A stretch of 64,000 bases of DNA from Lacunisphaera limnophila. Lineage in GTDB: Bacteria; Verrucomicrobiota; Verrucomicrobiia; Opitutales; Opitutaceae. Below the pieces are notes generated by a model, which made no database searches, was not told where the DNA came from, and saw nothing but the letters and a program-made list of their open reading frames with translations. Shown here one piece after another: positions 1 through 64,000 of the stretch (its first letter is position 1; each line of letters begins with the position of its first letter). The position numbers and the translations under genes were made by a program. The stretch is from positions 2,294,001 to 2,358,000 of the forward strand of contig NZ_CP016094.1 in the NCBI RefSeq assembly GCF_001746835.1, given 5' to 3'.

Positions 1-1047
1 GCCTTCGTGCGCATGGGCCGGGAGCTGCGCGAGCTCGGCTGCGATTCGATCGGCATCAAGGACATGTCGGGCGTCATCGCGCCCCGCGTGGCCGCCGAGA
101 TGGTGACGCAGCTGCGGGCGAAAGTGGGGCTGCCCATCACGCTGCACACGCATGACACGGCCGGGCTCGGCGCGGCCGCTTACATGGCGGCGATCGATGC
201 CGGGGTTGATGCCGTGGAGACTTCCATCACGCCATTCGCCAACGGCACGGCGCAGCCCGACACGGTGCGCATGATCGCCCTGCTGGAGAACCACCCGCGC
301 CGGCCCGATTTTGACACGGCCAAGCTGCACCAGCTGCGCCAGTACTTCACCGGCGTGTACCAGGAACTGGGCAAGTTCACCTCGACGGACAACGAGCGCG
401 TCGACAGCGACACGCTCTGCTACCAGGTGCCGGGCGGCATGCTCTCGAATTTCCGCAACCAGCTCAAGGAGCAGGGCATGAGCGACAAGTTCGACCAGGT
501 GATGCTGGAGATCCCCTTTGTGCGCGCCAGCCTTGGCTGGATCCCGCTGGTCACGCCGACGTCCCAGATCGTCGGCACCCAGGCGATGATGAACGTGAAG
601 TTCGGCCGCTGGAAGACCATCGTGCCCGCCGCGGCCGACATTGCATTGAACAAGTATGGGCGGCCGCCGGGCCGCGTTTCGCCGGAGCTGCTCAAACTGA
701 TCGCCGAGCGGACCGGCCAGCAGCCGATCGAGGGCCGGCCGGCCGATGCGCTGGCTCCGCGCATGGCCAAGCTCCGGGCCGAGTTGGCGGAGAAGAAGCT
801 GCCGACCAACGACGAGGCCTGCGTGTTGCACGCCATGTTCCCGCAGGAATTCGCCAAGCTGCACGCCCCCGCGCCCGCGCCGACGCCGGCGCCCGCCGCG
901 CCGGTCACGCTCTCGGCCCCGGCCGCCACCCCCGCGGCCCCGGCCGCCTCCCCGCGTCCCGGCGCCCTGGCGGCGGGTCCCAATCATTTCTTCATCACGA
1001 TCGGATCCGACCGCCATGAGGTCCGCGTCGAGGATGTCTCTGTCTGA
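1..1047 (+). CDS. OadA/transcarboxylase 5S-type carboxyltransferase, 5' end outside window
   Basis: This is the C-terminal 348 residues of a biotin-dependent carboxyltransferase of the oxaloacetate decarboxylase alpha, pyruvate carboxylase B and transcarboxylase 5S family. Such enzymes move CO2 between oxaloacetate/pyruvate and carboxybiotin. The metal-binding HTHD motif is encoded at 145-156, and the lysine of IKDM, expected to be carbamylated, at 58-60. After the conserved C-terminal domain there is an Ala/Pro-rich linker at about 865-980 and then a short strand-forming tail (FFITIGSDRHEVRVED) resembling the first hairpin of a biotinyl domain. The biotin-lysine part itself is absent and the gene stops. 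A separate biotin carrier lies at 9066-9470. mutA starts 2 bases downstream. The physiological reaction (transcarboxylase or decarboxylase) cannot be decided from sequence. Confidence 0.9.
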   Translation, partial: AFVRMGRELRELGCDSIGIKDMSGVIAPRVAAEMVTQLRAKVGLPITLHTHDTAGLGAAAYMAAIDAGVDAVETSITPFANGTAQPDTVRMIALLENHPRRPDFDTAKLHQLRQYFTGVYQELGKFTSTDNERVDSDTLCYQVPGGMLSNFRNQLKEQGMSDKFDQVMLEIPFVRASLGWIPLVTPTSQIVGTQAMMNVKFGRWKTIVPAAADIALNKYGRPPGRVSPELLKLIAERTGQQPIEGRPADALAPRMAKLRAELAEKKLPTNDEACVLHAMFPQEFAKLHAPAPAPTPAPAAPVTLSAPAATPAAPAASPRPGALAAGPNHFFITIGSDRHEVRVEDVSV

Positions 1048-1049
1048 CC

Positions 1050-3188
1050 ATGAAAAACACCACCACGACCCCCTTGTTTGCCGAATTTCCGCCGCCTGCG
1101 CCCACCGATTGGCGCCGGCTCGCCGAAGAATCGCTCGAGGGCGCGCCCTTTGACAAGAAACTCGTCACGCGCACGCCCGAGGGCATCGATCTGCAACCCA
1201 TCTACACCCGAGCCGATGCAGGTTATGCCGCCGGGGAGTGGCCGGGTCTGCCGCCGTTCGGCCGCGGGGCCGACGCGCTCGGGGCGCGGGCGCAGAGCTG
1301 GCGGGTCTGCCAGGAACTGCCCTACGGCGTGCCGGAGGAGTTCAATGCCGCCCTGCTGATGGATCTCAACCGCGGCCAGAACGCGGTGAACCTGATTTTC
1401 GACATCGCCACGCGCCTCGGGTTGGACCCGCAGGAGGCGCGGCCGGGTGAGGTCGGGGGCTGCGGGCTCTCGCTGGCCACGCTCGATGATCTGGTGCGCG
1501 CCCTGCGCGGCGTGGATCTCGCGGCGGTGCCGGTCTATGCCCCCGCCGGGGTCTCGGCCTTGCCGATCACCGCGATGTTCGTCGCCGCCCTCGCCGAACA
1601 GGGCAAGCCGGCCTCCGTGTTGCACGGCGGCATCCTGTCTGACCCCTATTCGGAATGGCTCGGCGGCGGCGTGCTGCCCTGCCAGCTGGCGTCCGCGTTT
1701 GATGACATGGCGGCGGTCACGGACTGGGCGGCGCGCTCGGGCTCGGCCCTGCGTACCGTCGGCGTGGCAGCGAACCACTGGGCGGATGCCGGCGGGTCCG
1801 CCGTGCACGAGCTGGCCTTCGGGCTGGCGACGGGGGTGGACTACCTGCGGGCGCTCGGGGACCGCCACATCACGGCGGGTCGCGCGGCGCCGCGCTTCCT
1901 CTTCACCTTCTCGAGCGGCTCCCATTTCTTCATGGAGGTCGCGAAGTTCCGGGCCGCGCGCCTGCTCTGGGCGCGGGCGGTCACCGCGGCCGGGGCCCCG
2001 GCCGAGTCGGCCCGGATGGTCTGCCATGCCCGCACCTCGCTGTGGAACAAGACCGCGCTGGATCCGCACGTAAACCTGCTGCGCACGACGACCGAGGCCT
2101 TTGCGGCCGTGATCGGCGGCTGTGCGAGCCTGCACGTGGCGCCCTTCGACGAGTGTCACAAGGTGCCCGATGATTTTTCGCGACGCCTGGCGCGCAACAT
2201 CCAGCTCATCCTGGCGGAGGAGTGCCAGCTCGGCCGGGTCGTCGATCCGGCGGGCGGCTCCTGGTATGTCGAATCCCTGACGCGCCAGCTGGCGGCAAAG
2301 GCCTGGGCCCAGTTCCAGGAAGTCGAAAAGCGTGGCGGCATGGCCGCGGCGATCCGGGCTGGTTATCCGCAGGAGACGGTGGACCGGCTGGCGGCCGAGC
2401 GGCTCACTGCCGTCGAGTCGCGCCGGGACGGCATCATCGGCACGAACCTGCACCCGAACCTCAAGGAACGCGCGCCGGAGTCCAATCTCCCGGATTACGA
2501 CGAGCTGGCCGCCCGGCGGATCCGCCAGGTGGCGGCCTACCGCCAGGCGACCCCGTGCGAACGGGATGTCGAGGTGATGTCGCGCCTGGATCAACTGCTG
2601 ACCGCGACCCCGGCCACCAAGATGAAGTTGCTCACCGACGCCTTCGCGCACGGCGCGACCCTCGGCGAGGTGGGCAAGGTGTTGGGCATCGGCCGGACGG
2701 CCGAGACCATGGTGCCGCGGCTGCGCAGTCGCCGCCGCAGCGAGCCCTTCGAGGCGTTGCGCCGTCGCGCCGACGCCTTTGCGACCAACACCGGCGCCCG
2801 GCCCTCCGTGTTCCTGGCGAATTTCGGCCCGCGCAAGCAGCATGCGGCGCGGGCGGATTTCACCGCCGGCTTCTTTGCCGCCGGCGGTTTCGAGGCCAAG
2901 AGCAACCCCGGCTTCGACACCCCGCAGGCCGCTGCGGCCGCCGCCCAGGCCGCCGGGGCGCGCCTGGTGGTCATCTGCTCAACCGACGAGACCTACCCGG
3001 CGTTGGTGCCGGTGCTGGCCGGCCTCCTGAAAGCCGGGCCCAACCCGCCGCAGGTAGTTCTGGCCGGCCTCCCGGCCACGCCGGAATTGCAGCAGCAATA
3101 CCGGCAGGCGGGCGTGGATGAGTTCATCCACATCCGGGCCAACTGCGCCCAGCTGCTGTCCCGTTTCCAGGAAAAACTCGGTTTTTGA
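1050..3188 (+). CDS. mutA: methylmalonyl-CoA mutase, small (beta) subunit
   Basis: A 712-residue non-catalytic partner of the adenosylcobalamin-dependent mutase that interconverts succinyl-CoA and (R)-methylmalonyl-CoA. Residues about 40-510 form the mutase barrel and the C-terminal 140 residues a flavodoxin-like B12-binding-type domain. As expected for the small subunit, the cobalamin motif DxHxxG is not intact: the equivalent stretch reads FGPRKQHAARADF. It starts 2 bases after the preceding carboxyltransferase and is followed 12 bases later by the large subunit, so the pair is almost certainly cotranscribed. No convincing Shine-Dalgarno sequence precedes the ATG. Confidence 0.95.
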   Translation: MKNTTTTPLFAEFPPPAPTDWRRLAEESLEGAPFDKKLVTRTPEGIDLQPIYTRADAGYAAGEWPGLPPFGRGADALGARAQSWRVCQELPYGVPEEFNAALLMDLNRGQNAVNLIFDIATRLGLDPQEARPGEVGGCGLSLATLDDLVRALRGVDLAAVPVYAPAGVSALPITAMFVAALAEQGKPASVLHGGILSDPYSEWLGGGVLPCQLASAFDDMAAVTDWAARSGSALRTVGVAANHWADAGGSAVHELAFGLATGVDYLRALGDRHITAGRAAPRFLFTFSSGSHFFMEVAKFRAARLLWARAVTAAGAPAESARMVCHARTSLWNKTALDPHVNLLRTTTEAFAAVIGGCASLHVAPFDECHKVPDDFSRRLARNIQLILAEECQLGRVVDPAGGSWYVESLTRQLAAKAWAQFQEVEKRGGMAAAIRAGYPQETVDRLAAERLTAVESRRDGIIGTNLHPNLKERAPESNLPDYDELAARRIRQVAAYRQATPCERDVEVMSRLDQLLTATPATKMKLLTDAFAHGATLGEVGKVLGIGRTAETMVPRLRSRRRSEPFEALRRRADAFATNTGARPSVFLANFGPRKQHAARADFTAGFFAAGGFEAKSNPGFDTPQAAAAAAQAAGARLVVICSTDETYPALVPVLAGLLKAGPNPPQVVLAGLPATPELQQQYRQAGVDEFIHIRANCAQLLSRFQEKLGF

Positions 3189-3200
3189 TCTCCACGCGCC

Positions 3201-5378
3201 ATGAAATTTCCCGACTACACCCAGATTGCCTTTGAAACCGCGCCCGAGACCGGCACCGCCGCCGCGTGGCGCCGGGCCGCACGACTCGAGGCGCCCGGCC
3301 CCGATGCGCTCGCCGACTGGCAGACCTTGGAGCAGATCCCGGTCAAACCGGTCTACACCCCTGAGGACCTCGCCGACGTGGAACACCTCGAGTACACGGC
3401 GGGCATCGCGCCCTTCCTGCGCGGCCCCTACGCCACGATGTACGTGCTGAAGCCATGGACGATCCGCCAGTACGCCGGTTTCTCGACGGCGACGGAATCC
3501 AATGCGTTCTACCGGCGCAACCTCGCGGCTGGCCAGACGGGCCTGTCGGTGGCCTTCGACCTGGCGACGCACCGGGGATACGACAGCGATCACCCCCGCG
3601 TGATGGGCGACGTCGGCAAGGCCGGGGTGGCCGTGGACAGCGTGCTCGACATGCAGGCGCTGTTCAAAGGCATCCCGCTCGACCGCATCAGCGTCTCGAT
3701 GACGATGAACGGGGCGGTGCTGCCGGTGCTGGCGTTCTACATCGCGGCTGCAATCGAGCAGGGCGTGAAGCCCGCGCAGCTGGCGGGGACGATCCAGAAC
3801 GACATCCTGAAGGAGTATATGGTGCGCAACACGTACATCTACCCGCCCGGCCCCTCGATGAAGATCATCGCCGACATCTTCTCGTACACGTCGCAGCACA
3901 TGCCGAAGTTCAACTCGATCTCGATTTCCGGCTACCACATGCAGGAAGCCGGGGCCACGGCCGACCTGGAGCTGGCGTACACGCTGGCCGACGGCCTCGA
4001 GTACCTGCGGACCGGCCTCAAGACCGGTATGGACATCGACGCCTTCGCGCCGCGGCTCTCGTTCTTCTGGGCGCAGGGCAAGGATCTGTTCATGGAAGTC
4101 GCCAAGATGCGTGCCGGCCGCCTGCTGTGGGCGAAGCTGGTGAAGCAGTTCAACCCGAAGAACCCGAAGTCGATGGCGCTGCGCACGCACTCGCAGACCT
4201 CGGGCTGGTCGCTGACCGAGCAGGATCCCTTCAACAACGTCGCGCGGACCTGCGTCGAGGCCATGGCCGCGACGCTGGGCCACACCCAGAGCCTGCACAC
4301 GAACTCGCTCGACGAGGCCATCGCGCTGCCGACCGATTTCTCGGCCCGCATCGCGCGCAACACGCAGCTTTTCCTGCAGGCCGAGAGCGGCATCTGCAAC
4401 GTGGTCGATCCCTGGGGTGGCTCGTATTACGTCGAGCGGCTGACGCACGAACTCGTGCAGAAGGCCTGGGCCCACATCGAGGAAGTCGAGAAGCTCGGCG
4501 GCATGGCCAAGGCGATCGAGACCGGCGTGCCGAAGCTGCGCATCGAGGAGGCTGCCGCCCGCCGGCAGGCCCGCATCGATTCGGGCCGCGAGACCATCGT
4601 CGGCGTGAACAAGTACCAACTCGAGAAGGAGGCCCCCATGGACATTCTGGAAGTGGACAACACGGCGGTACGCGAGGCGCAGATCAAGCAGCTGCAGCAG
4701 CTCAAGGCAGAGCGCGACGGCGCCCGCGTGAAGGCCGCGCTGGACGCGCTGAGCGAAAGCGCCCGCACGGGCGAGGGCAACCTGCTCGCGCTGAGCATCG
4801 AGGCGGCGCAGGCACGCGCCACGCTCGGGGAGATCTCCGACGCGCTCGAGAAGCATTACGGCCGCTACGCCGCGCAGATCCGCACGGTCGCCGGCGTCTA
4901 CCGGGCCGCCTACGCGGGCCGCGAGGATGTGACCCAGGTCCGGGCGTCGACCGACGCCTTCGCCACGCGCGAAGGCCGCCGGCCGCGCATCCTGATCGCC
5001 AAGCTCGGGCAGGACGGGCACGACCGTGGCGCCAAGGTCGTGGCCACGGCCATGGCCGACATGGGCTTTGATGTGGACATCGGGCCGCTGTTCCAGACCC
5101 CCGCGGAAGCCGCGCGCATGGCGGTGGAGAACGATGTGCACGTGGTCGCGATGAGCTCGCTCGCCGCCGGCCACAAGACCCTGCTCCCGCAGCTGGTCGG
5201 TGAGCTGAAAAAGCTCGGCCGCCCGGAGATCCTGGTGGTCTGCGGCGGGGTGATCCCGGCGCAGGATTACGCCTACCTGTACGAGCAGGGCGCGGTGGCG
5301 ATCTTCGGCCCCGGCACACCGGTGCCGCAGTCCGCGGCCATCGTCCTGGAAAAACTGGGCGCCGTCCCGGCGGCCTGA
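3201..5378 (+). CDS. mutB: methylmalonyl-CoA mutase, large (alpha, catalytic) subunit
   Basis: The 725-residue catalytic subunit of methylmalonyl-CoA mutase. Conserved barrel motifs are present ([20 protein letters not shown] near residue 90 and [19 protein letters not shown] near 335). The C-terminal cobalamin-binding domain has the base-off motif DGHDRG at residues 605-610, His607 being the expected cobalt ligand. With MutA it isomerises succinyl-CoA to methylmalonyl-CoA, the entry to propionate formation, or the reverse in propionate use. The chaperone GTPase gene and epimerase follow. A perfect hairpin lies in the 83-base spacer before meaB. Confidence 0.97.
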
Positions 5379-5421
5379 CGCGGTTTCGCCATGGGATTCC
5401 ACGCCCAGCGAGCCAACGAAA

Positions 5422-5444
5422 GAACCTGCGCGGCGCGCAGGTTC
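5422..5444 (+). promoter_or_regulatory. perfect 10-bp hairpin between mutB and meaB
   Basis: GAACCTGCGC and GCGCAGGTTC are exact complements separated by a GGC loop, starting 43 bases after the mutB stop and ending 17 bases before the meaB ATG. No T-run follows, so it is not a typical intrinsic terminator. It could be an mRNA-processing or stability element that sets different levels of the mutase and its GTPase. Confidence 0.5.
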
Positions 5445-5461
5445 CTCCTCACGCACTCCGC

Positions 5462-6589
5462 ATGACCCCGCCTGGAACCAGCCAGCCGGACTGGGTGCCG
5501 CCGGAGGGGGGCGATGGCTTTGCCACGAAGATTGTGGCCGGGGTGCCGGGGGCCGCGGCTGACGCGCGCCCGGCCGGACCGGGCGGGGGCGCGCCGGATC
5601 TCACGGCCTTGGTGCCGCAATTGCTGGCCGGGGAACGGGCCGCGCTGGCCCGGGCCATCACATTGGTGGAGAGCCGGGCGCCGCGGCACCGGCCGGCGGC
5701 GGAAACTTTATTGGAGGCGGTCGCGGGTCGGGCGGGTCGGTCGCTGCGCGTCGGCATCACCGGCGTGCCGGGGGCCGGGAAGAGCACCTTCATCGAGGCC
5801 CTGGGCATGCAATTGTGCGAGGCCGGCCGACGGGTGGCGGTGCTCAGCGTGGATCCCAGCAGCCCGGTCACCGGCGGCAGCATCCTCGGGGACAAGACGA
5901 GGATGGAGCGACTGGCCCGGCATCCGGCCGCCTATATCCGGCCCTCGCCGAGCGGTTGCGAGCTGGGTGGCGTGGCGCGACGCACACGGGAAACGATCTC
6001 CCTTTGCGAGGCGGCGGGCTTTGACACCGTGCTGGTCGAGACCGTCGGGGTGGGGCAGAGTGAGGTGGTCGTGCGGGGGATGGTGGATTGCTTTGTGGTG
6101 CTGATGATCGCCGGGGCCGGCGATGAGCTGCAGGGGATGAAGAAAGGCATCCTGGAGCTGGCCGACGTGCTGGTGGTGAACAAGGCGGACGGGGAGAACA
6201 AGCTGCGCGCCGAGGCGGCGCGGATGGAATTCGCGCAGGCGCTGCATTATCTCACCGGGGAGCAGGGCGCGTGGCAAACGCCCGTGCTGACCTGTTCCGC
6301 CCAAACCGGCGAGGGAGTGGGGGCCGTGTGGGCCGCGGTGGAAGGATATGCTACGGCGGCGACGGGGCGCGGCGAGTTTGCCGCCCGGCGGCGCGCCCAG
6401 GAACTGGCGTGGCTGGAGACCCTCGTGGAGGAGGGGCTGCGCGCGCGGTTGCTGGCGAGTCCGGCGGTGCAAGCCGTGCAGGCGGAGGTCATCGCGCAAG
6501 TGTCAGCGGGTACGCTTTCCCCGGCGGCCGGCGCGCGTCGTTTATGGGAGAAAATCGCCGCGGTGCACCTGCATAAGCAGGGCGAATGA
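5462..6589 (+). CDS. meaB: methylmalonyl-CoA mutase-associated GTPase (MeaB/ArgK family)
   Basis: A 375-residue G3E-type P-loop GTPase. The Walker A motif GVPGAGKST spans residues 101-109, followed by DPSSPVTGGSILGDKTRM, ETVGVGQSE and NKAD, all typical of MeaB. Such proteins gate adenosylcobalamin loading and protect methylmalonyl-CoA mutase from inactivation, which fits a position directly after mutB. The family core (LLAGERAALARAITLVES) starts at about residue 53, so the first 50 residues are an extra Gly/Pro-rich extension. A later start is conceivable, but none has a better ribosome-binding site. Confidence 0.93.
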   Translation: MTPPGTSQPDWVPPEGGDGFATKIVAGVPGAAADARPAGPGGGAPDLTALVPQLLAGERAALARAITLVESRAPRHRPAAETLLEAVAGRAGRSLRVGITGVPGAGKSTFIEALGMQLCEAGRRVAVLSVDPSSPVTGGSILGDKTRMERLARHPAAYIRPSPSGCELGGVARRTRETISLCEAAGFDTVLVETVGVGQSEVVVRGMVDCFVVLMIAGAGDELQGMKKGILELADVLVVNKADGENKLRAEAARMEFAQALHYLTGEQGAWQTPVLTCSAQTGEGVGAVWAAVEGYATAATGRGEFAARRRAQELAWLETLVEEGLRARLLASPAVQAVQAEVIAQVSAGTLSPAAGARRLWEKIAAVHLHKQGE

Positions 6590-6698
6590 GCGGAATATTT
6601 CGTGCGCACGATTAGCAGTGCGCATGAGTTGGCAAGATGTGCGGAGAGAGGTCGGACCGCTTCGGGTAGACTGGCGTCGTTCGACCAATCCTTTCGCC

Positions 6699-7121
6699 AT
6701 GATCCAAGCCATTGACCACCTCGGCATCGCCGTCCGCTCGCTGGACGAAGCGGTGCCCCTCTACGAAAAAGCCCTGGGGCTGCGTTGCCTCGGCCGGGAG
6801 GAAGTCGTGTCACAGAAAGTGCGCACGGCCTTCTTCGATGCCGGCGGCGTGCACCTGGAACTGCTGGAGCCGACGGCACCCGAAAGCCCGATCGCCAAGT
6901 TTCTCGCCGAGCGCGGCGAGGGCATCCACCACGTGGCGTTTCGGACCGACGATATCACGGCCCAGCTGAAGCAGGCGGCGGACGCCGGCGTGCGGCTGAT
7001 CCACGAGAAACCCTTTGAGGGCGCGGCCGGCAAGCTGGTCGCGTTCCTGCATCCGAAATCCACGCGCGGGGTGCTCACTGAGCTCTGCGCGGTCCAACCC
7101 GGCGCCCCGGCGGCGCACTGA
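6699..7121 (+). CDS. mce: methylmalonyl-CoA epimerase
   Basis: A 140-residue vicinal-oxygen-chelate (glyoxalase-fold) protein that interconverts (R)- and (S)-methylmalonyl-CoA, joining the mutase product to the carboxyltransferase. Two beta-alpha-beta modules are visible, with likely metal ligands in DHLGIAV near the start, in HHVAF, and the late glutamate in LTELCAV. The ATG at 6699 is chosen because the family begins exactly there; the reading frame is open for 117 codons upstream, within meaB in another frame. The 109-base spacer after meaB contains a small hairpin (TGCGCAC at 6603-6609 with GTGCGCA at 6618-6624). The carboxyltransferase gene starts 10 bases downstream. Confidence 0.95.
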   Translation: MIQAIDHLGIAVRSLDEAVPLYEKALGLRCLGREEVVSQKVRTAFFDAGGVHLELLEPTAPESPIAKFLAERGEGIHHVAFRTDDITAQLKQAADAGVRLIHEKPFEGAAGKLVAFLHPKSTRGVLTELCAVQPGAPAAH

Positions 7122-7131
7122 GGAATCCACC

Positions 7132-8685
7132 ATGGCCATCGAAGCCCGTTTTTTAAAGGAACTGGAAACCCGGCGGAAGACCGCCCGCGCCGCCGGCGGC
7201 GAGGACAAGCTGGAGGCGCGTCGCGCCAAAGGCCTGATGAACGCGCGCGAGCGCGTCGAGGCCCTCTTCCAGCCCGGCACCTTCATGGAGTGGGGGCTGC
7301 ATGCCGACCACGATTGCCATGATTTCGGCATGGAGGGCAAACCGATGCCCGGCGACGGCGTCATCACCGGCGTCGGTTATGTCGACGGCCGCCCGGTGGC
7401 GGTTTTCAGCCAGGATTTCACCGTGGGCGGCGGCGCGCTCGGCCGGATCCATTCCAAGAAGATTTGTGACCTGATGGATTACGCCATGCGGGCGGGCATC
7501 CCGGTGGTGGGTATCAACGACTCGGGCGGCGCCCGCATCCAGGAAGGCGACGACTCGCTCTCCGGCTACGGCCAGGTCTTTTACCGCAATGTGCTCGCGT
7601 CGGGTGTGATGCCCCAGATCTCGATCATCGCCGGTCCTTGCGCCGGCGGCGCGGCCTACAGCCCCGCGCTGACGGACTTCATCATCATGACCCGGAAGAA
7701 CGCCAACATGTTCATCTGCGGCCCGGAGGTCATCAAGGCGGCGACCGGTCAGACGGTTACCATGGACGAGATCGGCAGTGCCTCCGTCAACGCCAGTGTC
7801 AGCGGCAATGTGCATTTCACGGCCGAGGACGACGCCGAGGCGCTGGCCCTCGCGCGGCGCCTGCTGGCCTTCCTGCCGGCGAACAACGTGATGGATCCGC
7901 CACACGCGCCGACGCCGAGTCTGAACATGGCGCCGGACCCGGTCATGAACGAGCTGGTGCCGTCCGATGCGAAGATGCCGCTCGACATCAACAAGATCAT
8001 CAGCCGGCTGGTGGACAACGGCGATTTCCTCGAGGTGCATCGCGAGTGGGCGAAGAACCTGGTCGTCGGCTTCGGCCGCGTGCAGGGAATCGTGTGCGGC
8101 ATCGTGGCCAACCAGCCAATCGTGAAGGCCGGCACGCTCGACATCGACTCGTCGGACAAGGGTGCGCGGTTCATCCGCTTCTGCAACGCCTTCAACATCC
8201 CGATCGTCACGCTCGTGGACATCCCCGGTTTCATGCCGGGCGTGGCCCAGGAGCGCGGGGGCATCATCCGCCACGGCGCGAAGATGCTCTTCGCCTATGC
8301 GGCGGCCTCCGTGCCGAAGATCACCTTCATTCTCCGCAAGGCCTACGGTGGCGCTTACCTCGCGATGTGCAGCTCCGACATGGGAGCCGACCTCGTCTAC
8401 GCGTGGCCGACGGCCGAGATCGCGGTGATGGGCGCCGAGGGCGCCGTGAAAATCCTCTACAAGCGTGAGATTGCTGCCGCGAAGGATCCGAAGGCCAAGG
8501 AGGCCGAACTCGCCGCGGAATACCGCGACAAGTTCGCCTCGCCCTACCAGGCGGCCCGCAAGGGCCTGATCACCGACGTCATCGAGCCGGCGCAGACCCG
8601 CGGCACCCTGGCGATGGCGCTGCGCAACACGCTCTCGAAACGCGAAACCCGTCCGCCCAAGAAACACGGCAACATGCCGCTCTGA
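7132..8685 (+). CDS. mmdA: methylmalonyl-CoA/propionyl-CoA carboxyltransferase subunit (MmdA/PccB/12S type)
   Basis: A 517-residue acyl-CoA carboxyltransferase with both crotonase-like halves. The acyl-CoA half carries GGARIQEG and GPCAGGAAYSPALTDF; the biotin half carries IPGFMPG and YGGAYLAMCSSDMGAD. The family moves CO2 between methylmalonyl-CoA or propionyl-CoA and the biotin carrier. Because genes for a membrane-anchor subunit, a biotin carrier and a sodium-pumping beta subunit follow at once, it is best read as the alpha subunit of a methylmalonyl-CoA decarboxylase or the 12S part of a transcarboxylase. No biotin carboxylase gene is visible here, so an ATP-dependent propionyl-CoA carboxylase is less favoured. 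Confidence 0.9.
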   Translation: MAIEARFLKELETRRKTARAAGGEDKLEARRAKGLMNARERVEALFQPGTFMEWGLHADHDCHDFGMEGKPMPGDGVITGVGYVDGRPVAVFSQDFTVGGGALGRIHSKKICDLMDYAMRAGIPVVGINDSGGARIQEGDDSLSGYGQVFYRNVLASGVMPQISIIAGPCAGGAAYSPALTDFIIMTRKNANMFICGPEVIKAATGQTVTMDEIGSASVNASVSGNVHFTAEDDAEALALARRLLAFLPANNVMDPPHAPTPSLNMAPDPVMNELVPSDAKMPLDINKIISRLVDNGDFLEVHREWAKNLVVGFGRVQGIVCGIVANQPIVKAGTLDIDSSDKGARFIRFCNAFNIPIVTLVDIPGFMPGVAQERGGIIRHGAKMLFAYAAASVPKITFILRKAYGGAYLAMCSSDMGADLVYAWPTAEIAVMGAEGAVKILYKREIAAAKDPKAKEAELAAEYRDKFASPYQAARKGLITDVIEPAQTRGTLAMALRNTLSKRETRPPKKHGNMPL

Positions 8686-8687
8686 TC

Positions 8688-9044
8688 ATGTCTGGCTTCC
8701 TGCATCTTCCCCTGGCCGAGACGGCCGGTTTTCCCTGGCTGAACCTGATCTGGGTTCTCGTCAGCATCACGGTCCTGATGTTCGCCGTCGCCGGCCTCGG
8801 TCGCTGGCTGGCGGCGACGCATCCCGATCCGGTGCCGCGCGTGCGCCCCAAACCCGTCGTGGTGGCCGAGCCGGAACTCACGCCGGAGATCCAGGCGGCG
8901 ATCGCCGCGGCCGTTTACGTCACCTTGGGCGCTTCGGCCCGGGTCACCTCCGTGGTCCTCCAGCCCGCGAGCGGGGACAATGTCATGCTCCCGTGGTCGC
9001 TCGAGGGCCGCCGCCAGATCTATACCTCGCACAAGGTGCGCTGA
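8688..9044 (+). CDS. OadG/MmdD-like membrane-anchor subunit of sodium-pumping decarboxylase
   Basis: A 118-residue protein with one N-terminal membrane helix (about residues 17-40, LNLIWVLVSITVLMFAVAGL), a Pro-rich linker and a cytoplasmic tail (ELTPEIQAAIAAAVYVTLG) typical of OadG/MmdD proteins. These subunits hold the carboxyltransferase to the membrane-bound decarboxylase. The gene begins 2 bases after mmdA and precedes the biotin carrier, matching the Veillonella and Propionigenium arrangement. Sequence conservation in this family is low, so the call rests on architecture and position. Confidence 0.8.
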   Translation: MSGFLHLPLAETAGFPWLNLIWVLVSITVLMFAVAGLGRWLAATHPDPVPRVRPKPVVVAEPELTPEIQAAIAAAVYVTLGASARVTSVVLQPASGDNVMLPWSLEGRRQIYTSHKVR

Positions 9045-9065
9045 ACCACTCTTCCCATTCCCATC

Positions 9066-9470
9066 ATGAAAAACCTCCGCGTCACGGTTGACGGCAAAAT
9101 CTTCAATGTGTCGGTCGAAATCCTCGGCGAGCCGACGGCCGCATCGGCGGCTCCGGCTACACCGCGCGCTGCGGCTCCCGCCGCCCCTGCGAGTGCGCCG
9201 GCCCCGGCCCCGGCCGCCGCGCCGGCCCCCGTGGCCGCTCGTCCGGCCGCCGGCGTTCCCGGCGAAGTGCTGAGCCCCCTGTCGGGCAAGGTCGTCTCGA
9301 TTGACGTCACCCTTGGCCAGGCCGTCGCGGAAGGCGCGCAACTCGCCACCGTCGAGGCGATGAAGATGAACACCTACGTATTCGCGCCGCAGGCCGGCAA
9401 GGTGACCGCGATCCTTGCCACGCCGGGTTCGGCCATCGAGGAAGGCCGGCCCCTGCTGGTTCTCGGCTGA
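9066..9470 (+). CDS. mmdC: biotin carboxyl carrier subunit (MmdC/1.3S type)
   Basis: A 134-residue biotinyl protein. An N-terminal hairpin (MKNLRVTVDGKIFNVSVEIL) leads into a long Ala/Pro linker (about residues 24-62), then the barrel-sandwich biotinyl domain with EAMKM; the biotin-accepting lysine is Lys100. It should shuttle carboxybiotin between the carboxyltransferases and the pump. Because the upstream 5S/OadA-like protein lacks its own biotin domain, this carrier may serve both carboxyltransferases. The biotin ligase gene at 11157 is suitably close. Confidence 0.93.
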   Translation: MKNLRVTVDGKIFNVSVEILGEPTAASAAPATPRAAAPAAPASAPAPAPAAAPAPVAARPAAGVPGEVLSPLSGKVVSIDVTLGQAVAEGAQLATVEAMKMNTYVFAPQAGKVTAILATPGSAIEEGRPLLVLG

Positions 9471-9506
9471 TCCTGCCGGCCCTCACTGGCGTCCCACTTC
9501 CCTCCC

Positions 9507-9632
9507 ATGTTCACCACCGCTGTCACCTCGGCCCTCGTCATGTTCGCCCTGGCCGGGGCCATCTCCCTGCTCGTCGCCGGGCTGATCAAACTCCTCTTCG
9601 TGCTCGTCCGCCGTTTTGGCGGCGGCCAGTGA
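9507..9632 (+). CDS. 41-residue membrane protein, OadG-related small subunit candidate
   Basis: This short gene reads MFTTAVTSALVMFALAGAIS, then LLVAGLIKLLFVLVRRFGGG, then a final Q. It is essentially one or two short hydrophobic segments with a basic C-terminal end. It lies 36 bases after the biotin carrier and 10 bases before the pump gene, inside a tight operon. Small OadG-related subunits are known in sodium-pumping decarboxylase loci, and Veillonella has an extra small epsilon subunit. This one resembles the membrane half of OadG rather than the soluble epsilon protein. Translation is inferred from its codon pattern and position. Confidence 0.6.
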   Translation: MFTTAVTSALVMFALAGAISLLVAGLIKLLFVLVRRFGGGQ

Positions 9633-9642
9633 CCTTCCGCCG

Positions 9643-10911
9643 ATGAACCTCTCCGACATCGCCAACATTTTCCAAGGCCTCACCTCGTTTGGCCACGGCC
9701 CCTGGCCGATGATCGCCGCGCGGCTCGGGCTCATCGTGCTCGGCGGCGTGCTCGTGTACTACGGGCGCAAGGGCGTGCTGGAACCGTTGCTGATGATCCC
9801 GATGGGTCTGGGCATGGCGATGGTGAACGCCGGCGTGCTGTTTCTCGATCCCACCACGGCGGCGGTCATTGCGCGCAGCACGGGACAGCCCGTCCTGGCG
9901 GATGGCACCATCCCGGGCACGTTGATGCTGGCGCCGTTTGTGGAGCGCACCGACGACCTGATGTACATGCTGCAGATCGATTTTCTGCAGCCGATCTACA
10001 CTTTCGCGTTCAGCAACGGCCTCATCGCGTGCCTGGTATTCATGGGCATCGGCGTACTGCTCGACGTGGGTTTCCTGCTGGCGCGGCCGTTCCAGAGCAT
10101 GTTTCTCGCACTCTGCGCCGAGCTCGGCACGGTGGCGACCTTTCCGATCGCCGTGGCCCTGGGCCTGAATTTCAACGAGGCCGCGTCCATCGCCATGGTG
10201 GGCGGGGCGGACGGCCCGATGGTGCTCTTTACGTCGCTGAAGCTGGCCAAGCACCTGTTCGTACCGATCACGGTGGTGGCCTACCTTTATCTCGGCCTGA
10301 CCTACGGCGGTTATCCCTACCTGATCCGTTTTCTGGTCCCGGCCAAGCTGCGGGCGATCCGCCCGGCCCCGACCAAGGCGGTCCGGATTTCCTCCGGCGA
10401 GAAGCTGGCCTTCGCCTTCGTGGCGGGCACGTTCCTCTGCCTCCTTTTCCCGTCGGCCTCGCCGCTGCTGCTGTCGCTGTTTGTCGGCGTGGCGGTCCGC
10501 GAGGCGGGGCTGCAGTATTTCACCAGCATGATCGAGAACACGCTGCTCTACGGGGCCACGTTCTTCCTCGGGCTGCTGTTGGGGGTGCTGTGCGAGGCGA
10601 GCACGATCTTCAATCCCAAGGTGCTCCTGCTGCTCGTCCTTGGCATCATCGCGTTGCTGCTCTCGGGCATCGGCGGCATCATCGGCGGCTACATCCTGTA
10701 CATCGCCACCGGGCGGAAGTTCAACCCGGTGATCGGTATCGCCGGGGTAAGTTGCGTGCCTTCCACCGCCAAGGTGGCGCAGAAAGAAGTCAGTGCCGTG
10801 GCGCCGGATGTCATCATCCTGCCGGAGGCGCTGGGGGTGAACATCAGCGGGGTGATCACGACCGCGATCCTCACCGGCATCTACGTTTCCCTCGTGCCGC
10901 TGCTCAAGTAA
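9643..10911 (+). CDS. mmdB: sodium-translocating decarboxylase beta subunit (OadB/MmdB)
   Basis: A 422-residue polytopic membrane protein of the OadB/MmdB/GcdB family, which decarboxylates carboxybiotin and exports sodium ions. The signature GGADGP, containing the essential sodium-site aspartate, lies near residue 188, and the late motif FNPVIGIAGVSCVPSTAKVA carries the conserved Asn and Ser of the second site. About ten membrane segments are visible. The ATG at 9643 is chosen because the longer frame (from 9616) would overlap the 41-residue gene and adds a non-family extension. Whether the complex works on methylmalonyl-CoA, oxaloacetate or both is open. Confidence 0.93.
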   Translation: MNLSDIANIFQGLTSFGHGPWPMIAARLGLIVLGGVLVYYGRKGVLEPLLMIPMGLGMAMVNAGVLFLDPTTAAVIARSTGQPVLADGTIPGTLMLAPFVERTDDLMYMLQIDFLQPIYTFAFSNGLIACLVFMGIGVLLDVGFLLARPFQSMFLALCAELGTVATFPIAVALGLNFNEAASIAMVGGADGPMVLFTSLKLAKHLFVPITVVAYLYLGLTYGGYPYLIRFLVPAKLRAIRPAPTKAVRISSGEKLAFAFVAGTFLCLLFPSASPLLLSLFVGVAVREAGLQYFTSMIENTLLYGATFFLGLLLGVLCEASTIFNPKVLLLLVLGIIALLLSGIGGIIGGYILYIATGRKFNPVIGIAGVSCVPSTAKVAQKEVSAVAPDVIILPEALGVNISGVITTAILTGIYVSLVPLLK

Positions 10912-10915
10912 CGCC

Positions 10916-11143
10916 ATGAACGCTCCCGCCCATCCGATCCTGCGTTGGCTGTCCGGCCCGGCGGTCGCGCTGGTGGGGGTGGTCGGCGTGCGGGTCATCG
11001 CGCCGCTGTGCGAAGGGCGGACCCAGGCGGTGGTGCTGGTGGCCGGGTACCTGCTGGTGCCGGCCGGTTTGTTCTGGTTTGCGTCGCGCCTCGGTCAGCG
11101 GGCCGCCCAACGCGCCGCGGAGGCCCCGGAGACGCGGGGCTGA
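10916..11143 (+). CDS. small hypothetical membrane protein
   Basis: A 75-residue protein starting 4 bases after the mmdB stop. It has two hydrophobic segments (about residues 13-30 and 36-57) around a short loop with CEGRTQ, then an Arg/Ala/Glu tail. I do not recognise a family. Its tight coupling to the pump and to the biotin ligase suggests a membrane accessory role in the decarboxylase complex, but nothing in the sequence proves this. Confidence 0.6.
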   Translation: MNAPAHPILRWLSGPAVALVGVVGVRVIAPLCEGRTQAVVLVAGYLLVPAGLFWFASRLGQRAAQRAAEAPETRG

Positions 11144-11156
11144 ACCCTTTTCCGCC

Positions 11157-11948
11157 ATGCCCTCTGCCCATGAAATGACCGCGGGATCCGGCCCGGCCGG
11201 CGAGCCGATGACGGCCGGCGGCTGGAAAGTGGCGCACCATGCGGTCGTGGAGTCGACACAGGCACTGGCGCGGCCGCTCCCGGCGTGGTCGGCGGTCGTG
11301 GCAGACGCGCAGAGCGCCGGACGCGGGCAGCGGGATCGCAGCTTCACGTCCGATGCCGGCGGGCTTTACGTTTCGGCGGTCGTGCCCTTTGACGGCGATG
11401 CCCTGGCCTGGCGGGGGTTCGCCCTGGCGATCGGGCGCGGGGTGCTGAACGCGCTCACGGAGCTGGGGATCGAGGACCTGCGGCTGCGCTGGCCCAACGA
11501 CCTGATGATCGGCCCGCGCAAGGTGGGCGGCATCCTGGTGGAGCAGGGCGGGCCGCGGACGCTGCTGGTCGGCCTGGGCATCAACATCACGAACCGGCCA
11601 TGGCTGACGGACCATGCGTTGCGTTACGTGGCGGGGCGGTTGCTGGATCACACGGACCGGGCGCTGACCGGTCCGGCGCAATTGCTCGAGCCGGTGCTGG
11701 CAGGGATGCGCCGGGCCCACCAGGAATTCGAGTCGAGGCGGTTGGCCGGTATGGCGGCTGTCCTGAACGAATGCTGGGGGGTGCCCCGGCATGTGTGGCT
11801 GGAGGCGGCCGGTGAGGTGGAATTGGCGGAGTCGCAGGGGGCCTTTGCCGGCATCGAGCAGGACGGCCGGGTGCGGCTGGCCCGGCCGGACGGGTCGGTC
11901 GTGAGCATCCCGGAGCACCATATCCAGCGGCTGATCGAGGTGGAGTAG
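11157..11948 (+). CDS. birA: biotin--[biotin carboxyl-carrier protein] ligase
   Basis: A 263-residue biotin protein ligase. The adenylate/biotin-binding motif appears as AGRGQRDRSF (canonical GRGRxxRxW), followed by WPNDLM and KVGGILVEQ with the catalytic lysine, and then GLGINI. A small C-terminal SH3-like domain is present. There is no N-terminal DNA-binding domain, so it is a monofunctional ligase. It closes the methylmalonyl-CoA operon, 13 bases after the small membrane protein, and presumably biotinylates Lys100 of the carrier. The 144 bases to the next gene show no clear terminator or promoter. Confidence 0.9.
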   Translation: MPSAHEMTAGSGPAGEPMTAGGWKVAHHAVVESTQALARPLPAWSAVVADAQSAGRGQRDRSFTSDAGGLYVSAVVPFDGDALAWRGFALAIGRGVLNALTELGIEDLRLRWPNDLMIGPRKVGGILVEQGGPRTLLVGLGINITNRPWLTDHALRYVAGRLLDHTDRALTGPAQLLEPVLAGMRRAHQEFESRRLAGMAAVLNECWGVPRHVWLEAAGEVELAESQGAFAGIEQDGRVRLARPDGSVVSIPEHHIQRLIEVE

Positions 11949-12092
11949 CCCCCGTTCAGTCTATTGGGAGAGCAAAGGGCGGGGAACAGGTTTGCGCCGG
12001 CCGGGTCCGGGCGTTGAAGTTGCGTTACCCCCGCGACCGCCCGCCGAGAGGGCCATCTTGGCAGGCTGCGACCAACCCCAATCCCTGTCCGT

Positions 12093-13067
12093 ATGTCCCC
12101 GTCCCCGCATGGCCTCTTGTCTGGTTTGCTCCTGCTCGCCCTGACGGTCGGTGTTTTGACGGCTGCCGACGGGACCGTCGCGACCGCGGTGTACGCGAAT
12201 GTGGGCCACGGCTACCGGCGGGAGAAGGGCAAGGACGGGGCGTTCAAGCCGGAGTATTACGCCCTGAGTAACGGCGGGCGGATTTATGGTACGACGCGGG
12301 ATCTCACGGTGGACCGGGTCACCTATCCCGAGGTGGCCGAGATCGCGGTCCGGCTGCTGGCACAGGAGAATTACCATTATGCCCAGAGCAAAGATCAGGC
12401 GACTCTGTTGTTGGTGCTGCAGTGGGGCAACACCATCGGCTTCGATCGCACGACCTACGGCCTCAGCGTCGATGCCGCGGCCTCGGCCTACGCCGAACTG
12501 GTCGCGGCCATGGGTCCGCAGGGTCCCGGTCGTGGTTTCGCTGGCTCACAAACGACGAATCCGGACGGTTCGCCCCTTAATGTTGGCGCGGGCGATCCTG
12601 GTGCTGACGACGGTTTTGAAACCGCTATGCTGCGACTGCTCATGGACAACCGGGTGCGGGATCAACTCAACGAGCGGAACGCCAAGGTGCTCGGCTACAT
12701 GGATGATCTGGCCGATGCAAACGACATCCGGCGCTGGGCCGGTGGGGGCGATCGTTACACCGACCTGATCGGCGATGTCGAGGAGTCGCGTTACTACATT
12801 GTCGTTTCGGCTTACGATTTTCCGGAACTGCTGAAGCACGACAACAAGAAGCTGCTCTGGCAGACGCGGGTGAGCGTGCGCACGCCCGGCAACCGGTTCG
12901 ACGACAGCTTCGCCGCGATGCTCAAGGGTGCGGCCAGGTATTTTGGGCAGGACAGCGGCCGGCTCATCCGGGGCGAGGAGAGCAAGGGAGTGGTCGAGCT
13001 GGGAGATTTGAAATTTCTGGGGGAGGCGAAAGAACCGGGTAAGAAACCCGCGGAGGAGAAGAAATGA
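12093..13067 (+). CDS. secreted protein of unknown function, tandem paralogue 1 of 9
   Basis: A 324-residue protein with a signal peptide (about residues 1-25) and the layout shared by all nine paralogues. The N-terminal block (about 28-115) contains GYRREKGKDGAFKPEYYALS followed by NGG, and ends in LLLVLQWG. A variable middle follows; here it is Gly/Asp-rich with a Ser/Asp insert. The C-terminal block (about 185-305) contains LGYMDDLADANDIRRWAGGG and KKLLWQTRVSVRTPGN. The tail is charged (PAEEKK). No cysteine pattern, catalytic motif or known domain is evident. It overlaps the next gene by ATGA, with GGAGGAG at 13052-13058 inside its own last codons acting as the next ribosome-binding site. 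Confidence 0.9.
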   Translation: MSPSPHGLLSGLLLLALTVGVLTAADGTVATAVYANVGHGYRREKGKDGAFKPEYYALSNGGRIYGTTRDLTVDRVTYPEVAEIAVRLLAQENYHYAQSKDQATLLLVLQWGNTIGFDRTTYGLSVDAAASAYAELVAAMGPQGPGRGFAGSQTTNPDGSPLNVGAGDPGADDGFETAMLRLLMDNRVRDQLNERNAKVLGYMDDLADANDIRRWAGGGDRYTDLIGDVEESRYYIVVSAYDFPELLKHDNKKLLWQTRVSVRTPGNRFDDSFAAMLKGAARYFGQDSGRLIRGEESKGVVELGDLKFLGEAKEPGKKPAEEKK

Positions 13068-14035
13068 ACCGGATTTCCGCCACGATCCTGACGGGTTTGG
13101 TGCTGGCTTTCGCAGGCCCCGTGACCGGCGGGGCGGCGGACGAGACCGTCGCGACCGCGGTGTACGCCAATGTGGGCCACGGCTACCAGCGGGAGAAAGG
13201 CAAGGACGGGGCGTTCAAGCCGGAGTATTACGCGCTGAGTAACGGGGGGCGCATCTATGGCACGACGAGTGACCTCACAGTGGACCGGGTGACCTATCCG
13301 CAGGTGGCGGAGATCGCGGCCCGGCTGCTGGCGCAGCAAAATTACCATTATGCGCAGAGCAAGGAACAGGCGAAGCTCCTGCTGGTGCTGCAGTGGGGTT
13401 CGACCATCGCTTTCAACCGGGTCAACAGCGACCAAGCGATTACTCTGGCTGGAACGGCTTTTGCCGATTTGCAGAATGCCCTCCGCGCCGCAGGCGTGGA
13501 GGATGCAAATGCCATCCGGGGGAGTGGCGACATTTCTCTTAATGGGCAACCCAATGTCGACCCCCAGGAGGCCATAGCCCGGTTTGAGGCTGCCATGATC
13601 CAGATCTTCGCAGACAATCGGGCGCGGGACCAATTCAACGAACACAATGCGCGGGTGCTGGGTTACATGGACGACCTCGCCGACACGAACGACATCCGCC
13701 GCTGGGCAGGCGGGGGCGACCGCTTCAACGACCTGCTGGCCGACGTGGAGGAGTCGCGCTACTACATCGTGATCTCAGCCTACGATTTCCCGGAGCTCAC
13801 GAAACACAACAAGAAGAAGCTGCTCTGGCAGACGCGGGTGAGCGTGCGCTCCCCGGGCAACGCGTTCGACGACAGCGTGGCGGCGATGCTGAAGAGCGCG
13901 TCGAAGTACTTCGGGCAGGACAGCGGCCGGCTGGTCCGGGGCGAGGAGAGCAAGGGCACGGTCGAGCTGGGGGATTTGAAATTCCTGGGTGAGGCGAAGG
14001 AAGCGATCGAGACACCAACGAAGGAGAAAAAATGA
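13064..14035 (+). CDS. secreted protein of unknown function, tandem paralogue 2 of 9
   Basis: A 323-residue paralogue with a signal peptide ending near residue 25 (GPVTGGAADE). Its N-terminal block is almost identical to that of paralogue 1 (GYQREKGKDGAFKPEYYALS), so these two are close relatives. Its middle (about 120-180) differs and includes FADLQNALRAAGVEDANAIR. The C-terminal block has RWAGGGDRFNDLLADVEESR and KYFGQDSGRLVRGEESKG. The protein ends TKEKK; the codons for this tail contain AAGGAG at 14021-14026, spaced for the next ATG at 14032. ATGA overlaps join it to both neighbours. Confidence 0.9.
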   Translation: MNRISATILTGLVLAFAGPVTGGAADETVATAVYANVGHGYQREKGKDGAFKPEYYALSNGGRIYGTTSDLTVDRVTYPQVAEIAARLLAQQNYHYAQSKEQAKLLLVLQWGSTIAFNRVNSDQAITLAGTAFADLQNALRAAGVEDANAIRGSGDISLNGQPNVDPQEAIARFEAAMIQIFADNRARDQFNEHNARVLGYMDDLADTNDIRRWAGGGDRFNDLLADVEESRYYIVISAYDFPELTKHNKKKLLWQTRVSVRSPGNAFDDSVAAMLKSASKYFGQDSGRLVRGEESKGTVELGDLKFLGEAKEAIETPTKEKK

Positions 14036-15036
14036 GAACCATGCGTTACGGCATTCTGGCGGTCACGGTCCTGACCTGGGCGGCTCCCCTCGTCAGCGAG
14101 GAAAAGGACGGGACGGTGGCCACGGCGGTCTACGCCAACATTGGCAACGGCTACCAGCGGGTGAAGGCCAAGGACGGGAGCTACAAGCCCGAGTACTACG
14201 CACTCAGCAATGGTGGCCGCATCTACGGCACGATCAGCGACATCACGGTGGACCGGGTCACCTACCCCGAGGTGACCAAGATCGCCATGGAGCTGCTGGC
14301 CCAGCAGAACTACCATTACGCCAAGTCCAAGGAGCAGGCGAAGCTTCTCCTGGTGCTGAATTGGGGCGGCACGCTCGCACCCAATGGCATGCACCAGCAG
14401 TTGAATATCGCGAGCGCCCGGATTGCGATGAGAACGCTCCAGATTCTGGAGGACGACGCCCGGACGGTCGTGGCGCCCACCTATGTCGGGGAGGATGTCG
14501 GCAAGAACACGACTGAGGGGCGCGGGCGGAGCATCCAATGGGCCACCAACGAGGAGGTGGCGGTGACCTATGGCGCCGCGACGGTGGAGAGCGGGTTCCT
14601 GCGCGGACTGGTCGACGACCGGGTCAGGGACCAATTGAATGAGCAGAATGCCCGGGTGCTGGGCTACCTCGACGATCTCGCTGACTCGAATGACATCCGG
14701 CGCTGGGCGGGCGGCGGCGACCGGTACAATGACCTGATCACTGACGTGGAGGAGTGCCGTTATTACATCGTGGTGTCGGCCTACGACTTCCCGGAACTAT
14801 TGAAGACCCAGAAAAAGAAACTGCTCTGGCAGACGCGAGTGAGCGTGCGTTCGCCCGGCAACGCCTTTGACGAAAGCGTGGCGGCGATGTTGAAAAGCGC
14901 CTCCGCGTACTTTGGCCAGAACAGTGGCAAACTGGTCCGCGGCGAGGAGACCAAGGGCACCGTCGAGCTGGGGGAATTGAAATACCTGGGTGAGGCCAAG
15001 GCACCGGAGAAAACCCCCGCCAAAGAGAAGAAATGA
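14032..15036 (+). CDS. secreted protein of unknown function, tandem paralogue 3 of 9
   Basis: A 334-residue paralogue of the long-middle type. After LVLNWGGTLAPNGMHQQ comes a helical-looking stretch and then VGEDVGKNTTEGRGRSIQWA followed by TNEEVAV, a block found also in paralogues 5, 6 and 7 and missing from 1, 2, 4 and 8. The C-terminal block reads DVEECRYYIVVSAYDF; its Cys replaces a Ser that is otherwise nearly constant. The N-terminus (MRTMRYGILAVTVLTWAAPL) is a signal peptide, less Ala-rich than its neighbours. The PAKEKK tail carries AAAGAG at 15022-15027 ahead of the next start. Confidence 0.9.
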   Translation: MRTMRYGILAVTVLTWAAPLVSEEKDGTVATAVYANIGNGYQRVKAKDGSYKPEYYALSNGGRIYGTISDITVDRVTYPEVTKIAMELLAQQNYHYAKSKEQAKLLLVLNWGGTLAPNGMHQQLNIASARIAMRTLQILEDDARTVVAPTYVGEDVGKNTTEGRGRSIQWATNEEVAVTYGAATVESGFLRGLVDDRVRDQLNEQNARVLGYLDDLADSNDIRRWAGGGDRYNDLITDVEECRYYIVVSAYDFPELLKTQKKKLLWQTRVSVRSPGNAFDESVAAMLKSASAYFGQNSGKLVRGEETKGTVELGELKYLGEAKAPEKTPAKEKK

Positions 15037-15944
15037 AACCAGCAACCGGCAAGATCCTGATCGGGGTTGTCCTCCTCTTCGCGGTCTCCGCGGATGCCGG
15101 GGCGGCCCCGGAGACCGTGGCCACCGTCGTGTATGGCAAGGTCGGCCACGGTTACCAGCGGGTCCAGGGGCCGGACGGGAGCTTTCAGCCGGAATATTAC
15201 GCGTTGAGCAATGGCGGGCTGATCGCGGGGACTACGAGTGACAATACCATTGCCCGGGTGACCTATCCCGTGGTGGCGGAGATAACGGCGCGGCTGCTGC
15301 AAACGCAAAATTACCATTACGCGCAGAGCAAGGAGCAGGCGAAGCTGCTGCTCGTGCTGAACTGGGGGGCGACGCTCAGTCACAACACCGTGAACTACGG
15401 GCAAGCGGTCAATACGCTCGCCAAGGCGGTGAATCTGCAGGCGGAAGAGAAAATGTTTGCCCCGACCGGATCGGCGGTGAATGGCGGCGTGTCGATGGAA
15501 GCCCTGTTCCAGATTCAGGAGGAAAACCGGGCGCGCGACGCCATCAACCTGCCCAACGCCAAGATCCTCGGCTACCTGGATGCGATCAACGACGCCAACG
15601 GAATCCAACGCTGGGCCGGCGGGGGAGACCGCTACACCGACCTGCTCACCGACATCGAGGAACCCCGCTATTACATCGTGATCTCGGCGTACGATTTCCC
15701 CGCTTTGGAGAAAAAGGGGGAGAGGAAGATGCTCTGGCAGACCCGGGTAAGCGTGCGCTCGGCGGGCAACAGCTTCGACCAGAGTTTCGGTTCGATGCTG
15801 AAGAGCGCCTCACTTTATTTCGGCCGGGACAGCGGCAAGCTGGTGCGCCGTGATGAGGCCTTGCCCCGGGTCGAGTTGGGGGATTTGAAATACCTGGGGG
15901 AGGCGAAGGAACCAAACCAATCACCCACCAAGGAGAAAAAATGA
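15033..15944 (+). CDS. secreted protein of unknown function, tandem paralogue 4 of 9
   Basis: The shortest member, 303 residues, with a signal peptide and a compact middle (QAVNTLAKAVNLQAEEKM). Its C-terminal block is divergent: INLPNAKILGYLDAINDANG instead of the usual LGYMDDLADSND. The INLPNA stretch is shared with paralogue 8, which links these two. The end of the block is also altered (LVRRDEALPRVELGDLKYLG rather than LVRGEESKGTVELG). AAGGAG at 15930-15935 lies within the TKEKK tail and precedes the next ATG by 5 bases. Confidence 0.9.
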   Translation: MKPATGKILIGVVLLFAVSADAGAAPETVATVVYGKVGHGYQRVQGPDGSFQPEYYALSNGGLIAGTTSDNTIARVTYPVVAEITARLLQTQNYHYAQSKEQAKLLLVLNWGATLSHNTVNYGQAVNTLAKAVNLQAEEKMFAPTGSAVNGGVSMEALFQIQEENRARDAINLPNAKILGYLDAINDANGIQRWAGGGDRYTDLLTDIEEPRYYIVISAYDFPALEKKGERKMLWQTRVSVRSAGNSFDQSFGSMLKSASLYFGRDSGKLVRRDEALPRVELGDLKYLGEAKEPNQSPTKEKK

Positions 15945-16942
15945 AATCCACGAGATACGGAATGCTGGCGGTCATAATCCTCGCCCTGGCGGCGGCGGCC
16001 TCTGGCGGGGCGGCGGATACCGTCGCGACGGCGGTTTATGCGAAAATCGGCAACGGCTACAAGCGGGCGATGGCCAAGGACGGGAGCTTCAAGCCCGAGT
16101 ACTATGCGCTGAGCAACGGCGGGCTGATCCGCGGGACGATGAACGATATCACGGTGGACCGGGTCAGCTATCGCGACGTGGCGATGCTCGTGATTCCGTT
16201 GCTGGACCAGCAGAGCTACTATTACGCCAAGACGAAGGAGCAGGCGACCCTCCTGCTGGTCCTGAACTGGGGCACCACGCTCGCGCCCAACGGCGTCCAC
16301 AAGGAGATGAATGTCGCGGCCGCCCGGGCCATCATGGACACGCTCACGGTGGCGGAAGGGGATGCCAACGCGGCCCGGGTGGCCACCTACGAGAGCGAGG
16401 ATATCGGCAAGAACTCGGCCGCCGGGCTCGGCCGGAGCCCGCAATGGGCCAACAATGAGGAGATGGCGGCCCACCACACCGCGGTGGCGGTCGAGAGCCA
16501 GTTCCTGCAGCTGTTCAACGACGACCGGGTCCGGGACGAGCTGAACCAGCACAACGCCCGGGTGCTCGGTTACCTGGATGAACTGGCCGACTCGAACGAT
16601 ATCCGGCGCTGGGCGGGCGGGGGCGACCGGTACAACGACCTGCTGGCCGATGTGGAAGAGTCGCGGTACTACATCGTGATCTCGGCCTACGATTTCAAGG
16701 AGCTGGCGAAGACCAACAAGAAGAAACTGCTCTGGCAGACCCGGGTGAGTGTGCGTTCACCGGGCAACACCTTCGACGACAGCGTGGCGGCGATGATGCG
16801 GAGCGCCGCCAAGTACTTCGGGCAGAACAGCGGCAAGCTGGTCCGGGGCGAGGAGACCAAGGGCACGGTCGAGCTGGGCGAGCTGAAGTATCTGGGTGAA
16901 GCCAAGGAAGTGAATACACCGGCCCCCAAGGAGGAAAAATGA
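15941..16942 (+). CDS. secreted protein of unknown function, tandem paralogue 5 of 9
   Basis: A 333-residue long-middle member. The middle (VATYESEDIGKNSAAGLGRS) is closest to paralogue 3, whereas the C-terminal third (RSPGNTFDDSVAAMMRSAAK) is closest to paralogue 6, including long shared DNA stretches. The gene therefore looks mosaic. It has a signal peptide (MKSTRYGMLAVIILALAAAA) and the SYRDVA variant of the N-terminal block also seen in 6 and 7. AAGGAGG at 16928-16934 in the PKEEK tail serves the next gene. Confidence 0.9.
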   Translation: MKSTRYGMLAVIILALAAAASGGAADTVATAVYAKIGNGYKRAMAKDGSFKPEYYALSNGGLIRGTMNDITVDRVSYRDVAMLVIPLLDQQSYYYAKTKEQATLLLVLNWGTTLAPNGVHKEMNVAAARAIMDTLTVAEGDANAARVATYESEDIGKNSAAGLGRSPQWANNEEMAAHHTAVAVESQFLQLFNDDRVRDELNQHNARVLGYLDELADSNDIRRWAGGGDRYNDLLADVEESRYYIVISAYDFKELAKTNKKKLLWQTRVSVRSPGNTFDDSVAAMMRSAAKYFGQNSGKLVRGEETKGTVELGELKYLGEAKEVNTPAPKEEK

Positions 16943-17964
16943 AAGCCCGCCGGTACGCCGTGCTGACGGCGACGATCCTGGTCCTGGCAGCGGCCGAGGT
17001 GGCGGCGGCCGCGGAAACGGTCGCAACCGCCGTGTATGCCAAGGTCGACCCCGGCTACAAGCGCGTGAAGGCCAAGGACGGAAGCTACAAGCCCGAGTAT
17101 TATGCGCTGAGCAACGGCGGGCTCATCGAAGGCACAACGAGCGACGCCACGGTGGACCGGGTCAGCTATCGCGACGTGGCCAAGATCGTGATCCCGTTGC
17201 TGGACCAGCAGAATTATTATTACGCCAAGACGAAGGAGCAGGCGAAGCTCCTCTTGGTGTTGAACTGGGGCAGCACGCTCGCGATCAACGGGGCGCACCG
17301 GGATGCCGCGCTTGCGTCGGCCCAGGAGGCGGCGCAGGACTTTCAAAGGACCCAGCGAGACCTGGCGGAGGCGATGGCAACGAGGCAAAAGGCGGGGGAA
17401 CCCCCCTCGTACCCGGGTGAGGATCGGGTTGCCACCACCTCGACCGGCATGGGACGGAGCATCCAGTTCGGGTCGAATGAAGAGGTGGCGGTGACCCAGG
17501 CCGCGGTGTCGGTGGAGAACAGCTTCCTGAATTCGCAGGTCAACGACCGGGTCCGGGACGAGCTCAACACCAAGAACGCGCAGGTCCTAGGTTATATGGA
17601 CGAACTGGCCGACTCGAATGACATTCGCCGATTTGCCGGCGGCGGCGATCGTTACAACGACCTGATCACCGAGGTGGAGGAGTCGCGGTATTACATTGTG
17701 ATCTCGGCCTATGATTTCCCGGAACTGGTGAAGACCCAGAAAAAGAAACTGCTCTGGCAGACCCGGGTGAGCGTGCGTTCACCGGGCAATACCTTCGACG
17801 ACAGCGTGGCGGCGATGATGCGGAGCGCCGCGAAATACTTCGGCCGGGACAGCGGCAAGCTGGTTCGCGGTGAGGAGACCAAGGGCACGGTCGAGCTGGG
17901 GGAATTGAAATACCTGGGCGAGGCCAAGGAAGTGAACCAACCTCCTGCCAAGGAGGAAAAATGA
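16939..17964 (+). CDS. secreted protein of unknown function, tandem paralogue 6 of 9
   Basis: The longest member at 341 residues. The middle has an extra charged, helical-looking insert (AAQDFQRTQRDLAEAMATRQ) before PPSYPGEDRVATTSTGMGRS and the IQFGSNEEVAV block. Paralogue 7 carries the same insert, and the two genes are very similar over nearly their whole length, so they look like the most recent duplication in the array. The signal peptide is MKARRYAVLTATILVLAAAE. AAGGAGG at 17950-17956 in the AKEEK tail precedes the next start. Confidence 0.9.
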   Translation: MKARRYAVLTATILVLAAAEVAAAAETVATAVYAKVDPGYKRVKAKDGSYKPEYYALSNGGLIEGTTSDATVDRVSYRDVAKIVIPLLDQQNYYYAKTKEQAKLLLVLNWGSTLAINGAHRDAALASAQEAAQDFQRTQRDLAEAMATRQKAGEPPSYPGEDRVATTSTGMGRSIQFGSNEEVAVTQAAVSVENSFLNSQVNDRVRDELNTKNAQVLGYMDELADSNDIRRFAGGGDRYNDLITEVEESRYYIVISAYDFPELVKTQKKKLLWQTRVSVRSPGNTFDDSVAAMMRSAAKYFGRDSGKLVRGEETKGTVELGELKYLGEAKEVNQPPAKEEK

Positions 17965-18977
17965 AAACCCGCCGGTACGCCGTCCTGGCGGTCACGATCC
18001 TGGCCGTGGCGGCGGCCGCCGTGGGCGCGGACGCGGGAAAGGTCGCAACCGCAGTGTATGCCAAGATCGACCCCGGCTACAAGCGCGTGAAGGCCAAGGA
18101 CGGGAGCTACAAGCCCGAGTATTACGCGCTGAGCAACGGCGGTCTCATCGAAGGCACGACGAGCGACAGCACCGTGGACCGGGTCAGCTATCGCGACGTG
18201 GCCAAGATCGTGATCCCGCTGCTGGACCAGCAGTATTATTATTATGCCAAGACGAAGGAGCAGGCGAAACTGCTGCTGGTGCTGAACTGGGGCGGCACGC
18301 TCGCACCCAACGGGGCGCACCGGGATGCCGCGATTGCGGCGGCCCAAGTCGCGGCGCAGGATTTTCAGCGGACGCAGCGGGACTTGGCGGCGGAGATGAA
18401 AAGGCAGGAAGCGGCGGGGGTGCCCCCTTCGTACCCGGGCGAGGATCGGGTGGCCACCACGACCAACGGCATGGGTCGGAGCATCCAGTTCGGGACGAAT
18501 GAGGAGGTCGCGGTGACCCAGTCCGCGGCTTCGGTGGAGAACAGCTTTCTGACTTCGCAGGTCAACGACCGGGTCCGGGACGAGTTGAACACCAAAAACG
18601 CGCAGATCCTCGGTTACATGGACGAGCTGGCCGACTCGAATGACATCCGCCGATTTGCCGGCGGAGGCGATCGTTACAGTGACCTGATCACCGAGGTGGA
18701 GGAGTCCCGCTACTACATTGTGGTCTCGGCTTATGATTTCCCGGAACTGCTGAAGACGCAGAAAAAGAAGTTGCTGTGGCAGACGCGGGTGAGCGTGCGG
18801 TCGCCCGGCAACGCCTTCGATGAAAGTGTGGCGGCGATGATGAGGAGCGCCGCGAAGTACTTCGGGCAAAACAGCGGCAAGCTGGTCCGGGGCGAGGAGA
18901 GCAAGGGCACGGTCGAGCTGGGCGACCTGAAATTCCTTGGCGAAGCGAAGGAAACCCCTCCCACTAAACAGAAATGA
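17961..18977 (+). CDS. secreted protein of unknown function, tandem paralogue 7 of 9
   Basis: A 338-residue near-twin of paralogue 6, with the same middle insert (AAQDFQRTQRDLAAEMKRQE). Differences concentrate in the signal peptide, the insert and the last 20 residues. Its C-terminal end (KGTVELGDLKFLGEAKE) resembles paralogue 2 rather than 6 (GELKYLGEAKE), another sign of exchange between copies. The tail is shortened to TPPTKQK, and the matching DNA (AAACAG) is a poor ribosome-binding site, so translation of paralogue 8 may depend on coupling alone. Confidence 0.9.
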   Translation: MKTRRYAVLAVTILAVAAAAVGADAGKVATAVYAKIDPGYKRVKAKDGSYKPEYYALSNGGLIEGTTSDSTVDRVSYRDVAKIVIPLLDQQYYYYAKTKEQAKLLLVLNWGGTLAPNGAHRDAAIAAAQVAAQDFQRTQRDLAAEMKRQEAAGVPPSYPGEDRVATTTNGMGRSIQFGTNEEVAVTQSAASVENSFLTSQVNDRVRDELNTKNAQILGYMDELADSNDIRRFAGGGDRYSDLITEVEESRYYIVVSAYDFPELLKTQKKKLLWQTRVSVRSPGNAFDESVAAMMRSAAKYFGQNSGKLVRGEESKGTVELGDLKFLGEAKETPPTKQK

Positions 18978-19927
18978 AGATCCCCTCCGTCATGGCCCGA
19001 ACCGGCCGGTATGCCGCCGTCTTGCTGCTGTTGTCCGGACTGGGCACGTCCGCGTTCGCCGAGGAGCTGATCGCCACGGCGATCTCGGGTCGCGTGGGGT
19101 CCGGTTACCAGCGCACGAAGCTGCCGGACGGTTCCTTCAAGCCCGAGTATTATGCGCTGGCCAACGGCGGGCGGATCGAAGGCACGGGCAGTGACGTGAC
19201 GGTCGACCGCATCCAGTATCCGGAGATCGCCGAGGTCGCCAGCCGCCTGCTGGCCCGGCAGAACTACCGCTACGCGCAGACGGCGGACCAGGCGACGCTG
19301 ATGATCGTGCTGCACTGGGGCGTGACGCTCACCTTCAACAGCGGCAACTACGCCACGAGCGTGGGCAACGCCGCCTCGGCCATGGCGAACCTGAAATCCC
19401 TGGGGGGCGGTCCCGGCACGGCCCCGAGTGCCGACGCCGCCGTGGTGGCCGCCGGGGAGGTTTTCGAGAACGAGATGATGAAGCTCGCGATGGAGAATCG
19501 GGTCCGCGACCAGATCAACCTGCCCAATGCGCGCTTGCTCGGCTATCTCGACGATCTCAATGAATCCAACGACATCCGCCGCTGGGCCGGCGGCGGTGAC
19601 CGCTACAACGACCTGATCGCCGACGTCGAGGAGTCGCGGTACTACATCATCGTGTCCGCCTATGCCTTTGAGCCGTTGGTGAAGCGGCAGGAGAAGAAAC
19701 TGCTATGGCAGACGCGCGTGAGCGTGCGGGCCCCGGGCAACCGGTTTGATGACAGTGTGGCGGCCATGATGAAGGGCGCCTCGAAATATTTCGGTCAGGA
19801 CAGCGGCAAGCTGGTTCGCGGCGAGGAAAGCAAGGGCGTGGTCGAGCTCGGCGACCTGAAGTTCCTCGGCGAGGCCAAGGAGCCGGCGCCGGCGGTCCGG
19901 CCGGCGGCGAAGGACGGGGGCAAGTAG
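18974..19927 (+). CDS. secreted protein of unknown function, tandem paralogue 8 of 9 (last of overlapping run)
   Basis: A 317-residue short-middle member and the most divergent of the eight linked copies. Its signal peptide is longer (about 30 residues, ending TSAFAEE). The N-terminal block reads RVGSGYQRTKLPDGSFKPEY, and the usual LSNGG is LANGG. The middle is Gly/Ala-rich (SLGGGPGTAPSADAAV). INLPNARLLGYLDDLNESND links it with paralogue 4. It ends PAAKDGGK and TAG: the KEKK tail of upstream members is absent exactly where no gene follows by overlap. A second possible start (ATG at 18992) would shorten the signal peptide. Confidence 0.88.
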   Translation: MKIPSVMARTGRYAAVLLLLSGLGTSAFAEELIATAISGRVGSGYQRTKLPDGSFKPEYYALANGGRIEGTGSDVTVDRIQYPEIAEVASRLLARQNYRYAQTADQATLMIVLHWGVTLTFNSGNYATSVGNAASAMANLKSLGGGPGTAPSADAAVVAAGEVFENEMMKLAMENRVRDQINLPNARLLGYLDDLNESNDIRRWAGGGDRYNDLIADVEESRYYIIVSAYAFEPLVKRQEKKLLWQTRVSVRAPGNRFDDSVAAMMKGASKYFGQDSGKLVRGEESKGVVELGDLKFLGEAKEPAPAVRPAAKDGGK

Positions 19928-19983
19928 CTGAATTTAAGGGGATTGTCCGATGGCGTGTGGGGCGGGCGCGGCGGATCCGAGCC

Positions 19984-20011
19984 AACCTGCCCGGAGGTCA
20001 GGTTCCACCTT
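19984..20011 (-). repeat. single GTGG-headed palindrome (REP-like)
   Basis: On the minus strand this reads GTGG, then AACCTG, a 9-base ACCTCCGGG loop, and CAGGTT. The same loop with a compensated stem (AGCCCG/CGGGCT) occurs at 43615-43641. It lies 57 bases after the last overlapping paralogue. The rest of the 203-base gap to the next gene shows no other element I can support. Confidence 0.5.
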
Positions 20012-20130
20012 GAGGCAGGTCCCGTCACGAGCAGGCAATGGCCGGGAAGTTGAAGGGGAAAGGCACGGACCGGGGTTGATTCTGCTGATGGCTTTCTTTT
20101 CAACCCCGTTTCACTAGACTCCTCTCTGTC

Positions 20131-21126
20131 ATGAAAACCACGTTCCTTCCCTCGCGGCTGATCGGTGTTTTGACCAGCCTGTTGGTGCTCGCGACGCTCG
20201 GGCGCGCGAACGACGATTACTCGGTGCTGACCTCGGTCATGGCCAAGACAGCCAAGGACTACAAACGGGTGAAAGGGCCCGACGGCAAGTGGGAGCGGGA
20301 ATACTACACGCTGGTCAACGGCGGGCCGGCCGAGGGCACGATCCGCGACAGCGCGCAGGGCCGGGTGCCGTTTGTCGCGCTGGCCACGGTGCTGGCGCAG
20401 CATCTGGCGCGGCAGGGTTATTATCCGGCGGCCAGTGCCGACCAGGTGGATCACCTGCTGGTGGTGAATTGGGGCCAGACGCGGCCCTTTGCCGACGCGG
20501 TGTACCGCGATGGCCTGGACAACGTGGTGGACGCGATGAACATGATGTCGCTGAAGAATCAGGCGTCCCTGGCGGCCAATGCCAACGCCGGCACCCAGAC
20601 CCAGTCCGAGATGACGCTCACGGGCAGCGTCGAGGACATGGAGGCGGAGGCCGCCGACAGCTACCTGCAAAATGCGATGATCATCCAGGACATGAACAAC
20701 CGGGCCCGCAACCAATCGAACGCGCGGACGGCGCACCTCCTGGGCTACATGGGCAACATCAACCAGGCCGACGGACCGCAGCGCTATGCCGGCGGCGGCG
20801 ACCTGTACAACGAGCTCATCGCCGACATCGAGGAGGCCCGTTATTACATCATTCTCTCGGCCTACGATTTCGACCGGACCGTGCGCCAGCAGCGCCCGAA
20901 GCTGCAGTGGGTGACGCGCATGAGCATGCGGGCGCCCGGCAACAGCTTTGCGGAGAAGGCCGCCGCGATGATCGCGTATTCCTCGTCCCGGTTCGGCCAG
21001 AACACCAGCGGTCTGGAACGGAAGCTCTACCCGCAGTACAAGGTGAACCTGGAGGACACCCGGTTTCTCGGCATGGCGTCCACGTGGCGGAATCCGGCGG
21101 ACGCGGCGCCGGAGTCGAAGCAGTAG
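20131..21126 (+). CDS. secreted protein of unknown function, detached divergent paralogue 9
   Basis: A 331-residue protein with a signal peptide (MKTTFLPSRLIGVLTSLLVL) and the same two-block layout as the array, but much diverged. The N-terminal block has KDYKRVKGPDGKWEREYYTL and HLLVVNWGQT; the C-terminal block has YAGGGDLYNELIADIEEARY, YYIILSAYDF and LQWVTRMSMRAPGNSFAEKA. The middle is Ala/Asn/Gln-rich. It is separated from paralogue 8 by 203 bases, so it probably has its own promoter, although I see no convincing box. It ends in SKQ rather than a KEKK tail. The comparison defines the residues likely to matter: EYY, NGG, WG, AGGGD, YY and APGN. Confidence 0.88.
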   Translation: MKTTFLPSRLIGVLTSLLVLATLGRANDDYSVLTSVMAKTAKDYKRVKGPDGKWEREYYTLVNGGPAEGTIRDSAQGRVPFVALATVLAQHLARQGYYPAASADQVDHLLVVNWGQTRPFADAVYRDGLDNVVDAMNMMSLKNQASLAANANAGTQTQSEMTLTGSVEDMEAEAADSYLQNAMIIQDMNNRARNQSNARTAHLLGYMGNINQADGPQRYAGGGDLYNELIADIEEARYYIILSAYDFDRTVRQQRPKLQWVTRMSMRAPGNSFAEKAAAMIAYSSSRFGQNTSGLERKLYPQYKVNLEDTRFLGMASTWRNPADAAPESKQ

Positions 21127-21153
21127 GGTTGGGGGCGCCAGAATGAGTCGGTT

Positions 21154-21232
21154 GTAGGGCGGGGTCGCCGAACCCCGCCTTTTTTCGGGCATGATATCGC
21201 GTTCGAGGCGGGGTTCGGCGACCCCGCCCTAC
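21154..21232. repeat. inverted pair of GTAG-headed palindromes, also terminator-like
   Basis: Two exact 26-base inverted arms (21154-21179 and 21207-21232) each begin, read outward-in, with GTAGGGCGGGGTCGCCGAAC. Each arm is itself a hairpin (GGCGGGGT/ACCCCGCC). The left arm is followed by TTTTTT, so it can terminate the + strand transcript of paralogue 9. The pair sits between convergent genes. A second copy lies at 46849-46928, also between convergent genes. Confidence 0.8.
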
Positions 21233-21250
21233 AGTTAAGGCAGGGGGCAT

Positions 21251-21278
21251 AAAAAAGCCGCGACTGGCGTCGCGGCTT
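21251..21278 (-). terminator. intrinsic terminator downstream of pnp
   Basis: On the minus strand GCCGCGAC pairs with GTCGCGGC, followed by TTTTTT. It lies about 45 bases after the pnp stop, behind a second hairpin, and is a standard intrinsic terminator. Confidence 0.8.
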
Positions 21279-21291
21279 GAGGGGGAGGGAG

Positions 21292-21317
21292 AAAAGCGCG
21301 TTGGGGGCAACGCGCTT
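21292..21317 (-). terminator. first hairpin after pnp stop
   Basis: AAGCGCGTT (minus strand) and AACGCGCTT form a 9-bp stem with a short loop that begins 5 bases after the pnp stop and ends in TTTT. With the hairpin at 21251-21278 it makes a tandem terminator, or a 3' stabilising stem. Confidence 0.6.
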
Positions 21318-21321
21318 CACC

Positions 21322-23523
21322 TTATTGGGCGGCGGGGGCTTCGGGGGCCGGGGCGGCCTCGGCGGGGGCGCCGCCGGCCTGCTTCTGGGCCTCGAGCTCG
21401 GCCATCGCGGCCTTGCGGCTGAGACGGACCTTGCCGGAGCGCTCGTCGATGCCGACGCACTTCACCGTGATGGAGTCGCCGACCTTGACGACGTCCTCGG
21501 TGCGGCGCACGCGGAAGTCGGCCAGCTCGGAGATGTGGACGAGGCCTTCCTTGCCCGGCATGCACTCGACGAAGGCGCCGAACTCCTTGGTGCCGGTGAC
21601 GCGGCCGGTGTAGATCTTGCCGATCTCGATCTGGGAACCGCCGCCGCAGAGGGCGTCGATTTCCTGCACGGCGCGGTTCATGGCGTCGGCATTGTTCGAG
21701 TAGATGAAGACCTTGCCCGAGTCGTCGTCGGCGATGTCGATCTGCGCGCCGGTCGTCTCGGTGATGCGGCGGATCGTCTTGCCGCCGGGCCCGATGAGCA
21801 GGCCGATCTTCTCGGGATCGATCTGGATCGTCTGGATGCGGGGGGCGTAGGGGCTGAGGTCCTTGCGGGGGGCCGGCAGGGAGGCGAGCATCGTCTTGAG
21901 GATCTCGATGCGGGCCTCGCGGCACTGGTGGACGGCGGCCTTCACGATCTCAAACGGCAGGCCGTTGATCTTGAGGTCGAGTTGGAAGCCGGTGATGCCC
22001 TTGGTGGTGCCGGCGATCTTGAAGTCCATGTCGCCGAAGTGATCTTCCTCACCGAGGATGTCGGTGATGGTGGTCCACTTGGTGATGGCGCCGCTGGCGT
22101 CCATCTCGGTCATGAGGCCGCAGGAGATGCCGGCGACGGGGGCGATGATCGGCACGCCGGCGTCCATGAGGGCCAGACAGCCGCCGCAGATCGAGGCCAT
22201 GGAGGTCGAGCCGTTGGAGGCCATGATCTCGGAGACGACGCGGATGGAGTAGGGGAAGACGTCCTCGGGGGGCAGGATCGGCACGAGGGAGCGCTCGGCG
22301 AGCGCGCCGTGGCCGATTTCGCGGCGGCCGGGGCCGATGAAGCGGCCGGCCTCGCCGACGGAGAACGGCGGGAAGTTGTAGTGGAGGATGAACGACTTGG
22401 AGGTCGCGCCGCCGGTGAGGCCGTCCATGTCCTGGGCTTCCTTGGTCGGCCCGAGGGTGACGAGGGCGATGTTCTGGGTGTCACCGCGCTGGAACATGGC
22501 GGAACCATGGACGCGGGGGAGGACGCCGACCTGGGCCTTGAGGGGGCGCAGGGACTTGGCGTCCCGCTTGTCGGAGCGGAGGCCCTGGGCGAGGACGGTG
22601 GCGCGGTAGGCCTTGTACTGGAGGTCCTCGAACACGACGTTGAGGTCGACATCGGTGAACTTGTCGGCGCCGAGCTCGGCGGTGAGGGCGGCCTTGGCCT
22701 CTTCCTTGAGGGCCTTCACGTTGGCGGAGCGGACGTTCTTCTCGTAGCCGAAGATGGCGGCGGAGACGCGCTCGGCGGGGACGACGCGCTCGATGATGGC
22801 GCGGGCCTCGGGGGTGGCGCCCACGAGCTTGAAGGTGGCCTTCGGCTTGCCGGCGAGCTTCTGCAGCTCGCGGATGGCGGCGATGATGGGCTGGATGGAG
22901 GCGTGGCCGAACGCGAGGGCCTCGATGAACTTGTCCTCGGCGATCTGGTCGGCGGAACCCTCGATCATCAGCATGTCCTTCTCGTTGCCGACGTAGATGA
23001 GGTCGAGCGCGGACGAGTACATCTGCTCGATGGTGGGATTGGCGACGAAGACGTCGTCGATGAGGGCGACGCGGACGCAGCCGATGGGCCCGTTCCAGGG
23101 GATGTCGGAGATCGCGAGGGCGGCGCTGGCGCCGTTGACCATGGCGATGTCGGAGTCGTGGATGAGATCGGCGGAGAGGAGGGTGCCGATGATCTGGACC
23201 TCATTGAGGAAGCCCTCGGGGAAGAGGGGGCGGCAGGGGCGGTCGCAGAGGCGGGAGATGAGGATCTCGCGCTCGGAGGGACGGCCCTCGCGCTTGAAGT
23301 AGCCGCCGGGGAAGCGGCCGGCCGCGGCGTACTTGTCGCGGTAGTCGCAGGTGAGCGGGAAGAAGTCCTGGCCGGGGCGCATGGTCTGCGCGGCGCAGGC
23401 GGTGACGAGGACGTTGGTCTCGCCGACGTTGACGTTGACGGCGCCGCCCGCGAGCTGGGCGATGGAGCCGGTGGAGAACGTGAGGTTCATCCCGGCGACG
23501 GTGACATTGTGTTTCTGATTCAT
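21322..23523 (-). CDS. pnp: polyribonucleotide nucleotidyltransferase
   Basis: A 733-residue PNPase, the phosphorolytic 3'-5' exoribonuclease of the RNA degradosome. Two RNase PH domains flank an all-helical domain. The second PH domain shows [18 protein letters not shown] and DFKIAGT. A KH domain ([15 protein letters not shown]) is followed by an S1 domain ([20 protein letters not shown]). The protein ends in a Gln/Ala/Pro-rich tail. rpsO lies immediately upstream, the classic rpsO-pnp pair, but a terminator (23766-23801) and a palindrome separate them, so pnp may also have its own promoter in the 287-base gap. Confidence 0.97.
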
Positions 23524-23664
23524 GGTATGACTAGGGTGGGCCGCTCAGGGCCCGGGGTGCGACGACGCCAAAGCGGCGGCGGCGCGGGGTGGGGGTTGCC
23601 GGTTTCGTGGCGCCCTCTGAATCAGTGCCGAGAAATTTCGGATTACGGCTCTCTCGGGATGGAG

Positions 23665-23708
23665 GTCGGGGTTGGTCCCCGACGTTTCGGGCGTGAAGCC
23701 CGACCTAC
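23665..23708 (-). repeat. GTAG-headed palindrome pair in the rpsO-pnp gap
   Basis: The minus strand reads GTAGGTCGGGCTTCACGCCC and then GA (23708-23687), a GTAG head plus a 6-bp stem with a TTCAC loop. A second stem, GTCGGGG/CCCCGAC, lies at 23665-23683. The layout matches the other palindromes in this window. The rest of 23524-23810 holds the rpsO terminator and no gene. Confidence 0.6.
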
Positions 23709-23765
23709 CAAATGAGGGAGAAGTAAGCTGAAATGTCCCGGGCGCTGGTCCGTGTGAGGGGAGCT

Positions 23766-23801
23766 AAAACGAAGGGCGACCCGTCGGTGGGTCGCCCTTC
23801 G
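23766..23801 (-). terminator. intrinsic terminator of rpsO
   Basis: A 13-bp stem (CGAAGGGCGACCC with GGGTCGCCCTTCG) followed on the minus strand by TTTT begins about 10 bases after the rpsO stop. Confidence 0.85.
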
Positions 23802-23810
23802 TGAAATCGG

Positions 23811-24074
23811 TTACTTGCGCAGGCTGAGCTTCTGCAGCAGGTCGTTGTATTTGGCGAGGTCCTCGGCCTTGACGTAATCAAGGAGCTTGCGACGACGGCT
23901 CGCCATCTGGAGAAGGCCGCGGCGGCTGTGGAAGTCCTTGCGATGCGTGCGCAGGTGCTCGGTCAAGTGATTGATGCGAGCCGTGAGCAGCGCGATCTGG
24001 ACGTCGCTGGAGCCGGTGTCCTTCTCGTGGATTTTGTACTGGGCGATGACTTCGGATTTAACGGGTTGTGACAT
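23811..24074 (-). CDS. rpsO: 30S ribosomal protein S15
   Basis: An 87-residue S15 protein, about the normal length. The family core is complete: [37 protein letters not shown] and RRRKLLDYV. It binds the central domain of 16S rRNA early in 30S assembly. It has its own strong terminator and lies upstream of pnp. The 5' leader (24075-24230) contains two stable hairpins and may take part in autoregulation, as known for S15 in several phyla. Confidence 0.97.
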
Positions 24075-24230
24075 GGTTTATGTTGTTGATGACGCGGTCG
24101 TTTAGGGGGATTTCTCCCGTGCCGCCCGCTTTTGGAGGGCCGGCGGCACCGTTAGCGCCCGGTTGCCCGGACTGACCGTGGTGGGAGTCTGCGACCAGCA
24201 GACCCTCACTAACGCAAGTGGGCATTAACC
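24075..24230 (-). promoter_or_regulatory. possible structured leader of rpsO
   Basis: On the minus strand two hairpins precede the rpsO ATG: GTCTGC/GCAGAC with a 5-base loop (24203-24187) and GTGCCGCC/GGCGGCAC (24149-24119). The last is about 45 bases from the start codon. The 273-base gap up to the next gene (24348) holds no convincing coding sequence; a 64-codon frame within it looks like noise. S15 leaders are often autoregulatory, but the fold here is not one I can match. Confidence 0.35.
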
Positions 24231-24347
24231 AAGCCGGAGGCGTGCCGCGCAAGCGTAATTTTGCTGCCGTTGGACCGGGACACGTTGTCTCAAATCGAAC
24301 GCTGGCGACGTGGCGGACGAGGCTGCGGACGGCACTCCGCGGGTACT

Positions 24348-24935
24348 TCAGCTGACGTAGATGACGAAGCCTTGGCGGGCGAGGGCCGCCGCCTGCAGGA
24401 AATTCCTGAGCGTGTCGAAATTGTCCGCGACATAGAGTTCGTTCTGTTCACCGGCCCGGGAAGGTTCCCACAAGGCATCGGGATAGACCTTGGCCGCGAG
24501 CATCGCCGGGGCATTGAACCGGGCGAGGAACTCGTCCCGGGTTAGGGGGCTGAGCGCTGCGGCCAGGGTTTGGGTCTCCTGGGAGGAAAAGGCCCGGGCG
24601 GGTCCGTATCCCACCTCCTCGCGCCCGACCGTTTTGCCTCCGCTGCAGATGAAGCCAAGCGGATGGGGGGTCTCGTCGGCCGCACCGGTGAGCATGAAGT
24701 GGATCGCGTTCCAGGCCTTGTCCAGGTCGACCTCATCACCGGTTACCCGCTCTAGGGTGATCGGGGGCAAGGCGGGCTGGGGCCGTCCGAACAGGCGGGC
24801 GAGAAATCCCGGGGGCTGGGCGGGTTCGTCCTCATCGTCCTCCTCCCCGAGCACCTGATGGATGAGCTTGGGGTGGACGAGGAGTTTGGCGATCGTGTCG
24901 TCATCAAGACGACGTAGGACGGTGATCATGCCCAT
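24348..24935 (-). CDS. DUF1877 (YfbM-like) family protein
   Basis: A 195-residue protein beginning MGMITVLRRLDDDTIAKLL, the typical start of the DUF1877/YfbM family, with the other family blocks DLDKAWNAIHFMLTG, PLGFICSGGK and EEVGYGPARAFSS. An acidic patch (GEEDDEDEPAQ) and a Pro-rich loop replace the usual short linker. The family has no assigned biochemical role and is thought to be cytoplasmic. The gene follows the dciA-like gene by 26 bases on the same strand, so they probably share a transcript. Confidence 0.85.
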   Translation of the reverse strand: MGMITVLRRLDDDTIAKLLVHPKLIHQVLGEEDDEDEPAQPPGFLARLFGRPQPALPPITLERVTGDEVDLDKAWNAIHFMLTGAADETPHPLGFICSGGKTVGREEVGYGPARAFSSQETQTLAAALSPLTRDEFLARFNAPAMLAAKVYPDALWEPSRAGEQNELYVADNFDTLRNFLQAAALARQGFVIYVS

Positions 24936-24961
24936 AAGGAATCCTCAGGTTGGGTCGGGGT

Positions 24962-25345
24962 TCAGTTGGCGCGCAAAGCCAGGCCCTTGATGTGGTCGCA
25001 GCCGGGGAGTTTGCGGAGTTTTTCGACGATGGCCTCGCGGTGCATGAAGAGCTCGTTGCGGACCACGCTATGCGAAACGAGGACGACGAGGAGGTTGCGT
25101 TCGACGGCGAGGGGGTGGGAGTAGCCGGCGTTGCCCGTGCCAACGAGCTCGGCCCATTTGTCGCGGATGCTGTGTTCGATCGAGTCGTGGCTGATGCGGT
25201 ATTTGATGAGGAGCTCGTCCACGAGGGAGGCCAGGTCCACGGTCGGCCGGCGGCGGGACCGGCCGGGGTCCTCGGGCAGCGCGCGGAAGCCGGCGATCAT
25301 GTTCTCGATCGCGCGGGAGAATTCCTTGGGCTCGGGCTCAGGCAT
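24962..25345 (-). CDS. DciA-like (DUF721) protein
   Basis: A 127-residue DUF721 protein. The conserved region (residues about 38-115) has LVDELLIKYRISHDSIEHSI, then WAELVGTGNAGYSHPLAVER with a hydrophobic LLVVLVSHS strand, and ends with a helix rich in Leu and Arg. DciA proteins load or assist the replicative helicase DnaB in bacteria without DnaC; other DUF721 proteins are uncharacterised. It is transcribed with the DUF1877 gene. A palindrome pair separates it from the exporter gene upstream. Confidence 0.8.
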   Translation of the reverse strand: MPEPEPKEFSRAIENMIAGFRALPEDPGRSRRRPTVDLASLVDELLIKYRISHDSIEHSIRDKWAELVGTGNAGYSHPLAVERNLLVVLVSHSVVRNELFMHREAIVEKLRKLPGCDHIKGLALRAN

Positions 25346-25398
25346 GACTGAGCAAGTAACAAGGATCAGGTATCAAGTGACAAGGGATGAATCACGTT

Positions 25399-25476
25399 TG
25401 TAGGAGCCTGCTTGCAGGCGAATCGGGACTTCCTCAGTCGATGTGAGTTCCTGTCGCCTGTAAACAGGCTCCTACA
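25399..25476. repeat. inverted pair of GTAG-headed palindromes downstream of the MsbA-like gene
   Basis: The left arm (25399-25421) begins TGTAGGAGCCTGCTTGCAGG and the right arm (25454-25476) is its near-exact reverse complement with one change (GTTTACAGG). Each arm contains its own stem (GCCTGC/GCAGGC). A close copy lies at 27307-27385, on the other side of the exporter gene. Confidence 0.75.
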
Positions 25477-25484
25477 GCCAAGCA

Positions 25485-27233
25485 TTATTGGGCGCCATGG
25501 GCGCTTTGCCTATCATAGAGCGATTTGTACAGGGCGTTGCCGGCGTAGAGGGCGGTGTGGTCGCCGGAGGCGGCGATGCGGCCGCGGTCGAAGACGAGGA
25601 TCTGCGAGGCGTCGCGGATCGTGCTGAAGCGGTGGGCGATGATCAGGACGGTCTTGCCCTGGACGAGCTTGCGCAGGGCGTCCTGCACGGCGGCCTCGCT
25701 GTCGGAGTCGAGCGCGCTGGTGGCCTCGTCGAGGATGAGAATGGGCGCGTGGCGCAGGAAGGCGCGGGCGATGGCAACGCGTTGCTTCTGGCCGCCGGAG
25801 AGCAGGGCACCGCGTTCGCCGACGATGGTCTCGTAGCCGAGGGGCAGCTGGCGGATGAACTCGTCGGCGTGGGCGTCGACGGCCGCGGCCATGATCTCGT
25901 CGCGCGTGGCGCCCTCGCGGCCGAGGCGGAGATTTTCGTAGATCGTGTCGTTGAAGAGGACGGGTTCCTGGGAAACGAGGGCGATGTGGCGGCGGAGGTC
26001 GGCGAGTTTCATCTGGCGCACGTCGATCCCGTCGATGGTGACCGCGCCGGCGCCGACCTCGTAGAAGCGGGGCACGAGGTTGGCGAAGGTGCTCTTGCCC
26101 GCGCCGCTGGGGCCGACGAGGGCGCAGACGGTGCCGGCGGGGATGGTGACGGTGACATCCGACAGGGCCGGGGAGTCGCCGTAGGCGAAGGTGACGCCGG
26201 AAAAGGCGATCTCGCCGCGCAGGCGGGAGACGGGGACGGGCTGCGGAGGGTCCTTGATAGTGACGGGCTCGTTGAGGATCGCCTCGAGCCTATCCAGGGC
26301 GCCTAGGCCGCGTTTGGTTTCATTGTTCAACGCACCGAGGCGCTTGACCGGTTCGTAGCTGGCGTAGAGCGCGGTGATGAGCGCCATGAACGTCGGCAGG
26401 TCGAGGTGGATGCGATAGGCGTAAAGCAAGGTGCCGGCGATGCCCAGGGTGGAGATGATCTCGATCATGGGCGCGAGCGCCTTCTCGTATTTCACGAACT
26501 TCATCTGCGCGGTGATGAGGGCGCGGGTGACCAGGCTGAATCGCGCGGTTTCGCGGTCCTCCAAGCCGAAGGCGCGGATTTCACGGGCGGCGGCGAGGTT
26601 TTCGTTGAAGCGACTACTGACGGCACCCAGCTCCCGCTGGATGCTACCGGAGCGACGGGCGAGTTTCTTGCCGATATGCCTGATGGGCAAAACCGTCAGC
26701 GGCACGGCAGCGAGGCAGACCAATACCAGCGAGAGTCCGTCGATCTGATAGGCCTTATAGGCAATGACGCCGATGGCGCCGACCAGTGTGGCCGGGCTCT
26801 TCACGATCTCGTTCGCAACGGTGGTCAGCGTGAACTGGAGCTGGTTGGCATCGGCCAGTCCGCGGGAGATCAGGTCGCCCGACGAGTGGCGGCCGAAGAA
26901 CGAGAGGGGCAATACCTGGAGTTTGCGAAAGAAGTCGCGCCGGATGGATTCTAGCACGCGTGTTCCGGCCAGCTGAATGAGGTAGGCATTGAGATAACCG
27001 AAGACACCTCGGAGGGTGAACACGAGCGGCAGCCAGAGCACAACCACGGCCAGCTGCCAGTTGGAGAGGGGGGCAGCGTTCGCGCCGAATACTACGGGGA
27101 AGACCCTGTCCACCATGAGGGGCAAGCCGGCCCCTGTGGCGATGCCCGAAATCACGCCGCACAGGATGCCCAATAGCAGCAGCGACCGGTGCTCACGCAG
27201 GTAGTGAAAATAGGGACGGAAACGGCGGAGCAT
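25485..27233 (-). CDS. MsbA-type ABC exporter (transmembrane domain fused to ATPase)
   Basis: A 582-residue half-transporter of the lipid A/multidrug exporter family. Six membrane helices fill residues 1-310, with the coupling region IRAFGLEDRETARF. The ATPase domain follows: Walker A GPSGAGKST, the Q-loop region VSQEPVLFNDTIYENLRLG, signature LSGGQKQRVAIARAF, Walker B ILILDEATSALD and the switch histidine in IIAHRFST. It would act as a homodimer, flipping lipid A precursors or other lipophilic compounds. It is flanked on both sides by the same palindrome family. It is called by family only, because MsbA and other lipid exporters cannot be separated here. Confidence 0.9.
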   Translation of the reverse strand: MLRRFRPYFHYLREHRSLLLLGILCGVISGIATGAGLPLMVDRVFPVVFGANAAPLSNWQLAVVVLWLPLVFTLRGVFGYLNAYLIQLAGTRVLESIRRDFFRKLQVLPLSFFGRHSSGDLISRGLADANQLQFTLTTVANEIVKSPATLVGAIGVIAYKAYQIDGLSLVLVCLAAVPLTVLPIRHIGKKLARRSGSIQRELGAVSSRFNENLAAAREIRAFGLEDRETARFSLVTRALITAQMKFVKYEKALAPMIEIISTLGIAGTLLYAYRIHLDLPTFMALITALYASYEPVKRLGALNNETKRGLGALDRLEAILNEPVTIKDPPQPVPVSRLRGEIAFSGVTFAYGDSPALSDVTVTIPAGTVCALVGPSGAGKSTFANLVPRFYEVGAGAVTIDGIDVRQMKLADLRRHIALVSQEPVLFNDTIYENLRLGREGATRDEIMAAAVDAHADEFIRQLPLGYETIVGERGALLSGGQKQRVAIARAFLRHAPILILDEATSALDSDSEAAVQDALRKLVQGKTVLIIAHRFSTIRDASQILVFDRGRIAASGDHTALYAGNALYKSLYDRQSAHGAQ

Positions 27234-27265
27234 GGGCGACGGAGGACAGATGACAGAGGACGGAG

Positions 27266-27289
27266 GACGGAGGCCAGACGGAAAAAGGG
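27266..27289. repeat. 24-base direct repeat, copy 1
   Basis: A stretch starting GACGGAGGCCAGACGGAAAA is repeated exactly at 29217-29240. Both copies lie just upstream of a gene start (MsbA-like and oppB) and 8 to 18 bases before a palindrome pair. The adjacent sequence is a degenerate GGAGGACAGA-type repeat. Confidence 0.7.
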
Positions 27290-27306
27290 CCAGAGGGCGT
27301 ATCCGC

Positions 27307-27385
27307 TGCAGGAGCCTGCTTGCAGGCGATTCAAGACCTTGGTGGTAGGCGTGCGTTCCTCATCGCCTGCAAGCAGGCTCCTACA
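27307..27385. repeat. inverted pair of GTAG/GCAG-headed palindromes upstream of the MsbA-like gene
   Basis: Arms at 27307-27330 and 27362-27385 are near-perfect reverse complements with internal GCCTGC/GCAGGC stems. The element is a second copy of the one at 25399-25476. It ends 10 bases before the oppC stop, so it may affect the 3' end of the opp transcript. Confidence 0.75.
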
Positions 27386-27394
27386 ATAAGGGCC

Positions 27395-28276
27395 TCAATC
27401 CTTCGCGGCGCGGACATCCAGGGCGTCGCGGAGGCCGTCGCCGAGGAAGTTGAGGGAGAAGAGCGTCAGCGAGAAAAGGGTGCCGGGGAAGACGAGGAGC
27501 CACCAGTATTCCTCCATCTTCTCGGCGCCGTCCTTGATGAGGGTGCCCCAGGAACTCATGGGGGGCTGGACGCCGAGGCCGAGGAAGCTGAGGAAGGCCT
27601 CGAGGAGCATGACAGCCGGGATGGTGAGCGTGGTGTAGACGATGATCGGGCCGAGGGCGTTGGGCAGGAGGTGGCGGAAGATGATGCGGCGGTTGCCGTA
27701 GCCGAGGGAGCGGGCGGCCTCGATGAACTCCATTTTCTTCAGCGTCATGATCTGGCCGCGCACGATGCGCGCCATGGTCAGCCACTCCACGGCGCCGATG
27801 GCGACGAACAGCAGGATGATGTTCCGGCCGAGGAAAACCATGAGGAGGATGACGAAGATCGTGAAGGGCAGGGCGTACATGATGTCGACCAGGCGCATCA
27901 TGATGGCGTCGGTGCGGCCGCCGACCCAGCCGGCGACGGCGCCGTAGACGACGCCGATAGTGAGGGCGACGAAGGTGGCGCAGAGGCCGACGCCGAGGGA
28001 GATGCGGCCGCCGTAGAGCACGCGCACGAGGAGGTCGCGGCCGAGCTGGTCGGTGCCGAGCCAGTGGGCGCCGCCGGGCGGGGCGAAGGTGTTGTCGAGG
28101 TTCTGGTCGGCGTAGTCGTAGGGGCTGAGCAGCGGGCCGAGGAGGCAGGCGGCCGCGAGCACGAGGAGGGTGATCCCGCCGACCACGGCGAGGCGGTTGC
28201 GGCGGAGGCGGTGCCAGGCATCGCGCCACGGGGAGGAGCCGGATTCGCTGACCGGGAGTGGGGCGGATGCGCTCAT
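27395..28276 (-). CDS. oppC: oligopeptide ABC transporter permease (OppC family)
   Basis: A 293-residue inner-membrane permease. After a cytoplasmic N-terminus and a first helix (VVGGITLLVLAAACLLGPLL) comes the DppC/OppC N-terminal region with HWLGTDQLGRDLLVRVLYGG, then five further helices. The EAA loop reads EAARSLGYGNRRIIFRHLLP. It pairs with OppB in a heterodimeric channel for peptides or similar solutes. It overlaps oppB by ATGA. No ATPase genes (oppD, oppF) occur in the window. Confidence 0.9.
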   Translation of the reverse strand: MSASAPLPVSESGSSPWRDAWHRLRRNRLAVVGGITLLVLAAACLLGPLLSPYDYADQNLDNTFAPPGGAHWLGTDQLGRDLLVRVLYGGRISLGVGLCATFVALTIGVVYGAVAGWVGGRTDAIMMRLVDIMYALPFTIFVILLMVFLGRNIILLFVAIGAVEWLTMARIVRGQIMTLKKMEFIEAARSLGYGNRRIIFRHLLPNALGPIIVYTTLTIPAVMLLEAFLSFLGLGVQPPMSSWGTLIKDGAEKMEEYWWLLVFPGTLFSLTLFSLNFLGDGLRDALDVRAAKD

Positions 28277-29190
28277 TCGAATTTGAGGCGCGGGTTGAGC
28301 CAGACCTGGACGACGTCGACGACCAGGTTGCAGATGACGATGAGGCTCGCGTAGAGGATGACGGTGCCGAGGACGAGGGTGTAGTCGCGGTTGAAGGCGC
28401 TGTTGACGAACTCGCGGCCGAGGCCGGGGATCTGGAAGATGGTCTCGATGACGAAGGAGCCGGTGAGGATGCCGGCGACGCCGGGCCCGAGGAAGGCGAC
28501 GACGGGGAGGAGGCCGCCGCGGAGGGCGTGGCGGAAGACGATGCGGCCCTCGGTGGCGCCCTTGGCCCGGGCGGTGCGGATGAAATCCTGGTTGAGCACC
28601 TCGAGCATGCCGCCGCGGGTGAGCCGCATGATGTAGGCGGCGTACACAAAACCGAGGGTCAGCGAAGGCAGCACACGGTCGGCCGGGGTAAACCAGCCAG
28701 AAGCGTTGAACCAGCCGAGGTGGATGGCGAAGAAGAGGACGAGAAGCGGCCCCAGCACAAAGGTGGGCACGCAGATGCCGAGGAGACCGGTCGTGCTGGC
28801 TACGTAATCGAGCCAGGTGTTGCGACGGACGGCGGCCAGCACGCCGAGGCTCAGGCCGACGACCAGCGCCACGGCGAGGGCGAGACCGCCGAGCTCAAGG
28901 GAGACGGGCAGCTTGTCGGCGATGATCTCGTTGACGGTGCGGTTGGAGTATTTGAAGGAAGGGCCGAGGTCGCCCTGCAGCACCTGCCCGAGGTAGGAGA
29001 GGTATTGGCGCCAGAGCGGCTGATCGAGGCCGTAGTGGGCCTCGATGTTGCGGAGGATCTCGGGCGGGATCGCCTTTTCCGCCGTGAACGGACCGCCGGG
29101 CACGAAGCGGACCATGAAGAACGTCGCCGTGACGATGATGAACAGGACCGGGATGGTCTGGAGCAGGCGGCGGAGGACGAAGCGGAGCAT
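28273..29190 (-). CDS. oppB: oligopeptide ABC transporter permease (OppB family)
   Basis: A 305-residue permease starting MLRFVLRRLLQTIPVLFIIV, the usual OppB/DppB N-terminus. About six helices are present, with the EAA loop near RTARAKGATEGRIVFRHALR. The periplasmic stretch FVPGGPF is typical of the family. It forms the channel with OppC, whose gene overlaps its stop codon. A palindrome pair and a 24-base direct repeat fill the 135-base gap to the upstream binding-protein gene, so permease and binding-protein levels may be uncoupled. Confidence 0.9.
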   Translation of the reverse strand: MLRFVLRRLLQTIPVLFIIVTATFFMVRFVPGGPFTAEKAIPPEILRNIEAHYGLDQPLWRQYLSYLGQVLQGDLGPSFKYSNRTVNEIIADKLPVSLELGGLALAVALVVGLSLGVLAAVRRNTWLDYVASTTGLLGICVPTFVLGPLLVLFFAIHLGWFNASGWFTPADRVLPSLTLGFVYAAYIMRLTRGGMLEVLNQDFIRTARAKGATEGRIVFRHALRGGLLPVVAFLGPGVAGILTGSFVIETIFQIPGLGREFVNSAFNRDYTLVLGTVILYASLIVICNLVVDVVQVWLNPRLKFE

Positions 29191-29216
29191 CGGGTATCAG
29201 CAGACGGAGGTCAGAG

Positions 29217-29240
29217 GACGGAGGCCAGACGGAAAAAGGG
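29217..29240. repeat. 24-base direct repeat, copy 2
   Basis: Exact copy of 27266-27289 (GACGGAGGCCAGACGGAAAA and four more bases), again between a gene start and a palindrome pair. Confidence 0.7.
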
Positions 29241-29248
29241 GGCGAAAC

Positions 29249-29304
29249 GGTGGGAGCGAGCTTGCTCGCGACGGTCTCGAGTCACGAGCAAGCTCGCTCC
29301 CACC
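29249..29304. repeat. inverted pair of GTGG-headed palindromes
   Basis: Arms at 29249-29271 and 29282-29304 are reverse complements apart from one position. Each carries GTGGGAGCGAGCTTGCTCGC with an internal GCGAGC/GCTCGC stem. The arm sequence closely resembles the well-known REP of Pseudomonas. One arm recurs inside a coding sequence at 54851-54874. Confidence 0.8.
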
Positions 29305-29325
29305 GGGGAAAGGCGCGGCAGCGGA

Positions 29326-30939
29326 TTATTCCTTAAAGTGGACGAATTTCCAGTTCTGGTTGTCGAGGGGGTTGGCGGGCCAGTGGACCAGGGGGGAGAG
29401 GGCGTAGACCTTGCGGTAGAAATAGACCGGCATGATCGGCAGCTCCTGGACGATGATCTCCTCCATCTGCTGGTAGAGTTCCATGCGGGCGGTCTCGTCG
29501 GGGGCGCGGCCGGTGTCGCGGAGGAGTTGGTCGTAGCGGGCGTTGGACCAGCCGGTGCGGTTGTTGCCGCCGCCGGTGACGAAGGTGTCGTAGAAGGAAT
29601 TGGGGTCGTTGTAGTCGCCGATCCAGCCGCCGCGGGCCATGTCGTAGTCGAGGGTGTCCATGCTGCGGAGGTAAACCTTCCATTCCTGGTTGATGAGGCC
29701 GACTTCGATGCCGAGGTTCTGGCGCCACATTTCCTGCAGGGCCTCGCAGACGCGGCGATGGTTGTCCTGGGTGTTGTAAAGGAGTTCGATGCGGGGGAAC
29801 CCGCGGCCCTCGGGGAAACCGGCCTCGGCGAGGAGGCGGCGGGCCTCGGTCAGGTCGCCGGTGAGCCGGGCGCGGGCGGTGTATTTTTCCGTGGGCGGGG
29901 TCATGCCGTAAGCCGGCTGCTGGCCGCCGCGGACGACGTTGCGGGCGAGGCTCTCGCGGTCGATGGCGAGGGAAAGTGCGCGGCGGACGCGGACGTCGTC
30001 GAGGGGTTTCCGCGTGACGTTGAAGCGGAAGTAGTAAGAGCCGTAGTAGACGTCCGAGCGATACGAGTCGGGGAAGTCGCGTTGGTAGACATCGATCTTG
30101 GCGGCGGGGAGTTCGTAGGTCTTGTGCAGCTGGCCGGTGCGGAACATGCGTTCCTCCGTGTCGAGGTTCTCAGTGGGGAAGAAGTGGATGGCGTCGAGCT
30201 TCACGGCGGCGCGGTCCCAGTAGGTGGAGGAGCGCTCGGCCACGATGACCTGGTTGGGGCGCCAGCTCTTGAGGACGAACGGGCCGTTGCCGACGAAGTT
30301 TTCCACGCGGGTCCAGGCCTTGCCGCGGGAGGTGAGGCCGCCGTGTTGCTCGACGGAGGCGATATGCACGGGAAACCACGCGTAGTGTTTCATGGCCTCG
30401 AGGAGGTAGGGGACCGGGTGCTTGAGGCGGATCTCGAGGGTGCGGGCGTCGAGGGCCTTGATGCCGACCTGGCTGAAATCCGTCAGGGTGCCGCGCTGGT
30501 AGTCCTCGGCGCCGATCACGGGGGCGAACTTGTAGGCGTACTCGGCGCCCAGCGACGGGGTGAGGATCCGCTGGTAGGAGCGGGCGAAGTCCTGGGCGGT
30601 GACGGGGTCGCCGTTGGACCACTTGGCCTCGGCGCGGAGGTGGAAGTTGTAGACGGTGCCGTCTGCGGAGATGTCCCAGCGCTCGGCGACGCCGCCGACG
30701 GTGTCATTGGCGGTGGGGCCGTAGGAGACGAGACCTTCGAAAAAGGCGTTGAGCAGTTTGTTTTCCGGCACGCCGGTCACGGTCTGGGGGTCGAGGTCCT
30801 GCGGCTCGGCGCCGTTGCCGAAGAGGAGGATCTTCGGGGCCGGACCGCCGGTGGGGGCGGGTTCCTTGCGGCCGCAGGCGGTGGCGGTGAACAACACGAG
30901 CGCGGCGGTGAACGCCGGGAGTAGAGCGCGGGGAAGCAT
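29326..30939 (-). CDS. oligopeptide ABC transporter solute-binding lipoprotein 1 (OppA/SBP_bac_5 family)
   Basis: A 537-residue periplasmic lipoprotein. The signal peptide ends in FTATAC with the lipidated Cys near residue 22, followed by GRKEPAP. Family motifs include PQTVTGVPENKLLNAFFEGL, WSNGDPVTAQDFARSYQRIL, NGPFVLKSW and RVRRALSLAIDRESLA. It captures peptides for OppBC. The ATG at 30939 is chosen because the signal peptide starts there. It is the SBP nearest the permease genes; two more SBP genes lie upstream. Confidence 0.92.
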   Translation of the reverse strand: MLPRALLPAFTAALVLFTATACGRKEPAPTGGPAPKILLFGNGAEPQDLDPQTVTGVPENKLLNAFFEGLVSYGPTANDTVGGVAERWDISADGTVYNFHLRAEAKWSNGDPVTAQDFARSYQRILTPSLGAEYAYKFAPVIGAEDYQRGTLTDFSQVGIKALDARTLEIRLKHPVPYLLEAMKHYAWFPVHIASVEQHGGLTSRGKAWTRVENFVGNGPFVLKSWRPNQVIVAERSSTYWDRAAVKLDAIHFFPTENLDTEERMFRTGQLHKTYELPAAKIDVYQRDFPDSYRSDVYYGSYYFRFNVTRKPLDDVRVRRALSLAIDRESLARNVVRGGQQPAYGMTPPTEKYTARARLTGDLTEARRLLAEAGFPEGRGFPRIELLYNTQDNHRRVCEALQEMWRQNLGIEVGLINQEWKVYLRSMDTLDYDMARGGWIGDYNDPNSFYDTFVTGGGNNRTGWSNARYDQLLRDTGRAPDETARMELYQQMEEIIVQELPIMPVYFYRKVYALSPLVHWPANPLDNQNWKFVHFKE

Positions 30940-31007
30940 GGGCCCAACAGAAAGCACGGGTCGAGCCAGCGCAAGGCGCGCGGGCGGACTTTCTGCCGGC
31001 GGGGGGC

Positions 31008-32663
31008 TTACCGCGGGGCCAGCATCGCGTCGCGGCGGGCCTTGAACTCGTTGCCGGGCTGCCAGGCCGGCCAGGTGTCGTCGTTGGCGACGCGGCGCCC
31101 GACTTCGAAGAGGAACGCCGCGTCCTGCTCGGCGCCGGTGAAGGTCCAGTCGGGCTGCACCTCGTCCGTGACCTTGTGGTAGCGGTTGGCGATGTAGTCG
31201 GTGACCAGTTTCTCGGCGAAATCCGGGGGCAGGCCGATGAACCGGCGGCCGGCGCGGCCGTAGAAGGCGGGCACGCCGACCTTGGCGAACTCGAAGTGGT
31301 CGCTGCGGTAGTAGCTGCCGACCTCGGGCCGCGGGTCGGGGGAGAGGCTGCGGCCCTGCTCCGCCGCGACGGTGGCGGCGACGGCCTCGATGGTGGTGGC
31401 GCCGCTGCCGACGACCACGACATCCTCGGTGGGGCCGAACTGGTTGGCGCCGTCCATGTTGATGTTCGCGACGGTCCGCTCGAGCGGGTAGAGCGGGTGG
31501 GTGGCGTAATAGCGAGAGCCGAGCAGGCCCTTTTCCTCGGCGGTGACGGAGAGGAAGAGGAGGCTGCGCCGGGGGCGTTCCGCCGGCGGCAGGGCGGCGA
31601 AGGCGCGGGCGAGCTCGAGCAGGACGGCGGTGCCGGCGGCATTGTCGGCGGCGCCGTTGTAGATCTGGTCGCCCGGGAGACGTTCGTCCCGGCCGAGGTG
31701 GTCCCAGTGCGCGGTGTACACGACGTACTCGTCCTTCAGTTGGGGGTCGGAGCCGGGCAGGAGGCCGACGACGTTGCGCGAGGCGACATTGCGCAGCTGG
31801 GCGGCGATGGTGAAGGCGGCCTTGGCGGGCAGGGTGACGGGGCGGAAGTCGGCGCGCGCGGCGGCGGCCTTGGCGATGTCGTAGTCCCGGCCGGCCGCGG
31901 TGAAGAGCTTGCGGGCGCCGTCGATCGTGAGCCAGCCGGAGAAGGCGACATCGCCCGCGTTGCCGTCGGGCGAGGCGATGGTGAAATTCTCGCGGGTGTT
32001 GCTGCCGACGAGCACGGCGAAGGGGTAACCGGCGGGACCGGTCTCGTGGACGATGAGGCAGCCCGCGGCGCCCTTGGCGGCGGCGATCTCATACTTGTAG
32101 GTCCAGCGGCCGTAGTAGGTCATGGCCTTGCCCTTGAAGAAGGTGTCGTCGAGGGAACCGTCGGCCTTGGTCACCGGCGGATCGTTGACGAGCATGACGA
32201 CCGTCTTGCCGCGCACGTCCACGCCCTTGTAGTCGTCCCAGCCGTACTCGGGGGCGACGACGCCGTAGCCGACGAACACGACCTCGGACTGCCGGGTGGC
32301 GAGCTGTTCGGCAACGCGCGTGGTGTAGCCGATGTAGTCGTTGATGGGTTCCATCGCGAGGGTCCGGCCGTCGAGTTCGAAGGCCAGGCTGGGCAGCGAG
32401 GTGATGCCGACGAGGGGTACGTTCTGCACCCAAGAGCCGTCGGGGTTGCCGGGGGTGAGGCCGAGTTTTTCGAATTCGCCTACCAGATAGGCGACGGTCT
32501 TTTCCTCGCCGGGCGTGCCCGGGGCGCGGCCCTCGAACGCGTCGGAGGCGAGCACGCGGGTGTGGTCGAGGATGCGGGCCGCGGAGAAGTCGGGGGCCGC
32601 GGCCGGAAGCAGGGTGGTGGCGGCGAGGCAGAGGAGCACCAGGGCGCGGGGCGGGTTATTCAT
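31008..32663 (-). CDS. secreted M28-family zinc aminopeptidase with PA-type insert
   Basis: A 551-residue exported peptidase. The signal peptide (MNNPPRALVLLCLAATTLLP) is followed by an N-terminal region, a PA-like insert (about residues 140-300) and the M28 catalytic domain. Likely zinc ligands and catalytic residues are visible: TAHWDHLG, GAADNAAGTAVLLELA, TAEEKGLLGSRYY, NMDGAN and YYRSDHFEFA. It probably trims peptides outside the cytoplasm and so feeds the transporter around it. It overlaps the upstream SBP gene by 8 bases. It appears joined to that gene in one long frame only because of a frameshift near 32905; its own ATG, signal peptide and in-frame stop of the upstream gene show it is separate. 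Confidence 0.9.
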   Translation of the reverse strand: MNNPPRALVLLCLAATTLLPAAAPDFSAARILDHTRVLASDAFEGRAPGTPGEEKTVAYLVGEFEKLGLTPGNPDGSWVQNVPLVGITSLPSLAFELDGRTLAMEPINDYIGYTTRVAEQLATRQSEVVFVGYGVVAPEYGWDDYKGVDVRGKTVVMLVNDPPVTKADGSLDDTFFKGKAMTYYGRWTYKYEIAAAKGAAGCLIVHETGPAGYPFAVLVGSNTRENFTIASPDGNAGDVAFSGWLTIDGARKLFTAAGRDYDIAKAAAARADFRPVTLPAKAAFTIAAQLRNVASRNVVGLLPGSDPQLKDEYVVYTAHWDHLGRDERLPGDQIYNGAADNAAGTAVLLELARAFAALPPAERPRRSLLFLSVTAEEKGLLGSRYYATHPLYPLERTVANINMDGANQFGPTEDVVVVGSGATTIEAVAATVAAEQGRSLSPDPRPEVGSYYRSDHFEFAKVGVPAFYGRAGRRFIGLPPDFAEKLVTDYIANRYHKVTDEVQPDWTFTGAEQDAAFLFEVGRRVANDDTWPAWQPGNEFKARRDAMLAPR

Positions 32664-34223
32664 CGGCGAGGGAGACATGCTTGTAGTAGCGGGTCCAGAG
32701 AGCGTCCTCCTGCCAGCCGCGGACCGTGGGGCGACGGAGGAAATTCTTGGTGTTGAAGTAGAGCGGGACCAGCGGCAGGTCGTCCAGCAGGACTTTTTCC
32801 GCCGCCGGCAGCTCGTCGCGGGCGAAAAGGGCGTCGTAGGCGGGGTGGTGCCACTGGGGGTAGTTGCCGGCATCGCCGCTGGTGAGGTGTTGGAGCAGGT
32901 CGGCGGGGCGTCGTAGTCGGGGATGGCGGTGGCGTAGGCGAGGTCGTAGTCGCCGGCGGCCATCGCGACGAGGTGGGTATGGGCCTCGCGCTGAACCAGG
33001 GGGATGGTGATGCCCAGTTCGCTGCGCCAGCGCTGCTGGATCGCCTCGAGCACCAGGTTGCCCGCGCCCCAGGTGGTCAGCTCGAGCCGGGGAAAGCCCC
33101 GCCCGCCCGGGTAGCCGGCGGCGGCGAGGAGGCGCCGGGCTTCCGCGGCGTCCTCGGTGAGTGCGGCCTCCGGCACATAGCCCCCGAGCCCCGGCGGCAC
33201 GAAATTGAGCGCGACCAGCTGGCCGCCTTTGAGGACCTTGTGGACGAGTTCGGCCCGATCGAGGGCGAGGCTGAGCGCGCGGCGCACCCGGAGGTCGTTG
33301 AGCGGGGGGCGGGTGGTGTTGAGCGCAATATAGCGGGTCTCATGCAGGGGCACGGTCTGGAGCAGCTCCGGCGCGGTGCGGCGGTAGCTGTCGAGCTTGG
33401 CAAACGGCACGGTCATGGAGACATCGAGCTGGCCGGCGCGGAAGGTGCGTTCCTCGGTGTCGCTGCTGGTGAAGGCGAGCATTTGGATTTCATCGAGGTG
33501 GATGGCGGCCGTGTCCCAATAGTGGGGATTCCGGCGCAGGGTGATCCGTTGGTTGGGCTTCCATTCCGCGAGGACGAAGGGGCCGTTGCCCAGGTAGAGC
33601 CCCGGCCGGGTCCAGCGGTCGCCGTGGGCCGCGAGGGTGGCGGCGTGGACGGGAATCCACGGCCCGCTGGCCACGAGGGAGGGAAAGTCGGCGGCGGGCC
33701 GGGCGAGGGTCAGGACCAGGGTGTGTTCGTCGGGGGCGGCCACGCCGACCGACGTGAAATCCGGGACGCGGCCAGCGAGGAAATCGCGGGCGTTTTTGAG
33801 GGCGAAGTAGAGCGGGGCCTTGGGGGCGGCGGTGGCCGCGGTGAGGGCGCGCCGGATGGAGAACACAAAATCCCCGGCGGTCACCGGCGTGCCGTCGGCC
33901 CACCGGGCATCGGGGCGGAGGTGGAACGTGTAGACGAGGCCGTCGGGGGAGGCGTTCCAGCGGGCGGCCACGCCGGGCAGGGGCGGCCCGCCGGCCGGGT
34001 TTGGGGTGAGGAGGCCCTCGCTCAGGGCGCGGATGACGAAGAACTCGTCGGGCAGGGTGGCGAGGTGCGGGTCGAGCGTGGCGGGCTCGTTGCGCTGGGC
34101 GAGGCGGAGGACCTGCCGGGAATCGGCGGCGGGCTCAGTTTTGGTGCAGCCCGCACCCAGGCCACAGAGGACCCCGAGGGCGCAGAGGGCCCATGAGCGC
34201 CGACTAATGCTCCAGCCAGACAT
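32656..34223 (-). pseudogene. solute-binding lipoprotein 2 (OppA family), one-base frameshift
   Basis: The intact part starts MSGWSISRRSWALCALGVLC, a lipoprotein signal peptide ending GAGC, and runs normally to YATAIPDYDAP. There the frame breaks at a run of four G (plus strand 32905-32908). Adding one G restores DAPADLLQHLTSGDAGNYPQ and continues to the correct OppA-type end, LWTRYYKHVSLADE, with TAA at 32656-32658. The corrected protein is 522 residues. Binding-protein motifs are present (WADGTPVTAGDFVFSIRRAL, NGPFVLAEW, RVRRALSLALDRAEL). A sequencing error is more likely than decay, because both sides are well conserved. It starts 20 bases inside the upstream SBP gene. Confidence 0.85.
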
Positions 34224-35844
34224 GCTTGTAGGGGTGGCGGTCGAGAGGCAGCGGGTGCCAGCCGCGGACGGAGGGGTGCACGAGGCGGACGGTGGTGAAA
34301 TGGTAAATCGGGATCACGGGCAGTTCCTCGAGGAGGATGGTTTCGGCCTGACGCAGCAGCTGTTCGCGTGCCACGGGATCGGCGGACCGGTCGGCGGCGT
34401 GGAGGGCGGCGTCGTAGGCGAGGTTGTTCCAGCCGGTGTGGTTGTTGTTGGAACCGCCGCGGAAGACATCGAGGAAGGACTTGGGGTCGGCGAAGTCGGC
34501 GACCCACTCGGAGCGGAGGACGGAGTAGTCGAGGGCGCGGCGTTTCGCGAAGAGGGAGGATTGCTCCATGTTATTGACCGCGACCGTCACGCCCAGCTGG
34601 CGCCACATCTGTTGCACGGCCTCGGCGATGATGCGGTGGTTGCCCGAGCTGTTGATCATGATCTCCACCGGGGGCAGGCCCGCGCCGCCGGGGTAGCCGG
34701 CCTCCGCGAGCAGGCGGGCGGCTTCCGCCGGATCGTGGCGGAGAGTGGCCGGCGGGGTGTAGCCGGTGATGCCGGCCGGGGTGAACGAAGCGGCGGGCTG
34801 CTGGCCGCCGCGGGTGATTTTTTCCGTGAGGGCGCGCCGATCGATGGCCAGAGAGAGGGCGCGGCGGACGAGGGTTTTGTCCAGGCCCGGGCGCGTCGTG
34901 TTGAGGCGGTAGAAATAGGTATCGAGAAAGGGGCTGATGCGCAGGACGTCGGGATGGTCGCGGCGGTAGCTGTCCACCTTGGCGACAGGGAGCGCCTCGG
35001 TTAGGTGGAGTTGACCGGCGCGGAAGGCGCGTTCCTCGCCGTCCACGTCGGCGGCGGGGTGGAAGTGGATGGCGGCGAGGCGCACGGTGGCGGCGTCCCA
35101 GTAGGTCGGGGATTTATCGACGATGATCACCTCGCCGCGGCGGTTGGCCTTCAGCACGAAGGGACCGTTGCCGACGAGGTGGGCGGGGTCGGTCCAGCGG
35201 TTGTCGCGCTGCGTGACGCCGCCGTGCTGCTCGATCACCGGCAGGGGCACCGGATACCAGACGGGATGGGAGAGCAAGCTGAGCAGAAACGGCGCCGGAT
35301 GCGCGAGGGTGAGGCGGAGCGTGTGGTCATCCACGGCCAGGGCGCCAACGTGGGTGAAGTCGGTTAGCCCGCCCTGGTACCAGGACTCGGCGTTCGCGAG
35401 GACGAACAGCATGGCCGCGTTGTCGGCGCCAAGGGGCCGGCTGAGGACGCGCTGGATGGAGCCGACGAAGTCGCGAGCGGTGACGGGAGCCCCATTGGAC
35501 CATTTGGCATTGGCCCGAAGATGGAAGGTCCAGATGAGGCCATCGGCGGAGGTTTCCCAGCGCTCGGCGACGCCGGGGACGGGGGCGCCGGTCTCGGGGT
35601 GTTCACCGACCAGGCCTTCGAAGAGGGCGGAGATGACGTTGATCTCGGGCAGGCCGGTTTCCCGGTGCGGATCGAGGCCCGCGAGGTCGGCGGAGAGACC
35701 GCGGTGCAGGACCTGTTCGCGGATGCCCCGCTCGACATCGGTCTCGCGCTTCTTGCAGCCGGAGGGGATGGCCACAAAAAGGCACAGGCAGACACAAATA
35801 ATACGATTCAGGGCAGATGCTGGCGTAGCCTGCTTATCGGACAT
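34204..35844 (-). CDS. solute-binding lipoprotein 3 (OppA/SBP_bac_5 family)
   Basis: A 546-residue lipoprotein; the signal peptide ends VAIPSGC followed by KKRETD. Family motifs are FEGLVGEHPETGAPVPGVAE, WSNGAPVTARDFVGSIQRVL, NGPFVLKAN and VRRALSLAIDRRAL. It overlaps the next SBP gene by 20 bases and is the first gene of the cluster, so the promoter is likely in the 18 bases before it or further upstream with ispF/ispD; no box is clear. Three diverged SBPs feeding one permease pair would broaden the range of substrates. Confidence 0.92.
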   Translation of the reverse strand: MSDKQATPASALNRIICVCLCLFVAIPSGCKKRETDVERGIREQVLHRGLSADLAGLDPHRETGLPEINVISALFEGLVGEHPETGAPVPGVAERWETSADGLIWTFHLRANAKWSNGAPVTARDFVGSIQRVLSRPLGADNAAMLFVLANAESWYQGGLTDFTHVGALAVDDHTLRLTLAHPAPFLLSLLSHPVWYPVPLPVIEQHGGVTQRDNRWTDPAHLVGNGPFVLKANRRGEVIIVDKSPTYWDAATVRLAAIHFHPAADVDGEERAFRAGQLHLTEALPVAKVDSYRRDHPDVLRISPFLDTYFYRLNTTRPGLDKTLVRRALSLAIDRRALTEKITRGGQQPAASFTPAGITGYTPPATLRHDPAEAARLLAEAGYPGGAGLPPVEIMINSSGNHRIIAEAVQQMWRQLGVTVAVNNMEQSSLFAKRRALDYSVLRSEWVADFADPKSFLDVFRGGSNNNHTGWNNLAYDAALHAADRSADPVAREQLLRQAETILLEELPVIPIYHFTTVRLVHPSVRGWHPLPLDRHPYKHVWLEH

Positions 35845-35862
35845 TTTCGGGGCTCTTGGTGG

Positions 35863-36342
35863 CTAAATTTTCCGGATCAGCGCGACGGCGTGGGCGGCGA
35901 TGGCGAGGCCGCGGCCGATGTCGTCGCTGCCCTCGTTGGTCGTGGCCTTGAGGCCGATGGCGTCCACGGGGAGGCCGGTGGATTTCGCGAGGGCGGCTTT
36001 CATCTCGGCGAGGCGGGGGGCGATCTTGGGTTTCTCGGCGATCAGGGTGGCGTCGACGTTGACCGGGGCCCAGCCGCGCTCGCGCAGGGCGGCGATGACG
36101 CGCTGGAGCAGGATCTGGGAGTCGGCGTTCTTGTAAGCCGGGTCGGTGTTGGGGAAGAAGTGGCCGATGTCGGGCAGGCCGGCGGCGCCGAGCAGGGCAT
36201 CGCAGAGGGCGTGGGTAAGAGCGTCGGCATCGGAGTGGCCGTCGAGGCCGAAGTCGGCGACGAAGGTCACGCCGCCGAGCACGAGCGGCCGGCCCGGGCA
36301 GGTGCGGTGGATGTCGTAGCCGTGGCCGATGCGGAGATTCAT
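35863..36342 (-). CDS. ispF: 2-C-methyl-D-erythritol 2,4-cyclodiphosphate synthase
   Basis: A 159-residue IspF, the fifth enzyme of the MEP isoprenoid pathway. Zinc-binding and active-site motifs are present: GHGYDIHR at the start, DGHSDADALTHALCDALLGA, and DIGHFFPNTD. The ATG at 36342 is chosen because the family starts there (MNLRIGHGYDIHR); the open frame continues 11 codons upstream into a CACGAAA-type repeat. It follows ispD by 42 bases. Confidence 0.96.
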   Translation of the reverse strand: MNLRIGHGYDIHRTCPGRPLVLGGVTFVADFGLDGHSDADALTHALCDALLGAAGLPDIGHFFPNTDPAYKNADSQILLQRVIAALRERGWAPVNVDATLIAEKPKIAPRLAEMKAALAKSTGLPVDAIGLKATTNEGSDDIGRGLAIAAHAVALIRKI

Positions 36343-36354
36343 GGCGGAAGGATC

Positions 36355-36384
36355 ACCACGAAAGGCACGAAACACACGAAAAAA
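36355..36384. repeat. CACGAAA short tandem repeat between ispF and ispD
   Basis: Three CACGAAA units at 9-10-base spacing (starting ACCACGAAAGGCACGAAACA) fill the gap between the ispD stop and the ispF start on the minus strand. A related CACGGAT array overlaps the purD start at 56173-56198. Confidence 0.5.
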
Positions 36385-37065
36385 TCAGACCTCGGCGCGG
36401 GCGAGCAGGAACTCCAGGTAGGGGAGGTCGGCCGGGGAGGTGAGCTTCGGGTTCGGGTGGGGATTCTCGAGGAGGGCGACGGGGCGGCCGAGGGCCTCGA
36501 CGGCGGCGGCGTCGTCGGTGATCGCAATCTTCCGGGCAGCGACCTTGGCGTAGGCGCGGGCGATCAGGGCGCGGTCAAAGACCTGGGGGGTTTCCATGGC
36601 CCAGAGGTGCCGGCGGTCGAGGTTGCGCAGGCGGCCCTCGCCGCGGTGTTCCTTGATGGTGTCGGTCACGCGGTGGGCGAGCACGACGGCGTGTTCGCGG
36701 CGGACAATCTTGTAGAGCGCGGCCAGTTGCTCGGGGCGCACCAGCGGACGGGCGCAGTCGTGGATGAAGACATGGCTGATGTCGTCGGGCAGCTCGGCAA
36801 GGGCGGCGGCCACGGAATCCTGCCGTTCGGCGCCGCCGCGGACAAAGATGCTGGGGGTGGGGGCGTAGGCGGAGAGGCCGACGAGCTGGGCCTGGTCGCG
36901 GTAGGTGACGACGTAGAAGTCGGCCACGCCGCTGCGGACGAACGCGGCGGCGGAGTGGGCGAAGACCGGTTTGCCCGCGAGGGGGGCGAGGATCTTGTCG
37001 GCCACGGCGCCGACCATGCGGCGACTGCTGCCGGCGGCGAGGAGGATGGCGGCGGTGCGGCTCAT
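36385..37065 (-). CDS. ispD: 2-C-methyl-D-erythritol 4-phosphate cytidylyltransferase
   Basis: A 226-residue IspD, which joins CTP and MEP. The nucleotide-binding start AAILLAAGSSRRM is typical, as are KPVFAHSAAAF, GGAERQDSVAAAL, HDCARPLV and the late AITDDAAAVEALG. It lies directly before ispF on the minus strand; ispE is about 860 bases away on the plus strand, so the three middle MEP-pathway genes cluster here in two divergent units around pyrF. Confidence 0.95.
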   Translation of the reverse strand: MSRTAAILLAAGSSRRMVGAVADKILAPLAGKPVFAHSAAAFVRSGVADFYVVTYRDQAQLVGLSAYAPTPSIFVRGGAERQDSVAAALAELPDDISHVFIHDCARPLVRPEQLAALYKIVRREHAVVLAHRVTDTIKEHRGEGRLRNLDRRHLWAMETPQVFDRALIARAYAKVAARKIAITDDAAAVEALGRPVALLENPHPNPKLTSPADLPYLEFLLARAEV

Positions 37066-37119
37066 GCGTGGAAGCTTAAGTTGGAAGTTGCAGTTGAAGC
37101 CGAGGCAGCCGGGCGTGGA

Positions 37120-37818
37120 TTACGCCCCGTTGAGCTCGGCGAGGATGGCGCGGGTGGCGGCGGCGGGGTCGGGGGCCTGGAGGATGGGGCGGCCGACGAC
37201 GATGAAGCTGGAGCCGGCGCGGGCGGCGTCGGCGGGGGAGAGGACGCGTTTCTGGTCGTCGCCCCCGGCCTCGCCGGCGGGGCGGATGCCCGGCGTGATG
37301 AGCTGGGTGGAGAGTGGCAGGGTGCGGCGCAGCAGCTGGACCTCGAGCGGCGAGCAGACAAGACCGCGGAGGCCGGAGCTCACGGCGAGCCGGCCGAGGC
37401 GCGCGACCTGGTCGGCGGGGGAGGCGGTGACGCCGATCTCGTCGAGGCCGGCGGCATCAGTCGAGGTGAGGACGGTGACGCCGAGCAGGAGGAGGTCGGG
37501 GTTGGTCTTTTGCTGGGCGGCGACGGCGGCGCGCATCATCTCACCGCCGCCGGACGTGTGCAGCGTGAGCATCTTGATCGGCAGCGGACCGAGGGATTCG
37601 ACGGCCTTGGCGACGGTGTTGGGAATGTCGTGGAGCTTGAGGTCGAGGAAAACATCAAAGCCGAGGTCGGCGACCTCGCGCACGTAGCTCGGCCCGTAGG
37701 CCGTGAACATCTGGAGACCGAGCTTCACCCAGCGGAGCTGGCCGCGGAGCTGGCGGAGGATCGGTGCGGCGGCTTCGCGGGTGGGGACGTCGAGGGCGAG
37801 GATCAGGTCACAGGGCAT
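37120..37818 (-). CDS. pyrF: orotidine 5'-phosphate decarboxylase
   Basis: A 232-residue OMP decarboxylase, the last step of UMP synthesis. The catalytic motif FLDLKLHDIPNTV lies near residue 55, with the substrate-phosphate loop in VVGRPILQAPDPAAA near the C-terminus and LALDVP at the start. The family is group I, of the bacterial length. It is 54 bases upstream of ispD on the same strand. It is divergent from ispE across 104 bases that must hold both promoters, but I cannot point to clear boxes. Confidence 0.95.
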   Translation of the reverse strand: MPCDLILALDVPTREAAAPILRQLRGQLRWVKLGLQMFTAYGPSYVREVADLGFDVFLDLKLHDIPNTVAKAVESLGPLPIKMLTLHTSGGGEMMRAAVAAQQKTNPDLLLLGVTVLTSTDAAGLDEIGVTASPADQVARLGRLAVSSGLRGLVCSPLEVQLLRRTLPLSTQLITPGIRPAGEAGGDDQKRVLSPADAARAGSSFIVVGRPILQAPDPAAATRAILAELNGA

Positions 37819-37922
37819 GGCGAGAAACCACTAATGGACAGGAATGGATAGTATTCAAAGAGAGAAATCAGTGGGGCTTTTGGCTAGGATTAGCGCGCGG
37901 GAGGGTGCATTAAGGGGGGACC

Positions 37923-38813
37923 ATGGGCGTCACCGTATTCAGTCCCGCCAAGTTGAATCTGTTTCTGGCCGTCACCGGCCGGCGGCCCGATGGTTTTCAC
38001 GACTTGGTGTCGGTGGCGGCGCCGCTGGATTTTGGGGACGAACTGGAGGCGGAGACGGGCGGGCGGGGGTACGCGCTGGCCTGTGATGATCCGGCGGTAC
38101 CGGTGGACGGGAGCAACCTCGTGTTGCGGGCGGCCGGGGCCTATGCGGTGGCGACCGGCTGGGACGAGCCGGTGCGTTTCCGCCTCACGAAGCGGATCCC
38201 GGTGGGGGCGGGCCTGGGGGGTGGCAGCAGCAATGCCGTGGCCGCCCTGCGGGCGTTGAACCAACTGGCCGGTGGCCGGCTGGGCGAGGCGCAGCTGGCC
38301 GGGCTGGCGGCGGCGCTGGGTTCGGACTGCGCCTTGTTTCTGGCGCAGGCCCCGGTGGTGATGCGGGGCCGGGGCGAACGCGTGGAACCGTTGGCGCCGG
38401 GGGCGGCCGCGCGGCTGCGGGGCCGGCGCGTGCTGGTGTTCAAACCGGCCTTTGGCATCAGCACACCGTGGGCATATGGCCGGATGGTGGCGCGCGGGAC
38501 GGACTATCTGCCGGCCGATCAGGCGGAGGCCCGCCTCGCCCGCTGGCTCGGCGGCGAGGCCGCGGCCGAGGAACTTTTGTACAACAACATGGAGCCGGCG
38601 GCGTTCGAGAAATACGTGCCGCTGCCGCTGCTGCTCGCGAAGCTGCGGGCGGAGTTCGGGGTGGCCGTGGCGATGAGCGGCAGCGGGAGCGCGTGTTATG
38701 CGCTGCTGCACGAACCGGACACCCGCGGGGACGCGGAGGTGACGGCGATGTCACGGCGCCTGCGGGAGTGGGCCGGCGCGGAAATCTTCATGCAGGAAGC
38801 GCGCCTCGCCTAG
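37923..38813 (+). CDS. ispE: 4-diphosphocytidyl-2-C-methyl-D-erythritol kinase
   Basis: A 296-residue GHMP kinase. It begins MGVTVFSPAKLNLFLAVTGR and has RRPDGFHDLVS near the start, the ATP-binding loop PVGAGLGGGSSNAVAALRAL near residue 100, and the C-terminal GHMP motif MSGSGSACYAL. It phosphorylates CDP-ME, the step between IspD and IspF. A good ribosome-binding site (AAGGGGGGA, 37911-37919) precedes the ATG. ptsI follows on the same strand. Confidence 0.95.
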   Translation: MGVTVFSPAKLNLFLAVTGRRPDGFHDLVSVAAPLDFGDELEAETGGRGYALACDDPAVPVDGSNLVLRAAGAYAVATGWDEPVRFRLTKRIPVGAGLGGGSSNAVAALRALNQLAGGRLGEAQLAGLAAALGSDCALFLAQAPVVMRGRGERVEPLAPGAAARLRGRRVLVFKPAFGISTPWAYGRMVARGTDYLPADQAEARLARWLGGEAAAEELLYNNMEPAAFEKYVPLPLLLAKLRAEFGVAVAMSGSGSACYALLHEPDTRGDAEVTAMSRRLREWAGAEIFMQEARLA

Positions 38814-38850
38814 TTCCGCATTGACCGGGTGGGAAGGCGGTTCGTTAATC

Positions 38851-40629
38851 ATGGAGCGCCGCTGCATGCCGACCCCCGCCAAAAGCGAAATCATCATCCA
38901 GGGCCTTGCCGCTTCCAAGGGCATCGCCTACGGACGGGTGTTTCTCTACCTGCAGAGCGAGCTGGAAATCCCGCGCTACGCGGTGGACCCGGACAAGCGC
39001 GTGGCCGAGATCGCACGCTTCGAGCAGGCACTCGTCACCACCCGGCAGCAGATTGCGAAGATCCAGGAAGAGGTGAGCAAGAACCTCAGCGAGGAGGAGG
39101 CGCTGATCTTTGACGCGCACCAGATGGTGCTCGAAGACCAGGCGCTCATCGGCGAGACGATCCGTGATTTCCAGAAGAGCGGGCTGAACATCGAGACGTG
39201 TTTCAACGCCGTCGCGCAGCGCTACATCCAGGCCTTCGCGGAGATCGACGACGAATACCTGCGCGAGCGCGCGGCCGACATCAAGGACGTGGCCAAGCGC
39301 GTGCTGCATGTGCTGCTGGGCCAGACCGCCGGCAGCCTGACCGAGCTGGTGGACAAGCGGATCATCGTGGCGAAGGACATCTCGCCCTCCGAGGCCGCCG
39401 GCATCGACCGCAGCGCCGCGCTGGGGATCGTGACCGACGCCGGCAGCCGCACGAGCCATGCGGTGATCGTGGCCCGCTCGATGAAAATCCCGGCGGTCGT
39501 CGGCGCCGTGGACCTGACCGGGCGGCTCAAGGACGGCGACTGGCTGCTGGTGGACGGTTACGACGGCGTGATTGTCATCAACCCGAACGAGCAAACCCTG
39601 TTCCGGTACGGCAAGATCCAGAAGGCCAAGCAGACCTTCGAATCGCGGCTGATGACCGTGAACGACATGGCGGCGGAGACGCTGGATGGCGTGCGGGTGA
39701 CCTTGCGGGCCAACATCGAGAAGCCGGACGAGATCGCGCTAGTGAAGCAGTACCGCGCCGCGGGGGTCGGGCTGTACCGCACCGAGTTCCTTTTTCTGTC
39801 GTCGACCAAGGTCCCGACCGAGGAGCAGCAGTATGTGGCGTATCGGGAAATCGTGGCCGGGCTGGCGCCCGATCCCGTGACGATCCGCACGCTCGATGTG
39901 GGCGGCGACAAGCCCCTGCCGGGCGACCCGGGGCTGATCGGGCCCGAGGCGAACCCTTTCCTGGGCTTCCGGGCGATCCGGATGTGCCTGGAGAACCCGG
40001 TGATGTTCAAGGACCAGCTCCGCGCGATCCTGCGCGCCAGCGCGCACGGCAAGGTGGAGATCATGTATCCGATGATCAGCGGGCCCGAGGAACTCGATCG
40101 CGCCAATGCGCTACTGGACGAGGCCAAGGCCGAGCTCAAGCAACGCGGCCAGGCCTTTGACGCGAAGGTGCGGGTCGGCACCATGATCGAGATCCCGAGT
40201 GCGGCCATCGCCGGCGACGTGCTGGCCGAACACAGCGACTTCTTCAGCATCGGCACCAACGATCTCATCCAATACCTGCTGGCGATCGACCGGGGCAACA
40301 GCCGCATCGCCCATCTTTACGACCCCACGCATCCCGCCGTCGTGCGCACCCTCAAGCAGATCGTGGACACGGGCCACGCCCGGGGGTTGAAGGTCAGCGT
40401 GTGCGGCGAGATGGCCGGCGACGCCCTGTACGCCCCGTTGCTGCTGGGTCTGGGCGTGGACGAGCTGAGTCTCACGCCGACCCTGGTGCCGTCCGTTCGC
40501 TATCTCATTCGCGCCATGAAGATGAGCGACGCCAAGAAGCTGGCGGCGGAGGCGCTGAAGCAGAAGGATGCCAAAAAGACCTACGCGATGGTCGAGGCCT
40601 TCTACAACGACCGGATGGGCGGGGAGTAG
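38851..40629 (+). CDS. ptsI: phosphoenolpyruvate--protein phosphotransferase (PTS enzyme I)
   Basis: A 592-residue enzyme I, which takes phosphate from PEP and gives it to HPr. The N-terminal HPr-binding domain is followed by the phosphohistidine loop DAGSRTSHAVIVARS, the linker, and the PEP-binding barrel with GLYRTEFLFL, RTLDVGGDKPLPG, RIGTMIEIPSAA-like (RVGTMIEIPSAA), FFSIGTNDLIQYLLAIDRGN and the catalytic cysteine in VSVCGEMAGD. Starts at 38851 and 38866 are both possible; 38851 has GGAAGG 12 to 19 bases upstream. No HPr or EII gene is nearby, so its role may be regulatory or shared with distant genes. Confidence 0.93.
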   Translation: MERRCMPTPAKSEIIIQGLAASKGIAYGRVFLYLQSELEIPRYAVDPDKRVAEIARFEQALVTTRQQIAKIQEEVSKNLSEEEALIFDAHQMVLEDQALIGETIRDFQKSGLNIETCFNAVAQRYIQAFAEIDDEYLRERAADIKDVAKRVLHVLLGQTAGSLTELVDKRIIVAKDISPSEAAGIDRSAALGIVTDAGSRTSHAVIVARSMKIPAVVGAVDLTGRLKDGDWLLVDGYDGVIVINPNEQTLFRYGKIQKAKQTFESRLMTVNDMAAETLDGVRVTLRANIEKPDEIALVKQYRAAGVGLYRTEFLFLSSTKVPTEEQQYVAYREIVAGLAPDPVTIRTLDVGGDKPLPGDPGLIGPEANPFLGFRAIRMCLENPVMFKDQLRAILRASAHGKVEIMYPMISGPEELDRANALLDEAKAELKQRGQAFDAKVRVGTMIEIPSAAIAGDVLAEHSDFFSIGTNDLIQYLLAIDRGNSRIAHLYDPTHPAVVRTLKQIVDTGHARGLKVSVCGEMAGDALYAPLLLGLGVDELSLTPTLVPSVRYLIRAMKMSDAKKLAAEALKQKDAKKTYAMVEAFYNDRMGGE

Positions 40630-40714
40630 GCGGCGGGTTGTCGGGCACCGGTAGGTAAACGCCCCAGGGCGATAGGGGTTGCGTTGGCCGGGTTTGTGCA
40701 ACCGTGTGGGCCAA

Positions 40715-41638
40715 ATGGCGAATCCTGTGCCCGTCCCTAAGCTCGATGTCACGGTCCGCGTGGGCTGCAACCTGACCTATGAGGTGACCGGTTCGGCGAT
40801 GCTCCTGTTGAACCTGCGCCCGAGCCCGAACCGGAACCATGAAATCGTCTTCGAGGCGCTGACGCTGGGCAACAACCTGCCGGTCGAACAGTTCACCGAC
40901 AGCCACGGTAACGCGGTCCAGCGCGTCGTGCTCGCGCCGGGGAGCAATTATTTCCGGCACGATGCCATCGTACGGGTCTCGTCGCGACCGGACAACCACG
41001 ACCTGGTCGATCGCGCGCCGCAGACCGCCGCCAGCCTGCCGCCGGCGGTGCTGCGTTACACGCTGCCCAGCCGGTATTGCGACTCGGACAAGCTGGTGAA
41101 CTTCGCGTGGGAAAAGTTCGGCACGGTCGAGCACGGCTGGACGCGCGTGCAGGCGATCAGCCGGTGGATCCACGACAACTTTGAGTATCGCTACATGTCG
41201 GGGCGGTCCGACCTCTCCGCGTGGGATGTGCTGCAGCGGGGCTACGGGGTGTGCCGGGACTTCGCGCACCTGGCGATTGCGTTGAACCGGTGCTTCAACG
41301 TCCCGGCGCGCTATGTGACCGGGCACCTGCCGGACATCGGCTGGCCCGATCCGGAGAACCACATGGATTTCCACGCCTATGCCGAGGTGTACCTGGGCGG
41401 CGAGTGGCTCACGACGGACGCACGGTTCCACGCACCGCGCATCGGCCGGATCAAGGTGGCCTGCGGGCAGGATGCGGTGGACGGGGCCTTCTCGACGATC
41501 TACGGCGGGGCGACGCTGTCGTTTTTCCAAGTGTGGGCCTACCAGGTGGAGCGGGGCACGGTGGGCGTGGGGGACGACCTGGATTTCAGCCGGCGGCTCG
41601 ACAACCAGTGGGCGGTGCGGACGGATCCGGATCTATAA
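40715..41638 (+). CDS. transglutaminase-like cysteine protease family protein
   Basis: A 307-residue cytoplasmic protein with an N-terminal beta-rich bacterial transglutaminase region (about 10-110) and a transglutaminase core. The catalytic triad is visible: Cys in GYGVCRDFAHL, His in MDFHAYAEVYL and Asp in LTTDARFHAP. Related proteins act as peptidases or amidases; the substrate is unknown. There is no signal peptide. The ATG at 40715 is chosen because it gives the shortest N-terminus before the conserved region. It lies 85 bases after ptsI and 101 before rpoZ; neither gap shows a clear terminator. Confidence 0.85.
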   Translation: MANPVPVPKLDVTVRVGCNLTYEVTGSAMLLLNLRPSPNRNHEIVFEALTLGNNLPVEQFTDSHGNAVQRVVLAPGSNYFRHDAIVRVSSRPDNHDLVDRAPQTAASLPPAVLRYTLPSRYCDSDKLVNFAWEKFGTVEHGWTRVQAISRWIHDNFEYRYMSGRSDLSAWDVLQRGYGVCRDFAHLAIALNRCFNVPARYVTGHLPDIGWPDPENHMDFHAYAEVYLGGEWLTTDARFHAPRIGRIKVACGQDAVDGAFSTIYGGATLSFFQVWAYQVERGTVGVGDDLDFSRRLDNQWAVRTDPDL

Positions 41639-41739
41639 TCGGTCCAAGCGGCTGGCCCGCGAACCAGTTGGCCGCACGGCGGCGCGCCGCGGGCGATAGA
41701 CGTCGTGTTTGCCCCAGGGCGTTTATAGACTTCGGATCC

Positions 41740-41945
41740 ATGAGAGACGAATACCTGTACGCCGCCGCCAAAGTCATCACCGATCCCTACATTCTGGTGA
41801 ATGTGGTGTCCCGTCGCGTGAAGCAGCTGCGTCGGGCAGCCGGCCGCTGGTGGAGTCGCTCGAGAAGCTGGCCCCCGAGGACATCGCGTTGCGCGAGATC
41901 TCGGAAGGTCGCATCAGCTACGAGTTGGGCACCGACACCCGCTGA
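41740..41945 (+). pseudogene. rpoZ: RNA polymerase omega subunit, one-base frameshift
   Basis: The first frame gives MRDEYLYAAAKVITDPYILV and NVVSRRVKQLRR, the omega N-terminus. From 41837 the matching frame is shifted and gives [35 protein letters not shown] and a stop. Adding one G to the GGG run at 41834-41836 joins them (QLRRGSRPLVES) into a normal 68-residue omega. As omega is almost always conserved, an error in the sequence is the best explanation. Its last 28 bases overlap the end of the convergent DoxX-like gene. Confidence 0.85.
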
Positions 41946-42385
41946 GGCGGGCGGAGGATCGCCGCGAGGCGGTCATAGTCCCAGCAGAGCAGGAACACGC
42001 TGCCGAGCAGCATGAGCCCGGTGATCACGGGCGTACCTTGGAAATGCATCGAGAGCGTGATCAGAAAAATGTTTACGATGATCGGGAAGTAGACCACCGC
42101 GCCGAGGGTGACCGTGCGGGGGATGAGCAGCAGCCCGGCGGCGAGCCACTGGGCGGCACCGAGGAAATTCCAATACCAGCCGGTCTGGTACAGCGCCTCG
42201 AAGAAGAAGCCAACCGGGTTGGAGACGGGCAGGTTCGTGAACCGGTGGCCGATGATCTTGGTCCAACCGGACGGGAGGAAACCGATCGCGAGCAGCACGC
42301 GCGTCACCACGGCGAGCCGGCCCAGCCAGCGTTGGCGGCGGGCGGAGGCGTGAAGCCGGTCGAGGGCGGACCAGAAGGAAGGCAT
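41918..42385 (-). CDS. DoxX-like membrane protein
   Basis: A 155-residue protein with four membrane helices. Starting from [20 protein letters not shown], it shows the DoxX-type [20 protein letters not shown], a charged stretch with a Phe-rich loop ([20 protein letters not shown]), and two further helices. DoxX-like proteins are small membrane proteins of varied and mostly unproven function, some in redox or thiol stress. Its stop lies inside the rpoZ 3' end. The ATG at 42385 is chosen because upstream codons are Arg/Pro-rich and do not match a family. Confidence 0.75.
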
Positions 42386-42555
42386 GCGCGGATCTTGGCG
42401 GTCCGGGCGAAGGTCGTCCGCAAGAATCAGGACGAACGGCCGGAAACCCGGGACGGTTGCAGGGCGGATGGAATCGGTGGTGGCTGGGTGGCACGCCATC
42501 CGAAACCGCGCGAGCGAGCTCACACCCGCAAAAATACCCGGGGCCCGGAGGCCCG

Positions 42556-43494
42556 TTACTTGCCGCCCTTCACGCCGCTGGCGAGGAGGGTTTCGAAGTG
42601 GGGTTCCTTGGCCTCGCGGGAGACCAGGGTGACGTCCACTTTCTGGAAGCCGGCGGACTTGAGGAAGCTGTGGAGGGTGCTCTCCTTGAACCCGAGCCAG
42701 AGGTCGCCGTAGACGTCGCGGGCCTTTTCGAAATCATGTTCCTTCAGGTCCAGGACGAGCAGCTGGCCGCCGGGCCGGAGAATGCGGTGGGCCTCGTTGA
42801 CGGCGGTCTGCGGGTGGGTGGCGTGGTGGAGGGCCTGGGAGAGGATGGCGAGGTCGACGGAGCGGTCGGGCAGGGGGACCTGCTCGATGTCGCCGAGCTT
42901 GTAGGTAAGATTCGCGAGGCCGTTCTTTTTGGCCAGCTCGGTGCCGACCTCGACCATCTTGGGGGAGTTGTCGATGCACCAGACGCGCTCGGCGCGGCGG
43001 GCGAGGAGTTGCGACACCAGGCCCTCGCCGGCGCCGAGGTCGGCCACGGTGATGGCGGGCACGAGCCGGAGGGCGAGGTGGCCGAGGGCTTCCCAGGAAC
43101 GGCCGGGGCAGTAGTTTTTCCCGAGCTTGCCGGCGATGAGGTTGAAATACTGCTCGGAGTGCTGGCGGCGCTTGAGGAGGGTGCGGTCGAGGCTGAGACG
43201 GTCCTCGGTGGATTCCGGCCGGTCGGCGACGGCGTCGCAGGCGGCGCGGAGGAGGGCGAGTTGCTTGGGGTCCAGGGTGGCGCGGAGCGAGTAAAACGCC
43301 TTCTTGCCGTCGCGCCGGTCGGTCACGAAGCCGGCCTGGCGGAGCAGGCCGAGCTGGGAGGAGATGCGGGACTGGCCCATGCCGAGGATTTCCTGCAGTT
43401 CGGCGACGGCGAGTTCCTCGCGGAGGAGGAGGGCAAGCAGGCGCAGCCGGGTGGGGTCGGAGAGAACCTTGAGACTGTCCCAGGAGTCGGTCAT
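42556..43494 (-). CDS. ArsR-type regulator fused to SAM-dependent methyltransferase
   Basis: A 312-residue two-domain protein. Residues about 5-85 form an ArsR winged helix ([40 protein letters not shown]). After a linker, residues about 140-300 form a class I methyltransferase with [31 protein letters not shown] and [20 protein letters not shown]. Such fusions are widespread; a role in methionine/SAM or metal regulation is often proposed but not shown. A weak hairpin with TTTTT follows the stop (42531-42554). Confidence 0.88.
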
Positions 43495-43574
43495 GCGGTG
43501 CCAGAGCTATGGGGAGAAAAGCCGGCCATGACAAGAACGGCCCGCAGGGACGCGGGCCCTCCAGGATTGGGCAC

Positions 43575-43601
43575 AAAAAAGGCCGCGCTGAGGGCGCGGC
43601 C
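43575..43601 (-). terminator. intrinsic terminator of the long greA gene
   Basis: GGCCGCGC pairs with GCGCGGCC (loop CCTCA on the minus strand), followed by TTTTTT. It lies about 45 bases after the stop of the GreA-domain gene. Confidence 0.85.
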
Positions 43602-43614
43602 TGAAGGGGAAAGA

Positions 43615-43641
43615 AGCCCGCCCGGAGGTCGGGCTCCACCT
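43615..43641 (-). repeat. single GTGG-headed palindrome (REP-like)
   Basis: On the minus strand: GTGG, AGCCCG, loop ACCTCCGGG, CGGGCT. It is the compensated counterpart of 19984-20011. It lies directly after the greA stop and before its terminator. Confidence 0.5.
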
Positions 43642-43643
43642 TG

Positions 43644-45491
43644 TTACTTGGCGTCGATGAAGCGGGTGATGCCGGCGATCTGGTATTCCTGATGGGCCGT
43701 GCCGATCTTGAGCTTCACGTGTTCGCCGACCTTCTTGCCCATGAGGGCCTGGCCGAGCGGGGTCTTGTAGGCGATGCGGTGGCTGTCCGGATCGCTGTCC
43801 CAGGCGCCGAGCACGGAGTAGCGGACGGCCTTGCCGCTCGCGACGTCGCGGAGGTCGACGATGGTGCCGACGCTGATGGAGTCGGTGCTGGCCTCGCTGA
43901 AGTCGGTGATGCGGGCGCGGGCGAGATCGCGCTCGAGCTGGGCCTTCTGGCCCATGAGCACGCCCTGGTCCTGCTTGGCCATCTTGAACTCGGAGTTTTC
44001 CTTGAGATCGCCGTGCTCGCGGGCGACGGAGATGGCCTTGGAGTTCTCGGGGATGCGCTTGGCGACGATTTCCTCGTACTCGATGCGCTTCTTCTCGTAG
44101 CTCTCGCGGGACACGAGGAACTGCTCGTCCTTGGTCTCGGCCTCGCCGGAGACGAGGGACTGGAGGGAGGGGAACAGCTTGATGAAGCGGGCGAGGAGGG
44201 ACTTCTTGGTCAGTTCCTCGAAGCCCTGGTTGAGCAGGAGGCTGTTGCCGAGGTCGCGGGCCGTCTCGGTGTCGGCGGCGGCGAGCAGGTCGGAGATGAG
44301 GTCGGTGTCGTCGCTCAGGGCCTCGGCCAGCGGGATGCGGCGGGTGCCGGCGGACTGGAGGGCCTCGTAGTCGATCGCGAAGAAGATGGCGCCGAGCAGG
44401 CGGGGGTTGATCAGGTCGTGCAGGAGCTTCGAGAACTTCTTGGAGTGGCGGTTCTTGATGACCCAGAGGAGGACGGGGGCACGGAGGTTCTGCTCGGTCT
44501 TCCAGCGCTTGAGGACGGTGGCGAGCTCCTCGGCCTGGCCGTTCTCCATGAGGAAATTGATGCACTCGGTGGTGAACTTGCCCTGGGAGGTCTTGAGGAG
44601 GGCGAAGACGATCTCGCGCCACTCGAGGGGGTGGGTCTCCTTGACGAGGTCGAGGAAGCGGGACTGGAAGTGGACGGGGATCTTCTCGGCGATGGCGGTG
44701 AGGCCGCGGACCTCCTTGATGAGCTCAGCTTGGGTCGGGGCGGAGGCGGAGGCGTCGTGGCCGAGGATCTTGGCGAGTTCGTCGCGGACGAAGGCGCCGT
44801 AGAGGCGCTCGGAGGCGTCGAGCTGGTTGCTGTCGCGCACGGCCTCGGTGATGCCGTTGAGTACGGTGCCGAGGGAGGCCTTGGACTCTTCCTTGATGGA
44901 GGCGGCGAGGAGGTCCTCAGCGAGGGAGATGCGGCGGCGGGCGGAGCGGGTGTTGGAGAACTCCTCCATGATCTCGGACTCGGCGGAGACGGGCTCGTCG
45001 CGGACGATATAGAGCTCGGTCTTCTTGGCCGGGACGCCGACGCGCGGATCCTTGATGAGCTGCTTCTTGACGTTGGAGAACCACTTTTTGAATTTTTCCT
45101 CGCCGATGACCTGGGCGAGCACGATCTCGAGCTCGATGGCGCTGGCGGCCTGGTTCGGGTAGGCGGAAAGGGTGTCGATCACGAGCTGAACGGGATCGTC
45201 CTCGACGAGCTGCTTAACCTTGGCGGGTTCGGTCTCCTTGCGGGCGAGGATGTGCTTGGGGGAGAGGACGTCCATGCTCCCGACGCAGAAGGCGGGGTCC
45301 ATGCGGTGGGCCTTCTTGCCCTTGAAGTCGATGACGAGCTTCTGGTCGGCCTCATCGTACTCCTTGATCTGGCCGAAACCCCAGCTGCGGTGCACCACAT
45401 AGGAGCCGGGTTCCATCGCCTCCAGCTTGGCTTTGGACGCCTTGAGGGCGGGGTGCTTGCTGAGGGTCGCGGAGATGGCTTCAGAATTCAT
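43644..45491 (-). CDS. greA: transcription elongation factor GreA with long N-terminal extension
   Basis: A 615-residue protein. The C-terminal 155 residues are a complete GreA: SREGYEKKRIEYEEIVAKRI-like coiled coil (SRESYEKKRIEYEEIVAKRI), ENSKAISVAREHGDLKENSE, which carries the acidic tip region, then the FKBP-like domain with PLGQALMGKKVGEHV. GreA helps stalled RNA polymerase cleave its transcript. The 450-residue extension contains SYVVHRSWGFGQIKEYDEAD (SH3/CarD-like) and then helical repeats. Chlamydial GreA also has a long extension, so this may be a PVC trait. The ATG at 45491 leaves a 41-base divergent gap to the methyltransferase gene. Confidence 0.88.
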   Translation of the reverse strand: MNSEAISATLSKHPALKASKAKLEAMEPGSYVVHRSWGFGQIKEYDEADQKLVIDFKGKKAHRMDPAFCVGSMDVLSPKHILARKETEPAKVKQLVEDDPVQLVIDTLSAYPNQAASAIELEIVLAQVIGEEKFKKWFSNVKKQLIKDPRVGVPAKKTELYIVRDEPVSAESEIMEEFSNTRSARRRISLAEDLLAASIKEESKASLGTVLNGITEAVRDSNQLDASERLYGAFVRDELAKILGHDASASAPTQAELIKEVRGLTAIAEKIPVHFQSRFLDLVKETHPLEWREIVFALLKTSQGKFTTECINFLMENGQAEELATVLKRWKTEQNLRAPVLLWVIKNRHSKKFSKLLHDLINPRLLGAIFFAIDYEALQSAGTRRIPLAEALSDDTDLISDLLAAADTETARDLGNSLLLNQGFEELTKKSLLARFIKLFPSLQSLVSGEAETKDEQFLVSRESYEKKRIEYEEIVAKRIPENSKAISVAREHGDLKENSEFKMAKQDQGVLMGQKAQLERDLARARITDFSEASTDSISVGTIVDLRDVASGKAVRYSVLGAWDSDPDSHRIAYKTPLGQALMGKKVGEHVKLKIGTAHQEYQIAGITRFIDAK

Positions 45492-45532
45492 AATTGCGTA
45501 TCGAGTCGGTGAACCGATTAGTTCAGGCGACA

Positions 45533-46846
45533 ATGATGCATGATGTCAAACAGGGTTTAGAAAAAGGCCCGGAGGCCGCCAAACCCGCCTTTAGCGGCTG
45601 GGTGGCCGCCACCGGACTGGTCGAGCGCTGGCTGGCGCGGGCCGAACGCGTGGATACGCTGTTGGAAGGACTTGCAACAAACCTAAGCGGGCAGGAGCGG
45701 GCGCGGGCCCAGCACCTGTTCTATGGCGTGGTTCGCTGGGCGAGCCGGCTGGAGGCGGCGCAGGCGGGCCTGATGGCCCATCCGCCCCGGACGAAGGTGA
45801 AGGCGGTCCTGATGATCGCCGGCTTCGAACTTTTGGAGGGCGGGCCGGCTTTGACGGCCAAGGTCATCCACCATGCGGTGGAGCAGGCCAAGTCGGTGGC
45901 CAGCCCCAAGGAGGCCCGGCTGGTCAACGCCGTGGCCCGGAAAATCGCCGACCGGCTGGTGGCCGCGCCGACGGATCTGGCGACGGAATTTGCCCACCCG
46001 GAATGGCTGGTGGCGCGCTGGACGCGGCAGCTGGGGGCGGAGACGACCCGGAAGCTGCTGGCGTGGAACCAGCAGCCTGCACCGGTTTATGCCCGGTGGC
46101 GGATCGAGGCCCCGGTGCCGGCGTTCCTGGCCCCGACGAAGTGGGCGGGATTTTACGAGGTGAAGGCCGGCCATTGGGAAGACATCCGCCGGTTGGCGAA
46201 CGAAGGGGCGATTTACCTGCAGGATCCGTCGACGCGGCTGTGCATCGACCTGCTGGCGCCGCAGGCGGGCGAGGTCATCCTCGATGCGTGTGCGGCTCCG
46301 GGCGGCAAGAGCCTGTTCATGGCCGACACAATGAAGACCGGCAAGATCGTCGCCCTGGACGAGCCGGTGGCGCCGGGCAAGTCGGACATCCGGCTGGTGC
46401 GGCTGAAGGAAAACCTCGCGCGGGCCCCGGCCGGGGTCGAGGTGGCGCTGATCCAGGCGGACCTGACGAAGGTGAACACGGTTTTCTACCGCAACCTGAA
46501 CCTGCCCGAGTCGTACGATGCCGTGTTGCTGGACGCCCCGTGCTCGAACACGGGCGTGATGCGGCACCGGATCGACGTGAAGTGGCGGTTGCAGGACGGC
46601 GACTTTGCCCGACACGGGCAGACGCAGCTGGAGTTGCTGCACGCCGCGGCGCGGCTGGTGCATCCGGGCGGTCGGCTGGTGTACAGCACGTGCAGCATCG
46701 ATGCGGATGAGAACGAGAGCGTCATCAAGGCCTTCTTCGACAGCCGGGCGGGCGGGCCGTTCAAGCTGGAGAAGCAGGTCCTGGCCACGCCGTGGGCCGA
46801 CGGGCACGACGGCGCGGGGGCGTTCTTGCTGGTGAAGAACGGCTAA
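45533..46846 (+). CDS. RsmB-like rRNA cytosine-C5 methyltransferase
   Basis: A 437-residue SAM-dependent RNA m5C methyltransferase with an N-terminal NusB-like helical domain (about 20-160, ARAQHLFYGVVRWASRLEAA) and a catalytic Rossmann domain. Motifs are DACAAPGGKSLFMAD for SAM binding, LDAPCSNTGVMRHR with the release cysteine, and VYSTCSIDADENE with the nucleophile. RsmB modifies C967 of 16S rRNA in E. coli. The TTG at 45494 is in frame but lies close to the divergent greA start; ATG at 45533 is preferred, with 45536 also possible. Confidence 0.88.
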   Translation: MMHDVKQGLEKGPEAAKPAFSGWVAATGLVERWLARAERVDTLLEGLATNLSGQERARAQHLFYGVVRWASRLEAAQAGLMAHPPRTKVKAVLMIAGFELLEGGPALTAKVIHHAVEQAKSVASPKEARLVNAVARKIADRLVAAPTDLATEFAHPEWLVARWTRQLGAETTRKLLAWNQQPAPVYARWRIEAPVPAFLAPTKWAGFYEVKAGHWEDIRRLANEGAIYLQDPSTRLCIDLLAPQAGEVILDACAAPGGKSLFMADTMKTGKIVALDEPVAPGKSDIRLVRLKENLARAPAGVEVALIQADLTKVNTVFYRNLNLPESYDAVLLDAPCSNTGVMRHRIDVKWRLQDGDFARHGQTQLELLHAAARLVHPGGRLVYSTCSIDADENESVIKAFFDSRAGGPFKLEKQVLATPWADGHDGAGAFLLVKNG

Positions 46847-46848
46847 TT

Positions 46849-46928
46849 GTAGGGCGGGGTCGCCGAACCCCGCCTCGGACGCGATAACGCCCTCGAACAA
46901 AGGCGGGGTTCCGGCGGCCCCGCCCTAC
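46849..46928. repeat. inverted pair of GTAG-headed palindromes between convergent genes
   Basis: Second copy of the 21154-21232 family, with arms at 46849-46874 and 46902-46928. The left arm is identical to the first copy for 26 bases; the right arm has one insertion and one change. It fills the gap between the ends of the methyltransferase gene (+) and the aspartyl protease gene (-). Confidence 0.8.
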
Positions 46929-46933
46929 AACAA

Positions 46934-48175
46934 TCACGGCACCAGCTCGAAGACCGGGACCTCGTGGTCGGTTTCCTTGGGGCCGGACAGGAAGGTGAAG
47001 GTGATCTTGGGGGCGGTGTTCACGAGCTGGGTGTAGCGCTCGAGGGTCCAGTGCTCGACGAGCTCGCCGTTGATGCGGACGCAGAGGTCGCCGGGCTGGA
47101 CGGGCAGACTGCTGTTGGGGGTGTCGGGCACCACGGCGAGCAGCCGCCAGTAATTGGGAAAGCGGCGGAACGAGAGGCCGGTGCTGCGGCGGCCGGGCAG
47201 TTCGACCGGACCGTCGGTGGTGCGCACGAGGGTGACGGTGTGCCGCTGCTGGTCGAAGGTGAGGCGGAAGTGGCGCAGCAGCTCGCCGCCGAGGGAGGAG
47301 AGGTTTTCGGTCAGGTCGACCACGGGCTGGTGCACGAGCTGGGTGCCGATGGTGATGTTCTGTTCGAGCCGGCCGACGAGCTGCCGCTGGTTGCCGTCGA
47401 GTGACCCCACGATGAGGCCGACGCGCGGCCCGTGGGTGAAACGCGGGTGGAGGCCGGCGGGGTTGAGGGAGAGGCCAAGGTCGCTGCCGGTGTCCACGAG
47501 GGCGAAGAAGGACTCGTTGCCCATCTGCACGGGGATGAACGGCGTCGGCTGCTCGCGGTTGTAGGGGACGACGCTGGTGCGGGGTGGGCGGGGGGCGGCC
47601 GGCGCGAGGGCGGGGTTGGGAGCGATCTCGAGCTGGGCGGCCGGATAATCGAGCGTCAGCAGGGTGTCGCGGAAGAGGGAGAAACCCACGATGCCGTCGA
47701 TCGGCTGGCCGACGTGGGCAGAAAACTCGGTGAAGTCGTAGACGATGGCGGGCACCCGCTCGAAGTAAGCCTCGCCGAGCTGGAGCTGGCGGAGGGTGAT
47801 GGCGGGCAGGGCGACCTCGCGGCCGTTGGCCCCGCGTACGGGCAGGGTGCGGGGCAGGGTGCCGCGGCGTTCCTTCTGCCGGAGGACGTCGGCGAGGGCG
47901 GGGGACACCAGGGTGACGGACGAACCGGTGTCGACCATGAAGCGGTAGGTCTTGCCGTCCGGCTGCCGGGATTCGACGAGGAAGAAGTTGGAGAGGATCT
48001 TGGCCGGGAGGCGGACCGGCTGGGGCTCGACGCGGGTGGACCCGGGGGAGCGGCCGCGGCTGAGGCAGCCGGAAGCGAAGAGCAGGATGAAGGCGGAAGT
48101 AAGCAGGAAGAAAAGCCGCCGACTTCCCGCGGCGGCCGGGCGATTTGAAATTTGAAATTTCAAATTTGAGATCAC
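46934..48175 (-). CDS. bilobed aspartyl protease-like lipoprotein with C-terminal PDZ domain
   Basis: A 413-residue lipoprotein; the signal peptide ends LFASGC. Two retropepsin-like lobes follow, each with its own motif: FMVDTGSSVTLVS near residue 80 and ALVDTGSDLGLSL near 215. A PDZ-like domain follows (about 320-400, RRFPNYWRLLAVVPDTPNSS and GDLCVRINGELVEHW). It would act at the cell envelope; the substrate is unknown. The start is GTG at 48175, overlapping the MFS gene stop (GTGA). The first 10 residues (ISNLKFQISN) come from an AT-rich palindromic repeat, so the true start could be the in-frame TTG at 48163. Confidence 0.82.
   Translation of the reverse strand: MISNLKFQISNRPAAAGSRRLFFLLTSAFILLFASGCLSRGRSPGSTRVEPQPVRLPAKILSNFFLVESRQPDGKTYRFMVDTGSSVTLVSPALADVLRQKERRGTLPRTLPVRGANGREVALPAITLRQLQLGEAYFERVPAIVYDFTEFSAHVGQPIDGIVGFSLFRDTLLTLDYPAAQLEIAPNPALAPAAPRPPRTSVVPYNREQPTPFIPVQMGNESFFALVDTGSDLGLSLNPAGLHPRFTHGPRVGLIVGSLDGNQRQLVGRLEQNITIGTQLVHQPVVDLTENLSSLGGELLRHFRLTFDQQRHTVTLVRTTDGPVELPGRRSTGLSFRRFPNYWRLLAVVPDTPNSSLPVQPGDLCVRINGELVEHWTLERYTQLVNTAPKITFTFLSGPKETDHEVPVFELVP
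48143..48172. repeat. AT-rich palindromic repeat at the aspartyl protease start
   Basis: TTTGAAATTTCAAA is a perfect 14-base palindrome within a longer ATTTGAAATTTGAAATTTCA stretch. It encodes the first residues of the protease and is strikingly AT-rich in a GC-rich neighbourhood. I know similar sequences from other genomes of this group as intergenic repeats. Confidence 0.5.
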
Positions 48176-49521
48176 TTCGCGGGGCGGGGGAGACCGGTGC
48201 CGAGGGCGGCGGCGGTGAGGAGGACGAGGCTGGCGATGACGAAGGTGACGGTGCCGCCGGAGTTGAAGAAGAGCCAGCCGGCGACGGCGGGGCTGAGGGC
48301 GCGGGCGAGGAAGCCGAGGGAGCGGTAGATGCCGAGGACCTTGCCCTGTTCCTCGGGCCCGGCGTAGAGGGAGACGAGGGAGGAGAGGGCGATGTTGGCG
48401 AAGCCGGAGCCGATGGTGCTGATGGTGAGCATCAGGTACATGAGCGGGACAGAGCGGGCGATGCCGATGGCGTAGCCGAGGCCGGCAAAGCCGACGCCGA
48501 TGAGCGCCATGCCGAGGACGGCGGAGGGCTTTTCGCCCAGACGGGGGACGAGGCGGCGGGCGAGGACGCCCTGGGTGAGGATGGAGACGACGCCGATGTT
48601 GACGAAGATGAGCGTGAGGTCGCGCGGGGAGTAATGCAGGGCGTCGGCGGTGAAGAAACTGATGACCGACTCGAAGAAGCTGAAGCCGAAGGTGACGACA
48701 AAGCCGACGAGGTTCACGCGGCGGATCGCGCCATCGGGCTGGCGAAACAGCGAGTGAAGCGGGTTGCGGTCACGCAGGGTGGTGGTGCCGGTGCCGCGGG
48801 CCGCGGGCGGCAGGGTCTCGCGAAAACGGGCCTTGATCCAAACCAGGTTGATCAGGCAGAGCGTGAAGGCGATGGCGGCCGGCACGCTGAACGGGTGCAC
48901 GCCGAGGGCGGCGAGCCCGGGCCAGCGCTCGAGCAGGTTGAACGGGGCGGTGAGCCCGCCGATGACGGGGCCGGTGAGGAAGCCCAGGCCGAAGGCGACG
49001 CCGACGATGCCCATGCCCTTGGCGCGGTTTTCGCGGGTGGTGACATCGGAGACGGCGGCGATGGCGACGGCGATGTTGCCGCCCATGATGCCGCCGAGGA
49101 TGCGGCCGGCGAAGAAGAGCAGGAAGGAGCCGCTGAAGAAGAGCAGGAGGTAGCTGAGGGCGTTGCCCGCGATAGTGAGCAGCAGGATGGGCCGGCGGCC
49201 ATGCCGGTCAGAGCGGGCGCCCCAAACAGGGGAAAAGAGAAACTGCATCAGCGAATAGACCGAGCCGAGGGCCCCGGCGAAGAGCGCCCCGGTGGCGAGG
49301 TCCGAGGCGTGGGCGGCGGAGGCGAGAGCCTGGAGGTGCCGGACCAAGGCGGAGAGCAGGCCGCCCTCGCTTTCCTTGTTCACGTACCATTCCAGCATGG
49401 CCGGACCGACCGGGAAGAAGATCGAGAAGCCGATCAGGTCAATGTAGAGCGTCAGGAAGATGACGCCCAACGACAGCGGCTTGGGGGCGGGGGCGGAGGA
49501 AGGGGAGGTGGGCGTGGACAC
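48172..49521 (-). CDS. MFS transporter
   Basis: A 449-residue protein with about 12 helices. The start (SLGVIFLTLYIDLIGFSIFF) and the loop GARSDRHGRRPILLLTIAGN match drug:proton antiporters of the TetA-like group, and the second half begins NLVGFVVTFGFSFFESVISF. An unusual cytoplasmic or periplasmic insert between helices 1 and 2 reads YVNKESEGGLLSALVRHLQA. Substrate unknown. It is coupled by GTGA to the aspartyl protease gene. Confidence 0.88.
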   Translation of the reverse strand: MSTPTSPSSAPAPKPLSLGVIFLTLYIDLIGFSIFFPVGPAMLEWYVNKESEGGLLSALVRHLQALASAAHASDLATGALFAGALGSVYSLMQFLFSPVWGARSDRHGRRPILLLTIAGNALSYLLLFFSGSFLLFFAGRILGGIMGGNIAVAIAAVSDVTTRENRAKGMGIVGVAFGLGFLTGPVIGGLTAPFNLLERWPGLAALGVHPFSVPAAIAFTLCLINLVWIKARFRETLPPAARGTGTTTLRDRNPLHSLFRQPDGAIRRVNLVGFVVTFGFSFFESVISFFTADALHYSPRDLTLIFVNIGVVSILTQGVLARRLVPRLGEKPSAVLGMALIGVGFAGLGYAIGIARSVPLMYLMLTISTIGSGFANIALSSLVSLYAGPEEQGKVLGIYRSLGFLARALSPAVAGWLFFNSGGTVTFVIASLVLLTAAALGTGLPRPAK

Positions 49522-49584
49522 GAAAGGACCACGTTGAGGGAAACCCGCCGGTGCGCAAAGCCTGTTTCTGGGCGTGACCGCCGG

Positions 49585-52194
49585 TCAGCCCAGCAGCTGG
49601 CGCAGTTTTTCCCCCAGCTCGGCGATGGCGAACGGCTTGGGCAGGTAGCCGGAAACCCCGGAGGCGGCGCAGCGCTGCATGGTCTCGCCCTCGCTATAGC
49701 CGCTCATGATGATGACTTTCAGGTCGGGCCGGATCTGGCGCAGCCGGCGCAGGACCTCGTCGCCGGCGAGGCCCGGCATGGTCAGATCCAGCAGCACCAG
49801 GTCGATGGTGTCCGGTGCGGCCTGCACGAGGGCGAGGGCGGCGGGACCGTCGGCGGCCTCATGCACGGTGAGGCCCAGCAGGGTGAGCGCGTCGCGGGCG
49901 ACCTGGCGCACGGGATCCTCGTCATCGACCACGAGCACGGTGCCGTGGAGCGGGCTGGTACCGGGGATGAAGGGCGGGGCGGAGCCGGTGGCCACGGCGT
50001 TGGTGGCCGGCAAAAAGAGCCGGAAGACCGTCCCCCGGTCCGGGGCGGACTCGACAAAAAGGGCGCCGTTGTGGCTCTGGACGATGCCGCGCACGGCGGC
50101 GAGACCGAGGCCGCGGCCGGAGAACTTGGTCGTGAAGAAGGGCTCGAAGATGCGGTCCATGACCGCGGGGGGCATGCCGCTGCCGTTGTCGCTGACCTCG
50201 ATCCCGACATAGCGGCCGGCGGGCAGGGTGGGAGACTGCACGGCCTGCTGGAAAAATTCGGCCGACAGGTCGCGGGTGAAGGTGCGCACGATGACGTGGC
50301 CGTCGGTGCGGTCCGCCATGGCGTCGGCCGCGTTGATCACGAGATTCATCACAATCTGCCGCAGCTGGGTGGCGTCACCGAGGACGGCGGGGACGGTGGT
50401 GTCGGTCAGGAGTTCCAATCGGACGCGCCGGCCCACGGTGGCCTCGAGGAGGGCGGCGGTGTCGGTCACGAGGGCGGCGAGGTTCACGGGAGCGGTGACG
50501 AAGGCGGCGCGCCCGGCGTAGGCGAGCATCTGGGCGCACAGGTCGCCGGCCCGCTGGGCGGCGTGCTCGATGTGACTGAGCTGCTGCCGGGCGCGGTGGG
50601 TGTCGGGCAGGTCCATGGCCACGAGGGTGGCGTTGCCGAGGATGGCGGTGAGGATGTTGTTGAAGTCGTGGGCGACGCCGCCGGCGAGGACGCCGAGGCT
50701 TTCGAATTTCTGGCTTTCGAGGAGCTTGCGCTCGAAGGCGAGCTTCTGCTGCTCGGCGGCCTTGCGGTCGGTGATGTCGGTGGAGATGCCGCAGAGGGCG
50801 TAGATGCGGCCCTGTTCATCGAGCAGCGGAAACTTGTGCGCGAGGTAGAGGCGGGGCGGGGTGTCGGTGGAGGCTTCCTCGAACTCCATCGGCCGGCCGG
50901 CCGCCTGCACCTGCAGATCGTGCTCGCGGGCGCGCGCGGCCGGCGCGGCGGGGAAAAGATCCTCGTCGCGGCAGCCGAGGATGGCGGACCGGGGGCGGGC
51001 GCAGAAGAGCTCGAAGGCGTGGTTGCACAGCTGGTAGCGGCCGTCGAGATCCTTGAGGAAGATGATGGCCGGGCTGTGATCCATGATGTCCTGGAGACGG
51101 GCCTCGCTCTCGCGGAGCTGGCGGGTGCGCACGCGCACCTCGTCCTCGATGCGGGCGGTGCGTTGCAGGAGGCTGTGGATGAGAAATGCGAGCAGGGCGG
51201 TGATCGCCAGGCCGAAGCCGAGGATGAGGGCGGGCTGGCGGGAGCCGGCGCGCCGGCTCCAGTCGGCGTTCTGGCGGATCAGCATCAGCCAGCGGCGATC
51301 GCCGATCTGGAGGGTCTCGCGGTAATCACCCGGCGCCGGCAGGGGCAGGTCCAGCCGGTCCGTGGGCGGGCCCAAGGAATCCAGCCCGCCGCGGTTGGCG
51401 TAGAGGAAGGTGCCGGGCTCGCTGTCGGTCACATCGAAGTAGTAAGTGTCGAGGGCCTCGTTGGTGGTGAGCTGGTGGGACTGGGCCAGCATGGTCTGGA
51501 GGCGGAAGACACCCTGGACAAAACCCTCGACCGGCTGCCCCGGGACATCGTCGCGCCATAAGGGCAGGATGAAGATCACGCCGGGCTGGGCGGCCGCCGC
51601 GGTGGACTGGGCGAGACGCATGCTCGGGCTGACCTTGAATTTGCGGTCCTGGCGCGCGGCCCGGAGGAGGGGGGCGGAAGGGGCGCTGGTGACGTCGTAG
51701 CCGAGCACGGGCTCGTTGCCGGCGAGCGGTTCGACGTAGGAGATGACGAAGTATTCGTCGGCCGAGGGCGCGGGCCGGAGGGTTTCATCCGGGAAGCGCC
51801 GGGTGATGACGACGGGCCGGCCGAGCTCGTGGGAGGTGGTCTTCTCGAACGGGCCGCGTTCGGCATGGTTCAGGATCTGCACCCATTGCAGCGCCTGCAC
51901 CCCGTGGTGCCGCTGGAAGATGGACTGGGCGACGCGGGTGAATTCACCGCGCGTGACGGTGTTCTGGCCGAGGAAGGAATCGCGGAGGCTATGGACCATT
52001 TCCTCGTAGCTGCGCAGCTGCTGGGCGGCGACGGCGGCCTGGGTCTGGGCGCGGCTCAGGAACCCGGTGCGGATGCGGGCCGTCTCACTGCGCGAGGCAT
52101 AGAGCCAGATAAACAGGGAGAGGGCGACACCGACCACCGCCACCACCCAGACCAGGCCACGGCGGTGGAGGGAGGCGCGGGTGAGGGTGGCCAT
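49585..52194 (-). CDS. hybrid sensor histidine kinase (CHASE-PAS-HisKA-HATPase-REC)
   Basis: An 869-residue membrane sensor. The first helix (about 14-34) is followed by a periplasmic CHASE-type domain (ARIRTGFLSRAQTQAAVAAQ, QALQWVQILNHAERGPFE), a second helix (PALILGFGLAITALLAFLIH) and a PAS domain (ARLQDIMDHSPAIIFLKDLD). The dimerisation domain has GGVAHDFNNILTAI with His509, then the ATPase lid and N, G1 and G2 boxes (NLVINAADAM, DNGSGMP, GRGLGLAAV). The C-terminal receiver has the phospho-acceptor Asp803 in LLDLTMPG. No separate response regulator is adjacent. The ATG at 52194 is chosen because codons before it belong to the glyA region and are Arg/Pro-rich. Confidence 0.9.
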   Translation of the reverse strand: MATLTRASLHRRGLVWVVAVVGVALSLFIWLYASRSETARIRTGFLSRAQTQAAVAAQQLRSYEEMVHSLRDSFLGQNTVTRGEFTRVAQSIFQRHHGVQALQWVQILNHAERGPFEKTTSHELGRPVVITRRFPDETLRPAPSADEYFVISYVEPLAGNEPVLGYDVTSAPSAPLLRAARQDRKFKVSPSMRLAQSTAAAAQPGVIFILPLWRDDVPGQPVEGFVQGVFRLQTMLAQSHQLTTNEALDTYYFDVTDSEPGTFLYANRGGLDSLGPPTDRLDLPLPAPGDYRETLQIGDRRWLMLIRQNADWSRRAGSRQPALILGFGLAITALLAFLIHSLLQRTARIEDEVRVRTRQLRESEARLQDIMDHSPAIIFLKDLDGRYQLCNHAFELFCARPRSAILGCRDEDLFPAAPAARAREHDLQVQAAGRPMEFEEASTDTPPRLYLAHKFPLLDEQGRIYALCGISTDITDRKAAEQQKLAFERKLLESQKFESLGVLAGGVAHDFNNILTAILGNATLVAMDLPDTHRARQQLSHIEHAAQRAGDLCAQMLAYAGRAAFVTAPVNLAALVTDTAALLEATVGRRVRLELLTDTTVPAVLGDATQLRQIVMNLVINAADAMADRTDGHVIVRTFTRDLSAEFFQQAVQSPTLPAGRYVGIEVSDNGSGMPPAVMDRIFEPFFTTKFSGRGLGLAAVRGIVQSHNGALFVESAPDRGTVFRLFLPATNAVATGSAPPFIPGTSPLHGTVLVVDDEDPVRQVARDALTLLGLTVHEAADGPAALALVQAAPDTIDLVLLDLTMPGLAGDEVLRRLRQIRPDLKVIIMSGYSEGETMQRCAASGVSGYLPKPFAIAELGEKLRQLLG

Positions 52195-52274
52195 TCGGGG
52201 GACGCTGACAGCACGGGGGCTGGCTGGCAAATACCGATTGGCCCGGCGCTTCGGGCAGGGCGGCCGTCCCGGGA

Positions 52275-53542
52275 TCAGGCCCGGTAAGGGAGCGGGAAAC
52301 GCGAGGTGAGAGCGACGACCTGCAGCTTGGTGGCGGCGATGACGGCGGCCTGATCGGGTCCGCCGATGGCGGTGAGCACGCCGTCGATGAGGCCGGCGAT
52401 CACGGTCATGTCGGCTTCCTTGAGGCCGCGGGTGGTCATGGCCGGCGTGCCGAGGCGGATGCCGGAGGCCTGGAAGGGCGAGCGGGTCTCGAAGGGCACG
52501 GTGTTCTTGTTGCAGGTGATGTTGGCCTGATCGAGGGTCTCCTGGGCGACCTTGCCGGTGAGCTCCGGAAATTTCGAGCGGAGGTCGACGAGCATGAGGT
52601 GGTTGTCGGTGCCGCCGGAATTGATCTTGTAGCCGCGCGCGACCATGGCGGCGGCGAGGGCGCGGGCGTTGGCGATGACCTGGCCGCTGTAGGCCTTGAA
52701 CTCGGGCTTGAGGCACTCACCGAAGCACACGGCCTTGCCGGCGATGACGTGCATGAGCGGACCGCCCTGGCCGCCGGGGAAGACGGCGGAGTCGATGGCC
52801 TTGGCGTGGGCGGCCTTGCAGAGGATGAGGCCGCCGCGCGGACCGCGCAGGGTCTTGTGCGTGGTGGTGGTGACGAAGTCGGCGTGAGGGAAGGGCGAGG
52901 GGTGGTGGCCGGTGGCGACGAGGCCGGCGATGTGGGCGATGTCCGCGAAGAGCAGGGCGCCGACGGAGCGGGCGATCTCGCCCATGCGGGCGAAGTCGAT
53001 GATGCGCGAGTAGGCGGAGGCGCCGACGGTGATCATCTTCGGCTTTTCGCGGAGGGCGACGGCGGCGAGCTCGTCGTAGTCGATCAGCCCGGTGTCCTCG
53101 CGGACGCCGTACTGGCAGAAGTCGTAGAGTTTGCCGGAGAAGTTTGCCGGGTTGCCGTGGGTGAGGTGGCCGCCGTGGCTGAGGTTCATGCCGAGGATCT
53201 TGTCGCCGGGCGACAGGACCGCGGTGTAGACGGCGAAGTTGGCCTGAGAGCCGGAGTGGGGTTGGACGTTGGCGTGCTCGGCGCCGAAGAGCTGCTTGGC
53301 GCGCTCGATCGCGAGGACCTCGACCTTGTCGACCTGCTCGCAGCCGCCGTACCAGCGCTTGGCGGGGTAACCCTCGGCGTACTTGTTGGTGAGGACCGAG
53401 CCGACGGCCTCGATGACGGCCGGGTAGGTGAAATTTTCGGAGGCGATCAGCTCGATGTGGCTTTGCTGGCGGGCGAGTTCGCCGGTGACGACGGCGTAGA
53501 CGGCGGGATCGAGCTGGGCGAGGGGGCGGCGTTCAGGGACAT
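52275..53542 (-). pseudogene. glyA: serine hydroxymethyltransferase, one-base frameshift near start
   Basis: From [20 protein letters not shown] through [20 protein letters not shown] to the C-terminus the sequence is a full SHMT, the PLP enzyme that makes glycine and methylene-THF from serine. The PLP lysine motif is [15 protein letters not shown]. The frame has no ATG, GTG or TTG until MNLSHGG (53189), so a naive start there would lose about 118 residues. The ATG at 53542 (MSLNAAP) joins the body if one G is added to the run at 53522-53526, giving a normal 422 residues. A base-calling error is the likely cause. Confidence 0.9.
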
Positions 53543-53639
53543 GGAGAGATGGGCGATGGAGGATTCTCGGTTTTCGAATCCGGAGACAAAGGCAGCCCGG
53601 CCGGGCGCAATCCGCAATCAGAAATCCCGGCGGTGCGTG

Positions 53640-54125
53640 TCACGTCTTGGCCGTGAGCCGCTTAAGGAACTCGATGATCGACGGCACCGCCTCGACCATC
53701 TCATCGCGGCAGGATTCGTAGAGCCGCAGGGGGCCGCCGTAGGGGTCGCCGATCTCGTGGGCCGCAGGGGCGGGCAGGAATTCGCGGAAGAGGTGGAGGT
53801 GGGTCGGGGCCGGGCGGGCGCGGGAGCGGATGATGCTGCGGTGGGATTCGGTCATGCCGAAGACGACGAGGGCGTCGTCGAGCATCTTCTGGGTGAGTCC
53901 CTGGCTGTGCAGGTGGCTGATATCGATGCCGACCTTGCGGAGGGCGACGACGGAGTTCTCGGAAATGGGCTCGCCGGTGTGGGCGGCGACGCCGGCGGAG
54001 ATGACCTTGAGGCTGCGCAGGGGTTCGGGCTGGGCCAGGAGCGCGTGGGCGAGCAGACCCTGGCCCATCGGGCTGCGGCAGATGTTGCCAGTGCAGACGA
54101 CGAGGATGTGGCCGGGTTTGGGCAT
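53640..54125 (-). CDS. low-molecular-weight protein-tyrosine phosphatase
   Basis: A 161-residue phosphatase with the P-loop VCTGNICRSPMGQG near the N-terminus and the general-acid aspartate in GDPYGG near residue 128. Such enzymes dephosphorylate tyrosine kinases of the Wzc type or arginine-phosphorylated proteins; the target here is unknown. It is a single gene between glyA and the small exported protein. The 137-base upstream gap (54126-54262) shows no clear element. Confidence 0.9.
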   Translation of the reverse strand: MPKPGHILVVCTGNICRSPMGQGLLAHALLAQPEPLRSLKVISAGVAAHTGEPISENSVVALRKVGIDISHLHSQGLTQKMLDDALVVFGMTESHRSIIRSRARPAPTHLHLFREFLPAPAAHEIGDPYGGPLRLYESCRDEMVEAVPSIIEFLKRLTAKT

Positions 54126-54262
54126 GAAGCTTGGGTCTGGGATCTAGGTGATAGGGTCTGGGCCGGGAAGCTAAAGGCTGAAAAACAGAAAGGCAAAAAG
54201 CGCCGGGTTGAGTCTGAGCGGAGCTCGCCGGCCGGCGGCCAGGGTGCGCCGCTACCGGGTAA

Positions 54263-54889
54263 CTACCGTTTCAGCGCCAGCAGGGCCCGGTGCAGGTGGA
54301 CGGCGCGCTGGAGCACGCGGTCGGTGGGTCGGGCGTTGACGGGGGCGTCGGCTCCGCCGCTTGGGGCGCCGGGTTCCGGCGGCGTGGCCTCGGGATGACC
54401 GAGCTTGAATTCCTGCACCAGGGTGGCCTCGTCATAACGCTCCTTTTCAATCGTGCCGGAGATGAGATCGGCAAGGGGGGTGCCGGTGGCGAGGGCGTCG
54501 TAGGCGCGGCGGTCGTCTGCTGCGGACTGGCTCACGACGACCTGCGGCGCGGGCTGCGAACCGGCGATGCCAAGGGTGAGCACGGGGGCGGGCAGGTGTT
54601 GGGCGAGGGCGGCCGGGGTGGCGGGGCTGACCAGCACGAAAAGTCGGGCGTCGGCGGGGCGGGCGGCGAGCGCAGCGGCAAAAGAGGTCACGGCCTCGGG
54701 GGTCGCCGTGGCGTGGCGCAGGTCGAGCACGAGCGCGGTGGCCCCGGCGAGCGGCTTGATCGACTCGTCCAGGGAATGGGCACGGAGGTAGCCGAGGCCT
54801 TGGCCGAGGTCGGTGAGCTCGGTGGCGGCAGCCGTGACCGAGAGCAGAAACGTCGCGAGCAAGCTCGCTCCCACAAGAAATGGTTTCAT
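54263..54889 (-). CDS. small exported protein of unknown function with a REP-encoded signal peptide
   Basis: A 208-residue protein with a signal peptide (MKPFLVGASLLATFLLSVTA) cleaved near TAAAT. The mature part has LVLDLRHATATPEAVTSFAA and RLFVLVSPATPAALAQHL, suggestive of an alternating alpha/beta fold of the kind seen in peptidase S41 or protease-like domains, but no catalytic motif is clear. The C-terminal 80 residues are Pro/Ala-rich. Codons for VGASLLAT coincide exactly with a palindromic repeat (54851-54874). It overlaps purD by ATGA, so the two are cotranscribed. Confidence 0.7.
   Translation of the reverse strand: MKPFLVGASLLATFLLSVTAAATELTDLGQGLGYLRAHSLDESIKPLAGATALVLDLRHATATPEAVTSFAAALAARPADARLFVLVSPATPAALAQHLPAPVLTLGIAGSQPAPQVVVSQSAADDRRAYDALATGTPLADLISGTIEKERYDEATLVQEFKLGHPEATPPEPGAPSGGADAPVNARPTDRVLQRAVHLHRALLALKR
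54851..54874 (-). repeat. GTGG-headed palindrome arm inside a signal-peptide coding region
   Basis: The minus strand reads GTGGGAGCGAGCTTGCTCGC followed by GACG, identical over 24 bases to the left arm at 29250-29273. Read in frame it encodes Val-Gly-Ala-Ser-Leu-Leu-Ala-Thr within the signal peptide. Confidence 0.8.
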
Positions 54890-56175
54890 GGGCGGGTCAG
54901 CTGCCGGGCGCCGATGTCGCGGCGGTAGTATTTGGCCACGCACTGGATCTGGTCGCAGGCGGTGTAGGCGCGGTCGGCGGCCTCGCGGAGGGTCGGGGCG
55001 AGGGCGGTGACGCCGAGCACGCGGCCTCCATTCATCACGATCTGGCCGGCGGCGTTTTTGGTCGTGCCGGCGTGGATGATCGTGGTTTGCGGGGGAAGCA
55101 TGGCCGGGAAGGTGATCACGTCTCCCTTCGGGTAATTATCCGGGTAGCCTTTGGCGGCGACGACGACGCAGAGGGCGGCGTCGGGGCGCACCTCGATCTC
55201 CATGCCGCGCAGTTCGCCGCGGGCGGCCGCCCAGAGCAGGGCGAGAAAATCGCTGGTGATGCGGGGGAGCACGACCTGGGTTTCGGGGTCGCCGAAGCGG
55301 GTGTTGTATTCCAGCACGCTCGGGCCGTCCGCGGTGAGCATGATGCCGATGAAGAGGGTGCCGCGGAAGTCCATGCCCTCGGCGGCGATGGCGTCGACGG
55401 AGGGTTTCACGATCTCGCGATCGATGCGGGCGAGGAGTTCGGGCGTGACCACCTCGGCGGGCGAGTAGGTGCCCATGCCGCCGGTGTTGGGACCAGTGTC
55501 GCCGTCGCCGATGCGCTTGTGGTCCTGCGAGACGGGGAGAATGACGTAGTCGCGGCCGGACACGACGACGAGGATCGAGGTCTCGTCGCCGAACATGCAG
55601 TCCTCGATGAGAATCTGGCTGCCGGCGGAGCCGAATTTGTTGCCCGCGAGCATGTCGCGCACGGCGGCCTCGGCCTCGGCGAGGGTCTGGGCGACGATGA
55701 CGCCTTTGCCGGCGGCGAGGCCGTCGGCCTTGATGACGATCGGGGCGCCGCGTTTTTGGAGGTAGGCGAGGGCGGGCTCGATCGCGGTGAAGATGCCGGC
55801 GGGGGCGGTGGGGATGTTATACTTCAGCAGGATCTGCTTGGTGAAGACCTTGGAGGCCTCGAGGCGGGCGCCGTCGGCCTTGGGGCCGTAGGCGGGAATG
55901 CCGGCTTGCATGAGGGCGTCGACGAGACCCAGCGAGAGCGGGACCTCGGGGCCGACGACGACGAAGTCCACTTTTTCACGCTGCGCGAGTTCAACCAGGC
56001 CGGGGATGTTGTCGGCGGCGACGGGAAAGCAGGTGGCATCGGCGGCGATGCCGGCGTTGCCGGGGGCGCAGAGGAGGCGCGGCTTCGCCGGCGAAAGGGC
56101 AAGAGATTTGGCGAGGGCATGCTCGCGGCCGCCGGAGCCGACGATGAGGACGGAGGAGGGAAGAGGATTAGCCAC
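54886..56175 (-). CDS. purD: phosphoribosylamine--glycine ligase
   Basis: A 429-residue GAR synthetase, the second step of purine synthesis. The N-terminal domain starts SVLIVGSGGREHALAKSLAL; the ATP-grasp domain has KADGLAAGKGVIVAQTLAEA and FGDPETQVVLPRI. Length and motifs are normal. No ATG lies near the true N-terminus; GTG at 56175 is chosen (VANPLPSSVLIVGSGG). The open frame extends further upstream through a CACGGAT-type repeat. GTG at 56184 is an alternative. It is followed by the small exported protein with an ATGA overlap. Confidence 0.95.
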   Translation of the reverse strand: MANPLPSSVLIVGSGGREHALAKSLALSPAKPRLLCAPGNAGIAADATCFPVAADNIPGLVELAQREKVDFVVVGPEVPLSLGLVDALMQAGIPAYGPKADGARLEASKVFTKQILLKYNIPTAPAGIFTAIEPALAYLQKRGAPIVIKADGLAAGKGVIVAQTLAEAEAAVRDMLAGNKFGSAGSQILIEDCMFGDETSILVVVSGRDYVILPVSQDHKRIGDGDTGPNTGGMGTYSPAEVVTPELLARIDREIVKPSVDAIAAEGMDFRGTLFIGIMLTADGPSVLEYNTRFGDPETQVVLPRITSDFLALLWAAARGELRGMEIEVRPDAALCVVVAAKGYPDNYPKGDVITFPAMLPPQTTIIHAGTTKNAAGQIVMNGGRVLGVTALAPTLREAADRAYTACDQIQCVAKYYRRDIGARQLTRP

Positions 56176-56198
56176 GGATGGCACAGATGGACACGGAT
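56173..56198. repeat. CACGGAT short tandem repeat at the purD start
   Basis: CACGGAT at 56173, CACAGAT at 56182 and CACGGAT at 56192 form a small tandem array covering the purD start codon and its upstream region. It is similar in build to the CACGAAA array at 36355-36384. Confidence 0.5.
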
Positions 56199-56290
56199 AA
56201 AGGCGGGCGTCCAGCCGAGTCTGCGGGTCCGTTATTTGTCGGATTTTTGTGCGGTTCTTCGGGCGGGCGGCGGTTACAAGGGGAATGAGC

Positions 56291-58084
56291 ATGTCACCCG
56301 ACCTCGAACTTCTGCAGCGCTACGCGCGGCACCGGGACGAACGCGCTTTTCGCGCCCTCGTCGAGCAGCACCTGGCCTTGGTCTATTCCGCCGCCCTTCG
56401 TCGCACGGGCGGCCGGGCCCCGCTGGCGGAGGAGATCAGCCAGAAGGTATTCGCCGACCTGGCCCGCAAGGCCGGATCGCTGTACCGCCATCCGGCCCTG
56501 GCCGCCTGGCTGCACCGCAGCACCCGCTATGCGGCCATCGACGCTATCCGCGCCGAGGCCCGCCGTCAAAAACTGCAGGAAACCATTGCAACCATGCCGG
56601 AAGATCACGCAGAAAAAACCGAATCGGTGGAATGGGCGCAATTGCGTCCCGTGCTGGACGAGGCGATGGACCAGCTGAAGGAGTCGGACCGGGCCGTGAT
56701 GTTCCTGCGCTATTTCGACGGGCTGAGCTTCGGGGAGGTGGGGGAACGGCTGGGGCTTTCGGAAAATGCCGCGCGCATGCGGGCCGAGCGGGCGCTCGAC
56801 AAGCTGCGGCACCAACTGGGCCGGCGCGGCGTGACCTCGACCGCCGGGGCGCTCGGGCTGTTGATCGCCAACCGGGCGGTAGCAGCCACCCCGGAGGGGC
56901 TGGCAAGTAGTGTGGCGGGGGCGGCGCTGAGCCAGGCGGCGGAGGCGACCGGTATTGTGTCGGTGCTCGTGGGCAGTCGCGTCATCGCATGGAGCGCGCT
57001 GACCATCGCCGTGGCGGGGACTGGCTTCGCAGGCTGGCGCTGGGCGGGCCCCGGGCGGCACAGCGGGGCAATGCCGGAGATGGCGATCGCGGCTGACGGC
57101 TTTGCGGCCACGGCCTTGGACGTCTACCGGATCATGGCGCTGGTGCACCCGACCGGGGGTGACCGGCCGGCGGCTGGAACTTCGGCCACGCCGGTCGTTC
57201 CGGCGGACAACGGCCTGGCCGCCGCACGCGCAGTCATGCTGAATTTCGCCGAGGCGTCCCGCGCCCGGGATGTCCCGCGGCTGGCGCAGCTGCTTACCTT
57301 CGACGCCAAGGGCGCCGAGGTGGCGCGCGGGATCCTGGCGAAGATCCCGCCGGCGCTGCGGGAGCAATTGCGCACGCCGGAAGAGCTGTTCGCGTTCTTC
57401 TACGCCACCGACACGCTGCTTTCGCCCGTGCCACCGGCCAAGTTCCTAGAGACCTTTATCGCGACGGAAATGAAGCCGGGGCGCGCCGCCGTGCACCGGC
57501 CCGGGACGGCGCCGCGCGGCCTGGAGTTTGTCCTGACGGACGAAGGCTGGAAGCATGAGATCCCCACCTCCTACCTCACGATTCTGGCAAACCGCATCCT
57601 GAGCAACGAAACGCTGGCGAAACTAAACGCCCTCCCCGAGATCCGCGGCCACGCGGCCACGACCGGACCGGTCCAGACGGGGACCGCCCGGGCGGCGCTG
57701 GCCAGCTATGCGGCGGCGTGCAACCGGGGCGATATCCCGGCGGTGACCGCGATGCTACATTTCGATCCGGGCGCGCGGGTGAAGGCGCTCGCCTTCATGG
57801 ATTCGCTGCCCCCGGCAATGAAGGGCAAATGGCGCAGTCCGGAGGAGCTGGCGGCGGACTTGTTCGTCGACGGCGCGGTCGGCAATCCCTTCCCAACGGA
57901 CGTGGTCCTCGCGACCGCGACCGAGAAAACGGCGGGTGACCGCCGGGTAATCCTGCTGCTGCCGGATGCGACCCGGGACCGCTTTGAATTCGAGCAGACC
58001 GATGCCGGGTGGAAGTACGTCGTCACCGAGGCCATGGTGGACGGCTATCTTCAGCGCCTGGCCGCGGGGGCCGCCCGCCCCTGA
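56291..58084 (+). CDS. ECF sigma factor with duplicated C-terminal extracytoplasmic-type domain
   Basis: A 597-residue protein. Residues about 1-70 are sigma region 2 (DERAFRALVEQHLALVYSAA, ADLARKAGSLYRHPALAAWL) and about 115-175 region 4 (YFDGLSFGEVGERLGLSENA, ARMRAERALDKLRHQLG). A membrane helix follows at about 225-245 (VIAWSALTIAVAGTGFAGWR). The rest holds two similar domains of about 120 residues, each with an ARDVPRLAQLL or NRGDIPAVTAML helix, a PPALREQLRTPEEL or PPAMKGKWRSPEEL helix, and a late FVLTDEGWK or FEQTDAGWKYV strand. AAGGGG at 56278-56283 favours the ATG at 56291 over 56285. No anti-sigma gene is adjacent; the tail may act in its place. Confidence 0.85.
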   Translation: MSPDLELLQRYARHRDERAFRALVEQHLALVYSAALRRTGGRAPLAEEISQKVFADLARKAGSLYRHPALAAWLHRSTRYAAIDAIRAEARRQKLQETIATMPEDHAEKTESVEWAQLRPVLDEAMDQLKESDRAVMFLRYFDGLSFGEVGERLGLSENAARMRAERALDKLRHQLGRRGVTSTAGALGLLIANRAVAATPEGLASSVAGAALSQAAEATGIVSVLVGSRVIAWSALTIAVAGTGFAGWRWAGPGRHSGAMPEMAIAADGFAATALDVYRIMALVHPTGGDRPAAGTSATPVVPADNGLAAARAVMLNFAEASRARDVPRLAQLLTFDAKGAEVARGILAKIPPALREQLRTPEELFAFFYATDTLLSPVPPAKFLETFIATEMKPGRAAVHRPGTAPRGLEFVLTDEGWKHEIPTSYLTILANRILSNETLAKLNALPEIRGHAATTGPVQTGTARAALASYAAACNRGDIPAVTAMLHFDPGARVKALAFMDSLPPAMKGKWRSPEELAADLFVDGAVGNPFPTDVVLATATEKTAGDRRVILLLPDATRDRFEFEQTDAGWKYVVTEAMVDGYLQRLAAGAARP

Positions 58085-58109
58085 AGCGCGGGGCGGAGCG
58101 GCGGGGCGC

Positions 58110-60020
58110 TTACAGCACCTTCAGCGTCTTGCGGTAGAAGGCGATGACCTCGGCGGGGTCGTCGGTGAAGAGGATGTAGTCGCGCATCCAGGCGGGGGAG
58201 CGCTTCTGGTTGATCATCTCCTCGACCTGCTTCCGCAGGTTGCCCCAGAACTTCGCGTTGAAGAACACGTAGGGGACGCGCGGGCGGATACCGAGCTTGA
58301 GGTTGCAGAGCTCGATGCCGATCTCTTCCAGAGTGCCGACACCGCCGACGTTGAAGATGCAAAAGTCCGCCGCCTCGAACCATTTTTGGCGGAAGTGGCG
58401 GGAGTTTTCCTGGAAGGTGTTGAAGAAATCCACGCCGAGCTCGGGCGGCTGGGCCTCGAGTTCGAGGAAGCAGGCGCCGGTGAGGGCGCCCTTGTCGCGG
58501 GCCTGCTCGGTGGCGAGGCGCATGACGCCACCGCCGCCGCCGGTGAGCACGCCGAGGTTGGAGCCCATGAAGGCGGTGAGCTGGTGCACGAGGGCGGAGA
58601 TGCGGTCGGTGTCGGCCTGGTCGAGGCCGACGGCGGAGCCGTAGAAGGCAAGGATCGTGGCTTCCTGGAACTTGCGGGCCATCTCCTCGCGCACGAAGAA
58701 GCCGTGGTCGCGGCGGTAGGTGTTCAGGTAGAGTTCCTTGGTCATCTCATCGTACCAGTAGACGGGGATGCCGAGGGAGTGGAAGGTGTCGAGACGGGCG
58801 TGGGCGTTGCTCGAGAGGAAGTAGCCGTGGGTGCGCGAGGCCTTGCGAAAGATGATCCGCTTGAGCCGGATGTCGCCGAGGCGCGTGACGAGTTCGGTGT
58901 GCTCGAGCAGGTCGGGGAAGTAGTCGACGATGAGGGTGTCGGCCTCGGGCGTATGGGCGTCGAGGGCCTGGATCATGGTGCGGGCGCCGATGGGGCAGGC
59001 GTCCTGGGCGAGGAGTTTCTTGAGGTCCTCGTCGCCAGCGCGGACGAGGAGGGAGCGATTTTCCATCGTGGCGGACTGGCCGCGGACGGAGATCTTGGTG
59101 CGCGGGCGGGCCTCGGTGTGGTCGACGGCGGGGGAGGCATCGAGGCACTTGTAGAGGGTTTTCGCGGTGGCGAGGAGGCGCTGGCGTTTTTTCGCGAGGG
59201 TCTTGAACTCGGGGTCCTCGGGCGGCGGGGCGCGGAAAATGTCGACCGAGACCATGGGGTTCACCACGGGCTGTTCGCCGGTGTTGTAGATCTCGAGCAT
59301 GATGTTGGTGCCGGAGGTCTTGACGGGGTCGAGGAGGATGGCGGAGGTGTGGAGGCCGAAGTTGCCCTCGCCGGGGCTGAGCACGACGAAGTGCTCGCGG
59401 AGGTACATGGAGCAGCTGGTGAGCACGCCGGAGTGGGGCGGGATGGTCAGCGGCGAGGCGTCGTGGCGGACCTGGACCTTGTCGAGGAAGGAGCGGCCGG
59501 CGTAGCCCGACGCGATGTGCTCGAAGTTCACCCGGATGAGGCGGGGATTGAGGGTGTAGCTGACCGGGTGGGGCGTGAAGAAGACGCGGCCGGAGCTGTC
59601 GATGGAGAGGGTGTTCGGGAGCTTGAGCTGGTTCTCGCGGATGGCGGTCCAGACCTCGGTGGCGGAGAGCTTGGCGGCGGCGGGGGCGTGGAAGAGGCGG
59701 CCGACCGGGACGCCGGGGCGCAGGAGTTTCTGCCAGTAGCCCGCGTTGGGGAAGCTGGCGTCGTAGAGGAAGGCCTCGATGGTGAGGAGGAGGCGGTTGC
59801 CGTCGATGGCGGGGGTGCCGACCGTGACCATCTCGATGCCGATGCGGGCGAGCGAGCTGCGTTCGGTGAAGCGGAGGGAGGCGAGGTGGGTGCGGAGGAA
59901 CTCCATCTCGGCCGGTTGGCGCGGCCAGAAGGCCACCGCGAGGGTGACGCGATCGGGGCTCTTGGCGCGGACGGTGAGGATCTGGCCGTCGGTGCTGTGC
60001 CAGAATTGGTTTTCGTTCAT
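58110..60020 (-). CDS. large protein with C-terminal LOG-type Rossmann domain
   Basis: A 636-residue protein. The C-terminal 220 residues match the LOG/lysine decarboxylase-like family (nucleotide-monophosphate glycosidases): ATILAFYGSA, GVLTGGGGGVMRLATEQARD, and NVGGVGTLEEIGIELCNLKL, where the usual PGGxGT reads VGGVGT. The N-terminal 240 residues are beta-rich, with RSSLARIG and a later LLDPVKTSGTNIMLEIYNTG, patterns that recall the dCTP deaminase/dUTPase fold. A middle domain has LIVDYFPDLLEHTELVTRLG. The ATG at 60020 is chosen because upstream codons are Pro/Arg-rich. The function is unassigned; a nucleotide-cleaning role is one possibility. Confidence 0.75.
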   Translation of the reverse strand: MNENQFWHSTDGQILTVRAKSPDRVTLAVAFWPRQPAEMEFLRTHLASLRFTERSSLARIGIEMVTVGTPAIDGNRLLLTIEAFLYDASFPNAGYWQKLLRPGVPVGRLFHAPAAAKLSATEVWTAIRENQLKLPNTLSIDSSGRVFFTPHPVSYTLNPRLIRVNFEHIASGYAGRSFLDKVQVRHDASPLTIPPHSGVLTSCSMYLREHFVVLSPGEGNFGLHTSAILLDPVKTSGTNIMLEIYNTGEQPVVNPMVSVDIFRAPPPEDPEFKTLAKKRQRLLATAKTLYKCLDASPAVDHTEARPRTKISVRGQSATMENRSLLVRAGDEDLKKLLAQDACPIGARTMIQALDAHTPEADTLIVDYFPDLLEHTELVTRLGDIRLKRIIFRKASRTHGYFLSSNAHARLDTFHSLGIPVYWYDEMTKELYLNTYRRDHGFFVREEMARKFQEATILAFYGSAVGLDQADTDRISALVHQLTAFMGSNLGVLTGGGGGVMRLATEQARDKGALTGACFLELEAQPPELGVDFFNTFQENSRHFRQKWFEAADFCIFNVGGVGTLEEIGIELCNLKLGIRPRVPYVFFNAKFWGNLRKQVEEMINQKRSPAWMRDYILFTDDPAEVIAFYRKTLKVL

Positions 60021-60193
60021 GGGATTGGGCAGGGTGGGGGACGCGGCGGGGGGAGACAAGCCCGGGATGGGACCGTTCCCCGAGGGAGAATTGCCGTGTA
60101 AGGGATTGATTTTTGCCGGGCGGGTGGGCAGTTTCGCGCGCTTTGACGGCACAAACCCACCCGGGCCGTTTCCCAACCGGGCACCCCTCATTC

Positions 60194-61082
60194 ATGAAAC
60201 TCAGCACCTCCCTCCTCACCGGCCTCGTTTGCGCCGGTCTGTTCGTTGCCGCCACCGCGCAGGACGCGGTCAAATTTGAAGTTCCGGGCGTCACCGCCCC
60301 GGCCAAGCCGGCGGCGGCCCCGCCGCCAAGCCCGCGGCCCGGCGCCGAAGCCGGCCGCGGCCGCCGCCCCGGCCGCCACCCCGGCGGCGACCCCGGCCGC
60401 CCCCGCCGCGGCGGTGCAGTACTCCGACGCGCAGCTCATGGAGGCGTATGGCTACATCTTCGTGCTCGAGAGCCGCATGGCCAGCCAGCTGCAGGCGCTG
60501 GAGATTTCCCCGGCGCTGCGGGAGTCGATGGTGCGCGGCATTGCCCTGGCGATGGCCGGCAAGGAACTCCCTTACGATCCGCAGCAGGTCCAGACCCAGC
60601 TCCAGGATTTCCTGGGCAAGCGCCAGGCCGCCTTCATGGCGAAGATCAAGCAGGCCCAGCTGACCGCCGGCACGGAGTACTTTGCCAAGCTCAAGGAAAA
60701 CAAGAACGTCGTCGAGCTGCCCAGCGGCCTGCGTTATGAGATCACGCAGCCGGGCAAGGGCGCGGTGGCGAAGCCGGGTCAGCTCGTCACGATCCATTAC
60801 ACGGGCTCGCTCGCGAGCGGCCAGGTGTTTGATTCCAGCATCGAGCGCGGCCAGCCCGCGGAATTCGTGCTGACGGCGGCCACGGCGCAGACGCCCAACG
60901 GGGTCATCCCGGGCATGTTCGAGGGCATCCAGAAGACGGGCGTGGGCGGCAAGATCAAGCTGCACATCCCGCCGTCGCTGGCCTACGGCGATGAAGGCGC
61001 CCCCGGAGCGATCCCGCCCGGTGCGACGCTGATCTTCGACATCGAGATCGTGGGCGTGAAGGACGCGCCCGCCGCCAAGTAA
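60194..61082 (+). pseudogene. exported FKBP-type peptidyl-prolyl isomerase, frameshift in Ala/Pro linker
   Basis: The signal peptide MKLSTSLLTGLVCAGLFVAA and the start of an Ala/Pro linker (FEVPGVTAPAKPAAAP) are in one frame; the rest (APKPAAAAAPAATPAATPAA, the FkpA-type helical domain, and the FKBP domain) is in another. The FKBP core is complete: GQLVTIHYTGSLASGQVFDS, GVIPGMFEGIQKTGVGGKIK and IPPSLAYGDEGAPGAIPPGA. The break lies at about 60315-60350. Restoring one base at 60322 and one at 60340 would give an unbroken linker, but a single inserted base is also possible. It probably folds proteins in the periplasm. An intrinsic terminator follows. Confidence 0.85.
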
Positions 61083-61110
61083 GCGCGACCCCGCACACGG
61101 GATAGGATTC

Positions 61111-61141
61111 ACGCCTCCCCTGACCGGGAGGCGTTTTTTTT
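61111..61141 (+). terminator. intrinsic terminator of the FKBP gene
   Basis: ACGCCTCCC and GGGAGGCGT form a 9-bp stem (loop CTGACC), followed by TTTTTTTT. It starts 28 bases after the stop codon. Confidence 0.92.
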
Positions 61142-61209
61142 GGGGCGCATGACCGGTGCGAAGCGGTCTTGCGCCGGCCCGGGGCCGGGTGTTGGCTCGG
61201 GGCCCACGC

Positions 61210-61737
61210 ATGGACAGCAACCTCTATCTCGTCGGATTCATGGGCACCGGCAAAAGCACCGTCGGCCGGCTGGTGGCGCGGCAGACCGGTTTCGCCTTCC
61301 TGGACAGCGACCACGAGATCGAGCGGCAACAGGGCAAGCCGGTGACGCAGATCTTCGCAGAGTTGGGCGAGCCGGCCTTCCGGGCGATGGAGCGGGAATT
61401 CATCGAGCGCGGCCATCCGGCGAAACGGTGCGTGGTTTCGTGCGGCGGCGGACTCGTGGTGACGCCGGGGATGTTGCCGGTCCTCCGGGCCCGCGGGGTG
61501 GTCATCTGCCTGCATGCCCCGATCGAGACGATTTTGGAGCGCACGCGACATGCCACGCACCGGCCCCTGCTGACGGTGGATAATCCGGAACAACGCCTGC
61601 GCGATCTCTACGCCCAGCGGGAGGAAATCTACCGGCGCAGCGGCACGATGGTGCTGACGGACAAGCGGCCCCTGCGGGAGATCGCCGCGCATGTGCTGCG
61701 AATTTACCGGCAGGAAGCGGGGCCGGCGGGCAAATGA
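61210..61737 (+). CDS. aroK: shikimate kinase
   Basis: A 175-residue P-loop kinase of the aromatic amino acid pathway. It begins MDSNLYLVGFMGTGKSTVGR with Walker A GFMGTGKST, then DSDHEIERQQGKPVTQIFAE, the shikimate-binding loop VVSCGGGLV, and the LID region with THRPLL. The ATG at 61210 is chosen from family alignment; the frame is open 18 codons upstream into the terminator region. It overlaps queG by ATGA. Confidence 0.95.
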   Translation: MDSNLYLVGFMGTGKSTVGRLVARQTGFAFLDSDHEIERQQGKPVTQIFAELGEPAFRAMEREFIERGHPAKRCVVSCGGGLVVTPGMLPVLRARGVVICLHAPIETILERTRHATHRPLLTVDNPEQRLRDLYAQREEIYRRSGTMVLTDKRPLREIAAHVLRIYRQEAGPAGK

Positions 61738-62915
61738 ACAGCGGGGCCGGCCGGCGGATGGAGGGGTTGCCGCGTGAGGCGCTGCGCGAACGGTTGCATG
61801 GCTTGGGGTTTGACGAGGTGCGTTTTGCCCGGGCCGGCCGGGAGGCCGGAGCCGGTCTGCGCGACTGGTTAGGGGCGGGGCACCACGCCGACATGGCCTG
61901 GATGGAACGCACGGCGGAGAAGCGCGGCGCGGCTGACTTGGTGCTCCCGGGGGTGAAGACCGTCGTCATGCTGGGGGTCAATTACGGACCGGGGGCGGCG
62001 GAGAACGGAAGTCCGGGTGCGGAAGACAGGCCCCGGTGGGCACAGTATGCGTTGTATGAGGATTATCATGACACGATCGAACCGGCGCTGGCCGCGGCGG
62101 GCCGGGTATTGGAGGAGGAACTGGGCCTGGTGGCGGCGGATAACCGACCGTATGTGGACACCGGCCCGGTGCTGGAGCGCGGGTGGGCGGCGCGGAGCGG
62201 GCTCGGGTTCCGGGGCAAGAACGCGATGCTGATCTCGCGCACGCATGGCAACTGGCTGTTCCTGGCCTGCATCCTGACGCGGGGCGATATCGCCCCCGAC
62301 GAACCCCTGCGGCCGGCGGCGGAGCGCCCCGGGAAGGAGGAGCCGGCGGGTTTGCTTTGTGGCAAATGCACGCGGTGCCTTGACGCGTGTCCGACCCAGG
62401 CGTTCCCGGCCCCCGGGGTGGTCGATGCGCGGCGCTGCATTTCCTACCACACGATCGAGAACAAGGGCATCATCCCACGGGAGCTGCGGGCGGGCATCGG
62501 CACGCGGATCTACGGGTGCGATGTTTGCCTCGAGGTCTGTCCGTGGAACCGGTTTGCCGCCGAGGGGCGGCGGCTGCTGTTGTCCGCGCGGGGTGACATC
62601 GCGGAGCTCGCGCTGGCGGAGATCCTCGCGCTGAGCCCGGCGCGCTATGCGGAGGTGTTCCGGCGCACGCCGATCAAGCGGTTGAAGCTGACCGGGCTGC
62701 TGCGCAACGCCTGTGTGGTGGCGGGCAACACCGGCGACCGCGCGCTGTTGCCGGCACTGGTGGCGCTGGCCGGGCATGAGTCCGCGGTGGTGCGGGCGCA
62801 TGCGGTGTGGGCCGTGCAGAAAATCGCGGGAAACGGGGCGGACGGCCTGCTGGCCGCCGCGCGGGCCGGGGAGACGGACGCGGGCGTACTGGCGGAATAC
62901 GCGGCCGGGGCTTAG
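61734..62915 (+). CDS. queG: epoxyqueuosine reductase
   Basis: A 393-residue cobalamin-dependent iron-sulphur enzyme of the last step of queuosine tRNA modification. Motifs are MAWMERTAEKR near residue 55, WAARSGLGFRGKNAMLIS, and two 4Fe-4S clusters formed by CGKCTRCLDACPTQAF and CDVCLEVCPWN. The C-terminal 90 residues are HEAT repeats that bind tRNA. It is translationally coupled to aroK (ATGA). It converges with the thioesterase gene, 7 bases apart. Confidence 0.95.
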   Translation: MNSGAGRRMEGLPREALRERLHGLGFDEVRFARAGREAGAGLRDWLGAGHHADMAWMERTAEKRGAADLVLPGVKTVVMLGVNYGPGAAENGSPGAEDRPRWAQYALYEDYHDTIEPALAAAGRVLEEELGLVAADNRPYVDTGPVLERGWAARSGLGFRGKNAMLISRTHGNWLFLACILTRGDIAPDEPLRPAAERPGKEEPAGLLCGKCTRCLDACPTQAFPAPGVVDARRCISYHTIENKGIIPRELRAGIGTRIYGCDVCLEVCPWNRFAAEGRRLLLSARGDIAELALAEILALSPARYAEVFRRTPIKRLKLTGLLRNACVVAGNTGDRALLPALVALAGHESAVVRAHAVWAVQKIAGNGADGLLAAARAGETDAGVLAEYAAGA

Positions 62916-62922
62916 ACCGGAC

Positions 62923-63327
62923 CTACGGGGCGAACAGTTCCTGCATCCGCGCGACCAGGGTGGCGGGAGGGCGGACGGGTTCACCGGCCTTGTTGATGAA
63001 GACGTGGGTGGTGAAACCGGTGACGAGCAGCTCGTCGCCGCGGCGGACTTCATACTCGAGATGGATCCGGAGCGAAGGGCGCTCCTTGAGCCGGGTGATG
63101 ATGGTGAGCGTGTCGTCGTAGAGGGCGGGGCGCTGGTATTTCACGCCGAGCTCGATCACGGGCAGCAGGTAGCCCTGGGACTCGAGCTCGCGGTAGGGGA
63201 AGCCGCATTCCTTGAGCAGGGTGGTGCGGCCGACCTCGAACCACGGCAGGTAATTGCCGTGGTAAACGATGCCCATCATGTCGGTTTCGGCGTAGCGGAC
63301 GGTGATCTGGGAGCGGGATTCGATCAT
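62923..63327 (-). CDS. acyl-CoA thioesterase (4HBT/YbgC family)
   Basis: A 134-residue hotdog-fold thioesterase. The start ITVRYAETDMMGIVYHGNYL has the catalytic Asp-containing loop of the YbgC/4-hydroxybenzoyl-CoA group, followed by WFEVGRTTLLKECG. Related proteins hydrolyse short acyl-CoAs or acyl-ACPs near the membrane. It is coupled by ATGA to the upstream glycosyltransferase gene, so a role in envelope lipid or glycolipid metabolism is possible. Confidence 0.9.
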   Translation of the reverse strand: MIESRSQITVRYAETDMMGIVYHGNYLPWFEVGRTTLLKECGFPYRELESQGYLLPVIELGVKYQRPALYDDTLTIITRLKERPSLRIHLEYEVRRGDELLVTGFTTHVFINKAGEPVRPPATLVARMQELFAP

Positions 63328-64000
63328 GGTTCTGACGGGGGAGCGGGCGGCGGGGGCGGGCCAAAGAGGGCGAGGGCAGAGTCGTGCCAGGTGCGGGCGA
63401 GGGCACGGGTCCGCCCGGCCTCGCCGAAGCGACGGCGCAGGGCGGGGTCGGCCAGCAGGCGGGCGAAGGCCTGGGTGAGGCCCGGGCGGTCGCCGGGTTG
63501 CACCAGGAGGCCGGTCGCTTCATGGACGACCGCCTCGGGGACGCCGCCGATGTCATGGGCCACGATGGGCAGGCCGTGGGCGCCGGCCTCGAGGTAGACC
63601 AGACCGAAGCCCTCGACACTGTGTTTGTGGGGCATGCTGGTCATGGCAAAGATGTCGGCCTGCGCGTAGATGGCGCCCAGTTGGTCGTCGGGAATATCCC
63701 CGATGAACCGGACGGTGAAGCCCGCGGAAGCGGCGGCGGCGGTCAGCTGCCGGTCATAGTTTTCCTTCCCGTGACCGCCGACCAGCCAGTATTCGAGGGT
63801 GGCGCGTTGGGCGGCGGGCAGGGCCTGGAGGGCGTGGATGACCTCGAGTTGGCCCTTGCGCGGGTTAAGGCGTGCGACGGTGAGGATGATGGTGCGGGCC
63901 CCGGGCAGGGCGGCCGGGGCGGACTGCGTGAGGCGGAGGTCCGGGCGCAGGGCGCCCGGGGTGACGACGACCTTGGGTGCAGCGGTGGGGAAGTGTTTTT
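63324..64000 (-). CDS. glycosyltransferase (GT-B, family 4 type), N-terminal part outside window
   Basis: The C-terminal 225 residues of a GT-B glycosyltransferase, open to the window edge. The nucleotide-sugar domain begins ILTVARLNPRKGQLEVIHAL and goes on with YWLVGGHGKENYDRQL, FIGDIPDDQLGAIYAQADIF, the donor-site motif SVEGFGLVYLEAGAHGLPIV and GGVPEAVVHEATGLLVQPGD. The EGFGLVYLE motif is that of the GT4 family. It ends in a Pro-rich tail and overlaps the thioesterase start. Donor and acceptor are unknown. Confidence 0.9.
   Translation of the reverse strand, partial: KHFPTAAPKVVVTPGALRPDLRLTQSAPAALPGARTIILTVARLNPRKGQLEVIHALQALPAAQRATLEYWLVGGHGKENYDRQLTAAAASAGFTVRFIGDIPDDQLGAIYAQADIFAMTSMPHKHSVEGFGLVYLEAGAHGLPIVAHDIGGVPEAVVHEATGLLVQPGDRPGLTQAFARLLADPALRRRFGEAGRTRALARTWHDSALALFGPPPPPAPPSEP

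Follow-up and report, generated by a model that had tools for sequence, protein, structure and literature searches.

ECF sigma factors tethered to the membrane are already known as a general kind, represented by IutY, ECF52, ECF48, and ECF53. The anti-sigma domain of IutY is of the FecR type, and the SnoaL-like domain is an NTF2-type domain. As presented in the passages that deal with it in two papers, IutY of Pseudomonas putida joins an ECF sigma domain to a periplasmic domain through one transmembrane segment, all in a single chain; the periplasmic part acts in cell-surface signalling as an anti-sigma domain, together with an outer membrane receptor, and the sigma domain is freed when Prc trims the protein and RseP cleaves it (PMC5411451; PMC8999054). 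The relevant section of a 2022 review names IutY as the only tethered ECF sigma factor for which proteolytic activation has been worked out (PMC8999054). ECF52 (SCO4117) and ECF48/ECF53, which are described as actinobacterial, have a zinc-finger anti-sigma domain in front of a C-terminal membrane segment and, behind this segment, an extracytoplasmic tail; their release by proteolysis is proposed in the sections devoted to them (PMC8999054; PMC5826349). In ECF41 and ECF56, as outlined in PMC8999054 and PMC7730460, a SnoaL-like domain is joined behind region 4, and the tail of ECF41 is in direct contact with the sigma linker. FecI-FecR-TonB signalling also carries a signal across the envelope to an ECF sigma factor, and its receptor, transmembrane anti-sigma factor, and sigma factor are typically separate proteins, according to the outline in PMC5411451.

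The protein described here is encoded in the genome of Lacunisphaera limnophila, within a stretch of 64,000 nucleotides (NZ_CP016094.1, positions 2,294,001 to 2,358,000) that we call the window. Its ORF of 599 residues runs on the forward strand from an ATG at 56285 to the stop at 58084; the frame is open from a GTG at 56249, and this GTG and an ATG at 56291 are alternative starts. The protein is an ECF sigma factor (group 4 of the sigma-70 family), as it contains regions 2 and 4 and no region 3 model is found among the seven Pfam families with E <= 1. The NCBIfam sigma70-ECF model scores 87.5 bits against a cut-off of 42.9. Behind region 4, approximately 37 residues lead to a hydrophobic stretch at about residues 224–251; a linker of some 55 residues then separates this stretch from two successive domains, D1 and D2. 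The first-pass annotation had placed an ECF sigma factor with a membrane helix and a sensor-like tail at 56900–58084. Pfam confirms both sigma regions, and the interval covers the tail, whereas the sigma part lies 5' of position 56900. Within its own genome the gene is the sole full-length match, and ten other matches are to the sigma part alone.

The two tail pieces have no match at E <= 1 in Pfam or NCBIfam, and no anti-sigma domain is recognisable in them with either collection. FecR is absent from the seven Pfam families with E <= 1 for the whole protein and from the best 25 of 107 NCBIfam rows, and Pfam gives neither a zinc-finger nor a SnoaL match. The only cysteine is residue 479. A FecR or zinc-finger anti-sigma tail was rejected on these grounds. 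Of the four flanking ORFs tested, one is purD-like, one is LOG/lysine-decarboxylase-like, and the other two encode a low-molecular-weight phosphatase and an FKBP isomerase; none is an anti-sigma factor or an evident target, and no functional link to them emerged. The proposal that the protein has no separate anti-sigma factor thus agrees with what was found in the tail and in these four ORFs. The neighbouring 693-residue ORF on the reverse strand has a sub-threshold SLOG match at residues 532–628, and its first 530 or so residues have no Pfam match at E <= 0.001.

In comparison with the described systems, the window protein probably shares the order of parts of IutY, but is without a FecR match and carries two probably NTF2-like domains. 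Unlike ECF52, ECF48, and ECF53, it has one cysteine and no zinc finger. Unlike in ECF41, a probable membrane helix separates the sigma part from the tail, and there are two domains. In contrast to the FecI-FecR-TonB arrangement, sensor and sigma factor appear to form one chain, and sister proteins carry TonB_C or ExbD. Judged by its sequence, the protein departs from a defining feature in each of IutY, ECF52/48/53, and ECF41/56, which sets it apart from these named groups, not from the whole ECF classification. Among the matches listed in literature searches for sigma-TonB_C fusions and for membrane-bound or tailed sigma factors of Verrucomicrobia, the summaries returned do not describe the family.

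The two tail domains are about 120 residues long and similar to each other. Smith-Waterman alignment of D1 with D2 gives a score of 142 over approximately 115 columns, which was reached by none of 5000 shuffles (mean 28, maximum 60), and the scores of D1 and D2 against the sigma part are 23 and 27. A family HMM, the training set of which includes the window, detects both copies separately, with 127 and 133 bits. The likeness of the two tail halves, noted in the first-pass annotation, is therefore far beyond chance, and the motif pairs quoted for it are present.

An NTF2-like fold has helices in its N-terminal part and a curved antiparallel sheet behind them. We assign the tail domains to this fold as probable, with moderate confidence and on the basis of modelling. 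The fold model of D2, computed from four sequences, has a mean pLDDT of 83. Its VIA structural comparison (50 rows) contains many NTF2-like or cystatin-like folds with Z of 5.4–6.8, among them PBP5fm, scytalone dehydratase, ketosteroid isomerase-like proteins, and the CaMKII hub, where Z below 8 may reflect a common arrangement only. Foldseek with the same model returned nothing at E <= 0.001, and a profile search against PDB sequences yielded 11 rows (best E 0.0029), seven of them de novo ABLE designs. When the family alignment of 31 domains was compared with Pfam, DUF4878 was reached by 2 of the 31 (best E 4.1e-5) and DUF4864 also by 2 (best E 0.0015). The only Pfam match of D1 alone is RACo_linker, which at E 0.17 was taken as chance and rejected. 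A joint model of D1 and D2 has a pLDDT of 70.6 and a pTM of 0.47; in its alignment most of the row of a relative's D2-type protein was placed on D1 instead of D2, and we therefore make no claim about D1-D2 packing.

A search for similar ECF-tail proteins in Verrucomicrobiota, as the first-pass annotation had proposed, found relatives of the protein, several of them in the same genus, in which the two domains are encoded by separate genes. We call these gene A, which encodes sigma part, helix, and domain, and gene B, which encodes an N-terminal anchor and a domain. The tail matched in 15 of 95 genomes, the own genome counted, and was not found in the plasmid collection searched. In L012, a stretch of a Verrucomicrobia MAG (contig C164 of G004) from the genus of the window, gene A encodes 461 residues and ends after domain 1, and gene B begins 10 nucleotides downstream and encodes 239 residues, with a membrane anchor at the start and domain 2 behind it. 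Two genes are also present in G016 and G020, which together with L012/G004 makes three relatives of the same genus. The domain profile matched in at least 72 of 252 genomes of the family, a lower bound because at most 17 candidates were scored per genome. Across the phylum, with at most 11 candidates scored per genome, it matched in 13 of 387 genomes, of which 11 belong to the family and two are marginal, with E near 1e-3.

The arrangement of A and B was scanned in 62 stretches: 60 from mostly high-scoring matches among those listed, L012, and the window piece. Outside the window there are 24 domain-bearing A genes, in a sample weighted to high scorers; 17 of them have gene B behind them and seven do not. 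Viewed from gene B, 42 of 59 lie directly behind an ECF gene (-500 to +400 nucleotides), which has the domain in 17 cases and lacks it in 25. The remaining 17 have no ECF gene directly in front by the detection used; they include L096, at a contig edge, and L127, where B follows a truncated gene with a TonB_C tail. The window gene is the only ORF with two domains among the 62 stretches; two very long ORFs, in G159 and G042, with one listed domain match each, lie outside these stretches.

Two further arrangements were seen around gene B. L092 (G043:C102:39500-53500) contains several tailed-ECF genes in a row on one strand, at least three of them with B behind, which suggests a tandem expansion of the A/B module. 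In L103, L104, L105, L113, L115, and L118, gene B lies behind a long ORF of another kind and not a sigma gene. The long ORFs of L103, L104, L105, and L113 have no Pfam match (0/4 at E <= 0.01), and the label "permease-like", given by eye to some of the genes before B, was dropped on this account.

Table 1. Positions of the features of the tethered sigma factor gene and of a neighbouring ORF, numbered within the window.
Feature	Position	Strand	Evidence or detail
Whole gene, putative membrane-tethered ECF sigma factor with the domains of genes A and B fused	56285..58084	+	599 aa
Sigma region 2 (Pfam Sigma70_r2, aa 25-94)	56357..56566	+	E 2.6e-8
Sigma region 4 (Sigma70_r4, aa 127-176; r4_2, aa 124-174)	56654..56812	+	E 1.2e-12, 5.2e-12
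Conserved juxtamembrane segment, aa 179-215 (RRGVTSTxAAL...AAPAGLA-like)	56819..56929	+	conservation across aligned rows
Probable membrane helix, aa 233-251 (hydrophobic from aa 224)	56981..57037	+	hydropathy
D1, A-type, probably NTF2-like	57203..57586	+	alignment, family HMM, tree; weaker fold model
Fusion junction: A-type C-terminus ANRILSNETLAKLN, then 18-residue linker	57575..57676	+	comparison with L012
D2, B-type, probably NTF2-like	57659..58048	+	alignment, family HMM, tree, fold model
693-aa ORF	58110-60191	-	lysine-decarboxylase/LOG-like match near C-terminal end, aa 601-683

D1 and D2 are each closer to a separate gene of the relatives than to each other. D1 shares 45% of its residues with gene A of L012/G004 (row L028), and D2 shares 42% with gene B of L012; between D1 and D2 the identity is 26%. 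A maximum-likelihood tree was built from 84 domains (23 A, 59 B, and the two of the window; one A domain below 75 bits was dropped). In it, D1 belongs to a set of 15 rows that are otherwise all A (support 98/91), and D2 to a set of 13 rows that are otherwise all B (99/98). Both sets are within one clade of 30 rows (100/100), outside of which A and B are intermixed, with five label changes for each. The alignment behind the tree has few columns, 20 of its 81 inner branches are open, and the end branches of the window domains are long (0.88 and 0.92). As D1 is placed among A domains and D2 among B domains, the window gene is a fusion of A and B that lacks the anchor of B, and not a local duplication. 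The first-pass description of the tail as internally duplicated is misleading in this respect, since the second domain comes from the downstream gene B, which is still separate in relatives. The tandem position of D1 and D2 in one ORF would also result from a duplication that arose within the window gene, with the B-like genes elsewhere being unrelated derivatives, but the identities and the supported branches that hold the two domains apart in the tree make such an origin extremely improbable.

The junction retains the C-terminus of gene A, which reads ILSNETLAKLN in the window protein and ILGNEMLAKLN before the stop of gene A in L012. Relative to L012, the window gene is without the stop of A, the gap between the two genes, and some 100 residues of B that include its anchor and coiled coil; the 18-residue linker takes their place. 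Because this B sequence is absent, and not a stop alone, we rejected a frame error as the cause of the joined genes. Behind the helix, 18 of 24 A proteins have a coil motif (LRAEN and similar), which is absent from the window protein. Six other A proteins are also without it: L106 and L107, which have no B, and four that do. The loss of the coil from the fused protein would fit coils that once paired A with B.

The segment between region 4 and the helix is conserved to the same degree as the sigma regions. The mean majority fraction is 0.70 for residues 179–215, compared with 0.68 and 0.69 for the sigma regions (0.69 for region 4), and decreases to 0.44 for residues 216–250 and to 0.30 for D1, with gaps counting against these values. 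Pro203 is invariant in all 57 aligned rows. The family members were picked by a sigma profile that ends at residue 182; therefore, conservation beyond this residue was not forced by their selection. With at most 18 candidates scored per genome, a profile of the juxtamembrane segment and helix matched in 18 of 288 phylum genomes, of which 14 are from the family of the window and four from elsewhere. The probable membrane helix of the window protein itself is modest in hydropathy: the strongest Kyte-Doolittle window, at residues 224–242, reaches 1.81 and includes Arg231, and residues 233–251 reach 1.46.

TonB_C and ExbD are periplasmic domains. Their occurrence on sister proteins bears on the side of the membrane at which the tail is located. 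Among 57 tailed sigma factors of the same stretches, from which an odd ORF (L121_1289) was left out, 21 have a TonB_C match and four a weak ExbD match (best E 3.1e-6; for example L120:2139-3476). When ten ECF proteins without the tail domain were scanned singly, eight had TonB_C and one ExbD, positioned behind the helix and near the C-terminus. Fusions of an ECF sigma factor to TonB_C through a membrane segment were seen, among others, in L090, L094, L095, L097, L112, L119, L130, and L092:8176-10239, and each of the nine TonB_C- or ExbD-tailed proteins of the singly scanned set is encoded in front of a B gene. The B proteins have a single N-terminal anchor preceded by a positively charged tail: the N-tails of 57 B proteins, taken from the nearest Met, contain 67 K/R against one D/E, and K/R are present in 46 of the 51 that could be scored. 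Since no helix separates D1 from D2 in the fusion, the domains of A and B should share one side. In the B protein L073:3423-4262, the N-terminal hydrophobic stretch ends in a lipobox-like VTAC (noted by eye), which would place that protein outside the cytoplasm.

The opposite arrangement, with a cytoplasmic tail, a second helix formed by the segment that precedes the helix, and NTF2-like domains that act directly on the sigma part, draws on the charge distribution. In 43 of the 58 A proteins, lysines and arginines are more numerous behind the helix than before it, and in four the reverse holds (L121_1289 counted); in the 57 B proteins, K/R average 1.4 over the 10 residues preceding the anchor and 3.0 over the 15 that follow it. 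Both are against a simple positive-inside rule for an outside tail. An Arg-rich coil behind the helix may explain this balance. The segment before the helix reaches the Kyte-Doolittle cut-off of 1.6 in 22 of 58 A proteins, which would allow a two-helix hairpin in some members. Tails that act on the cytoplasmic side have precedents in the ECF41 SnoaL-like tail, described as contacting the sigma linker in the passage on it in PMC8999054, and in ECF56 SigG1 with its SnoaL_2 tail, as summarised in PMC7730460. In the window protein, however, this segment is weakly hydrophobic and interrupted by R197 and E204, and its counterpart in L120 is hydrophilic, which makes a second helix unlikely. On an insertion scale, the helix itself outscores the segment before it in 55 of 57 proteins, though its mean sum is still positive. 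Together with the TonB_C and ExbD tails of the sister proteins and the anchors of the B proteins, these features render a cytoplasmic tail improbable. We infer, with fair support, that the sigma factor is tethered by one helix and that its tail is periplasmic. The membrane-held topology of the first-pass annotation is supported in its single helix and outside tail by the TonB_C and ExbD tails and the B N-tails, and is opposed by the K/R balance. The same division applies to a cytoplasmic tail, the prediction that the annotation had named as counting against it: most of the evidence speaks against such a tail, and the K/R balance speaks for it.

We lean, with little more than even confidence, towards the window protein being a sigma factor held in the membrane, with an outer pair of domains that controls the release or activity of the sigma part, probably by proteolysis. 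Sigma regions 2 and 4 would be located in the cytoplasm, the helix in the cytoplasmic membrane, and the two NTF2-like domains in the periplasm. The ancestor would have been a two-gene module of A, with sigma part, helix, coil, and domain, and B, with a short anchor, coil, and domain, and the homologous outer domains of A and B were most likely paired. In the window protein the two domains are covalently joined, and the anchor of B and the coil stretches are absent. The pairing of the A and B domains is proposed with moderate confidence. A change outside the cell membrane, such as a ligand, envelope stress, or loss of pairing, would most likely alter the paired domains and expose the stalk to proteases, after which a site-2 protease would free the sigma part, enabling it to bind RNA polymerase.

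The proteolytic release of the sigma part is proposed by analogy with IutY. The genome of the window encodes an M50 (site-2) protease (E 1.5e-54); M50 proteases were matched in all 14 control genomes as well, so that its presence is weak evidence and makes this route possible only. No protease site was recognised in the window protein, which would also fit a sigma factor that works while membrane-bound, with the outer domains changing its conformation or oligomeric state and no proteolytic release. Regulators of the ToxR/CadC type act while still in the membrane. The juxtamembrane segment, as conserved as the sigma regions, would suit a conformational relay equally. We consider such in-membrane action unlikely, given the site-2 protease in the genome and the release of IutY, the sole tethered ECF sigma factor with solved activation in the accounts cited, by Prc and RseP (PMC5411451; PMC8999054). 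Release of the sigma part thus stays our preferred reading.

The fusion in the window gene leads to a testable prediction of an A-B complex: A and B appear hard-wired in one chain, and this natural fusion predicts that the separate proteins of the relatives bind each other. Few cases of membrane-tethered sigma factors are known, and the family would provide numerous natural cases in which no anti-sigma domain is recognisable, together with a conserved juxtamembrane segment and a separate partner that is fused in one species. We put forward tentatively, as a possibility that we rate below even, that this family of Verrucomicrobiota employs an undescribed class of transmembrane sigma factors, in which a conserved juxtamembrane relay and one helix link the sigma part to interchangeable periplasmic modules (NTF2-like, TonB_C, ExbD), often with the small membrane protein B as a co-encoded partner. 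Judging from the TonB_C and ExbD tails of the sister proteins, a sigma factor may be connected directly to the envelope energy machinery; if this is true, these members would feed envelope energy coupling directly into transcription.
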